From: Arcticibacter svalbardensis MN12-7
Lineage (GTDB): Bacteria > Bacteroidota > Bacteroidia > Sphingobacteriales > Sphingobacteriaceae
DNA: 41,676 nucleotides
NCBI RefSeq assembly: GCF_000403135.1
Contig: NZ_AQPN01000047.1
Location: 1 to 41,676 of the forward strand
Direction of reading: 5' to 3'
The notes under the pieces were generated by a model. That model worked only from the letters and a program-made list of their open reading frames with translations. It ran no database searches and had not been told where the DNA came from. The translations under genes and the position numbers were made by a program. Shown piece after piece: positions 1-41,676 of the stretch; position 1 is the stretch's first letter; each line of letters starts with the position of its first letter.

Positions 1-50
1 GGAGCATTGAAATTCAGGGTGTTATTTATTTAAAAAGGAAGATGAATTAG
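1..50 (+). CDS. possible 3' end of an upstream gene (partial)
   Basis: The first 50 bases read without a stop in the frame whose codons begin at base 3. They end at TAG 48-50 and give a short protein-like tail (SIEIQGVIYLKRKMN). A second frame also stays open from base 1, to a TAA at about 31-33, so the call rests only on how plausible the tail looks. If real, this gene would lie just upstream of, and on the same strand as, the glycosyltransferase at 100. Confidence 0.3.
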   Translation, partial: SIEIQGVIYLKRKMN

Positions 51-99
51 TAAACATACTACTATACATATTGTTAGTATAAGTCAATTCTCTTCTTAT

Positions 100-1107
100 A
101 TGATGCTACCTGTAGAAAATGTAAAGAAAATAATCGTATTCAGAGCCCTGCAATTAGGGGATATGTTATGTGTGATACCTGCAATCCGCGCGTTAAAACA
201 GGCTTATCCACAAGCGAAAATCACTTTAGCAGGACTGCCATGGGCAAAATCTCTTGTTAGCAGGTTTCCGCAATACTTTGATTCTTTTATTCATTTTCCA
301 GGTTATCCGGGTTTACCCGAACAAGAGGTCAATCCGCTTGCGTTTACCGCTTTTTTAGCGGAAGTGCAAAAACAGCAGTTTGACCTGGCCTTACAGATGC
401 AGGGAAATGGCTCGATCGTGAATCCGATGGTGGAACTTTTTAATGCCAACTTTACTGCCGGATTTTGCAAAAAAGATGATTACGCACCGGACAATGGGTT
501 ATTTCTGCAGTATCCAAATCATGGCTCAGAGATTAAACGTCATCTCCTGTTGATGGAACATTTAGGCATTTCACCACAAGGATCCGCTTTGGAATTTCCT
601 TTAACGACTGAAGATGAGGAAGATTTGATGGCTATACATCTTCCACTTTTAAAATCTCAAAAATATATATGTATACATCCCGGATCAAGAGGGGCATGGC
701 GGCAATGGCCTACCGCACACTTTGCCTCACTTGCAGATTATTGCATCAAAAAAGGATTTCAAGTCGTACTTACCGGTACTAAGGACGAGTTGGGCATTGT
801 GGAAGAAGTGAGTCGGAAAATGAAGTTAGACCCCATTATTGCTGCTGGAAAAACGAATATAGGCGCTATGGGTGTGCTGATAAAGAATTCCTTTATGCTG
901 ATTTCCAATTGCACTGGTGTGTCGCACATGGTTGCTGCCTTTAAAACCCCGAGTATTGTCATCAGTATGGACGGCGAACCCGATCGTTGGGCACCGTTAA
1001 ACAGAGAACTGCACTATGTAATTGACTGGACCGTGAATCCGGATTTTGCTCTTGTTCAGCAACACTTAAAAACTAAGCTGGAAGTCTCCGCAAAAGTGCT
1101 TAGTTAA
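100..1107 (+). CDS. glycosyltransferase family 9 (heptosyltransferase-like)
   Basis: GT9 enzymes (ADP-heptose:LPS heptosyltransferase type) act in the cytoplasm or at the inner membrane and add sugars to the LPS core. The N-terminus has the GT9 opening beta-strand and 'ALQLGDMLCVIPAIRALK' helix (about residues 16-33). The centre carries the nucleotide-sugar-side motif 'HPGSRGAWRQWP' (about 193-204), and the C-terminal Rossmann lobe has 'LISNCTGVSHMVAA'. At 335 aa it is of usual length. Two adjacent ATGs (100 and 103) are equivalent start choices. Its 3' end overlaps the 3' end of the convergent GT9 gene by 8 nt, so the two are tail to tail. Family is clear; the donor and acceptor sugars cannot be read from the sequence. 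Confidence 0.88.
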   Translation: MMLPVENVKKIIVFRALQLGDMLCVIPAIRALKQAYPQAKITLAGLPWAKSLVSRFPQYFDSFIHFPGYPGLPEQEVNPLAFTAFLAEVQKQQFDLALQMQGNGSIVNPMVELFNANFTAGFCKKDDYAPDNGLFLQYPNHGSEIKRHLLLMEHLGISPQGSALEFPLTTEDEEDLMAIHLPLLKSQKYICIHPGSRGAWRQWPTAHFASLADYCIKKGFQVVLTGTKDELGIVEEVSRKMKLDPIIAAGKTNIGAMGVLIKNSFMLISNCTGVSHMVAAFKTPSIVISMDGEPDRWAPLNRELHYVIDWTVNPDFALVQQHLKTKLEVSAKVLS

Positions 1108-2215
1108 TAAAGCTTTCCGGTATCTCAGGAATTATTAAGGTCTTGCCGTTTCGAATCTTTTGTACCGCTTGAAAGATGTCAGCAGGTGATACTGTTTTTA
1201 TCTTTTTAGAGAAAAACGTGGCATTTACATATCGGATCACTTCATTTTTACTTTGCAGATTATTGGGCACAGTAAAAGGTAATACCTTTCCGTATGATTT
1301 CCACGGGGCATGTTGTGGATTTGATAAAGCATATAAAACGATTACAGGTGTTTTTGTTGCTGCTGCCAGATGTATCGTTCCTGTATTTACGGAAATGACT
1401 AATGGTGCTTTACTAATCAAAGCCACAAACTCTTCAATAGAAAACAGACCTCCAAGAGAGAAGGATTGACCTCCGGAAGCTTCTGCTAACTGGTCTGTTA
1501 ATGCTTTTTCTTTCGCCCCTCCGGTAAAAAGGATCTGGTAATCATTTTTCAGCATCAGTTTTTGTGCCGCTTGAACCCAGAGTTCTAAAGGATAAGTTCG
1601 TTTTTGTTCACTCACGCCGGCATGGAGAATCAGCCATGGCTTTTGCAGATCTATAGGTAATGCGTTCAATTTTATTTGTGCTTTATTCCAGGCTTCATCT
1701 GTTTGGATAAGTGCTAAGTTTTCTTGTGATGGCGTAGCACCGATAGATTTTACTAAATCCAGATCTCTTCTTACCTGGTGTTTAATTAGTTTATAAGGCT
1801 CCTGATCAGGAAGCCAATGCGTAAGCAGATCGTATGGGTTTTCACGACAATAAGCCAGTCGCACCGGAATCTCCGCCAGGTAGGCCAGCATAGTAGCGGG
1901 CAAGGGATTCTGGCTGTACACGGTAAACATGACCGCCAGATCGAAGTTTTTCTTTTTAAGATCACCAATGATATCGAGAAAATGATCAGAAGAGGTATTG
2001 GCTGCATTTTTTACCCAGGGGAAGTCGCAGATCATGACCTCATCTATTTCAGGAATAAGTTTCGCTACCCCAGCTGCCATAGAAGAAGTTAATACAGTAA
2101 TCTTTGCATTAAAGGTTTCCTTTAATGCGCGAATGGCCGGAGAGCTCATCAATAGGTCGCCCAGATTATCCGGACGGATGCATAGAATATTTTTATAGTT
2201 TGCTTGCAGCTTCAT
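1100..2215 (-). CDS. glycosyltransferase family 9 (second heptosyltransferase-like gene)
   Basis: This 371-aa protein is a second GT9 member. It opens with 'ILCIRPDNLGDLLMSSPAIRALK' (shown here in outline; N-terminal lobe), has 'LHAGVSEQKRTYPLELW' mid-protein for the nucleotide-sugar site, and 'VISVNTGTIHLAAA' in the C-terminal lobe. These are the same three landmarks as in the convergent gene at 100-1107, so the two are paralogues. It overlaps the upstream phosphatase gene by 23 nt and is the last gene of a minus-strand unit of three. Linkage to a heptose-bisphosphatase-type HAD enzyme favours a role in building LPS or another surface glycan. Substrate unknown. Confidence 0.88.
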   Translation of the reverse strand: MKLQANYKNILCIRPDNLGDLLMSSPAIRALKETFNAKITVLTSSMAAGVAKLIPEIDEVMICDFPWVKNAANTSSDHFLDIIGDLKKKNFDLAVMFTVYSQNPLPATMLAYLAEIPVRLAYCRENPYDLLTHWLPDQEPYKLIKHQVRRDLDLVKSIGATPSQENLALIQTDEAWNKAQIKLNALPIDLQKPWLILHAGVSEQKRTYPLELWVQAAQKLMLKNDYQILFTGGAKEKALTDQLAEASGGQSFSLGGLFSIEEFVALISKAPLVISVNTGTIHLAAATKTPVIVLYALSNPQHAPWKSYGKVLPFTVPNNLQSKNEVIRYVNATFFSKKIKTVSPADIFQAVQKIRNGKTLIIPEIPESFIN

Positions 2216-2741
2216 TGATGTTTTTTACAGTAAAATCAGGGTGGTTAAAGTCGTTCATGATCCATTCCGTTTCATTCCCATTGTTAATTAAGATGGTTTT
2301 GCAGCCTGCGCGCTGACCCGCTTCTATATCATGCAGAATATCCCCGATCATCCAGGATTGTGAAAGATCTATACCCCGCTCTACTGCAGCCTGCAAGATC
2401 ATGCCGGGCTTTGGCTTTCTGAAATCGCAGTCCAGTTTATACTTTTCTATTTTTCCTTCCGGATGATTGGGACAATAATAAAAAGCATCTAAAGTGATCT
2501 GGTGTGCATGGAGAAGTTCTTTAATCTTCGCTTCTACTCCTTGTAATGCGGATTCTTCAAAGTATCCATGTGCTACACCGGACTGGTTGGAAATCACAAT
2601 CAGTTCATAGCCTAATTCTTTAATGCGTTTCAATCCATCAAGAGCATGTTCTTCCAGTTTTATTAAAGCAGGGTCCACATTATAAGGTACATCCTGAATT
2701 AATGTGCCGTCCTTATCTATAAATACCGCTTTATGCATCAT
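2193..2741 (-). CDS. gmhB: HAD-IIIA phosphatase, D-glycero-manno-heptose 1,7-bisphosphate phosphatase type
   Basis: The N-terminus has the HAD nucleophile motif 'FIDKDGT' (nucleophile Asp9 and acid/base Asp11, counting from the first of two tandem ATGs). 'VISNQSG' is motif II, and 'MIGDILHDIEAGQRAGC' is the metal-binding motif. The length (182 aa) fits the GmhB/HisB-N family. GmhB removes the C7 phosphate on the way to ADP-heptose, the donor used by GT9 heptosyltransferases, and two GT9 genes sit next to this one. The start abuts the stop of the upstream glycosyltransferase and the end overlaps the following GT9 gene, so the three are co-transcribed. HisB-type histidinol phosphatase is less likely because no his genes are nearby. 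Confidence 0.8.
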   Translation of the reverse strand: MMHKAVFIDKDGTLIQDVPYNVDPALIKLEEHALDGLKRIKELGYELIVISNQSGVAHGYFEESALQGVEAKIKELLHAHQITLDAFYYCPNHPEGKIEKYKLDCDFRKPKPGMILQAAVERGIDLSQSWMIGDILHDIEAGQRAGCKTILINNGNETEWIMNDFNHPDFTVKNINEAASKL

Positions 2742-3704
2742 CTATTTGCTGACCTGCGCCTCGATTACCTGTGCTACCGTTTCTTCCCAGTCCTGAACAA
2801 AACGTTGAATGTTATATCTGCGCAATGCCGTTTTCCGTCCCTCAATACCGAGCTGAATAGCTTGTTGTTTGTCCACCAATAGCGTCTTCATTTTATCAAC
2901 CAAAACCGAAATATCGGTATGGATGAATCCATTGACATCATTGGTAATTACGGTAGGCATCTCCGTAGTGGCCATTCCTATCACAGGAATCCCTAACATC
3001 ATGGCTTCGCAAACGGCCAGACCATGACTGGTATAGCGGATGGGGTTAAAGAAAAACCGGTATTTACTGATGAATTCGGGTAATTGAGGGTGCAACACTT
3101 CCCCTAATCCCAGTTCTCCGGTATTCATCCCGATCAGGTCAAGTGGTATATGCTTGCGCACCTCCATGAAAATGTCAAGGCCCAATAACCTGCCGCGACT
3201 TGGGAGGTTATTGATCACTACAATGCCTTTTTCAATTTCGCCCGTATAAGGGATTTCAGGTACGGTTACACCGTGTTCAATCACTTTTGTTGTGATGCCA
3301 TTATTATCCCACATCAGGCGGTTAAAATGTGTAACATGTACCAGCAAAACATCGGGGTCATTCACTACATGTTTGGTGTCTGTGGGATGAACCCGTGGCG
3401 GATCATGCTCAATATAGACCTTAGGTAATGCTCTTTGATCTTCAGATAAGATCTCGTACTGATCTTTCAGATAGTTGGTATTGGTTTGATAAATGATACA
3501 ATCCAGATCAAGCTGTGGAATGTCATTTATGTGAACCTCATGAATATTGTCACCAAAAGGAAAAGTTTCTCCTCGTCCGTAATATCCTTCTGATTGTTCT
3601 TCTTTGACAGGGATATAGATGTCGTAATTACCTTGGGATAGATAATATAAGTAACTGCCATGGATATGCCAGGTAAAAAGCTGAGGGCGGGAGTTGTTCA
3701 TCAT
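2742..3704 (-). CDS. glycosyltransferase, GT4-like (GT-B fold)
   Basis: The C-terminal half has the GT4 pattern 'HGLAVCEAMMLGIPVIG', with the conserved Glu and following G-x-P-V-I, as in retaining GT-B enzymes. The first half is a less conserved acceptor lobe containing 'YIEHDPPRVHP'. The frame is open from 3731, but I favour the tandem ATGs at 3704/3701: a likely -7 element (TACCTTCA, complement of 3733-3740) would start transcription near 3726, inside the longer version. It is the first gene of the unit with the HAD phosphatase and GT9 transferase, and probably transfers a sugar to the same glycan. Substrate unknown. Confidence 0.8.
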   Translation of the reverse strand: MMNNSRPQLFTWHIHGSYLYYLSQGNYDIYIPVKEEQSEGYYGRGETFPFGDNIHEVHINDIPQLDLDCIIYQTNTNYLKDQYEILSEDQRALPKVYIEHDPPRVHPTDTKHVVNDPDVLLVHVTHFNRLMWDNNGITTKVIEHGVTVPEIPYTGEIEKGIVVINNLPSRGRLLGLDIFMEVRKHIPLDLIGMNTGELGLGEVLHPQLPEFISKYRFFFNPIRYTSHGLAVCEAMMLGIPVIGMATTEMPTVITNDVNGFIHTDISVLVDKMKTLLVDKQQAIQLGIEGRKTALRRYNIQRFVQDWEETVAQVIEAQVSK

Positions 3705-4049
3705 TTTATAGGTAAGTATGATCAGAGACAACTGAAGGTAGCAGATTGTTTAAGAGGCCAGTAATTAACATGTAAGATTTTGTTATTTTAGGGTTAATAC
3801 ATTATATAATTTCCCGATAAGGACCAGCGTTGATCCCATGATAAGTCCGACTTATGCATTGATATATGGGACTTATGATCGGTTATTACCTGTTTCTTTA
3901 TCGTTTGATTTTTAATCAATATTCATGATATGTTAAAATCCCTCTCCAGATTGTATAGAGCCGCTTTCTCTTTTTTGTCCCAAAATATAAGAGAAATTTC
4001 ACTGCTAAGATTCTTGAAATGATTACCTTACCCGCTTAGCAAATATATT
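3705..4049. other. divergent intergenic region with short repeats
   Basis: About 345 bp separates the minus-strand glycan unit from the gene at 4050. It holds a probable minus-strand -7 element at 3733-3740 and a repeat cluster at 3841-3877. In that cluster ATAAGTCC (3841-3848) is inverted as GGACTTAT (3869-3876), and GACTTATG occurs twice 21 bp apart. No small ORF or RNA gene was recognised. Confidence 0.5.
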
Positions 4050-5033
4050 ATGGCCACTATAGATAATAAAGGAAGAGTACGGGGAACCGCAGGGTCGGTC
4101 GTCTACCGTACTTACCGGGACAAGAACATTATACAGGGAAAACCTGCAAAGTTCAAACAGACCCAGGAAAGTATCAAAACCTCCACAGAGTTCGGTTTAT
4201 CGAGTTCTACGGCTGCAATTATTCGCCAGGCATTTGAACCTGCTTATTTGCATCGGGATGGAACAGCTGTGAGTCGCAGTACGCAGTTGGTCTACCGAAG
4301 CATCCGTAACGGGTTTAGTGGAAGTGTTGGGGAACGGGATTTGCATGATGCAGACCTGAGTCATTTGAATGGCATGGAGTTTAATGCGGACAGCAAGCTG
4401 TCGGAAGTGCTTCAGATGAGTCACCAGGTGGAGCAGGATTCTGAAGGTCGTGTACGTGTTAAACTGGGAAGTTTAAACACCCAAAGTGGTATTAAGAGGC
4501 CTAAAGGGCTGTCGGCCGGAAAGCTTAAATACCGGGTTAGACTGATGCTGGTGGCGTTTAACTTCCGGGAAGAGTATTATGAACACCTGGAGGTGAAGGA
4601 TGTTGATTTTGGGAGTTACGAAACAGTGGATGAGCAGGCGGTTTGCTTTGATAGTATTCCAAGTCCTTCTGGTATCTTGATGCTGAGCATGTCTTTGCTC
4701 GTTTATAATGCAATCGGGTTGGATGAGGAAGCAATTTTAATCAATTCCAAGGAGTTTAGTCCTTGCGCTATTATTGGGGCATTCCAAAGTACAACTGCCT
4801 CGGATCGTCCAAAAGCAGCAGTAAATCAATGTGCTGCAAATTATCCAGTAGAGCAGGGGAACCTGCATCATATGGTTTATGTAGGTAATTTATTGATGCT
4901 TGGGCTGGGTTTAAGGATTGACCTGCATGGAAGTACGGCAAGCAAGACTGCCCAAAAGGTAAATCTTACAGCAAGACTTAATGAAACGAGTTCGGGTATT
5001 ACACTAGGCCAGCGCGTTTCATTTAAGAAATGA
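4050..5033 (+). CDS. uncharacterised Bacteroidota protein with RGTAG-VYR N-terminus
   Basis: I do not recognise a function. The 327-aa product has no signal peptide or membrane segment. It begins with a basic, glycine-rich stretch ('GRVRGTAGSVVYRTYRDKN' then 'GKPAKFKQT') and continues as a mixed, probably beta-rich protein. The layout recalls Bacteroidota families such as DUF6266, which start with a G-x-x-G-x-V-V motif followed by a lysine-proline segment, but I would not assign it there without a profile search. It stands alone between divergent glycan genes and a toxin-antitoxin pair, and has no integrase, tail or portal gene nearby to suggest a prophage. ATG 4050 is the only reasonable start. 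Confidence 0.6.
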   Translation: MATIDNKGRVRGTAGSVVYRTYRDKNIIQGKPAKFKQTQESIKTSTEFGLSSSTAAIIRQAFEPAYLHRDGTAVSRSTQLVYRSIRNGFSGSVGERDLHDADLSHLNGMEFNADSKLSEVLQMSHQVEQDSEGRVRVKLGSLNTQSGIKRPKGLSAGKLKYRVRLMLVAFNFREEYYEHLEVKDVDFGSYETVDEQAVCFDSIPSPSGILMLSMSLLVYNAIGLDEEAILINSKEFSPCAIIGAFQSTTASDRPKAAVNQCAANYPVEQGNLHHMVYVGNLLMLGLGLRIDLHGSTASKTAQKVNLTARLNETSSGITLGQRVSFKK

Positions 5034-5149
5034 TTTGCATTTTAAAGGGTTTAATCAGTTTGAAATTAACTTAAGGGGTCTAAGAAAGTTTAATTGTAGA
5101 CATGGAAGCAAATTTCGATATGCACATGAAAGCATTTATTTAACATAAA

Positions 5150-5178
5150 TTGATTTAAAACTATTAATTGTAAATTTG
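5150..5178 (+). promoter_or_regulatory. Bacteroidota-type promoter for mntA-hepT
   Basis: TTG at 5150-5152, 18 nt, then TAAATTTG at 5171-5178, matching the TAnnTTTG -7 consensus. Transcription would begin near 5185, leaving about 20 nt before the ATG at 5207. Confidence 0.55.
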
Positions 5179-5206
5179 AATTATCACTTAGGTGCAAAAA
5201 ATAAAT

Positions 5207-5509
5207 ATGAATAGTTTAGTTAAATCAAATTTATTGCAGATAAAGACTCTAATGACTCAATATGGTGTCATTAGAGCTCATTTATTTGGGAGTGCAGCTA
5301 ATGGAAACATGACAGATAGTAGTGATATTGACTTTTTGGTAAAATTTAATCCTGATCTAAGTTATACCGATTACGGAAACAACTACTTTCAGCTCATTTA
5401 CGCACTACAGAACCTGCTTAAAAAAGATGTAGACCTCGTGGCAGAAGAGACTATTACTAACCCATACTTACTTCAAAGCATAAACAAGCAAAAGATCGCT
5501 GTTTTATGA
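5207..5509 (+). CDS. mntA: MntA-type nucleotidyltransferase antitoxin
   Basis: A minimal nucleotidyltransferase (MNT) of 100 aa with the exact GS-x10-D-x-D signature: 'GSAANGNMTDSSDID' followed by hydrophobic 'FLVKF', the metal-binding active site of the DNA polymerase beta superfamily. In characterised MntA-HepT systems MntA neutralises HepT by transferring AMP groups to the tyrosine of the HepT motif. The frame is also open to a GTG at 5192, but the ATG at 5207 fits better behind the promoter at 5150-5178. The stop overlaps the hepT start in ATGA, so the two are translationally coupled. Assignment of the pair is secure from motif plus partner; activity is inferred. Confidence 0.88.
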   Translation: MNSLVKSNLLQIKTLMTQYGVIRAHLFGSAANGNMTDSSDIDFLVKFNPDLSYTDYGNNYFQLIYALQNLLKKDVDLVAEETITNPYLLQSINKQKIAVL

Positions 5510-5847
5510 AGACTGAAGAAAAGAAACTCTTAACAGATATTGTTGTTGGCATTGCATCTATTGATGACCATCTTGAAGGACGTAGAATTCTTGAAGAATA
5601 TATTAATAATAAAACCAAAAGAAGAGCAGTTGAGCGAGAGCTTGAAATTATCGATGAAGCCGTTAACAAGTTGTTAAAAATTAATCCAGCTATCGAAATT
5701 TCTTATGCGAGACAGATGGTTGATCTTAGAAACAAAGTCATCCATACATACGATAATGTAAATAACATTGTTATCTGGAGTGTCGTTATGAACCATTTAC
5801 CGAAATTAAAAGCGGAGGTTGATATCCTTATGCAAGAAAATAAATAG
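5506..5847 (+). CDS. hepT: HepT-type RNase toxin
   Basis: A 113-aa helical HEPN-domain protein of the DUF86/HepT family. The catalytic R-x4-H-x-Y motif is intact as 'RNKVIHTY' near residues 73-80: Arg and His form the RNase site, and the Tyr is the known AMPylation target of MntA. The upstream MntA gene overlaps it by 4 nt, the standard arrangement. With all catalytic residues present the toxin should be functional. Its RNA target cannot be read from the sequence. The rest of the protein is charged helix ('ERELEIIDEAVNKLL') as expected for HEPN. Confidence 0.88.
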   Translation: MKTEEKKLLTDIVVGIASIDDHLEGRRILEEYINNKTKRRAVERELEIIDEAVNKLLKINPAIEISYARQMVDLRNKVIHTYDNVNNIVIWSVVMNHLPKLKAEVDILMQENK

Positions 5848-5870
5848 CGTTATATATCGCAAAGTGTTTT

Positions 5871-5933
5871 ATGAAGCATATGGAAAATTTCAAAGCAAAC
5901 AAGTTTGTTAAACGCTTGTTATCAGGACGATGA
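5871..5933 (+). CDS. possible 20-codon leader peptide before the 81-aa gene
   Basis: An ATG at 5871 opens 20 codons (MKHMENFKANKFVKRLLSGR) ending in a TGA at 5931-5933. That TGA overlaps the ATG at 5930 of the next gene as ATGA. The peptide is strongly basic. The overlap is typical of translational coupling, but such a short ORF can arise by chance, and it might instead be the remnant of a larger gene start. Confidence 0.25.
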   Translation: MKHMENFKANKFVKRLLSGR

Positions 5934-6175
5934 TTACAAACTTTGATGAGCCTTTTCATGTTAATGCTCGTGTTGGTGGTGAGTTACTACGCTTATTCAT
6001 TACGCCAGTTTATAATAAAATCAATACCGAAGCTTCCTTTGAAGTTCTGTTTGATGGAAAGAAACTTGGTAATTTAAAACGACATAACATTATTAATTGG
6101 GAATGGGAGGAAAGTGACCTTGACCAGTCTATTGCTGATGAAATAGGTCTGAAAATAGATACTCATTTTAACTGA
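5930..6175 (+). CDS. 81-aa protein of unknown function next to the toxin-antitoxin pair
   Basis: I do not recognise this family. The protein has no signal peptide or membrane segment, is acidic at the C-terminus ('WEWEESDLDQSIADEIG') and looks like a small alpha/beta domain: strand-rich first 50 residues, then a helix. It begins 82 nt after hepT on the same strand, so it could be read through from the mntA promoter. No promoter of its own was evident in the gap. It may be a third gene of the toxin-antitoxin unit or an unrelated neighbour. Codon structure and an uninterrupted frame support a real gene. Confidence 0.55.
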   Translation: MITNFDEPFHVNARVGGELLRLFITPVYNKINTEASFEVLFDGKKLGNLKRHNIINWEWEESDLDQSIADEIGLKIDTHFN

Positions 6176-6332
6176 TTGCTTTTTTACTAAACCGGTTACA
6201 AGAAACTCCTGTGCATTTTCAAGGTGTTGAATATGGGTGTAATTTAAAATCATACATTTAACATAATGTTAACAAATATTTTTTTGCATTAATTAAGAAT
6301 ATATGTAACATTGGGAAACCTAATTAACCTAT

Positions 6333-9089
6333 ATGAAATTTTCCTTTTTTGCGTTCTTGTTCTCCTTCTTTTTCTACACCGTGAACGCTCAGAATTTATA
6401 TTCAGTTAAGGGTTTGGTATCAGATACAGCTTCAAACGAAAAACTTTTAAATGCTTCATTGAGTATCATGAATAGTAAGGACTCCACCCTTGCTGCATTT
6501 GGGAGAGCTAAAGCAGACGGATCTTTTTCTGTAGATAAACTAAAAGCAGGGAAGTTTTTTATTTTAGTTACTTATCCGGGGTATGCGGATTATGTAGAGT
6601 GTTTTAATCTGGACTCCCTGCACCGGAATAAAGATTTTGGGGACATTAAGCTGATTTTAAAAGCCAATCTATTGGCAGAAGTATTAGTGAAAGCTAAGGC
6701 TGTAGCTGTACGGATAAAAGGGGATACGACAGAATTTAACGCCGGGAGTTTTGAAATTCAGCCCAACTCAAGGGTTGAGGATTTAATTAAACAGTTTCCG
6801 GGGATTCAGGTGGATAAGGATGGTAAAATTACGGCTCAAGGGGAGGTAGTTAAAAAGGTGCTGGTTGATGGGGAAGAATTTTTTGGTGATGACCCTACGC
6901 TGGTAACTAAAAATATCCGTGCGGATATGGTGGATAAGGTGCAGTTGTATGATAAAAAGAGCGATCAGGCTACTTTTACCGGTATTGATGACGGGGAAAA
7001 GACTAAAACGCTGAACATCAAACTGAAGGAAGATAAAAAGAGTGGGTACTTCGGAAAAGTAGATGTTGGGGCAGGATCTGACGAGTTTTATAAGGGGCAG
7101 GGAATGCTGAATGTGTTTAAAGGGAAGCGCAAGTTTTCGGCTTATGCAATTGCAGGAAACGATGGTACGGTGGGCTTGGGTTGGGAAGATGCCGGTAAAT
7201 ATGGCGCTGGGGTGCAGGTATCTGACAATGGTGGCGTTTATTTTTCGGGTGGAGGATCAGATTATAATGGTCAGGGTATTCCTGTTGCACGAACGGGTGG
7301 ACTGCATTATGATGCGAAGTGGAATCTGGATAAAGAAACTATCAATACCAATTTTAAAACTTCTTATCTGAATGTGGATGGTACTTCAAATACCCAGACA
7401 CAGAATAATCTTCCAACTGGAGTGATCAATGAAGTTTCGGATCGTGATTTTAATACTAGTAACAACCGTCAGAAGTTGGATGCTACTTATGAAATTAAGC
7501 TGGATACTACATCAAACTTGAAGATTGTGGTGGATGGCTCATTGGCAGATACAGAGAGTAGTGAACAGTTTAAAACCACAAGTAGTAGGGGCGATGGGAG
7601 TTTGGTAAATAATAGCATCCGTGATAACAGGAATGATGGTAAGGAGCAATCGTTCTTTGCCAGTGCTTTTTATAATAAAAAGTTGAAGAAAACGAGTCGA
7701 ACATTATCTCTGTTTGTTAGTCAAACCCTCCGTGATAATAAAACAACGGGATCTTTAAATTCAGCGAACAAATATTTTAATAGTGTGGTTGTTTTGGACA
7801 GTATTGACCAGTATAAATTGAATAAAAGTAATAGCGCATCTTTAAATACGAACATTACCTATACTGAACCCTTTAGTAAAACCTTCTCTGTGATTTTAAA
7901 CTATGGGTATATACTGAATAATAGTTCTGCGGATCGCAGATCGTTTAATCAATCAGCTTCGGGAGATTATAATGTGCTGGACTCTTTATACAGTAATAAC
8001 TTTGAAGTGGATGAGAGTAGAAACCAGGTAGGAATGGTGTTTAATTATAAAAAGGATAAAAATACCATCAACTTTGGTACAAAAGCAAGTGCAGTGGATT
8101 TTAAGCAAAAGGATTTATATGCAGATAAAACTTATTCGCGTAATTTCATAAACTGGAATCCGCAAGCCAGCTATCAATATAAATTCTCTCAACAAAAGTC
8201 ATTTAGGTTGAGTTATCGTGGTAATAGCTCGCAGCCTTCTTTGAATCAATTACAACCTATTCTTCAAAATGATGATCCACTTAATATAACGGTTGGTAAT
8301 CCTGACCTTAAGCCCTCTTTCCGTAATGGATTTGACTTGCAGCTTAATTCGTATAAAATTCTGAGTGAGCAGTATATTTACTTGTATGGTTCGTATAACT
8401 TTACTTTAAATGAGATTGTAAGTAATACACAGACCGATTCAGCGGGTAAAAATTTGTACCAGTATATCAATTTAAATAATAAACAACCGTCTAATTTTTA
8501 TATGAATCTTTATTATGGCTGGAAGATTAGTTTAGGGGGGCTTAAAGTGGGCATAGATCTGGGTACTAACGGCAATACGTATTATAATTATGCCAATACC
8601 ATATTAAACAAAACGACTTCGTACAGTTATTCTGGGGGACTTCGGATCTCTAAGTATAAACAAAAGAAGTATGATTTCTCCGTGTCAGCGAACCCTGGTT
8701 ATAATGTCAGCGAGTCATCGTTACAAAAAGACATCAATAACAACGGGTTAACTTTTAATTCAAGCGGGTCGTTTTCCGTTTATTTACCTTTGAAATTTCA
8801 GATAAGTTCTGATATTAGATATGAGTACAGGGAAAAGACAGCTTCTTTTGATGAGGATTTTAAACGTACGCTTTGGAATGCCCGTGTGGAGAAAAAGTTT
8901 TTTAAGGCGGAGAGTTTTAGGCTTGTTGCAAGTGCTAATGACATTTTAAATCAGAATAAGGGGTTTGACCGAAGTGCATATAATAATAGGATCACACAGA
9001 ATAGCTACACGACTATAAAACGCTATTTTATGTTTTCAGCTGTTTGGGATTTTAACAAAATGGGAGGGTCTGCGGGACTTAAAAAATGA
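6333..9089 (+). CDS. outer-membrane beta-barrel protein with CarboxypepD-reg and plug domains (TonB-receptor-like)
   Basis: A 918-aa outer-membrane protein. Residues 1-19 form a signal peptide cleaved after 'TVNA'. About 23-110 is a carboxypeptidase-regulatory-like beta-sandwich. About 125-215 is a TonB-plug-like domain ('VEDLIKQFPGIQVDKDG', 'KKVLVDGEEFFGDD'), and the remaining ~700 residues are alternating beta-strands of the outer-membrane beta-barrel family. This is not a SusC protein: no SusD partner follows. The next gene is a GLPGLI protein, overlapped by 4 nt (ATGA), a pairing I associate with Bacteroidota. Substrate unknown; proposed roles for such pairs in peptide or envelope handling are inference. 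Confidence 0.85.
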   Translation: MKFSFFAFLFSFFFYTVNAQNLYSVKGLVSDTASNEKLLNASLSIMNSKDSTLAAFGRAKADGSFSVDKLKAGKFFILVTYPGYADYVECFNLDSLHRNKDFGDIKLILKANLLAEVLVKAKAVAVRIKGDTTEFNAGSFEIQPNSRVEDLIKQFPGIQVDKDGKITAQGEVVKKVLVDGEEFFGDDPTLVTKNIRADMVDKVQLYDKKSDQATFTGIDDGEKTKTLNIKLKEDKKSGYFGKVDVGAGSDEFYKGQGMLNVFKGKRKFSAYAIAGNDGTVGLGWEDAGKYGAGVQVSDNGGVYFSGGGSDYNGQGIPVARTGGLHYDAKWNLDKETINTNFKTSYLNVDGTSNTQTQNNLPTGVINEVSDRDFNTSNNRQKLDATYEIKLDTTSNLKIVVDGSLADTESSEQFKTTSSRGDGSLVNNSIRDNRNDGKEQSFFASAFYNKKLKKTSRTLSLFVSQTLRDNKTTGSLNSANKYFNSVVVLDSIDQYKLNKSNSASLNTNITYTEPFSKTFSVILNYGYILNNSSADRRSFNQSASGDYNVLDSLYSNNFEVDESRNQVGMVFNYKKDKNTINFGTKASAVDFKQKDLYADKTYSRNFINWNPQASYQYKFSQQKSFRLSYRGNSSQPSLNQLQPILQNDDPLNITVGNPDLKPSFRNGFDLQLNSYKILSEQYIYLYGSYNFTLNEIVSNTQTDSAGKNLYQYINLNNKQPSNFYMNLYYGWKISLGGLKVGIDLGTNGNTYYNYANTILNKTTSYSYSGGLRISKYKQKKYDFSVSANPGYNVSESSLQKDINNNGLTFNSSGSFSVYLPLKFQISSDIRYEYREKTASFDEDFKRTLWNARVEKKFFKAESFRLVASANDILNQNKGFDRSAYNNRITQNSYTTIKRYFMFSAVWDFNKMGGSAGLKK

Positions 9090-9865
9090 AGATAAAGGTT
9101 ATATTGTTATTTATGTTTTCTGTTTTTGCTGAGTGTGGTCTCCATGCACAGCATGCCAGGTTCATTTCGGAAGGATCAATTGAGTTTGAAAAGAAGATAA
9201 ATATGTTTGCTCAGTTGAAGAAAAATATCACAGAAAAGAATGAGGTATACATGTCCAAAATGTATGATCAGTATGTGAAAACACAGCCTCAGTTTAGGAC
9301 TGTTAAAAGTACCTTGTTATTTTCAAAAGATAAATCGCTTTATACACCTATTCCTGTAACTGTAACGAGTCAGAATAGCGCGTTTGGGGACGATCCGAAT
9401 AATAGTCAGCCGAATACAATCTTCACCGATTTTTTAAGTGGACTGAGCATCGTGCAAAAAAAGGTTTTTGAAGAGACCTTTATCGTAAAGGATTCAATTA
9501 GGAAAATTACCTGGAAAATGACTGATGAGACACGTGAAATAGCGGGATATCAGTGTAGACGGGCTAATGCGGTGATGCTGGATTCGATCTATGTGGTTGC
9601 TTTTTATACAGATGAGATCCTGGTATCAGGTGGACCGGAGTCATTTAGCGGTTTGCCGGGAATGATTCTTGGAGTCGCTCTTCCACATGAGAACATGACT
9701 TGGTTTGCCACCTTGGTATCTGACAAAACAATAGATAAGACGGTGTTGAAGGCCCCTGTGAAAGGTAAACCTGTAAATAATAAAGCGTTAAATGCAAAAT
9801 TAAATGACATTATTGAACGATGGGGACCGCAGGCGAAGAATATGTTAAAAGGTTTTTTGCTTTAG
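9086..9865 (+). CDS. GLPGLI family secreted protein
   Basis: The protein (259 aa) starts with a signal peptide ending near 'GLHAQ' (residue 22) and contains the family-defining motif as 'GLPGMILG' at residues 189-196. The first conserved block 'ISEGSIEFEKKINM' (27-40) also fits the family. It is expected in the periplasm or at the inner face of the outer membrane. Translation is coupled to the preceding barrel gene by the ATGA overlap, so the two probably form one functional unit. The biochemical function of GLPGLI proteins is not established. A strong terminator follows. Confidence 0.85.
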   Translation: MKIKVILLFMFSVFAECGLHAQHARFISEGSIEFEKKINMFAQLKKNITEKNEVYMSKMYDQYVKTQPQFRTVKSTLLFSKDKSLYTPIPVTVTSQNSAFGDDPNNSQPNTIFTDFLSGLSIVQKKVFEETFIVKDSIRKITWKMTDETREIAGYQCRRANAVMLDSIYVVAFYTDEILVSGGPESFSGLPGMILGVALPHENMTWFATLVSDKTIDKTVLKAPVKGKPVNNKALNAKLNDIIERWGPQAKNMLKGFLL

Positions 9866-9887
9866 ATATAGTGTCCAAAAGTTCCTA

Positions 9888-9928
9888 AAAAAAGCGGCAA
9901 TTCTCTATTTGAGAACTGCCGCTTTTTT
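9888..9928. terminator. rho-independent terminator, probably bidirectional
   Basis: An 18-bp stem with one mismatch (9888-9905 with 9911-9928), a 5-nt loop, and A6 on one side and T6 on the other. It lies between convergent genes (GLPGLI on +, ferritin-like protein on -) and can end both transcripts. Confidence 0.85.
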
Positions 9929-10016
9929 ATTAACTTTTTTTAGCGTTAGAGACTAATTTGAATTCATTATGATGTAGAATTTCAATTCAGAATAGAGCCT
10001 CTTATAACGGTGTTGA

Positions 10017-10580
10017 TTATTCCTGAGAAGCTTGTTCGTTCACAAAGCTTTCTGCAACTTGAGTTAAAGCAACATCGGTAGCTTTTTCATTTTCAAGGAT
10101 TTGTTCTAAGATGGCTACGACATCACTATGTCCCATGTTTTCGGCAAAGGTTTTTAGCGTGCCATAGGTAGCAATTTCGTAATGCTCTACTTTTTGAGCA
10201 GCAAGTATTAATCCAGCATCACGTACCATAGTTCCTTTTTCTGTATCCTCAATGATGCCGTCTGCTTCAGATAACAAACCTTCCATTGCATCGCATTTTT
10301 TTGCTGATGCTTTTTCTTCTACTAAAGCGAATACTTCTTCGAGTTTGGTAATGTGCTCTTGTGTTTCTAATGCGTGTTTTTCAAATGCAGAAGCAAGTTC
10401 CGTACTGGTAGCTGCTTTTTTCATTTTAGGAAGGGCTTTTACTAAATGTTTTTCGGCCCAATAGATGTCCTTCAATTCGTCTACAAAGAATTTGTGGAAT
10501 TCAGAGTCTTCCATTTTTCCTGTAAGGCCTGTTGGTTTTTTGGATGCATCCTTAGTGCTTGTTTTTGACGTAGTTGCCAT
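10017..10580 (-). CDS. YciE/YciF-type ferritin-like protein (DUF892)
   Basis: A 187-aa four-helix-bundle protein. After a Lys/Thr/Ser-rich N-terminal tail (residues 1-20) comes 'FFVDELKDIYWAEKHLVKALPKM', the DUF892 signature (given here in outline), then 'FEKHALETQEHITKLE' and 'KVEHYEIATYGTL'. The Glu and His residues in these helices form the expected di-metal site. Relatives in enterobacteria are induced by osmotic and general stress; the precise role is unknown. It is downstream of a histidine kinase on the same strand, with a 61-nt gap containing a 12-bp inverted repeat, so separate control is likely. Length and helices are normal for the family. Confidence 0.85.
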   Translation of the reverse strand: MATTSKTSTKDASKKPTGLTGKMEDSEFHKFFVDELKDIYWAEKHLVKALPKMKKAATSTELASAFEKHALETQEHITKLEEVFALVEEKASAKKCDAMEGLLSEADGIIEDTEKGTMVRDAGLILAAQKVEHYEIATYGTLKTFAENMGHSDVVAILEQILENEKATDVALTQVAESFVNEQASQE

Positions 10581-10589
10581 GGTAAATTG

Positions 10590-10631
10590 TTTTTAAAGGT
10601 TGATAAAATGTATTAGGTTAACCTTTAAAAA
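10590..10631. repeat. 12-bp inverted repeat between histidine kinase and DUF892 gene
   Basis: TTTTTAAAGGTT (10590-10601) is perfectly inverted as AACCTTTAAAAA (10620-10631) with an 18-bp spacer. It lies just upstream of the ferritin-like gene on the minus strand. It could be an operator for that gene or a weak terminator for the kinase; there is no U-tract in the minus direction. Confidence 0.5.
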
Positions 10632-10641
10632 GTGGAATTGT

Positions 10642-11976
10642 TTAGTAAAAAGGAGCGTTTTTATCTACTGAATCTGATGAATTCTGACACTTATTGAAGC
10701 TTACGTAAAAAGTATTTCCTTCATTTGGAATACTTTCAAACCAGATTTTAGCTTTCTGAAGTTTGGCAAAATCCCTACATAAAACTAATCCTAATCCCGC
10801 ACCTTTTTCATTGTTTGTTCCATAGGTAGTCTCTCCTTCTAATGTGAAAAGAGTGTGCTGGCGATCAATTTTAATTCCTATGCCATTGTCTGCTATCTTT
10901 ATGATCCATTCTAATGGATTTTCAATGGTTTGAATGGTTATTTTACCTGGAGAGGGGGTGAACTTAATAGCATTATTAATAATGTTGCGGACAATAACTT
11001 CCAGCATATTTGGATCAGCCAAAATACACGCATCAGGATCCAGTTGAATATCCAGATCTATTTTCTTTTGAGAAGCTATATTTTTTTGAACTTTAAATGT
11101 GGTGGATAATGCGTCATTAAGCCGTGTGTTCTGTAGTTTTACATTAAACCCTTCCAACTGAGAACTGCTCCAGGATAGTAAATTAGATAACATTTGCTGC
11201 GTGTTTTCTGTGGTTTTTAACAGGTCATTTTCTAACGTTTGCCTTTCATCACCAGGCAGCTGTATTTGGGAAATTATTTCGAGATAACTATGGATGTTAT
11301 TCAAAGGAGACCGGAGGTCATGAGCGAGGATAGAGAATAATTTATTTTTAGTGTTATTGGCCAGATCTAGTTCAATGGCTTTTTGTTTTACTTTATTATG
11401 TTCGGATTTATAGCTATCCAGCATGTATTTTATTATGAAGGACATGATAAAGATGGCAGCAATATAGGTGTAAATAATATCGGCGTAGCGATCATTTCGG
11501 GTTTTATAGGTATATTCTATCAGATTGGGATAATAATTTTCAAAAAGCAGTAGAGCCACAATGGTTAAAAGATTTAGGATTATCCACAGCCTAGCTTGAT
11601 TTTTTTGTGCAATGATGATTGTTATTAAGAATAGAATTAAAAATAGTATGGTTGTTGGTCCATTACTTCCTGAATTAAAATAGAAGTTAATAGCAAACAT
11701 TGCATTACCAAGGATACAATAGACAGTAATGCTTGTTCCCGTCTTCATTTTGACCCTGGAAATGTAATACAGGAACAACATGATCAGGTGAAGAGCAAAC
11801 ATTAAGGCTGCAAGGTTATAAAGTTGCAAATACAGGTTTACGAATATATTTAAAAGGCAAATCAATAATGGAAGAATGCAAGCCGCATGAAAGATGCGCT
11901 GTTCCAATGAGAAGTGTTCTTTACTTCCAATAAGCTTAACCCAATTGATACTTATAAAATCCTTAATGCTCTGCAC
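10642..11976 (-). CDS. membrane sensor histidine kinase
   Basis: A 444-aa kinase. Residues about 30-190 hold five or six hydrophobic segments with short loops and no large periplasmic domain, so the signal is probably sensed in the membrane. HisKA follows with 'SILAHDLRSPLNN' (phospho-acceptor His219). The HATPase domain has 'IIRNIINNAIKFTP' (N box), 'IADNGIGI' (G1) and 'EKGAGLGLVL' (G2). All catalytic boxes are intact. No receiver-domain regulator is adjacent, so it is an orphan kinase here. The start is GTG at 11976; no in-frame ATG precedes the first membrane segment, and the ATG at 11984 is out of frame. Confidence 0.9.
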   Translation of the reverse strand: MQSIKDFISINWVKLIGSKEHFSLEQRIFHAACILPLLICLLNIFVNLYLQLYNLAALMFALHLIMLFLYYISRVKMKTGTSITVYCILGNAMFAINFYFNSGSNGPTTILFLILFLITIIIAQKNQARLWIILNLLTIVALLLFENYYPNLIEYTYKTRNDRYADIIYTYIAAIFIMSFIIKYMLDSYKSEHNKVKQKAIELDLANNTKNKLFSILAHDLRSPLNNIHSYLEIISQIQLPGDERQTLENDLLKTTENTQQMLSNLLSWSSSQLEGFNVKLQNTRLNDALSTTFKVQKNIASQKKIDLDIQLDPDACILADPNMLEVIVRNIINNAIKFTPSPGKITIQTIENPLEWIIKIADNGIGIKIDRQHTLFTLEGETTYGTNNEKGAGLGLVLCRDFAKLQKAKIWFESIPNEGNTFYVSFNKCQNSSDSVDKNAPFY

Positions 11977-12121
11977 GGTTGCATATTAGCTTGGTTGTAC
12001 GAAAATTACTTTCAAAGGTTCCGGATCTTAGGTTTAAAGGGCTGTTTTTTAATAAAACTCGATGATTTGTTAATTAATTGACATTAAGATAACACGCTGT
12101 TAATTTTAACCCTATTATTCT

Positions 12122-12129
12122 TACTTTTG
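12122..12129 (+). promoter_or_regulatory. -7 element (TACTTTTG) for the CDP-alcohol transferase operon
   Basis: TACTTTTG matches TAnnTTTG and lies 30 nt before the ATG at 12160. The -33 region is not well matched. Confidence 0.4.
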
Positions 12130-12159
12130 CACACCTTTTTTAAGATAAGGCTGTAACGC

Positions 12160-12879
12160 ATGGATAAAGATACCCTTTCCTCCTCTATATTGATTAAGAA
12201 AAACGAGGATAGAAAACGAACATTTAAGGATAGAAAGCGAACTAATATATTAAAGAGTACCGAACAAAATGCAATTGGATGGCTGGTGAGTAAAATGCCG
12301 GCTTTTATTTCTCCTGACATGCTTACAGGACTCGGAATGTTTGGGAGTTTTCTTGTTCTTGTAGGGTTTCTTTTAGCCGCTCATTTTCATGTATCCTATC
12401 TTTTGGTTGGGGTAGCGGGACTTGCTATAAACTGGTTGGGCGATTCGTTGGATGGTAGAATTGCCTATTACAGAAATATTCCAAGGAAGTGGTATGGGTT
12501 TTCACTGGATATCATTATGGATTGGATCAGTACGATTCTGATGGGCCTGGGCTTTTTAGTTTACATTAAAGGGGACTTTGAAATTGTTGCTTTTCTTTTT
12601 GTGGCTTTTTATGGCTGGGCAATGATTATTTCTCAACTTCGGTATAAAATCACAGATAAATATACTATTGATTCAGGGATATTTGGCCCTACAGAAGTTC
12701 GCCTTCTTATTTGTGCCCTTCTGATTAGTGAAATTTTCTTTGCAGGCTCTATTGACTGGCTTGCCATGATGATGTGTTTTGCTTTGTTTATTATTAATTT
12801 GATTGATACCAAGGATCTATTGGCTCTGGGGGATCAGCGTGACCTTGAGGATAAAGCCGCCAATAAAAATAATAAATGA
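12160..12879 (+). CDS. CDP-alcohol phosphatidyltransferase family membrane protein
   Basis: The enzyme transfers a phosphatidyl-type group from a CDP-linked donor to an alcohol within the inner membrane. After a charged 40-residue N-terminus come about five or six hydrophobic segments. The active-site motif is 'DSLDGRIAYYR' then 'GFSLDIIMD', giving the four metal-binding aspartates (D-x2-D-G ... G-x3-D-x3-D). The canonical Arg after D-G-x2-A is Tyr here, with Arg two positions later and one extra residue before the second Gly. The N-terminus holds a 21-bp duplication encoding DRKRT twice (12208-12249). It overlaps gtrA by 4 nt (ATGA). Which lipid or polyprenol product is made cannot be told. 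Confidence 0.82.
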   Translation: MDKDTLSSSILIKKNEDRKRTFKDRKRTNILKSTEQNAIGWLVSKMPAFISPDMLTGLGMFGSFLVLVGFLLAAHFHVSYLLVGVAGLAINWLGDSLDGRIAYYRNIPRKWYGFSLDIIMDWISTILMGLGFLVYIKGDFEIVAFLFVAFYGWAMIISQLRYKITDKYTIDSGIFGPTEVRLLICALLISEIFFAGSIDWLAMMMCFALFIINLIDTKDLLALGDQRDLEDKAANKNNK

Positions 12880-13295
12880 TCAATCGGTCTTCATTAAAGA
12901 TTTTTATTAGGGCTCAGTTCTCCGCCTTTACAGGAGGCATAGCTGATTACCTGACTATGATTTTTTTTACTGAAGTCGTCGGGTTTCATTATACCCTTTC
13001 TATATTTATTGGTGGAACTATAGGAGCCGTTGTTAATTTTACCATTAACAGATACTGGACTTTCAAAGTTAATAATGAAGATCAAAAATCGATTAATGCC
13101 CAGTTATTCAGATTTTGTTTGGTTGTATGTGGTAGTATTTGCTTGAAAATTTCAGGTACTTATTCATTGACTGAACTACTACGACTGGACTATAGGATCA
13201 GTCGGCTTGTTGTAGATTTGATCGTCTCGCTATTATTCAACTATGTTCTTCAAAAGCATTGGGTTTTTGTAGCGGCAAGTAGAAAAAGCAGATAG
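12876..13295 (+). CDS. GtrA family membrane protein
   Basis: A 139-aa protein with four membrane helices and the family features 'RAQFSAFTGGIADYLTMIFF' near the N-terminus and 'FTINRYWTF' mid-protein, plus the repeat-like C-terminal 'FNYVLQKHWVF'. GtrA proteins are proposed flippases for polyprenyl-linked sugars used in surface glycan modification. It is translationally coupled (ATGA) to the CDP-alcohol transferase gene, which suggests a joint role in a lipid-linked precursor step; that is inference. No terminator was seen after it; instead a degenerate 30-bp direct duplication and an antisense-oriented riboswitch follow. Confidence 0.85.
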   Translation: MINRSSLKIFIRAQFSAFTGGIADYLTMIFFTEVVGFHYTLSIFIGGTIGAVVNFTINRYWTFKVNNEDQKSINAQLFRFCLVVCGSICLKISGTYSLTELLRLDYRISRLVVDLIVSLLFNYVLQKHWVFVAASRKSR

Positions 13296-13310
13296 AATAT
13301 TTGTTTTGAA

Positions 13311-13370
13311 CTGTTTGATTTAATTGGCTTGTTTTTGGAAGTGTTTAATTTAATTGGTTAGTTTTTAACT
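13311..13370 (+). repeat. imperfect 30-bp tandem duplication
   Basis: 13311-13340 and 13341-13370 match at about 22 of 30 positions, sharing TTTAATTGG and GTTTTT blocks with a period of exactly 30. It lies just after gtrA. Confidence 0.5.
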
Positions 13371-13487
13371 TTTTAATTTTAAGCTAGTTTTATTTTGTTT
13401 AGTGTTCGGAGATAGTTGCAGAATCGGCATCCTGTTTAAAATGAAGAGAAGCTTTTTTTCTGGCTCCTCTGCTAGAATGTTAGGCAT
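13365..13487 (-). CDS. 40-codon ORF downstream of the TPP riboswitch
   Basis: This ORF begins with ATG 19 nt after the 3' end of the riboswitch aptamer and encodes 40 residues beginning MPNILAEEPEKKLL. It is the only ORF the riboswitch could control before the oppositely oriented gtrA. It has no membrane segment, no recognisable thiamine-related motif, and the last third is Lys/Ser/Thr/Asn-rich low-complexity sequence. It could be a genuine small protein, the degraded start of a lost thiamine gene, or chance. An 8-bp inverted repeat (13445-13452 with 13463-13470) falls within its first half. Confidence 0.25.
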   Translation of the reverse strand: MPNILAEEPEKKLLFILNRMPILQLSPNTKQNKTSLKLKS

Positions 13488-13506
13488 TCCGGAATAATTA
13501 TATATA

Positions 13507-13580
13507 ACTTTTCCCTTCGGCTGTACGAGCAGCATCAGGTTCAAAGGGTCTTGATCTCAGCCTATGGGCACCCCTAAAGT
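13507..13580 (-). ncRNA. TPP riboswitch (thi box)
   Basis: Read on the minus strand, all conserved parts of the thiamine pyrophosphate aptamer are present in order: P1 strand ACTTT, then GGGGTGCCC, GGCTGAGAT, ACCCTTTGAACCTGAT, a GCTG/CAGC stem, CGAAGGG, and closing P1 strand AAAGT. GGGGT pairs with ACCC for P2, and GCC with GGC for P3. It starts 42 nt after the stop of the mannose-1-phosphate guanylyltransferase gene on the same strand, so it could be read through from there; no separate promoter was clear. No thiamine biosynthesis or transport gene follows. Confidence 0.92.
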
Positions 13581-13622
13581 ATTATAATTTATTTTCCTGG
13601 ATTATTAAAATCGTAGCTTTGA

Positions 13623-14723
13623 TTATACAAAGTTTTCGCCATACTTGGTTTTTACATCGGCAACGATCTGTTTTACTTCCTGTTCGCTTTCGCGGGGGAT
13701 AATCATCAGCGTATCGTTTGCTTCAGCAATTATATAGTCGTGCAATCCTTTGATCACTAATTTTTTGCCTTCAGGAATGTTGATCATACAGCCGGAAGTG
13801 TCGTGCAGAATTGTTCCCTCGGAAGGAATAACTACATTTTGGTTTTCATCCTTCTCAGCCAGGGAATATAAGGATGCCCATGTTCCTAAATCAGACCATC
13901 CAAATTCTACGGGTAAAACGAATACATTTTCAGCGTTCTCCATTATTCCATAATCAATTGAGATATTCTGGCAGTTTGGATAGTTCTCTTTTAAAAATGT
14001 GGATTCATTTCCGGTATTGTAAACGTTTCTTCCCTGAAGAAATAGCTTATTCATTTCGGGTAATTGTGTTTCAAAGGCTTTTAATACTTCTGCAGCACTC
14101 CATATGAAAATCCCTGCATTCCATAAATAATCACCACTCTTTAAAAAGCTTTCCGCGTGCTCTTTGTCGGGTTTTTCGGTAAACTGAGCTACTTTTTTAA
14201 AGCCATTACCTAATTCCTGATTGGAGTAACGGATGTACCCATAGCCGGTATCGGGTCTGGATGGCTGTATGCCAAGCGTAATCAAACAAGGGTTGCTTTC
14301 GGCAGTTTGCAAAGCATTGCTGACATCCAGTGTAAATTGACGTGTATTTAAGATTAAGTGATCAGAAGGTGCGACTACAATTGATGCCTTAGGATTGAGT
14401 TCGCTGATTTTGTGACAGGCATAGGCGATACATGGAGCTGTATTACGCATAACTGGTTCGCAAAGAATCTGGTAGTCCTGAATTCCTTTTAACTGTTCTT
14501 TGACGAGGTCCCTGTATTTGTCGTTTGTTAATATATATATGTTTTGTGTTGGAACGATATCTTTGAAACGCTCATAGGTTGCTTGGATGAGACTCATGCC
14601 TGTACCCGCAATGTCAATAAATTGTTTAGGATATGCGGTGCGACTAACAGGCCAAAAACGGCTTCCCACTCCCCCTGCCATAATAACAGCATAGTAATTG
14701 CTGTTTTGTGTTTGATTAATCAT
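13623..14723 (-). CDS. manC: mannose-1-phosphate guanylyltransferase
   Basis: It makes GDP-mannose from mannose-1-phosphate and GTP, the donor for mannose-, fucose- and rhamnose-type residues in surface glycans. The N-terminus has the nucleotidyltransferase signature 'AGGVGSRFWPVSR' (residues 16-28) followed by 'PKQF' (32-35). 'VAPSDHLI' is the metal-binding region, and 'FTEKPD' and 'WNAGIFIW' line the sugar site. At 366 aa it lacks the C-terminal phosphomannose isomerase domain of bifunctional enzymes. It stands alone on the minus strand, divergent from the aldo/keto reductase gene. Confidence 0.92.
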   Translation of the reverse strand: MINQTQNSNYYAVIMAGGVGSRFWPVSRTAYPKQFIDIAGTGMSLIQATYERFKDIVPTQNIYILTNDKYRDLVKEQLKGIQDYQILCEPVMRNTAPCIAYACHKISELNPKASIVVAPSDHLILNTRQFTLDVSNALQTAESNPCLITLGIQPSRPDTGYGYIRYSNQELGNGFKKVAQFTEKPDKEHAESFLKSGDYLWNAGIFIWSAAEVLKAFETQLPEMNKLFLQGRNVYNTGNESTFLKENYPNCQNISIDYGIMENAENVFVLPVEFGWSDLGTWASLYSLAEKDENQNVVIPSEGTILHDTSGCMINIPEGKKLVIKGLHDYIIAEANDTLMIIPRESEQEVKQIVADVKTKYGENFV

Positions 14724-15090
14724 CTGTAGTATAGTATTAAATTTGATATACGATTTTCTCGTGTATGTGATGTAAAAATATGATTTTTCAATATAGGCTA
14801 TATAAGTTATCTCATGTAAATTTTAAATAGCCTGATGCAAAATACAAAATTTGGCTGATTGTAAGGGTAATTGCTTAAAGAATGGAATTTTTACTAATTT
14901 CACCAGGATAAAAGGTGATACGCGTTTTTGTATTCTGCGGTATTTCATATTTACAAAGTATATGGTATGATTCTTCGCCTATTATAAACTCAAAGTTCTT
15001 ACTGATTCGTGATGTAGATAAACAGATCGTATGTAATCATTCTCGTTTTATGACCTCAAAGTTCTTACTATTTTCAATATATAGAAACTA
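14724..15090. other. intergenic region with a 15-bp direct repeat
   Basis: This 367-bp divergent region has no ORF of note. CTCAAAGTTCTTACT occurs perfectly at 14989-15003 and 15055-15069 (period 66), each preceded by a partly matching ATTCT...C...TTAT stretch. The second copy ends 21 nt before the aldo/keto reductase ATG, so the pair could be regulator sites or a short duplication. Confidence 0.5.
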
Positions 15091-16080
15091 ATGGTATATA
15101 TTCCTTCTTCTTCCCGGTATTCAAATATGGAATACCGCCGCTGCGGAAACAGTGGGTTAAAACTCCCTGCTATGTCGCTAGGCTTGTGGCATAATTTCGG
15201 CCATGCTTCAGATAAGACAAACAGTCGCAATCTGATTACAACAGCATTTGATGCTGGAATTACGCATTTTGATCTGGCTAACAACTATGGACCTCCTCCG
15301 GGATCTGCGGAAACGCGTTTTGGTAAAATAGTACATACTGATCTGAGTGGTTGTCGTGATGAGCTGGTTATATCTTCTAAAGCCGGATACAATATGTGGG
15401 ACGGACCTTATGGAGAATGGGGTTCACGTAAGTATTTGATATCGAGTTTAGATCAGAGTTTGAAAAGAATGAATCTGGACTATGTGGATATTTTTTATTC
15501 TCATCGGCCTGATCCGGATACGCCTTTAGAAGAGACTATGGGGGCGCTGGATCATATCGTACGTCAGGGTAAAGCGCTTTATGTGGGAATTTCAAATTAT
15601 AAGCCTGAGGAAGCAGAAAAGGCCATATTAATTTTAAAAGAATTGGGTACTCCTTGTCTGATTCATCAAGCCAAATATTCAATGTTTGAACGATGGGCGG
15701 AAGATGGGCTTCTAGATTTGCTGGAAGATAAAGGCTTGGGCTGTATTGCTTTTTCGCCTTTGGCTCAAGGTCTGCTTACTGATAAATATCTGAATGGAAT
15801 TCCTCAAGACTCAAGAGTTGCTACTAGTGGGGTGTTTTTGAAAGAGAGTAATATTACTGAAGAGGTTCGAGTAGTGATTAGGCAGTTAAATGAAGTTGCA
15901 CAGTCAAGGGGACAAAAACTTGCGCATATGACTTTGGCCTGGTTATTAAAGGATGAGCGGATTACATCCGTATTAATAGGAGCGAGTCGGCCAGAGCAAA
16001 TTACCGATTCATTACTGGCACTAGGTAATACTGCTTTTAGCGAGGAGGAGCTTGCTTTGATCAATTCAATTTTGAAGTAA
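15091..16080 (+). CDS. aldo/keto reductase, YghZ-like
   Basis: A cytoplasmic NADPH-dependent reductase of 329 aa with the (beta/alpha)8 AKR fold. The N-terminus 'YRRCGNSGLKLPAMSLGLWHNFG' (outline) is characteristic of the E. coli YghZ (glyceraldehyde reductase) group. Catalytic residues are visible as Asp and Tyr in 'FDLANNYGPP', Lys in 'VISSKAGY' and His in 'DIFYSHRPD'. 'FSPLAQGLLTDKY' and 'SVLIGASRPEQI' form the cofactor side. The first ATG (15091) fits family starts. It is monocistronic, followed by a long repeat-bearing gap. The physiological aldehyde is unknown. Confidence 0.9.
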   Translation: MVYIPSSSRYSNMEYRRCGNSGLKLPAMSLGLWHNFGHASDKTNSRNLITTAFDAGITHFDLANNYGPPPGSAETRFGKIVHTDLSGCRDELVISSKAGYNMWDGPYGEWGSRKYLISSLDQSLKRMNLDYVDIFYSHRPDPDTPLEETMGALDHIVRQGKALYVGISNYKPEEAEKAILILKELGTPCLIHQAKYSMFERWAEDGLLDLLEDKGLGCIAFSPLAQGLLTDKYLNGIPQDSRVATSGVFLKESNITEEVRVVIRQLNEVAQSRGQKLAHMTLAWLLKDERITSVLIGASRPEQITDSLLALGNTAFSEEELALINSILK

Positions 16081-16085
16081 GGGGA

Positions 16086-16407
16086 GTTGGTTGATTGGGG
16101 TTTTAATTTGAAGCGCAGGATTAAATTTTTCAATGTTTATGCCTATATAGGAAATGGGCTGATTTTTAATTTATAGCATAGGAATGAATGTTTTTCGATG
16201 CATGTAACTATTTGGGTAATTGAATGATTTTCAAGTCAAAGTGCATGATTAATGTTTTTTGGCGCTTATAAATAAGTAGGCAATGAGTTGATTTTCAAGT
16301 TAAAGTATAGGATTAAATGTTTTAGATGTTTATGACTATGTAGGTAATGAGTTTATTTCAAGTTAACGCCTAAGATTAAATGCTTTTTGGCGCGTTTGAC
16401 TATGTAG
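16086..16407 (+). repeat. five tandem imperfect 64-65 bp repeats
   Basis: Units: 16086-16150, 16151-16215, 16216-16279, 16280-16343, 16344-16407. Shared blocks in each unit are TTGATTTTCAAGTTAAAG, AGGATTAAATG and TATGACTATGTAG, in that order, with the last three copies closest to each other. The period is not a multiple of three and the units contain stops, so they are not coding. Confidence 0.8.
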
Positions 16408-16470
16408 GAAGTGAAAATTATGTTCCAGATAAAGCTCCGGAAGGAATATATATGAAATTTATTAAAACAC

Positions 16471-16504
16471 TATTTCAGTTATATCTTGAGATATGACTGA
16501 AATA
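16471..16504. repeat. 15-bp inverted repeat with TTGA loop
   Basis: TATTTCAGTTATATC (16471-16485) pairs with GATATGACTGAAATA (16490-16504) with a single G-T wobble and a 4-nt loop. There is no U-tract on the plus side, so it is not a clear terminator. It may be a leader structure, an operator, or part of an untranslated RNA. Confidence 0.6.
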
Positions 16505-16832
16505 AGAAAGTAGTTTTCTTCAAGAAATAATCTTTTGACTCTTCATGGATTAATAAATAGAACCAAGGCATGTTTTATTACGTATACTTAAATATCTGAT
16601 GTGTTTTGAAGTCTAATTGTCCATAAATACCAACATATTTGATAGATAAAACCAGATTGGATGGCAATTTAATAGAGGGATACAAAACGGAATGGTAAGT
16701 AGCTATACATCAGTATGATAATATATAAAAAACTATACTAATTATCATGTGTTATGTTTTTAAATATGATTATAATATTTGCTTTGATTGTGTTAAATTA
16801 TTGTTAATGTTTTAATTAAATGATTTTATTTT

Positions 16833-16840
16833 TATATTTG
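16833..16840 (+). promoter_or_regulatory. -7 element (TATATTTG) for the sugar-phosphate transferase gene
   Basis: A perfect match to TAnnTTTG, 22 nt before the ATG at 16863. The -33 element is weak (TGTTT near 16808). Confidence 0.5.
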
Positions 16841-16862
16841 TTGTAACATTAATTGGGGATTT

Positions 16863-18257
16863 ATGCAAACACGATACTTATATTTATTGCGTTTTGTGCT
16901 TTTAGCTACGGATATAATCTTAATAAACGCATCATTCTTTTTGGCATTCTATGCCGTATTTGGCATACAAGCATCACCGTTGGAAGGGTCATATAAGAAT
17001 TATCTGCTTGTTTGTAATCTGATATGGTTTTTCTCATCTAACGTATGCGGACTATACCGTAATGAATCATTAGCTGAAATTGTAAGTATTTATAGAGCTA
17101 GCTGGAGAGCAGTTGCCTTCCATGCTGTACTTTTTGTTTTTTATCTGACATTCTCAGATAATTATACCATTTCAAGGGCCTTTATAATAACACTTTACCT
17201 GGCAATCAGCGTTGCTTTTTTATTAAGCCGTTTTGCTGGAACATTTTTTGAATTTGTGTTATACAGGCACTTTAAAGTAAGTAAACCTGTTGCTGTTTTA
17301 GGTAAAAACAATACTGGACTACGTCTTGCAGGTTATCTGGAGAAAAGTCAAAACTTTAAATTTGAAGGGTTTCTTCATAATGATGAGGAAGATACACTTT
17401 TTGTTAAAGAGGATGGGTCTTTATTGCCATCGACTTGTAAGCATATTGCCGACGCTGCTAGTCGGGGTATTAAGGATGTTTATGTGTCGTTGACTCCTGA
17501 TAGGATGGTTGAAGCGAAGTATCTGTTAGAGGAAGCAGAGCGTCAATGTGTGAGACTTAAATTTGTGCCCGATTTAACAGGTTCGCTGACTGCTCCTTTT
17601 ACAATGAGCTACATGGGTGAATTTCCCGTTATAAGTTTACGCCATGAGCCTTTGGAAAATATGCAAAATCGTTTTAAGAAGCGAGTCTTTGATATTATTT
17701 TTAGTTCATTAGTGGTGATTTTTGTAATGAGCTGGTTGGTTCCCATTATTGGAATCATTATAAAAAGTCAAAGTAGAGGTCCAATATTCTTCAGGCAATT
17801 GCGTAGTGGAAGGAATAATGAGCCATTCTGGTGTTATAAATTCCGGAGTATGAAGATGAATAATGATAGCGACAAGAAACAAGCTAGTAAAGACGATGAT
17901 CGGATTACTCCAATTGGGAAGTTTCTTAGGAAAAGCAGCTTGGATGAATTCCCTCAATTTTTCAATGTTTTGCTTGGGAATATGAGTATAATAGGTCCGC
18001 GACCTCATATGATTAAACATACAGAACAGTATAGTGCCATTATTGACCGTTATATGGTTAGGCAATTTTTGAAACCAGGTATCAGTGGTTGGGCACAGGT
18101 TAATGGTTTTAGGGGTGAAACTGAAGATCCCCGTTTAATGGAAAAGCGTGTTGAGCATGATATATGGTATATGGAGAACTGGAGCTCAATGCTAGATGTT
18201 AAGATAATTTTTATGACGGTTATTAATATGTTTAAAGGCGAGGATAACGCTTATTAA
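16863..18257 (+). CDS. undecaprenyl-phosphate sugar-1-phosphate transferase (WcaJ/polyprenyl glycosylphosphotransferase type)
   Basis: This is the initiating enzyme for exopolysaccharide or capsule units, moving a sugar-1-phosphate from a UDP-sugar to undecaprenyl phosphate at the inner membrane. Four membrane helices lie in residues 8-130, a nucleotide-binding-like domain about 140-250, then a fifth hydrophobic segment (about 280-300) and the bacterial sugar transferase domain. Key motifs are 'KRVFDI', 'GPIFFRQLRSG', 'YKFRSM', 'KSSLDEFPQ', 'MSIIGPRPH' and 'KPGISGWAQVNG'. At 464 aa the length is normal. It is monocistronic here, between its own promoter and a strong terminator; the rest of the polysaccharide cluster is not next to it. 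Confidence 0.9.
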   Translation: MQTRYLYLLRFVLLATDIILINASFFLAFYAVFGIQASPLEGSYKNYLLVCNLIWFFSSNVCGLYRNESLAEIVSIYRASWRAVAFHAVLFVFYLTFSDNYTISRAFIITLYLAISVAFLLSRFAGTFFEFVLYRHFKVSKPVAVLGKNNTGLRLAGYLEKSQNFKFEGFLHNDEEDTLFVKEDGSLLPSTCKHIADAASRGIKDVYVSLTPDRMVEAKYLLEEAERQCVRLKFVPDLTGSLTAPFTMSYMGEFPVISLRHEPLENMQNRFKKRVFDIIFSSLVVIFVMSWLVPIIGIIIKSQSRGPIFFRQLRSGRNNEPFWCYKFRSMKMNNDSDKKQASKDDDRITPIGKFLRKSSLDEFPQFFNVLLGNMSIIGPRPHMIKHTEQYSAIIDRYMVRQFLKPGISGWAQVNGFRGETEDPRLMEKRVEHDIWYMENWSSMLDVKIIFMTVINMFKGEDNAY

Positions 18258-18306
18258 TATTATATGTTAAAGTGTTTGCTCCATTTATAGAGGCATTACT
18301 TATAGG

Positions 18307-18350
18307 AATCTTATAAATTAACCCTAGGATTAATTTATAAGATTTTTTTT
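18307..18350 (+). terminator. rho-independent terminator of the sugar transferase gene
   Basis: A perfect 15-bp stem (18307-18321 with 18330-18344), an 8-nt loop CCCTAGGA, and a continued T-run to 18350. Confidence 0.85.
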
Positions 18351-18890
18351 GTATAAGGGATTTTTTTAGAATGTATGCCAGTATTCTCAACTGCTCTCGC
18401 TGTTTCTTTTGTCAAGAATGCATAACCTTATAGTCTGAATGTTTTCAATTATAAATATCCCGAATTATTGGATTGGATTTTTATGCCCTGAGAGTGGATG
18501 TTAATTTTATTACTTCGCAGGAAATAGCAGGTATTGTTATATCTGTTTCACGTACATATAATGTTGCAAACTGATGAAAATTTAATGCTCTATCCCATTA
18601 ACAATAAATAACAGATATGTTTTATCAACTACTTTTCCTTAAGGATATATCCTGATAGAGCAAATTGGCAAATTAGAGTAAGTTTTTTAGTTATTTTATG
18701 TGATCTTAATGAAAATGTTTTGGGGTGGTATTTTTTTTCAAAAGGAAACTAAATCTACTAATGTGAAAAAGTATACCTTGATTCTATACTTTTAGTAAAG
18801 TGGGCCCACAAGCGTTTAAATATTGAATAGATAAATAATCACTAGAAATTTCACATGTGCAATAAAACATGATATTTTGTGATATATTAC
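18351..18890. other. 540-bp AT-rich gene-free region with nested palindromes
   Basis: No gene was recognised. Structures seen are GCTCTATC (18587-18594) inverted as GATAGAGC (18654-18661) directly after the 12-bp palindrome AGGATATATCCT (18642-18653), and a 9-bp inverted repeat AAAAGTATA (18767-18775) / TATACTTTT (18785-18793). They lie upstream of the surface-protein promoter and may be regulatory. Confidence 0.45.
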
Positions 18891-18921
18891 TTGTTATAAC
18901 GTGCTTTATATCATATATTTG
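18891..18921 (+). promoter_or_regulatory. Bacteroidota-type promoter for the surface-protein cluster
   Basis: TTG (18891-18893), 20 nt, TATATTTG (18914-18921): a very good match to the TTG/TAnnTTTG consensus. It lies inside the longest open frame, which extends to a GTG at 18901, and so sets the true start at 18988. Confidence 0.65.
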
Positions 18922-18987
18922 TACGATTTCTTACACATTATTATTGTATTGAAATTCCATACATCTTCAAACTTTAAAATAAATTAT

Positions 18988-19704
18988 ATGAAATCAACGC
19001 TCTTAATGGTTTTGACAAGCTGCGGAATGCTGGCTAGCACTGCAACTTACGCTCAACAGGAATGGCTGCCAGATGGGACACTTGGTCATCCCGCATTTAC
19101 AAACTCAGTAGGATTTACTGTGGGTACTCAAGGAGTCGGAGTAGAGGTTGGTACACCTTTATCCACCCGATTTAATCTAAGGTTGTCCACAACCTTGCTT
19201 CCTTATAAAGGTGATGTTGTAAAGAAATTCAACAGTAACTTTGATTATAAGGCTGATTTTAAGGTTGAGTTTATGAACTTCAGTGGTTTTATTGATTGGC
19301 AACCCTTTCCAAACGCCGGAGTCTTGTTTCGTAAATTTGCTTTAAGCGCAGGTGGGGCTTACTTTTTTAAAGGTGGTGGTAATGCCAAAGTTATGTTAAA
19401 CGAACCTTACTATGTTGGTGATATTGCATTTTCACCAGAAGAGGTTGGCGTTTTAAACACTACTGTAGACTGGAAAGGCTGGGCTCCTTACGCAGGTTTA
19501 GGTTGGCATAATCTTGTATTAGCTGGAGATTTTAATATGGGAGTTAACTTAGGTGCTTATTATATTGGAGATCCGGATGTTAAAATGACAGCAACAAATT
19601 GGCTTTCTTCAAATCCTGAGGTTAATGAACCTATTCTAAGAAGAAATCTTAAAGATTACAAGTGGCTTCCTAAGTTCGAAATTAAATTCGCTTATAATTA
19701 TTAA
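18988..19704 (+). CDS. small outer-membrane beta-barrel protein, unrecognised
   Basis: A 238-aa protein with a signal peptide (residues 1-22, cleaved near 'ATYAQ'). The mature part alternates polar and hydrophobic residues in strands ('SVGFTVGTQGVGVEVG', 'FNLRLSTTLLPY', 'WAPYAGLGWHN') and ends 'FEIKFAYNY', the aromatic C-terminus usual for outer-membrane barrels. Size suggests about eight strands, OmpW/OmpX-like in scale, but I do not recognise the family. The GTG at 18901 would put the -7 element inside the gene and bury the signal peptide, so ATG 18988 is chosen. A lipoprotein gene follows after 11 nt, probably in the same operon. Confidence 0.75.
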   Translation: MKSTLLMVLTSCGMLASTATYAQQEWLPDGTLGHPAFTNSVGFTVGTQGVGVEVGTPLSTRFNLRLSTTLLPYKGDVVKKFNSNFDYKADFKVEFMNFSGFIDWQPFPNAGVLFRKFALSAGGAYFFKGGGNAKVMLNEPYYVGDIAFSPEEVGVLNTTVDWKGWAPYAGLGWHNLVLAGDFNMGVNLGAYYIGDPDVKMTATNWLSSNPEVNEPILRRNLKDYKWLPKFEIKFAYNY

Positions 19705-19715
19705 TACCTTTTGTT

Positions 19716-21335
19716 ATGAAAAAAATATTTTACCTATCAATAATGACTTTTATAAGTGTTTTTACTGCTTGTAAAAATCCGGCGGATGATATAAGAATTA
19801 TAATCACTCCTAATGTTTTCAATTACACGACTGCGATCAAAGTAGATGATGCGGCAGGAAATGCTCTACCCTCAAATCTTGTGATAGAGATTGCAGGTCC
19901 GGATGCAGGTGCGGTTTATACACCAGCAGGGAATAAAAGCTTTACTGTTCAGGATGGCTATATTTACATGGGTATCGATCCTCATAAGGATCCTACAAGT
20001 GGTTCCCCATTAGAATTCAATGTAAAAGTTAGTGGGGATGCAATTCTGAATGTAAATATTCCATTTACTATTACTGCCGGCCAGGGATATCAGTTAAAAC
20101 CTATTAAAATCCTTAATATAAATAATCCGCCTTCTGGAGCATCGGTAAATAAACCATCGTTTAGTGTAGCTACTCTTGCTACACAGGATGTTACAATTAG
20201 TACAAATACAACAACGTCGTCTTTGGTATCTACTATGAACATTTATACCGGGACTCAGTTTTTAAATGCGGCAGGACAAGTATTGTCTGGTGATAGATTT
20301 ACTTCAGTTTTGGTTAATTTGGATCCTAGTACCCAAGCTGGTATTGCTCTCTTTCCTGGTGGAAGTTTGACAAGTGAAGCTATTGTGAATGCTGCAGGTC
20401 AAACTATATCAGGTACATTTGTGCCAGCTGCTATAACTGATATAGAATTTTATGTTAATGACCTCGAAGTTAAAGGCTTTAGTAAAGATGTAATGATGAT
20501 TCAGGATATTAATCCATCTTACATTAATCCTAAAACAGGTGCCATAGTAAAGGTTGGTGATCTTTTAGAAATATTCAGTTATGAAGTTACAACTGGTATT
20601 TTTAAGTTTGAAAGAACAGCTTCTGTTATTAGTCACAATAATGGCAAATTAGCTGTCACTTATCCAATAAATCACTTAACCGCTTATATAGCAGGGTATG
20701 TTGAGGGTGCTTGTTCAAGCTCCAGCCTTCAGCTGAATGCTACCTGGATGACTCAAGGAGTATCCTATCCATTAAATATTAAATTTATGAATGCTCAGAA
20801 TCAGGTCATTCAGGATCAGATATTGAATGTTTCGAGTACTAACACACTAATTCCTCTACCGGTTGTGCCTACTGGAACTTCAACCTTAATTATTACACAT
20901 TCTTCTACAGGAGCAGTCCTTTTTAATGGCTCTGTAACTGTTAACTGTGGTTCAGTGATTTCCGCTACATTAACCTCTGTTGCGCAGCAACCGATAGTAA
21001 CTATGCAGTTGTTTGTTAGGTGTCCCGGTCAAACGGTTACAGTATCCGCTTTGCCAACATTCCAGTTGTATTATCGCTTGACAGGATCGAACGCATCTTT
21101 CCTTCCTTTGGGTGAAGTTGTAAAAGGTTACATTTCAACTACTAGTTTAGATGTAACAAAAAGATATGACTTTAGAGGTATTTGGGAAAGTACACCTAAA
21201 ACTGTAGGTGATAAGGCAATAGTTGCTAACAATTCTACAACTGTAGGTGATGGTGTAGGAGAGAATCTTGGACAATATGATTCAGTAAATAATCTTGATA
21301 TGTTGAAACAAGCTTGTGCTTCAATAGGTCAATAA
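19716..21335 (+). CDS. large surface lipoprotein, unrecognised
   Basis: The N-terminus is a lipoprotein signal peptide with lipobox 'VFTAC' (lipidated Cys19). The 539-aa mature part is Ser/Thr/Asn-rich, almost wholly beta-strand by pattern, and looks like several Ig-like sandwiches. The first covers about 25-140 with 'VDDAAGNALPSNLVIEIAGP'. A central block runs to about 325. The C-terminal block has five cysteines ('EGACSS', 'VNCGS', 'VRCPGQ', 'KQACAS' and others nearby) that could form disulfides. It sits 11 nt after the small barrel gene and is followed by a strong terminator. I cannot name a family. Surface display or adhesion is a guess from composition. Confidence 0.7.
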   Translation: MKKIFYLSIMTFISVFTACKNPADDIRIIITPNVFNYTTAIKVDDAAGNALPSNLVIEIAGPDAGAVYTPAGNKSFTVQDGYIYMGIDPHKDPTSGSPLEFNVKVSGDAILNVNIPFTITAGQGYQLKPIKILNINNPPSGASVNKPSFSVATLATQDVTISTNTTTSSLVSTMNIYTGTQFLNAAGQVLSGDRFTSVLVNLDPSTQAGIALFPGGSLTSEAIVNAAGQTISGTFVPAAITDIEFYVNDLEVKGFSKDVMMIQDINPSYINPKTGAIVKVGDLLEIFSYEVTTGIFKFERTASVISHNNGKLAVTYPINHLTAYIAGYVEGACSSSSLQLNATWMTQGVSYPLNIKFMNAQNQVIQDQILNVSSTNTLIPLPVVPTGTSTLIITHSSTGAVLFNGSVTVNCGSVISATLTSVAQQPIVTMQLFVRCPGQTVTVSALPTFQLYYRLTGSNASFLPLGEVVKGYISTTSLDVTKRYDFRGIWESTPKTVGDKAIVANNSTTVGDGVGENLGQYDSVNNLDMLKQACASIGQ

Positions 21336-21352
21336 AACTATATAATTAATTC

Positions 21353-21388
21353 AAAAAGGGGGTATACTAATGGTGTGCCCCCTTTTTT
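21353..21388 (+). terminator. rho-independent terminator after the large lipoprotein
   Basis: AAAAAGGGGG (21353-21362) pairs with CCCCCTTTTT (21378-21387), followed by a further T. The stem is GC-rich at its core, and the U-tract side faces plus-strand transcription. It separates the first two surface genes from the second lipoprotein. Confidence 0.85.
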
Positions 21389-21546
21389 GTTCATAATTAA
21401 TCAGATAGTAATACGGTTTAGGAATTATAAGTATGGTATTACATTTACCTTAGGTTACGCTAAATAATGATCTTCGTCATTTAATAAGAAATAAATTTAC
21501 TTTTCGGTTTCATATGTTAAGATTTGTTCAACCAATTTTAATAATT

Positions 21547-22434
21547 ATGAAAAATATATTGCTTCTAACCAGTATGGTTTTTTTTCTCTTTGCATGTAAT
21601 AAAAGTAATATTGATAAGCCTGATATTCTTTATCCTGTACAGGTTCAAGTGGCTCTTGATGTGAGTCCTTTCAAAGATATGGGTAGCCCAGGGACAATAA
21701 CTTCTTCTACTGCCGATACAGCGCTAAATAAACTAGGCGTTTTATATTTTTCAGTTTTTGATGAGACAGGTAAATTTTTACATCAAGTAGAACAGTTAAG
21801 AGCGTCTCCTAATTTCGGTGTCTTTTCTGATCAGCTTAAAGTTGGAAAGTACACAATTGTTGTAACTGCGAGTACTGGAGAAATTTTAATTTCAAATGCT
21901 CCACTTACACTTTCCGTTACAAAGTTTAAAGCTATCTCAGCGAGCGGTGATATTTTTTTTATTAAAAGTGATATTACTGTTACCTCCGAAGGTTTGATTC
22001 AAAAGTTATTTTTGAAAAGGCCTGTGAGTTACCTGGAATTAAAAAGCACATCTGCAATTGCTAGTACTGTATCGAAAATTTCATTTTCTGTTATTAATGA
22101 GGCCCCTTATTTTTGGTGTGCCACTGAAGTTGTTGATTTAAATATAATAGAAAAGTCAACCGTTATTAAAGATGTGACCACCGCGAATCGGTCTAATTTT
22201 AGTATAGGGAAATATATCATGAATGATCAACAGCTTCTTTCCATACAAATAAGTACATTGGATGCTGCCGGGGGTGTCATTAAAAGTAAAACTATTGGTA
22301 GCATAAAAATGGAAAGAAACAAGATGAGGTCTATAAGTGCAAATTTGACGGATCTGATGGCAGTGGGTATTGGGCTGGATCTTAATGATGAATGGCAAGT
22401 AGATACAATTTCGATCCCATTTCAGCTTTATTAA
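21547..22434 (+). CDS. lipoprotein resembling FimB/Mfa2-type fimbrial subunits
   Basis: Translation from the ATG at 21547 gives a 295-aa lipoprotein with lipobox 'FLFAC'. The longer frame to 21514 would place 11 extra residues before the signal peptide. Mid-protein features recall the FimB/Mfa2 fimbrial anchor family of Bacteroidota: 'LYFSVFDETGKFLHQVEQ', 'LKVGKYTIVVTAS', and near the end 'MERNKMRSISANL' in place of the family's E-R-N-K...TGNL. The match is from memory of patterns, so it is moderate only. No major fimbrillin gene (FimA/Mfa1) is adjacent, and the gene converges on recA across a shared terminator. Confidence 0.65.
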   Translation: MKNILLLTSMVFFLFACNKSNIDKPDILYPVQVQVALDVSPFKDMGSPGTITSSTADTALNKLGVLYFSVFDETGKFLHQVEQLRASPNFGVFSDQLKVGKYTIVVTASTGEILISNAPLTLSVTKFKAISASGDIFFIKSDITVTSEGLIQKLFLKRPVSYLELKSTSAIASTVSKISFSVINEAPYFWCATEVVDLNIIEKSTVIKDVTTANRSNFSIGKYIMNDQQLLSIQISTLDAAGGVIKSKTIGSIKMERNKMRSISANLTDLMAVGIGLDLNDEWQVDTISIPFQLY

Positions 22435-22444
22435 TATCTTAAAA

Positions 22445-22506
22445 AAAAATTCTGTATTAGTAACAACATGTCATACTGCATGAAATTATACTAATACAGA
22501 ATTTTT
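22445..22506. terminator. bidirectional terminator between lipoprotein and recA
   Basis: A perfect 18-bp stem: 22445-22462 (AAAAATTCTGTATTAGTA) with 22489-22506. The A-run lies on the left and the T-run on the right, and CATG...CATG can pair within the loop. Convergent genes end on either side. Confidence 0.85.
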
Positions 22507-22514
22507 ATTTTTAA

Positions 22515-23513
22515 TTAAGCGGTAACACCAGATACAGCTTCTCTAATTAGTGCTTCAAGTTCGTCAGCTAACTCAACATTATCTGTTAATAACTGTTTAA
22601 CAGCATCTCTTCCTTGTCCTAATTTGGTGTCTTTGTAGCTAAACCAAGATCCAGACTTTTTGATAATTTCATATTCAACTCCTAGATCTATTATTTCCCC
22701 TATTTTTGAAATACCTAATCCAAACATGATATCAAATTCCGCAATACGGAAAGGGGGAGCAACTTTGTTTTTTACGATTTTAACTTTTGTCCTGTTTCCA
22801 GATACTTCATCAGAATCTTTAATTTGAGAAATACGTCGCACATCTAAACGTATTGAAGCATAAAACTTAAGGGCATTGCCACCTGTTGTTGTTTCTGGAT
22901 TTCCAAACATCACACCAATCTTTTCACGTAGCTGATTGATGAAAATGCAACAACATCCTGTTTTGGAGATGGTACCAGTTAGTTTTCTTAAAGCCTGCGA
23001 CATTAACCGGGCCTGTAATCCCATTTTTGACTCACCCATTTCACCTTCTATCTCTGCTTTAGGAACCAAAGCAGCTACAGAATCAATGACGATAATATCA
23101 ATAGCACCTGAACGTATTAGGTTATCGGCTATTTCTAATGCTTGCTCGCCATTGTCCGGTTGAGATATCAATAAATTCTCTACATCTACACCTAGTTTCT
23201 GGGCGTAAAATTTATCAAATGCATGCTCAGCATCAATAAAAGCTGCAATGCCACCCTTTTTTTGACTTTCAGCTATTGCATGTATTGCTAACGTTGTTTT
23301 ACCTGATGATTCTGGACCATATATTTCAATAACACGGCCTTTAGGAAGTCCTCCAATGCCTAAAGCAATGTCCAATCCAATTGAACCAGTTGATATGGTT
23401 TCAACTGATTCAACCGCTTTGTCCCCCAATTTCATTATCGTGCCTTTTCCATAAGACTTCTCAAGTTTATCAAGGGTTAACTGAAGTGCCTTCAACTTAT
23501 CTACGTTGCTCAT
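22515..23513 (-). CDS. recA: RecA recombinase
   Basis: RecA forms ATP-dependent filaments on single-stranded DNA, drives strand exchange and triggers SOS proteolysis. Walker A is 'GPESSGKT' (residues 66-73). '[10 protein letters not shown]' is the Walker B region, '[17 protein letters not shown]' is loop-1 region, and '[21 protein letters not shown]' (outline) is loop-2 region. At 332 aa it has a short acidic C-terminal tail compared with E. coli (353). It is monocistronic: its own -7 element lies at 23537-23544 and a strong terminator follows. No obvious LexA-type palindrome was seen upstream. Confidence 0.98.
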
Positions 23514-23536
23514 TTATTTAGTTTTATATAGTGTAT

Positions 23537-23544
23537 CAAAGATA
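23537..23544 (-). promoter_or_regulatory. -7 element (TATCTTTG) of the recA promoter
   Basis: On the minus strand TATCTTTG fits TAnnTTTG, ending 23 nt before the recA ATG. The -33 region is AT-rich without a clear TTG at the right distance. Confidence 0.5.
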
Positions 23545-23660
23545 ATAAAATATTTTAATGCTAAAAATATTATCAATAAGTTATCATTAACGGATAACTG
23601 TTTAGATCATGTAATGGTCATACAAGTATCTGTAAATGAATTCACATAACGTGTAATTAA

Positions 23661-24332
23661 TTACAATGCTGCGATTTTTTGTTGAATGCGATTTTTTTGC
23701 TCGTAATACTTACAAAAAGATGTCAGTGGACAGATGCCACATTTTGGATTTCTGGCTATACAAATATATCTACCATGTAAAATGAGCCAATGATGAGCAA
23801 TAGCTAATGTATATTTAGGTAAAAACTGAACTAATTGTTTTTCAACAGCAAGAGGAGTAGTGGCCTTATTAGTAAGACCTAATCGATTCGCTACTCTAAA
23901 TACATGCGTGTCGACAGCAATTGCAGGCGTGGCATAAACAACAGAGGCTATCACATTAGCTGTTTTTCGTCCTACTCCAGGAAGCTTTTGGAGTTCTACT
24001 ATATCCGATGGAATCACTCCTCTAAAATCAGAAACAAGCATTTTGGCCATACCGAGTAAGTGTTTAGCCTTATTATTAGGATAACTGACTGTTCTGATAT
24101 AGTTGTATATCTCATCAGCTGTAGATATCGCAAGTGCATAAGCATCTGGAAACCGCTCAAATAGAGCAGGTGTTATCAAATTGATCCGCTTATCTGTGCA
24201 TTGTGCTGATAAAATAACCGCTACAAGCAGCTCGTATGAATTTGAATAATGAAGTTCTGTCTTAGCGTCAGGTTGATGTGATGAAAAATATTCAACAAAC
24301 GCTTTGAACCGATCTTTTTTCAGCATGTACAA
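23661..24332 (-). CDS. nth: endonuclease III (DNA glycosylase/AP lyase)
   Basis: This base-excision repair enzyme removes oxidised pyrimidines and cleaves the abasic site. The helix-hairpin-helix motif is 'LPGVGRKTANV', with catalytic Lys123 (by alignment to E. coli Lys120) and catalytic Asp141 in 'AVDTHVFRV'. The C-terminal 4Fe-4S ligands are C-x6-C-x2-C-x5-C at Cys191, 198, 201 and 207. Its length (223 aa) is normal. An alternative ATG two codons in ('MLKKDRF') is equally possible. It follows the small ORF and the ECF sigma gene on the same strand with a gap of 18 nt, so they may be co-transcribed. Confidence 0.97.
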   Translation of the reverse strand: MYMLKKDRFKAFVEYFSSHQPDAKTELHYSNSYELLVAVILSAQCTDKRINLITPALFERFPDAYALAISTADEIYNYIRTVSYPNNKAKHLLGMAKMLVSDFRGVIPSDIVELQKLPGVGRKTANVIASVVYATPAIAVDTHVFRVANRLGLTNKATTPLAVEKQLVQFLPKYTLAIAHHWLILHGRYICIARNPKCGICPLTSFCKYYEQKNRIQQKIAAL

Positions 24333-24350
24333 AAATAAGAAAATACTGAT

Positions 24351-24545
24351 TTAAGCTCTTAATGTTAATGAATAAGCTTTTATGAAAAGGATTGATTCAG
24401 GAGAAGGTTCCTTCAGTTCTTTGTTTAGATTTTTTTTAATCATCTGATAGAAGAATAGGTCTGTTTCATTAAAAGTTTCAGACACTTCGTTTTTGAAGTC
24501 CTCGGCTGCATATAAGCCGGATGAAAGGGTAGAAAATTGTATCAT
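24351..24545 (-). CDS. small conserved-looking protein downstream of the ECF sigma gene
   Basis: From the ATG at 24545 this encodes 64 aa, with a helical middle ('DLFFYQMIKKNLNKEL') and a C-terminal block 'EPSPESILFIKAYSLTL'. Short proteins with an E-P-S-x-E-x-I-x-x-I-x-x-Y/F-S ending are, to my recollection, common behind ECF sigma genes in Bacteroidota; their role is unknown. Another in-frame ATG at 24557 is four codons upstream but lies within a 14-bp hairpin that would hide it. Lacking a signal peptide or zinc motif, it does not look like a classical membrane anti-sigma factor. Confidence 0.6.
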   Translation of the reverse strand: MIQFSTLSSGLYAAEDFKNEVSETFNETDLFFYQMIKKNLNKELKEPSPESILFIKAYSLTLRA

Positions 24546-24548
24546 AAG

Positions 24549-24585
24549 CCAAACCATTAGTTATTATTGTAAACTAACGGTTTGG
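24549..24585. repeat. 14-bp inverted repeat over the upstream start codon of the small ORF
   Basis: CCAAACCATTAGTT (24549-24562) pairs with AACTAACGGTTTGG (24572-24585) with one wobble and a 9-nt loop. The ATG at 24557 lies in the stem. It sits between the sigma factor stop (24625) and the small ORF, so it may be an attenuator, a translational switch or an RNA-stability element. Confidence 0.6.
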
Positions 24586-24624
24586 ATTGATGTATTATTT
24601 TAAGGAATTAAAACTTTATTTTGA

Positions 24625-25212
24625 TTAGAGCAATTTAATGCTCATTTCCTTAGTTTCAAACATTTTTCTAAGATTGTTCAAAGCATAGCGCATGCGTCCT
24701 AAAGCCGTATTAATGCTCACATTGGTGATATCTGCAATCTCTTTAAAACTCATATCGCCATAATGGCGCATAATTAAGACCTCTTTTTGTTCCGAAGGTA
24801 AAAGCTGTATCATTTTACGTAAATCCTGATGAGTTTGCTCTCTCACCATTTGATCCTCAATGCTCTCATCATAGAATCCTAATACGTCAAATATATCGAA
24901 ACCATCGCCGTTTGTAATAACCGGGGTACGCTTTTCTTTACGAAAATAATCTATTACCAGGTTATGGGCAATTCTCAACACCCAAGGCAGAAACTTACCT
25001 TCTTCGTTGTATTTACCAGTTTTAAGTGTATTAATTACCTTGATAAAGGTATCTTGAAAAATATCTTCAGCCAAATACTGGTCCTTAACCAGCATATAAA
25101 TAGATGTGTAAATTTTGGATTTGTGTCTGCTCACTAATTCTTCCAAACCCGTCTCTTGACCTTCTATATACAAATGTATCAGTTCTTGGTCACTTTTCTC
25201 TTGAAGCTTCAT
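24625..25212 (-). CDS. ECF-type RNA polymerase sigma factor
   Basis: A 195-aa sigma-70 family protein with regions 2 and 4 only. Region 2 shows 'DQYLAEDIFQDTFIKV' and 'FLPWVLRIAHNLVIDYFRK' (-10 binding). Region 4 shows 'LPSEQKEVLIMRHYGDMSFKEIADITNVSINTAL' in outline, ending in the -35 binding helix 'TALGRMRYALNNL'. A purine-rich GAGGGAG precedes the ATG, unusual for this genome's genes. No transmembrane anti-sigma factor (FecR type) follows, so this is not the SusCD-linked class; it resembles the widely conserved stand-alone Bacteroidota ECF factors. Regulon unknown. Confidence 0.92.
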   Translation of the reverse strand: MKLQEKSDQELIHLYIEGQETGLEELVSRHKSKIYTSIYMLVKDQYLAEDIFQDTFIKVINTLKTGKYNEEGKFLPWVLRIAHNLVIDYFRKEKRTPVITNGDGFDIFDVLGFYDESIEDQMVREQTHQDLRKMIQLLPSEQKEVLIMRHYGDMSFKEIADITNVSINTALGRMRYALNNLRKMFETKEMSIKLL

Positions 25213-25541
25213 AGGACTCCCTCTTAATTTTGATTTAAATAAATACTAAATAGTAGAGTAGAGTATTACCAAATTATCTTTGTTTATGTGTGTTTAAATG
25301 CTTCTCAACCTTATTAATGTCAAATATAAATAAATATTATTCGAATAATAACAATAATAATGTAACAAACTAGTTTAATAATTACATGCTTCTATGTAAT
25401 CAGCTTAACGATTAGTTATTTTATAAATATACGCACATAATTCATACCCGGTTTTAATTAAAGTGTTAATTTATGTTAAATTCCTGATTTAACGTTGAAT
25501 TATTAAGCCTTACCTTTGTGTTTTAAACGATAATCGGTTTC
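25213..25541. other. divergent promoter region between ECF sigma gene and uvrA
   Basis: This is 329 bp of very AT-rich DNA. It contains the uvrA -7 element at 25511-25518 and a TAGTAGAGTAGAGTATTA stretch near 25250. No ORF or structured RNA was recognised. Confidence 0.5.
25511..25518 (+). promoter_or_regulatory. -7 element (TACCTTTG) of the uvrA promoter
   Basis: TACCTTTG is a perfect TAnnTTTG match, 23 nt before the uvrA ATG. The nearest TTG (25495) is too close for a standard -33 element. Confidence 0.5.
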
Positions 25542-28343
25542 ATGAATATTGAATCAGAACAGGACCCTAAAAATAACATAATAATTAAGGGTGCCCGGGT
25601 ACATAACTTAAAGAATATAGACGTTAATATTCCTAAAAATAAATTAGTGGTAATTACGGGACTATCAGGTTCCGGTAAGTCTTCCCTGGCATTTGATACA
25701 CTTTATGCTGAAGGTCAACGCCGATATGTTGAAAGCCTTTCTTCCTATGCGCGTCAATTTATGGGACGAATGAATAAGCCCGATGTAGATTATATCAAAG
25801 GAATTGCCCCTGCGATAGCCATCGAGCAAAAGGTTATTTCAAGTAATCCAAGGTCTACAGTGGGTACTTCAACGGAGATTTACGACTACCTAAAACTGCT
25901 GTTTTCCAGAGTTGGTAAAACGATCTCGCCTGTTTCCGGTCAGGAAGTTAAACGTGATTCGGTAACCACTGTCATAGATTTTATTACAAAGCTGCCTGAA
26001 GGTGACCAGATTACCATTTTATGTCCCCTCCATCCCCATAATAACCGTACGCTAAAAGAAGAACTTGCTGTATTACTACAAAAAGGTTTTGTGCGGGTAT
26101 TTAAAGATAATGCACTTTTCAAAATCGAAGATATACTAGCAGATCCTACTGTTAAAAATGAAAAGCTAAACGATAGCGATCTGGTAAAGATTGTCATTGA
26201 CCGCATAACCGTCAACCAGGAAGAGGAAACATTGAGTCGCTTGGGCGATTCCATTCAAACTGCATTTTTTGAAGGTAAGGGTGATTGTTTTGTTGAGCAT
26301 CAGGATGTGCTTCACTTCTTTTGCGATCGTTTTGAATTAGATGGGATCCGATTTGAAGAACCTACACCCAATTTTTTTAGCTTTAATAACCCTTATGGAG
26401 CTTGTAAACGTTGTGAAGGATTTGGAAAAGTAATAGGAATTGATGAAGATCTTGTTATTCCCGATAAAGGAAAGTCCATTTACGACGGCGCTATAGCTCC
26501 ATGGAGAGGAGAGAAGATGGGTACCTGGTTACAAACCTTTCTTAAAAATGCGTTAAAGTTTGATTTTCCTGTTCATCGCTCCTTCAATCAGCTTACTGAT
26601 CAAGAGCGCGATTTAATCTGGAAAGGCAATAAGTATTTTCAAGGTCTGAATGACTTTTTTAAAGAGTTAGAATCGCAGTCTTATAAAATACAATACCGCG
26701 TGATGCTTTCCCGTTACAGAGGAAAAACAAACTGTCCTGAATGTAAGGGAAGCCGGCTTCGGAAAGATGCAACCTACGTTAAAGTCGCCGACAGGTCGAT
26801 CACTGACCTGGTATTAATTCCCCTGGATGAAGCCCTTGTGTTTTTTAATATGCTGCATCTTGAAGGCAATGAAGCAACAATCGCAAAACGGTTACTTGCC
26901 GAAATAACAAGTCGCATTAGCTTTTTAAATGAAGTAGGCTTAGGTTATCTTACACTCAATCGCTTGTCCAATACATTATCAGGAGGCGAATCTCAACGTA
27001 TAAATTTGGCCACCTCTTTAGGAAGCTCTCTTGTTGGTTCTGTTTATGTGTTGGATGAACCCAGCATAGGACTTCACCCCAGAGATACGCATCGCCTTAT
27101 TGGTGTGCTTAAGTCATTAAGGGATGTTGGAAACACCGTGCTCGTAGTCGAACACGAAGAAGAAATGATGAAGGCTGCCGATTACCTTATCGATATAGGT
27201 CCCGAAGCTGGAACGCATGGAGGAAACCTGGTATTCGCAGGCAATTATCAACAAATACTTAAAGACGAAAATAGCCTTACCGGAAAATATCTAAGCGGTA
27301 AAGAGAAAATAGAAGTACCCACCAGCAGAAGGAAATGGACAGACTTTATTGAAATTAAAGGAGCCCGTGAAAATAACCTGAAAGGTATTGATGTTAAATT
27401 TCCTTTAAATGTGTTTACCTGTGTAACAGGTGTATCCGGATCAGGTAAAACCTCTCTCGTTAAACGAATTCTTCAACCTGCACTACAAAAAGTCATCGGA
27501 AATTATTCTGGTGAACAAACAGGGGCCTATGATTCTCTAGAGGGTAGTTTCGATAAAATAGAACATGTCGAACTCGTAGATCAAAATCCAATTGGACGTT
27601 CTTCCCGTTCAAATCCAGTGACTTATGTTAAAGCCTACGATGATATACGCAATCTGTTTGCCTCTCAGTCTGCAGCTAAAGCTACAGGTCTAAAACCTTC
27701 TGCTTTTTCCTTCAATGTGGAAGGTGGACGTTGTGATGTTTGTCAGGGTGAAGGTGAGGTTAAAATAGAAATGCAGTTTATGGCTGATATCTTTTTGCCT
27801 TGTGAAGCCTGTCAGGGTAAACGTTTCAAACAGGACATCCTTGATATTGAATACAAGGAGAAGAATATCTCAGACATTCTTGCTCTAACCATTGAAGAGG
27901 CTTTGGAATTCTTCAAAGATGAACCTAAAATCGCTGCCAAACTACAACCGCTAATGGATGTGGGTCTTGGCTATGTTCATCTGGGTCAGTCTTCCAACAC
28001 GTTATCCGGTGGTGAAGCGCAACGAATCAAACTGGCCTCATTTCTTATCAAAGGAAACAATAGAAGTAGTACACTCTTTGTATTTGATGAACCTACTACA
28101 GGTCTTCATTTTCATGATATCAAAAAACTTTTAAAGTCGTTCAATGCGCTTTTAGACCAGGGAAATACCATCCTTGTCATTGAACATAATGTGGATGTGA
28201 TTAAATGTGCCGATTGGGTCATCGATATCGGTCCCGAGGGAGGAGACAGGGGAGGCAACCTCGTATTTGAGGGCACACCCGAAGATTTATCACAGGTAAA
28301 AGAATCCTATACCGGAGCCTTTTTAAAAGGTGTTTTAAAATAG
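25542..28343 (+). CDS. uvrA: excinuclease ABC subunit A
   Basis: UvrA is the damage-recognition ATPase of nucleotide excision repair. The 933-aa protein shows two ABC modules. The first has Walker A 'GLSGSGKSSL' near residue 40, signature 'LSGGESQRINLA' and 'LDEPSIGLHP'. The second has Walker A 'GVSGSGKTSL', signature 'LSGGEAQRIKLA' and 'FDEPTTGLH'. Zinc-finger cysteine pairs appear as 'CKRCEG' / 'CPECKG' in the first half and 'CDVCQG' / 'CEACQG' in the second. 'SYARQFMGRM' is the UvrB-interaction end. The length is standard. uvrB and uvrC are not in the window. Confidence 0.98.
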   Translation: MNIESEQDPKNNIIIKGARVHNLKNIDVNIPKNKLVVITGLSGSGKSSLAFDTLYAEGQRRYVESLSSYARQFMGRMNKPDVDYIKGIAPAIAIEQKVISSNPRSTVGTSTEIYDYLKLLFSRVGKTISPVSGQEVKRDSVTTVIDFITKLPEGDQITILCPLHPHNNRTLKEELAVLLQKGFVRVFKDNALFKIEDILADPTVKNEKLNDSDLVKIVIDRITVNQEEETLSRLGDSIQTAFFEGKGDCFVEHQDVLHFFCDRFELDGIRFEEPTPNFFSFNNPYGACKRCEGFGKVIGIDEDLVIPDKGKSIYDGAIAPWRGEKMGTWLQTFLKNALKFDFPVHRSFNQLTDQERDLIWKGNKYFQGLNDFFKELESQSYKIQYRVMLSRYRGKTNCPECKGSRLRKDATYVKVADRSITDLVLIPLDEALVFFNMLHLEGNEATIAKRLLAEITSRISFLNEVGLGYLTLNRLSNTLSGGESQRINLATSLGSSLVGSVYVLDEPSIGLHPRDTHRLIGVLKSLRDVGNTVLVVEHEEEMMKAADYLIDIGPEAGTHGGNLVFAGNYQQILKDENSLTGKYLSGKEKIEVPTSRRKWTDFIEIKGARENNLKGIDVKFPLNVFTCVTGVSGSGKTSLVKRILQPALQKVIGNYSGEQTGAYDSLEGSFDKIEHVELVDQNPIGRSSRSNPVTYVKAYDDIRNLFASQSAAKATGLKPSAFSFNVEGGRCDVCQGEGEVKIEMQFMADIFLPCEACQGKRFKQDILDIEYKEKNISDILALTIEEALEFFKDEPKIAAKLQPLMDVGLGYVHLGQSSNTLSGGEAQRIKLASFLIKGNNRSSTLFVFDEPTTGLHFHDIKKLLKSFNALLDQGNTILVIEHNVDVIKCADWVIDIGPEGGDRGGNLVFEGTPEDLSQVKESYTGAFLKGVLK

Positions 28344-28364
28344 ATAGATTTGATAGAGTATTGG

Positions 28365-28372
28365 TATATTTG
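28365..28372 (+). promoter_or_regulatory. -7 element (TATATTTG) before the TauE/SafE gene
   Basis: TATATTTG matches TAnnTTTG, 26 nt before the ATG at 28399 and 22 nt after the uvrA stop. No good -33 element at the right spacing. Confidence 0.4.
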
Positions 28373-28398
28373 CATTTTCTTATTTGATACATTCATAA

Positions 28399-29361
28399 AT
28401 GAACTTACAGACAGAAGAGGAGGATTTTGCCGACGAATTAAATACACTGGATAGTCCTCCTAAAGAAAATACCTCTTTAAAGTGGTTATACTGGCTGTTT
28501 TCACTTCCTATCATAACAATTAGTTTCTTCTTACTATGGCATTATGTACCTGCTTTTAAGGCCAGCTTCGAAGAAATTCCGGTTACTTTCTATTATTTTT
28601 TACTGGCAGGATTCATCTTTGCCATGATTGATGGAGCAATAGGGATGTCTTATGGGGTTACTTCAACAACCTTTAGTATGGCTATGGGCATTCCTCCCGC
28701 ATCTGCAAGTACTGCTGTGCATTTATCTGAAATTCTAAGTAATGGGATCGCAGGCGTAATGCATTACAAAATGGGTAATGTCAATATGAAGTTATTCAGA
28801 TTGCTCGTTGTCCCTGGTATAATCGGTTCTGTAACAGGGGCTTATTTGCTCTCCTCTCTGGAACATTACAGTCATTATACCAAACCCTTTATATCGCTCT
28901 ATACATTAATATTGGGGATCGTAATTCTGAAAAAATCATTTACTATTTCCCGTAAAAATAATAAGGACGCAAAACCTAAAAAGATTAAAAGTATCCGGAC
29001 ACTTGGCCTCTTTGGCGGTTTTATTGATGCTGTAGGTGGAGGAGGCTGGGGCTCAATTGTGCTGTCAACACTCATTGCAGGAGGTCGCAATGCCCGTTTC
29101 TCCCTCGGTGCCGTAAAGTTCTCCCGCTTTTTTATTGCCTTTATGAGCTCACTTACGTTTGTAACTATGTTAAATGGACTTCATTGGGAAGCCATTGGAG
29201 GATTAGTTTTAGGAAGTGCTATTGCCTCCCCTATTGCTGCCCGAGTGGCCAACCGAATATCAGCCAAGACCATTATGGTAGCTGTTGGAATAATCGTTAT
29301 ATTGGCTTCACTTAAAAGTATTGTTGGATTTCTGAGCGATTTAATCAGAATCTTATTTTAA
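28399..29361 (+). CDS. sulfite exporter TauE/SafE family membrane protein
   Basis: A 320-aa integral membrane protein with a 30-residue cytosolic N-terminus and about eight hydrophobic segments. It shows the family's two related halves: 'FIFAMIDGAIGMSYGVTST' in the first and 'LFGGFIDAVGGGGWGSIVLS' in the second, each a G-rich re-entrant motif. TauE/SafE proteins export sulfite, sulfoacetate or related anions. The next gene, a trans-sulfuration enzyme, overlaps by one base (TAATG), so a role in handling sulfur compounds is likely here. Exact substrate inferred only from context. Confidence 0.85.
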   Translation: MNLQTEEEDFADELNTLDSPPKENTSLKWLYWLFSLPIITISFFLLWHYVPAFKASFEEIPVTFYYFLLAGFIFAMIDGAIGMSYGVTSTTFSMAMGIPPASASTAVHLSEILSNGIAGVMHYKMGNVNMKLFRLLVVPGIIGSVTGAYLLSSLEHYSHYTKPFISLYTLILGIVILKKSFTISRKNNKDAKPKKIKSIRTLGLFGGFIDAVGGGGWGSIVLSTLIAGGRNARFSLGAVKFSRFFIAFMSSLTFVTMLNGLHWEAIGGLVLGSAIASPIAARVANRISAKTIMVAVGIIVILASLKSIVGFLSDLIRILF

Positions 29362-30548
29362 TGATCGACAAATTTGAAATGAACGAACAATCTAAATTAA
29401 TTCGTATCCAGGCTGAACGTAGCCAAAACAGAGAACATTCTGTTCCTTTATATCTTACATCTAGCTTTGTATTTGATGATGCAGAACAAGGAAGAGCAGT
29501 ATTCGCTGATGAAGAAGAAGGAATCATTTATTCCCGCTACTCCAATCCGAATACCACCGAATTTATTGACAAAGTATGTATGCTCGAAGGGGCAGAAGCT
29601 GGTTTAGCCTTTTCATCAGGGATGGCTGCTGTTTTTGCATCCCTTGCCGGATTACTTAGAAGTGGCGACCATGTGCTCGCATGCCGCTCTATTTTTGGGT
29701 CTACGCATCAGTTACTGACGCAACTCTTACCTCGTTGGGGAATTACCAGTTCGTATGTGGATGCTTTGGAACCTGAAACATGGGAAGCCGCAATACGTCC
29801 CGAAACCAAAATGATCTTTTTGGAAACTCCTTCTAATCCCGGACTTGAACTAGTTGATCTGGAATGGCTCGGAGGACTTAAGAAGAAATATCCCCATATT
29901 ATCCTAAACGTTGATAATTGCTTTGCCACACCCTACCTGCAAAAGCCGCTGAAGTATGGTATTGATCTTGTATCTCATTCTGCTACCAAATATATGGATG
30001 GACAAGGTCGTGTTCTTGGCGGATTAGTTGCTGGAAGAGCCGATCTCATTAAAGAACTTATGTTTTTCATCAGGCATACAGGTCCTGCCATGTCTGCATT
30101 CAACGCCTGGATCTTTTCAAAAAGTCTCGAAACATTACCTATTCGTATGGATAGGCATTGCAGTTCAGCACTTAAACTGGCAGAGTTACTGGATGTTCAC
30201 GAAGAAATTGAAGTAGTACGGTATCCACATTTACCCTCACATCCGCAATACGAATTAGCAAAACGGCAGATGAAGCAAGGCGGAGGAGTCGTGACCTTTA
30301 TCGTTAAAGGAGGTTTTGAACGTGCTAAGAAATTCCTTGATGCACTGGAAATGATCCTGATTACTTCAAATCTTGGCGATTCCCGTACAATAGGTACACA
30401 TCCGGCCTCTACCACTCATTCTAAATTAACCGAGCAGGAAAGACAAGCCATAGGTATTTACCCCGGCTCTATTCGTATTTCCGTAGGACTAGAAGATGTA
30501 GACGATATTCTTAATGATGTAAAACAAGCTTTAGAGCGTTCAAAATAA
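29361..30548 (+). CDS. metZ: trans-sulfuration family PLP enzyme (O-succinyl/acetylhomoserine sulfhydrylase type)
   Basis: A Cys/Met-metabolism PLP enzyme of 395 aa. The PLP lysine is Lys210 in 'SHSATKYMDGQG', the tetramer-partner motif is 'YSRYSNPN' (57-64), and 'SSGMAAVFASL' binds the phosphate. 'SNLGDSRTIGTHPASTTHS' is typical of the gamma-family. The 'MDGQGRVLGG' stretch and length fit O-succinylhomoserine sulfhydrylase (MetZ), which makes homocysteine from sulfide; cystathionine gamma-synthase or lyase remain possible. It starts on the last base of the TauE/SafE stop codon, and the OsmC gene follows after 4 nt. The second in-frame ATG (Met7) is an alternative start. Confidence 0.85.
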   Translation: MIDKFEMNEQSKLIRIQAERSQNREHSVPLYLTSSFVFDDAEQGRAVFADEEEGIIYSRYSNPNTTEFIDKVCMLEGAEAGLAFSSGMAAVFASLAGLLRSGDHVLACRSIFGSTHQLLTQLLPRWGITSSYVDALEPETWEAAIRPETKMIFLETPSNPGLELVDLEWLGGLKKKYPHIILNVDNCFATPYLQKPLKYGIDLVSHSATKYMDGQGRVLGGLVAGRADLIKELMFFIRHTGPAMSAFNAWIFSKSLETLPIRMDRHCSSALKLAELLDVHEEIEVVRYPHLPSHPQYELAKRQMKQGGGVVTFIVKGGFERAKKFLDALEMILITSNLGDSRTIGTHPASTTHSKLTEQERQAIGIYPGSIRISVGLEDVDDILNDVKQALERSK

Positions 30549-30552
30549 CACA

Positions 30553-30969
30553 ATGAAGATAGAAATAAACCGGGTAAATGATGCCGTGCATTTCGAAGCA
30601 TCGGCACCTTCATCTACTGTAAAAGTTCATATTGATGGATCACCCGAAATTGGTGGTCAGGGATTAGGCGTCCGTCCGATGGAATTAGTTTTAATGGCCT
30701 TAGGCTCTTGCAGTTCTTTAGATCTCATCTCTATATTAAAAAAGCAACGTCAGGATATTCAGGATATCTCTATATCAGTGGAAGCTGACCGTACAGATGC
30801 TGTACCGGCGGTATTTACCGCTATCCGTATGACATTCAACCTGAAAGGTAATATAGATCCTGCAAAAGCAGAGAAAGCAGCAGAACTAGCAGTGAAAAAA
30901 TACTGTTCAGTGCACGATATGCTGGCAGCAGGTGGAGTGAAAATCAGCTATACGATCAATATCGAATAA
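30553..30969 (+). CDS. OsmC family protein
   Basis: A 138-aa OsmC/Ohr-fold protein with the two conserved cysteines, Cys53 in 'LGSCSSLDLI' and Cys118 in 'KKYCSVHDML'. In characterised members these reduce organic hydroperoxides with a thiol partner. Its position directly behind a sulfide-using enzyme and a sulfite-type exporter suggests a link with low-molecular thiols or sulfide. It resembles the YhfA-like branch more than Ohr, but I cannot settle that by eye. The gene converges with the DUF2157 gene with only a 2-nt gap and no room for a terminator. Confidence 0.88.
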   Translation: MKIEINRVNDAVHFEASAPSSTVKVHIDGSPEIGGQGLGVRPMELVLMALGSCSSLDLISILKKQRQDIQDISISVEADRTDAVPAVFTAIRMTFNLKGNIDPAKAEKAAELAVKKYCSVHDMLAAGGVKISYTINIE

Positions 30970-30971
30970 CC

Positions 30972-32006
30972 TTATTTTACGTTCCATATTTTTTCGGCCT
31001 TACGTCCGATAAGCCAAAACGATACGGCTAATATGCCAAAGAATATAGCTTTATCAGTTCGGTCCCACATATATTCAAAATATCGGGTATAGATATTAAT
31101 CAGCAGAAAGGTGATCCCAAATTCACGGGCTATTTCATCTTTCTGCTTTAATCCATACAGCATAACCAAAAGTGCTGCACCTGATGATAATATTCCCCAA
31201 TACACCAGTGATATCTGACTGGTTTTTAACCAATCTTCAATAGTCCCCAGATTCCCAAAGATCGAGAGGATCCATATGGAGATGAAAAAATAGAACAAGC
31301 CCATTATATACGTCAGTGTATTAAAACCCTCCAGCTTTTTTAGTTTTTCGAGTATTAGCCCTACAGCAGTAAGCACCGCACCAAAAACCACAAAGCGGAG
31401 CGGATAATTAAGTCCCAGGAAATAGTTGCTCCAATTAGTCTGATACCCGGTTTCCGTTCCAAACCAGCTTCCTAATGAAATCAGTGCAAAGGCCCAGATC
31501 AGCTTCGATTGAAACTTCCAGGCAAGAATCCCATATATAAAAACGGAGAGTAAAAATAAAGTAGAAAAATGGCCCGAACCATTGTCCAGTGCTTTTCCTA
31601 AAAACGCAATGCTAATGGCTGTAAAAAGTACACCTGAAAATAAAGTGGCTTCATTGCTAAACAATCGTTCTGGATATTTTCTTTTTTGCCTTTGACCGTA
31701 GTAATACATCCATACGGCTATCCCTGCTGCTATTGCGCTGATTAATACATCAGGCGTATTGTAAAGGCTTTGCAAAAGGTTGATAATGGCGTCATTAATA
31801 ACCAATGAAGCCACAGCAATCAATCCGCAAGCCAACGCAATCCAGAAAGAATATTGTGCCAGTCTGCGCCAATCAAATTGTTTAACTTCATAGGACGATC
31901 GTAACCCGGCTGCTTTCTCCTGATCAATCAGGCCCTCTTTTTCCCAATAGCTGATGGTTTCATCAAGAAATTGAGCCTCCTGTTTGTCCACATTTAGGTT
32001 CTTCAT
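30972..32006 (-). CDS. DUF2157 domain membrane protein
   Basis: The N-terminal 45 residues form the soluble helical DUF2157 head ('ISYWEKEGLIDQEKAAGLRSSY'), followed by about ten hydrophobic helices to the C-terminus. The start is taken at the fourth codon of the open frame (MKNLNVDK, ATG 32006); the earlier ATG at 32015 adds only three residues. Function unknown for the family. It is downstream of ribF on the same strand after a gap of about 100 nt, and may be part of that transcript. Confidence 0.8.
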   Translation of the reverse strand: MKNLNVDKQEAQFLDETISYWEKEGLIDQEKAAGLRSSYEVKQFDWRRLAQYSFWIALACGLIAVASLVINDAIINLLQSLYNTPDVLISAIAAGIAVWMYYYGQRQKRKYPERLFSNEATLFSGVLFTAISIAFLGKALDNGSGHFSTLFLLSVFIYGILAWKFQSKLIWAFALISLGSWFGTETGYQTNWSNYFLGLNYPLRFVVFGAVLTAVGLILEKLKKLEGFNTLTYIMGLFYFFISIWILSIFGNLGTIEDWLKTSQISLVYWGILSSGAALLVMLYGLKQKDEIAREFGITFLLINIYTRYFEYMWDRTDKAIFFGILAVSFWLIGRKAEKIWNVK

Positions 32007-32107
32007 ATACAACAAAATATCCCTGTAATTTTATCTTTTGTAAGCATCCTCTTAGGTTTATTGGGTGTCGTAAACCGAAGATTTTATTTGATAACCAGCA
32101 GTTTGGG

Positions 32108-33040
32108 TTAATTTAATAATTGAAGAGCTGTGATTTGATCTTGTTTAATTTGCTCCGTTAGTTTCTGCAGCGAATGAAATTTTAAGTCTCCCCGAATAAA
32201 GTGTAAAAAATGAATACGGATCTTCTTCCCATAGATATCTTTATTAAAGTCAAAGATATTTACTTCTATATTTCGACTCATGCCATTTATAGTAGGCCTG
32301 TTGCCAATATATCCCATTCCCTGAAGTATAGTTCCTTCTTCTGGAAATTCGATTAAAACCGCATAAATTCCATCTGCAGGAATCAATTTATACGTTTCTT
32401 CCACATATAAATTTGCAGTTGGAAAACCAATGGTTCTGCCTATTTGATCTCCTTTAATCACCTGACCGGTTAACTGAAATGCATATCCCAGAAATTCTTC
32501 GGCTGTTTTAACGTCACCTGCTGTAAGTGCTTGTCTTACTTTTGTCGAGCTTACTGCAACATCATGTATATCCTGTTCAGTAATCTCTTCTACACTGAAA
32601 TGATATAACGGTGCGCATTCCTCTAGTTTTAAAAAGTTTCCCTGGCGGTCTTTCCCAAAGTGATGATCATAACCAATAATGATTTTTTTTGTTCCAATCT
32701 TATCAACCAGGATTTGATGGATATACTCGTCGGGCGACAGATTAGAAAAATCACGTGTAAATGGAGTGATGATCAGGTGGTCTACACCCAGTTTTTCCAT
32801 CTGCTGAATCTTCTCATCAATCGTAGTGATCAGCTTCAGACTTTGATCTTCAGGATGCAGAATCATTCGTGGATGAGGGAAAAATGTAAGAATCACACTT
32901 TGACCATTCAGACGTTTTGCCTCTTCCACCAATCGGGAAATAATTTTACGGTGTCCTAAATGAACGCCATCAAATGTCCCTATGGTAACAATGGCATTAT
33001 CAAGCTTAACAAACTCATCAATATGTCTATAAACTTTCAT
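32108..33040 (-). CDS. ribF: bifunctional riboflavin kinase / FAD synthetase
   Basis: It converts riboflavin to FMN and then FAD. The N-terminal FAD synthetase half has the nucleotidyltransferase motif 'TIGTFDGVHLGHRKII' and 'SSTKVRQAL'. The C-terminal flavokinase half has 'GRTIGFPTANLYV', 'PADGIYAV' and a terminal 'FIRGDLKF'. The length (310 aa) is standard. The gene overlaps truB by 14 nt; truB-ribF neighbourhoods are widespread in bacteria. No FMN riboswitch precedes it because it is internal to the operon. Confidence 0.96.
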   Translation of the reverse strand: MKVYRHIDEFVKLDNAIVTIGTFDGVHLGHRKIISRLVEEAKRLNGQSVILTFFPHPRMILHPEDQSLKLITTIDEKIQQMEKLGVDHLIITPFTRDFSNLSPDEYIHQILVDKIGTKKIIIGYDHHFGKDRQGNFLKLEECAPLYHFSVEEITEQDIHDVAVSSTKVRQALTAGDVKTAEEFLGYAFQLTGQVIKGDQIGRTIGFPTANLYVEETYKLIPADGIYAVLIEFPEEGTILQGMGYIGNRPTINGMSRNIEVNIFDFNKDIYGKKIRIHFLHFIRGDLKFHSLQKLTEQIKQDQITALQLLN

Positions 33041-33755
33041 TATCCCGCAGGCTTTTGATATGTCCGGAAAGCTCCATTACTTCAAATGCTTTTTCAATAC
33101 AAAAATCGCCGCTTCTTGTTCTTCTTAGTCTGGATAAATAAGCCCCGTTATTCAATTTTCTACCAAAATCATACACCAGCGACCTGATATAGGTCCCTTT
33201 ACTGCAAACTACTTTAAAGTCTAATTCAGGCAATTCGATTCGGGTAATTTCAAAAGAGGTAATGGTAATGTCCCTTGCTTTTAGTTCTACTGCTTCACCT
33301 CTTCTTGCTTTATGGTAAACCCTTTCTCCATCCACTCTTAACGCGGAGAATGCAGGCGGAAATTGAGCTATTTCGCCAATAAAATCCGCACAGGCCAGGT
33401 AAATAGCAGATTCTGTTATTGCACTTATATCGAAAGTTTCATTTACTTCTGTTTCCAGATCATAAGATGGAGTGGTAGCACCCAACACCATGGTGCCTGT
33501 ATATTCTTTTTCCTGTGCCTGATAGTCGTCAATTTTCTTGGTCAGTTTTCCGGTACAGATTATGAGTAACCCGGTTGCCAATGGATCTAATGTACCTGCA
33601 TGACCCACTTTTAACTTCAGTGGTTTTAAGGAATTCCTTATTTTACTCACCACATCAAAGCTGGTCCAGCGATAAGGTTTGTTCACCAGGAGTAACTCAC
33701 CATCAATAAAGTTGAAGGCAGGGAATTCCGTTTTCTTTTCTTCTATTATATCCAT
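33027..33755 (-). CDS. truB: tRNA pseudouridine-55 synthase
   Basis: TruB isomerises U55 in the T-loop of tRNAs. The catalytic motif 'GHAGTLDPLATG' holds the nucleophile Asp57. 'KPYRWTSFDVV' is the N-terminal block, 'QFPPAFSALRVDGERVY' contacts RNA, and 'CSKGTYIRSLVYDFG' closes the core. At 242 aa it lacks a long C-terminal PUA domain, as is common in Bacteroidota. The start codon shares a base with the uppP stop (TAATG) and the end overlaps ribF, so translation is coupled on both sides. Confidence 0.96.
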   Translation of the reverse strand: MDIIEEKKTEFPAFNFIDGELLLVNKPYRWTSFDVVSKIRNSLKPLKLKVGHAGTLDPLATGLLIICTGKLTKKIDDYQAQEKEYTGTMVLGATTPSYDLETEVNETFDISAITESAIYLACADFIGEIAQFPPAFSALRVDGERVYHKARRGEAVELKARDITITSFEITRIELPELDFKVVCSKGTYIRSLVYDFGRKLNNGAYLSRLRRTRSGDFCIEKAFEVMELSGHIKSLRDNESL

Positions 33756-34549
33756 TACATCACTTGCAGGTCGATACCTGCGAGTAGCAAAATTACAATA
33801 ATCCCGCCAACTACAATTCTATACCACCCAAATGCACGGAAACCATGTTTGGTAACAAAGCCAATAAAGCTTTTAATGGCGATAATCGCCACAATAAACC
33901 CTATGATATTTCCAATAAGAAGCAGATTGATTTCATCTGAACTAAGATGGTATCCACCTTTATAAAAATCATAAAGCTTCTTTGCTGTAGCACCAAACAT
34001 GGTCGGTACCGCAAGGAAAAAAGAAAACTCTGCAGCGGCTTTCCGTGATAACTTCTGAGACATACCTCCTACAATGCTTGCGCCTGAACGGGAAACTCCC
34101 GGAATCATTGCCAGACATTGGAATAAACCAATTTTTAAGGCTGTAGTATAACTGATGTCATTTGATGAATCGATGGTAGGGTTATTGAACCATTTGTCCG
34201 CAAATAACAAAATCACACCTCCCACTACCAGAGATACAGCTACAGTCATTGGACTTTCAAGCAATTTATCAATCGTATCACTCAGCAATAAGCCGAAAAT
34301 AACAGCCGGTATAAAAGCCACAATCAATTTAAAATAAAAGTCAAAGCTTTGAAAGAACCTTTTGAAATAAAGTACGATTACCGATAAAATTGTTCCTAAT
34401 TGAATCACAATAGTGAATAATTTAACAAACTCATCGTGTTCAATTCCCATTAAGGAAGAACCTATAATCATGTGCCCTGTGGATGATACAGGCAAAAACT
34501 CCGTCAGGCCCTCTATGACAGCCAGGATGATTGCTTCAATAAGTTTCAT
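33755..34549 (-). CDS. uppP: undecaprenyl-diphosphatase
   Basis: An inner-membrane enzyme that recycles undecaprenyl pyrophosphate to the monophosphate carrier used for peptidoglycan and surface glycans. Both catalytic motifs are present: '[14 protein letters not shown]' (residues 14-27) and '[10 protein letters not shown]'. About eight hydrophobic helices; 264 aa is normal for BacA/UppP. It lies 6 nt after the DUF3098 gene and is coupled to truB. Confidence 0.96.
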
Positions 34550-34555
34550 CTATGC

Positions 34556-34786
34556 TTATTTACGCTTTTTTAAAATGGCAAAAAAACCAATTACAAAACC
34601 GATAATCACTACGATAGGGGCTACAACTATTTTGCGAAAGTCGTAAATATCAGTAGTACCACTCATGAGTAGAAAGCCAAATGCTACTACTACAATGCTT
34701 AAAATAAGCAGACGGTAATTACTTTTGTCGAAAATAAACTGTGCCTGTTTGTTTTCCGAAGTTTCCAGTATAGTTTTCTTTGCCAT
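34556..34786 (-). CDS. DUF3098 small membrane protein
   Basis: A 76-aa protein with a soluble N-terminal segment ('QAQFIFDKSNYRLL') and two membrane helices, ending in a basic 'LKKRK' tail. 'LMSGTTDIYDFRKIVVAPI' between the helices is the DUF3098 signature. It shares one base with the ftsX stop and is in my recollection regularly found between ftsX and uppP in Bacteroidota, suggesting a link to cell envelope or division. Function unknown. Confidence 0.85.
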   Translation of the reverse strand: MAKKTILETSENKQAQFIFDKSNYRLLILSIVVVAFGFLLMSGTTDIYDFRKIVVAPIVVIIGFVIGFFAILKKRK

Positions 34787-35664
34787 TATTTATAAAGATC
34801 GTAAATTTTTAAACCCAAATATTTGCTCACTGCAAACCAAGTACTCATTGTTGATATTAACATACCTGCACCAATAACGATCAGGAATACGATGCCAAAC
34901 TCAAACCAGTTCGTTAAAATAACGAGCTCCGGTATTTGTTGCTGCGCCACATAAAGTGTTAAAAGAAGCAGAATGACAGCAATCAAACCTCCTATAAACC
35001 CATGTAAAAGGCCATATCCAATAAAAGGTTTTCGTATAAATCCTTTTGTTGCCCCAACTAATTGCATGCTTTTGATTAAAAAACGTTGCGAATAAATTAC
35101 TAAACGTATGGTATTATTAATAAGTGCTACCGCAATAATCATCAAAATTGCAGCAAATGCTAATATAACGAAGCCAATCACTTTTAAATTCTGATTTACC
35201 ATATCTATTAACGACTTCTGATAGATCACTTCTTTAACAAGCGTATTTTTTGATAGTTGTCCGCTTAATTTCTCAATACTTGCATTGTTGGCGTAATCCG
35301 CTTTCATGTAAACATCTATAGAGGACAACAAAGGGTTATAGCCTAAAAATTGAACGAACTCTTCGCCCAAATCCTTCTGTAAGTTTCTGGCTGCTAGTTC
35401 TTTGCTGACGTATTGCGTTTTTAAAACAAACGGATTTACATCAAGTTGCTTCTGTAATGCAAGAATATCAACCTCTTTTGCACCATCATTTACAATGATA
35501 TTCAGTACAATATTCTCTTTGACGTAATTAGACAAATTGCGGGCATGAACAAGAATAAGTCCCAAAAGACCAATCATTAACAACACCAAAGCGATGCTGA
35601 TTACTGTAGATATATATACAGGCTTTGTCTTTTTCGAATAAGCGCTGCTTTCAAATTCTTCCAT
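34786..35664 (-). CDS. ftsX: FtsX-like permease (cell division)
   Basis: FtsX with FtsE forms an ABC-type complex at the divisome that controls cell-wall hydrolases. From ATG 35664 the protein has 292 aa: a first membrane helix near residues 18-40, a periplasmic domain to about 160, then three helices in the last 130 residues with 'LVGATKGFIRKPF' between them, as in FtsX. The frame is open to 35727, but the -7 element at 35682-35692 lies inside that extension, so the shorter start is favoured. ftsE is not adjacent. First gene of the ftsX-DUF3098-uppP-truB-ribF operon. Confidence 0.9.
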   Translation of the reverse strand: MEEFESSAYSKKTKPVYISTVISIALVLLMIGLLGLILVHARNLSNYVKENIVLNIIVNDGAKEVDILALQKQLDVNPFVLKTQYVSKELAARNLQKDLGEEFVQFLGYNPLLSSIDVYMKADYANNASIEKLSGQLSKNTLVKEVIYQKSLIDMVNQNLKVIGFVILAFAAILMIIAVALINNTIRLVIYSQRFLIKSMQLVGATKGFIRKPFIGYGLLHGFIGGLIAVILLLLTLYVAQQQIPELVILTNWFEFGIVFLIVIGAGMLISTMSTWFAVSKYLGLKIYDLYK

Positions 35665-35681
35665 AATGCTTTTTAAAGATA

Positions 35682-35692
35682 TGCGAAAATAG
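35682..35692 (-). promoter_or_regulatory. -7 region (CTATTTTCGCA) for ftsX
   Basis: On the minus strand CTATTTTCGCA contains TATTTTCG, one base off TAnnTTTG, about 19 nt before ATG 35664. The identical 11-mer occurs on the other strand before leuS. Confidence 0.5.
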
Positions 35693-35745
35693 GAAATAGT
35701 TTGGTAGTATGGAAGCATTGCACGCACGACTGTAAACCAATTTTG

Positions 35746-35756
35746 CTATTTTCGCA
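35746..35756 (+). promoter_or_regulatory. -7 region (CTATTTTCGCA) for leuS
   Basis: The same 11-mer as the ftsX element, on the plus strand, with TATTTTCG ending 22 nt before the leuS ATG. Confidence 0.5.
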
Positions 35757-35776
35757 ATCCAAAGAATTTAAATCAC

Positions 35777-38572
35777 ATGGATTACCAGTTTAGAGACATT
35801 GAAAATAAGTGGCAGCAGTTCTGGGCAAAAAATCAAACCTATAAAGTAGATAATACGTCTGATAAACCCAAATATTATGTATTGGATATGTTTCCTTATC
35901 CTTCGGGAGCAGGGCTACATGTAGGCCACCCGCTTGGTTACATCGCATCTGATATTTATGCCAGGTTTAAAAGATTACATGGGTTCAATGTATTACATCC
36001 CATGGGATATGATTCTTTTGGACTTCCTGCCGAACAGTATGCCATTCAAACCGGCCAACATCCTGCTATTACAACGGTAGATAACATTGCAACCTACCGT
36101 CGTCAGTTAGATCAGATCGGTTTTTCATTTGACTGGAGCAGAGAAGTGCGTACCAGTGATCCCGAATATTATAAATGGACACAGTGGATCTTTATGCAAT
36201 TGTTCAATTCCTGGTATTGCAAGAAATTAGATAAAGCGCAACCTATTGAAAAACTAATAAACCATTTCAAAACACAAGGAAGTGCAGGTGTTTTTGCAGT
36301 CTGCGATGAAGATATTAATATGTTTACTGCTGAGGAATGGACGAATATGTCCGAACAAACTCAACAAGAAGAACTTTTAAAATACCGTTTAACTTTCCTA
36401 AAAGAGAGTACCGTTAACTGGTGCGCAGCAATGGGTACCGTATTGGCTAACGATGAGGTAAAAGAAGGTTTATCCGAACGCGGCGGTTATCCGGTAGAGC
36501 AGAAGAAAATGTGGCAATGGAGTATGCGCATCACCGCTTATGCCGATCGCCTGTTGAAAGGTCTCGATGTAGTAGACTGGCCCGATCCGCTTAAAGAAAT
36601 GCAGCGCAACTGGATTGGTAAAAGCGTCGGAGCATCCATTAAGTTTAACGTAGAAAACCGGGAGGAGATCATTGAAGTGTTTACCACCCGTGCAGATACC
36701 CTATATGGAGTGAGTTTTGTAGTTATTGCTCCTGAACATGAGCTCGTATCTGCCCTTACTACTCCAGCACAAAAGGCTGATATTGATGATTATATAGCTA
36801 AAACGAAGAAGAAGTCGGAACTAGACCGCATGTCAGATATTAAAACCGTATCTGGCGCATTCACCGGAACCTATGCTTTAAATCCACTGAATGGAGAAAA
36901 GATCCCTGTTTGGATTGCCGATTATGTTCTTGCAGGATATGGAACCGGTGCTGTAATGGCTGTGCCTTCAGGAGATCAGCGTGACTGGCTTTTTGCCAAG
37001 CAATATGGTTTGCCTATTATTCAGATCTTAGACGGACAAAAAGATATAGAAAAAGAAGCCGATGCTACCAAGGAAGGTTTATATATCAATTCAGGCATTA
37101 TCAATGGGCTGACCTATGCTGAAGCAGTTCCCGTTCTGGTTAAAAAGCTCGAGGAACTGAATGCAGGAAAAGCGAAGGTACAATACCGGATGCGCGATGC
37201 TATTTTTGGTCGTCAACGCTATTGGGGAGAGCCGGTTCCCGTTTATTTTAAAGACGGATTACCGTATTTAATTGACGAATCGGAACTTCCCCTTGTATTA
37301 CCCGAAATTGATAAATACCTGCCTACAGAAGCAGGAGACCCACCATTAGGAAGAGCAACAGACTGGAAATATAAAGGAACGTATGCCTATGAACTGAGCA
37401 CCATGCCAGGATGGGCAGGATCCAGCTGGTATTGGTACCGTTATATGGCCTCTCCGGAAGATAGAAAGGAATCTGTTTTTGCCCCTAAACAAGCCATTGA
37501 ATATTGGAAAGATGTCGATTTATATATCGGAGGCTCTGAACATGCTACCGGCCATCTTTTATACAGCCGCTTTTGGAACAAATTTCTAAAAGATCTTGGT
37601 TATGTAAACGAGGAAGAACCCTTTAAAAAACTGATTAATCAGGGTATGATCCAGGGACGGTCTAACTTTATTTATCGCGTATTAAATGAAGACGGTGGAG
37701 ATACCGACACTTTTGTCTCCCATGGTCTGATAGAGCAGTATAAAACTAAAGCCTTACACGTTGACGTGAATATTGTGGAGAACGATCTGCTTGATCTGGA
37801 AAAGTTTAAAACATCCAGAGCAGAATACGGAGCGGCTGAATTTATCCTTGAAAATGGTAAATATAGTTGTGGTGTTGAGGTGGAGAAAATGTCTAAGTCT
37901 AAGTTCAATGTAGTGAACCCGGATGATATTATAGAGCGCTACGGAGCAGATACACTTCGCCTGTATGAAATGTTCCTCGGCCCGCTTGAACAAAGCAAAC
38001 CATGGAATACCAATGGAATAGAAGGTGTATTTAAGTTTCTCCGTAAGTATTGGAAGTTATATCATAATGATCAGTTTGAGTTTCAGGTATCTGATGAAGC
38101 ACCTACCAAAGCGGAGCTCAAGGCCTTGCATAAAATAATCCGTAAGGTGGAGGATGATGTAGAACGTTTCTCCTTCAATACCTCCGTATCCAGCTTTATG
38201 ATCTGCGTAAATGAACTTACCGATCTTAAATGTAATAAAAGGAGCATCTTGCAGGACCTTGTTGTCGTGCTAACTTCTTATGCCCCTCATATTACGGAAG
38301 AGCTTTGGACCTTACTGGGCAATGCAGAAGGAACGCTTTCGTTTGCTAAATTCCCTGAATTTGTTCCCGCCTACCTGGTAGAGGATGAGTTTGCTTATCC
38401 GGTTTCCGTGAATGGTAAAATGAGAATGAACCTCACGTTTCCGTTGTCATTAGAACCTGCTGATATAGAACGGTTGGTTTTAGAAAATGCTGATGTACAA
38501 AAATACTTAGCCGGCAAAACCCCTAAAAAGGTGATTGTGGTTAAGGGAAGAATTGTAAATATTGTAGTGTAA
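35777..38572 (+). CDS. leuS: leucyl-tRNA synthetase
   Basis: A class I synthetase that charges tRNA-Leu, 931 aa. The signature 'HVGH' (residues 48-51) and 'KMSKSKF' (about 704-710) mark the catalytic core. The inserted editing domain shows '[19 protein letters not shown]' and '[14 protein letters not shown]'. The protein is longer than E. coli LeuS (860 aa), with extra segments near residues 155-200 and 630-700, as I recall from Bacteroidota orthologues. Divergent from ftsX, followed by a clean terminator. No T-box or leader peptide was seen. Confidence 0.98.
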
Positions 38573-38581
38573 TAGCTATAC

Positions 38582-38620
38582 AGGCTGCTGATCATTCATT
38601 CATGTCAGCAGCCTTTTTTT
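38582..38620 (+). terminator. rho-independent terminator of leuS
   Basis: AGGCTGCTG (38582-38590) pairs with CAGCAGCCT (38606-38614), followed by a T7 run to 38620. Confidence 0.9.
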
Positions 38621-38725
38621 AAGTTAAGCCAATTATCAGCCTGCAACCCAGGAAAAAAATAGGGGTTAACAATGATGATTTAAAGCAAGATTCAGGTCAG
38701 CAAGGTACAGGGAATTGATTTTTTG

Positions 38726-38733
38726 TACCTTTG
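38726..38733 (+). promoter_or_regulatory. -7 element (TACCTTTG) for the 164-aa gene
   Basis: Perfect TAnnTTTG match, 16 nt before the ATG at 38750. The -33 region is weak. Confidence 0.5.
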
Positions 38734-38749
38734 CAAAAAATAATTTCTA

Positions 38750-39244
38750 ATGGCTGAGCAAAACATCCTGTCGTATTTACCTGCATCAAATGAGTCTGAA
38801 TTGGAAGAACTCCAGGATCGTATTGATATAGTGAGACATAAATTAATGTTTGTTGAACTAAAGCCAACAGTGGCTTGCCTGGAAGATCTAGACCCTATAC
38901 AACTAGCAGGGAACTGGATGCCTGAATTAATCACAATTGCCGGTGGTACTGCAGTTGTGCAAACGGATTTAACTTTATCGAATCCTGCTTATATCATTGT
39001 AGCCTTAAAGGGATGTACCATTGAACAAACACTACGAAAGATCAACCTGTTGCTTGATTTTCCCGGTTGCAGCGAGCTTGACGCTATTAAAAGCGGAAAT
39101 CTGTATATCGCAGATGCATCACGTTACTTCAATGGATCTGAAAACGGAGTAGTTGATACAATAGAAATGATTGCTGAAATACTAAACTCTAAGCAATTTA
39201 CCTTCGGATACGAAGGTGAGGGTTGGGTAAAGTTTGGACTTTAA
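38750..39244 (+). CDS. half-length helical-backbone metal/cobalamin receptor-like protein
   Basis: A 164-aa protein without signal peptide. From about residue 38 it follows the C-terminal lobe of BtuF/FhuD-type ABC substrate-binding proteins: 'KPTVACLEDLDPIQLAGNW', 'MPELITIAGG' (57-66), 'PAYIIVALKGCTIEQTLRK', 'GNLYIADASRYFNGSENGVVD' (outlines) and 'TIEMIAEIL'. The N-terminal lobe, normally 120-150 residues, is replaced by a 37-residue acidic helix. It has its own promoter element, so it is not simply a fragment. No permease or ATPase is adjacent. It may be a cytoplasmic cobalamin- or haem-binding protein; the family call is from remembered patterns. It ends Phe-Gly-Leu within a 24-bp palindrome. 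Confidence 0.6.
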   Translation: MAEQNILSYLPASNESELEELQDRIDIVRHKLMFVELKPTVACLEDLDPIQLAGNWMPELITIAGGTAVVQTDLTLSNPAYIIVALKGCTIEQTLRKINLLLDFPGCSELDAIKSGNLYIADASRYFNGSENGVVDTIEMIAEILNSKQFTFGYEGEGWVKFGL

Positions 39245-39254
39245 AGTCCAAACT
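39231..39254. repeat. 24-bp perfect palindrome over two overlapping stop codons
   Basis: AGTTTGGACTTTAAAGTCCAAACT is its own reverse complement (24 bp; centre TTTAAA). The stop of the plus gene (39242-39244) and of the minus gene (39241-39243) overlap at its centre. As RNA it can form a hairpin in both transcripts, but neither has a long U-tract. Confidence 0.85.
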
Positions 39255-40248
39255 CTTTAGCCAGTAACTCATAAGAGTGAATCCTGTCTTTAAAATCATA
39301 GGTTATGGTAGCCGCCATAATCTCATTTACCTGATAACGATTAGCCAGGGCAGTTAACTTTGTTTTTACCTGCTCTGGATTACCATAAATCATGCGCTGA
39401 CGATTATAGGCAATGCGTTGTTCTTCAGCTTCATTATAATGGAAGTCTTTTATTTCTTCATAAGAACTCGTTCCCTCAGATATTCCACGTTCTATCTTGA
39501 GCATCTGGAAATCCATAACTTTTTGCAATTCCAACGCTTTTTCTTCTGTATCCGCACAGAGCACAAACACGCCAACAGATACCTGTGGTTCCTTTAACGT
39601 TTCAGAGGGCTTAAAGCGCGACCGATATAGCGCTACAGCTTCTGGTCCACCCGTTGGATTAATGAAATGAGCAAAAGCTAAACCCATACCCAAATGTGCC
39701 GCAAACACACCACTTTGTCCACTTGAACTCAGGATCCAAAGATCAGGAGCCGTATCGGCCAATGGTATGGCCTGCACTTTAGGATACTGCTTCTCATACT
39801 CATTCGGTAAGTCAAGGTAATGCTGCAAGTCTATAAGCTGCTGTACAAAATCCTCCTCACTGAACGAATTGGATGGGTTCAAAATCATAGAAGTTATCCT
39901 GTCACCACCTGGTGCTCTTCCGATCCCCAGATCTATTCTCCCCGGAAATAGTGTTTCCAACGTTCTGAAACTTTCAGCTACTTTAAGGGAGCTATGATTA
40001 GGAAGCATAATGCCTCCTGAACCCAAACGGATATTTTTAGTTTGTCCTGCCAGATGAGCAATCAGCACTTCGGGTGACGATCCCGCCAGGCTTCCTGTAT
40101 TATGATGTTCCGATAACCAGTATCGATGATAACCAAGCTCATCTGCCCGTTTGGCTAATGCAACTGACTCTTGCAAGGCTTCATATGGGCTACCGCCTTT
40201 CCTAACTGGCGATTGATCCAGTACACTTAACTTTATGGGTTGATCCAT
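39241..40248 (-). CDS. LLM class flavin-dependent oxidoreductase (luciferase-like monooxygenase)
   Basis: The TIM-barrel flavin enzyme of the bacterial luciferase family, MsnO8/YvbT-like branch: 'LSVLDQSPVRKGG' at the N-terminus, 'YWLSEHHNTGSLAGSSPEVL', 'RLGSGGIMLPNHS' and 'DLGIGRAPGGD'. Translation from ATG 40248 gives 335 aa starting at the first conserved residues; the frame is open 17 codons further to 40299, which would add a hydrophobic stretch not seen in the family. A purine-rich AAAGGAG lies upstream. Divergent from the Old Yellow Enzyme gene. It would use FMNH2; substrate unknown. Confidence 0.88.
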   Translation of the reverse strand: MDQPIKLSVLDQSPVRKGGSPYEALQESVALAKRADELGYHRYWLSEHHNTGSLAGSSPEVLIAHLAGQTKNIRLGSGGIMLPNHSSLKVAESFRTLETLFPGRIDLGIGRAPGGDRITSMILNPSNSFSEEDFVQQLIDLQHYLDLPNEYEKQYPKVQAIPLADTAPDLWILSSSGQSGVFAAHLGMGLAFAHFINPTGGPEAVALYRSRFKPSETLKEPQVSVGVFVLCADTEEKALELQKVMDFQMLKIERGISEGTSSYEEIKDFHYNEAEEQRIAYNRQRMIYGNPEQVKTKLTALANRYQVNEIMAATITYDFKDRIHSYELLAKEFGL

Positions 40249-40376
40249 CCTGCAAATGTCTCCTTTATAAAATGTAATTTGACTTAAAAAAACAATCATG
40301 GCACTCTATTGACAGCTATTTGACCAGGATAAAACAAACACATGTACCTTAGCACTGTTCTTAAAATAAAACAAAC

Positions 40377-41444
40377 ATGTCACTTTTATTTCAATCTATA
40401 AAATTAAGAGAGATCACCTTTCGTAATCGGATAGTCGTCTCGCCCATGTGTCAATATTCGGCAGAAGATGGTTTCGCAAATGATTGGCACCTCGTTCATT
40501 TAGGCAGCAGAGCTGTAGGTGGTGCAGGATTGATTATCACAGAAGCTACGGCAGTATCTCCTGAAGGCCGGATTTCTCCTGGCGACCTTGGTATTTGGTC
40601 CGACGAACACATTGATCAACTCAAACGAATTACTGACTTCATTCATGAGCAAGGTGCAGTAGCAGGAATTCAATTGGCTCATGCCGGCAGAAAAGCAAGT
40701 CGGCTTGCCCCATGGAAAGGCGGGACTTTTTTATCTGAACATGAACAGGGCTGGAAAACGGTAGGTCCCTCAGCTCTTCCTTTCTCAAAAGACGATGAAT
40801 TACCCCATGCATTAAGTCCAACGGGAATTGAAAATATCATTATTGACTTCCATGCCGCCACAAAACGTGCCGTAAAAGCAGGGTTTAAAGTGCTGGAAAT
40901 TCATGCCGCACATGGATATCTTTTACACGAGTTTTTCTCTCCGCTGTCAAACTTCAGAACTGACAATTATGGAGGATCGTTTGAAAATAGAATTCGTCTC
41001 TTGATTGAAGTGGTTGAAGGCGTTCGTCAGGCATGGCCCGAAGAATACCCCCTATTTGTGCGGATCTCCTCTACAGATTGGGTAGAAGGTGGTTGGAATG
41101 TGGATGATTCTGTCAAGCTCTCCCGTATACTGAAAGAAAAAGGAGTTGATGTTATCGACTGTTCATCTGGCGGAAATGTGCCCGATGCTGTTATTCCAAC
41201 AGGACCTAATTACCAGGTGTTATTTGCCGAAAAAATAAAAAAAGAGGCAGATATCATAACCGGCGCTGTTGGTATTATCACCAAGCCTGAACAGGCAGAA
41301 GAAATTTTGCAAAAGGGACAGGCTGATTTTATCTTACTCGCCAGGGAAATGTTAAGGGATCCTTACTTTCCAATGCATGCAGCCCAAATACTGGGTGACA
41401 CCATTAAGTGGCCTGAACAGTATGAGCGGGCAAAAAGAGGGTAA
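40377..41444 (+). CDS. NADH:flavin oxidoreductase, YqjM-like Old Yellow Enzyme
   Basis: An FMN-dependent ene-reductase of 355 aa. The N-terminus 'RNRIVVSPMCQYSAEDG' contains Cys25, the redox-tuning cysteine of the YqjM (thermophilic-like) class. 'QLAHAGRKAS' binds FMN, 'HAAHGYLLHEFFSPLSN' gives the active-site His pair, and 'NYGGSFENRIR' and 'GAVGIITKPEQAE' complete the family pattern. These enzymes reduce activated C=C bonds of enals, enones or nitro compounds; the natural substrate is unknown. A TTG-N22-TACCTTAG promoter-like pair lies upstream (40320-40352). Its end is 8 nt from the convergent L,D-transpeptidase gene. Confidence 0.92.
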   Translation: MSLLFQSIKLREITFRNRIVVSPMCQYSAEDGFANDWHLVHLGSRAVGGAGLIITEATAVSPEGRISPGDLGIWSDEHIDQLKRITDFIHEQGAVAGIQLAHAGRKASRLAPWKGGTFLSEHEQGWKTVGPSALPFSKDDELPHALSPTGIENIIIDFHAATKRAVKAGFKVLEIHAAHGYLLHEFFSPLSNFRTDNYGGSFENRIRLLIEVVEGVRQAWPEEYPLFVRISSTDWVEGGWNVDDSVKLSRILKEKGVDVIDCSSGGNVPDAVIPTGPNYQVLFAEKIKKEADIITGAVGIITKPEQAEEILQKGQADFILLAREMLRDPYFPMHAAQILGDTIKWPEQYERAKRG

Positions 41445-41452
41445 AAAAGAGG

Positions 41453-41676
41453 TTAAACGCCTGCTGCAAGAATCTGCTCTTCACTCGGAAGAAACTGATG
41501 AAGAGCAGATTCTTCATTTAAATAGTCTGAAGCATAGTTTGTAGATGCAGGGCCACTAATATAAAGAGTTGTTCTATTCTTAATCGTATTGATAATAGCA
41601 GGTGTCAATGCTTCTGGTAAAGCAGGACAACCTAAACTGCGTCCTAAACGGCCATGTTGATTAACAAACTCCTGAC
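41453..41676 (-). CDS. murein L,D-transpeptidase catalytic-domain protein, C-terminal end (partial)
   Basis: Reading from the window edge on the minus strand gives 73 residues to the stop TAA (41453-41455). They contain 'GRLGRSLGCPALPEAL', in which Cys of S-x-G-C-P is the expected nucleophile of YkuD-like L,D-transpeptidases, followed by 'INTIKNRTTLYISGPAS'. The enzyme would act on peptidoglycan in the periplasm. The 5' part lies outside the window. The last 15 codons overlap a perfect 16-bp inverted repeat (41468-41514). Confidence 0.8.
   Translation of the reverse strand, partial: QEFVNQHGRLGRSLGCPALPEALTPAIINTIKNRTTLYISGPASTNYASDYLNEESALHQFLPSEEQILAAGV
41468..41514. repeat. 16-bp perfect inverted repeat inside the L,D-transpeptidase 3' end
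   Basis: AAGAATCTGCTCTTCA (41468-41483) is exactly inverted as TGAAGAGCAGATTCTT (41499-41514), with a 15-nt loop. It is within the final codons of the gene and near the end of the convergent reductase gene, so it could end or stabilise both transcripts. Confidence 0.75.

Follow-up and report, generated by a model that had tools for sequence, protein, structure and literature searches.

The TPP riboswitch is the most widespread of the vitamin riboswitches. In Bacteroides thetaiotaomicron, the accessible portion of one study describes three TPP riboswitches, all of which lie in the 5' UTRs of thiamine or transport genes (PMC7366714). Riboswitch RNAs can also work in other ways, and the available part of a second source gives two examples from Listeria, where the SAM riboswitch RNA SreA acts in trans and a B12 riboswitch controls the antisense RNA aspocR (PMC8079631). 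In a limited literature search, we recognised no paper that describes TPP aptamers without a gene as small RNAs, or a riboswitch that remained after its operon was lost.

The window analysed here is a stretch of 41,676 nucleotides from Arcticibacter svalbardensis MN12-7, which forms one (C47) of the 149 contigs of this genome. A cmscan search of the whole window at the Rfam gathering threshold returned one match only, to the TPP aptamer RF00059, with 72.8 bits (E 1.3e-12) against a curated cut-off of 54.3 bits and with all positions 1-105 of the 105-position model aligned. The aptamer is complete, with its TGAGA and ACCTGAT cores. Conserved core stretches and helices are formed, and non-standard pairs occur at four positions, compared with ten in the corresponding aptamer of A. 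eurypsychrophilus. The window aptamer probably retains its fold and the capacity to bind TPP, with no gene in cis. A first-pass annotation had proposed a gene-less TPP aptamer on the minus strand at 13507-13580 and a check with RF00059, and the search, scoring above threshold, confirms this reading; the proposed interval is the core of the match (Table 1).

Table 1. Features of the orphan aptamer locus in the window
Feature	Position	Strand	Basis
TPP riboswitch aptamer RF00059, gene-less, thiS-type leader (CTTTAGGGGTG ... GGGAAAAG)	13495..13585	minus	cmscan; comparison with 109 other aptamers of the family
manC-like mannose-1-phosphate guanylyltransferase	13623..14723	minus	ORF, Pfam PF00483; adjoins the aptamer in three Arcticibacter genomes
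Spacer from manC stop to aptamer	13586..13622	minus	no TAnnTTTG within 110 nt upstream
AT-rich spacer, putative site of the deleted thi operon	13296..13494		no BLAST-detectable thi remnants
40-codon frame, probably not a gene	13365..13487	minus	frame not kept in sister species, no Pfam match, no convincing relative
Terminator-like hairpin, 8 pairs, loop of 10, weak T tail	13438..13463	minus	terminator scan; coordinates read from the sequence
gtrA-like membrane protein, convergent	12876..13295	plus	ORF, Pfam PF04138
CDP-alcohol phosphotransferase-like protein, upstream of gtrA	12160..12879	plus	ORF, Pfam PF01066 (22.4 bits, cut-off 22)

The aptamer starts 37 nt past the stop codon of manC and lies on the same strand, while gtrA and the CDP-alcohol phosphotransferase gene converge on it from the other side. 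No same-strand thiamine gene was found within 1.7 kb behind the aptamer, either in the window or in A. eurypsychrophilus. The spacer behind gtrA also contains an AT-rich near-repeat at 13318-13370, in which TTTAATTGG...TTTTT occurs twice.

Gene order in related species points to the origin of this arrangement. In A. eurypsychrophilus, manC is followed by an aptamer (65.6 bits), a spacer of about 150 nt, gtrA and the phosphotransferase gene. In A. pallidicorallinus, the order is manC, aptamer (78.6 bits), thiS, thiC, thiE-like, thiD, thiE, thiG, thiH, NUDIX, gtrA and phosphotransferase (gene names by Pfam), all on one contig and internal to it. The window aptamer is of the thiS leader type, and its stems are closest to those of the A. 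pallidicorallinus aptamer. An rpoB tree places A. pallidicorallinus as sister to the window species plus A. eurypsychrophilus (100/100). The phosphotransferase gene is absent from the other three genomes examined of the same GTDB genus, in which TPP aptamers precede other thi or TonB-type genes where checked. Because the A. pallidicorallinus operon sits at the same place, the window aptamer is very likely the surviving leader of a deleted thiamine operon, whose work is now done by a thi operon of foreign lineage elsewhere in the genome. The first-pass annotation had listed a remnant of a lost operon among its options and suggested looking for a thi gene behind the aptamer in relatives; A. pallidicorallinus, with a whole thi operon between aptamer and gtrA, supplies it, although the comparison genus is Arcticibacter and not Pedobacter as had been assumed.

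The ancestor of the three Arcticibacter species would thus have carried the thiS-thiC-thiE-like-thiD-thiE-thiG-thiH-NUDIX operon between manC and gtrA, and a single shared deletion in the common ancestor of the window species and A. eurypsychrophilus would have removed it. One deletion is favoured over two because the spacers of both orphans align at the junction: between the AT-rich spacer of the window and its counterpart in A. eurypsychrophilus, 105/199 alignment columns are identical and 53 are gapped. A blastn search with short words gave no significant match of the spacer to the A. pallidicorallinus or C96 operon (best E 1.5), which leaves synteny as the sole basis for the deletion. An assembly deletion hiding a thi gene was also considered and is very unlikely, since the separate assembly of another species, A. 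eurypsychrophilus, has the same gene-less arrangement.

Three further TPP aptamers are present in the window genome. The one on contig C96 precedes thiS-thiC-thiE-like-thiE-thiG-thiH, the one on C106 precedes thiM-thiE-thiD-tenA, and one on C147, below the cut-off, precedes a TonB receptor; the genome is therefore not short of thiamine genes. A single thiC locus was found, on C96. This thiC (L042 2211-4093) is split by a frameshift, with its Pfam match in two pieces, which may be a true loss or a sequencing error; the A. eurypsychrophilus copy is in one piece. In a tree of 22 thiC sequences, those of both orphan species group with two sequences from outside the genus (91/92), apart from A. pallidicorallinus. 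Constraining the three Arcticibacter thiC sequences to one group lowers the log-likelihood by 27 units (AU p 0.019), in a tree with weak forks and some long branches, including that of A. pallidicorallinus. Upstream of the C96 thi operon lies a piece of a gene with a phage-integrase domain (PF00589; L042 11-454), which fits a foreign lineage of this operon. Given the thiC grouping and the adjoining integrase piece, the thi operon used today was probably acquired. The replacement would have come from another lineage and entered at another site, likewise under a TPP leader.

What the surviving leader has lost can be seen against the intact one. In a sequence-based model of the A. pallidicorallinus leader, the aptamer 5' strand CUUUAGGGGUG would pair with a downstream stretch, CAUUCCUAAAG, which could instead pair with the thiS start, UUUAGGAAUG. 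TPP would thereby hide the thiS start and shut down thiS translation. The anti-aptamer complement comprises 11 pairs in A. pallidicorallinus, a number reached by 10/300 shuffles of the downstream stretch, and 11 pairs in the C96 leader (15/300 shuffles). The window has 7 pairs, which is not above chance (229/300 shuffles), and A. eurypsychrophilus has 10, 6 of them Watson-Crick (32/300 shuffles). On these counts, a switch is no longer recognisable in the window and is uncertain in A. eurypsychrophilus.

Promoter and terminator signals were sought around the aptamer. The TAnnTTTG motif was found upstream of 0/2 orphan aptamers, compared with 32/70 thi leaders; its absence is weak evidence because the exact motif is also missing from intact leaders, namely those of A. 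pallidicorallinus and both C96-type operons. A scan of 12800-13900 for sigma-70-type promoters gave three sites, not above chance (shuffles 3.5 +/- 1.9). One promoter-like site, at 13608-13581 on the minus strand, matches 10/12 positions and abuts the aptamer, but the sigma-70 consensus is unlike the usual promoters of Bacteroidota. For terminators, a stricter scan of the same interval with loops of at most 8 gave 0 sites, compared with 0.7 in shuffles. It missed the terminator-like hairpin behind the aptamer (Table 1), whose score was reached by 0/40 shuffles and for which the same scan that detected it found no counterpart in A. eurypsychrophilus. The remaining aptamer, if transcribed at all, would most likely form the tail of the manC message.

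As a control, we surveyed 131 genomes of the family and took all 110 TPP aptamers that reached the cut-off. In 90 of these, a listed homologue follows on the same strand within 1.7 kb: thiS (47), thiM (17), a methyltransferase (12), a TonB receptor (6), thiC (2), thiD/thiE types (4) or a CDP-alcohol transferase (2). With the CDP-alcohol transferase left out, the count is about 86-88/110 if the methyltransferase is included and 76/110 if it is not. The methyltransferase genes (for example L016 1501-2383, L049 from 4551, and L017) are followed by an AIR-synthase-like gene in the examples read; this pair is putatively TPP-controlled and was not recognised as a known thiamine gene. Both aptamers placed before a CDP-alcohol phosphotransferase gene, at L038 5428-6160 (genome G020) and at its equivalent in G081, precede a gene that by eye is of another subtype than the convergent one near the window aptamer.

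The other 20 of the 110 are gene-less and consist of the two Arcticibacter orphans and 18 more. Nine further low-scoring, previously unexamined aptamers of the largest genus contributed another three, which brings the gene-less aptamers outside Arcticibacter to 21 in eight genera (g4 7, g17 4, g6 3, g8 2, g16 2, and one each in g5, g18 and g37). In 16/21, the nearest ORFs of at least 70 codons lie on the opposite strand on both sides. G052 resembles these 16 save for a 102-codon frame, and in G127, G090, G049 and G193 at least one flanking frame lies on the same strand. In genus g4, the RNA is present in 7/9 genomes examined and always faces the same convergent gene, which Pfam identified as a glycine dehydrogenase in the single case examined; two g8 genomes have a CinA-like gene next to the RNA (Pfam run on one of them). 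The g4 loci are L196 1925-2021, with a terminator to about 2080, L187, L188, L197, L179, L199 and L202, each a candidate TPP-binding small RNA. Those in the seven other genera are L041 5126-5221, L182, L153, L164, L170, L172, L204 10252-10347, L173, L192, L180, L200, L216, L217 and L220. One free-standing member belongs to Albibacterium bauzanense.

These aptamers carry signals that are rare in thi leaders. An uninterrupted stem of at least 8 pairs with a T tail follows 16/21 of them but 5/66 thi leaders; the remaining five (G077, G066, G050, G127 and G090) have interrupted stems, judged by eye only. The sequences were inspected first and a promoter-like pattern, AAAC...GT..TT, was then picked from them; it occurs in 9/18 free-standing aptamers versus 1/70 thi leaders and 0/20 other gene-bearing aptamers. 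A looser variant gave 5/18 versus 2/70, and in the later set of nine aptamers the pattern occurs in 2/3 gene-less ones versus 0/6 others. By reading, the P1 stems differ in sequence between genera while complementarity is kept. When seven aligned g4 members were folded, three pairs had changed on both sides, all in the terminator and none in the aptamer, and the covariation term was -1.1, so covariation support is slight. The 21 gene-less aptamers are thus candidate small RNAs that would bind TPP and stand free of any gene, each with a promoter and a terminator of its own, apparently an undescribed use of the TPP riboswitch.

How strongly the Arcticibacter orphan has been held was judged from its conservation between the window species and A. 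eurypsychrophilus. The aptamer core is identical at 70/74 positions, whereas four-fold sites of the neighbouring genes are identical at 213/279 (66 differ): 106/136 in manC, 43/54 in gtrA, whose alignment ends in 10 gapped columns, and 64/89 in the phosphotransferase gene. At the four-fold rate, four or fewer changes in 74 positions have P = 2.7e-5, a comparison between folded-RNA and codon sites, which are not fully comparable. At the average rate of the manC coding sequence (62/1101 changed), P is 0.6, which puts the conservation of the aptamer close to that of the manC gene. Ungapped columns of the spacers between the two orphans are identical at 75% ahead of the aptamer and 72% behind it. 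In an ungapped comparison over its whole length, the orphan aptamer has 6/91 differences, whereas working leaders of the same two species have 0/88 (C96 type) and 3/94 (thiM type). Two of the orphan differences spoil a pair in A. eurypsychrophilus, one at the P1 end and one in the P4/P5 region, and the aptamer of that species falls 7 bits below that of the window and contains more non-standard pairs. The apparent constraint on the orphan aptamer is intermediate, because it varies less than the spacer but more than working leaders. The first-pass annotation had argued that an aptamer so undamaged is no long-dead relic; the 4/74 core changes since the orphans split support this, and the two spoiled pairs in the sister species weaken it.

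With 4/74 core changes against 66/279 at four-fold sites, the aptamer may still serve, perhaps in the manC 3' UTR. The conservation of its core suggests more than a plain relic and a use that the lost-operon explanation does not name. The main rival to that explanation, made so by conservation beyond the neutral expectation, is a working 3' UTR element, with selection keeping the aptamer at the end of the manC mRNA, where TPP binding or the fold itself would affect termination or decay. Its position on the same strand, 37 nt past the manC stop with no terminator-like site found between, fits such an element, as does the hairpin behind the aptamer in the window, yet that hairpin was not found in the sister species. 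The orphan has also changed more than either type of working leader and has lost two pairs in A. eurypsychrophilus, manC has no known link to thiamine, and the deletion could be recent relative to the species split. We regard this element as a tentative possibility. Its fuller form, in which the aptamer was co-opted after the operon loss as a TPP sensor or stabiliser in the manC 3' UTR and maintained by selection across a speciation, and gene-less TPP sensors are perhaps a recurrent class of working RNA, is doubtful to the same degree.

Other roles are less probable. In the window, gtrA converges on the aptamer about 200 nt behind it, and in the sister species about 150 nt, so that TPP-gated read-through into the 3' end of gtrA might yield an antisense RNA lowering the expression of gtrA and the phosphotransferase gene, much as a B12 riboswitch controls aspocR in Listeria in the available part of that account (PMC8079631). 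This is improbable, given that the spacer is poorly conserved, that no strong ligand-controlled terminator was seen in both species, and that the convergent layout is a simple consequence of the deletion. Membership of the window aptamer in the free-standing aptamer-terminator RNAs of the eight other genera, with which it shares the lack of a gene behind it, is more improbable still. By its features it is not a member of that class, because it has the short CTTT/AAAG P1 stem of a thiS leader where the group has other and often longer stems, because same-strand manC ends 37 nt upstream, because the window has a weak hairpin and the sister species no strong terminator, and because synteny gives it another origin; the promoter-like motif is absent as well. 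Least credible is control of the 40-codon ORF, which the first-pass annotation had offered as a small thiamine-responsive protein. The ATG frame is indeed present, and both orphan species have an ATG some 20 nt past the aptamer, but the sister species differs in reading frame and sequence, and the 40-residue frame, whose conservation the annotation had wanted compared, is not conserved. It has no Pfam match and no convincing relative among the loci compared (best tblastn E 0.31). In a mechanical ORF list, the same frame starts at a TTG inside the aptamer and runs for 59 codons.

The origin of the window aptamer as the leader of a deleted thi operon is ordinary, that of a leader outliving its operon. 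This riboswitch has outlived its operon through at least one speciation while an ancestor-like locus stays intact in A. pallidicorallinus, and the fate of a regulatory RNA after the loss of its target can therefore be traced base by base. Should selection be the cause of its slow change, this would be a TPP aptamer at the 3' end of a bacterial mRNA. From the survey, TPP aptamers without a gene appear to be common in this family, and a subset appear to be free-standing small RNAs. Three points give the locus its interest: a sister species keeps the ancestral arrangement, the aptamer has changed less than the flanking sequence, and the control survey revealed a probable free-standing class of TPP RNA.

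Compared with known systems, the closest parallels in Listeria share one point with the window aptamer, namely a riboswitch outside its 5' UTR role; as far as that source is available, SreA and aspocR sense SAM and B12 and SreA keeps its operon, whereas the window aptamer is known here from sequence alone (PMC8079631). The TPP riboswitches of B. thetaiotaomicron belong to the same RNA family and come from the same phylum, but they are leaders of thiS and thiamine transport genes, and the accessible portion of that study reports none of the three as gene-less (PMC7366714). Unlike the TPP riboswitches of thiS/thiC operons, the window aptamer has no thiamine gene and no recognisable switch or promoter, and it lies 37 nt behind manC. 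Like the RF00059 THI element upstream of such operons, it is a complete aptamer, and at the orthologous site in A. pallidicorallinus the operon is still in place.
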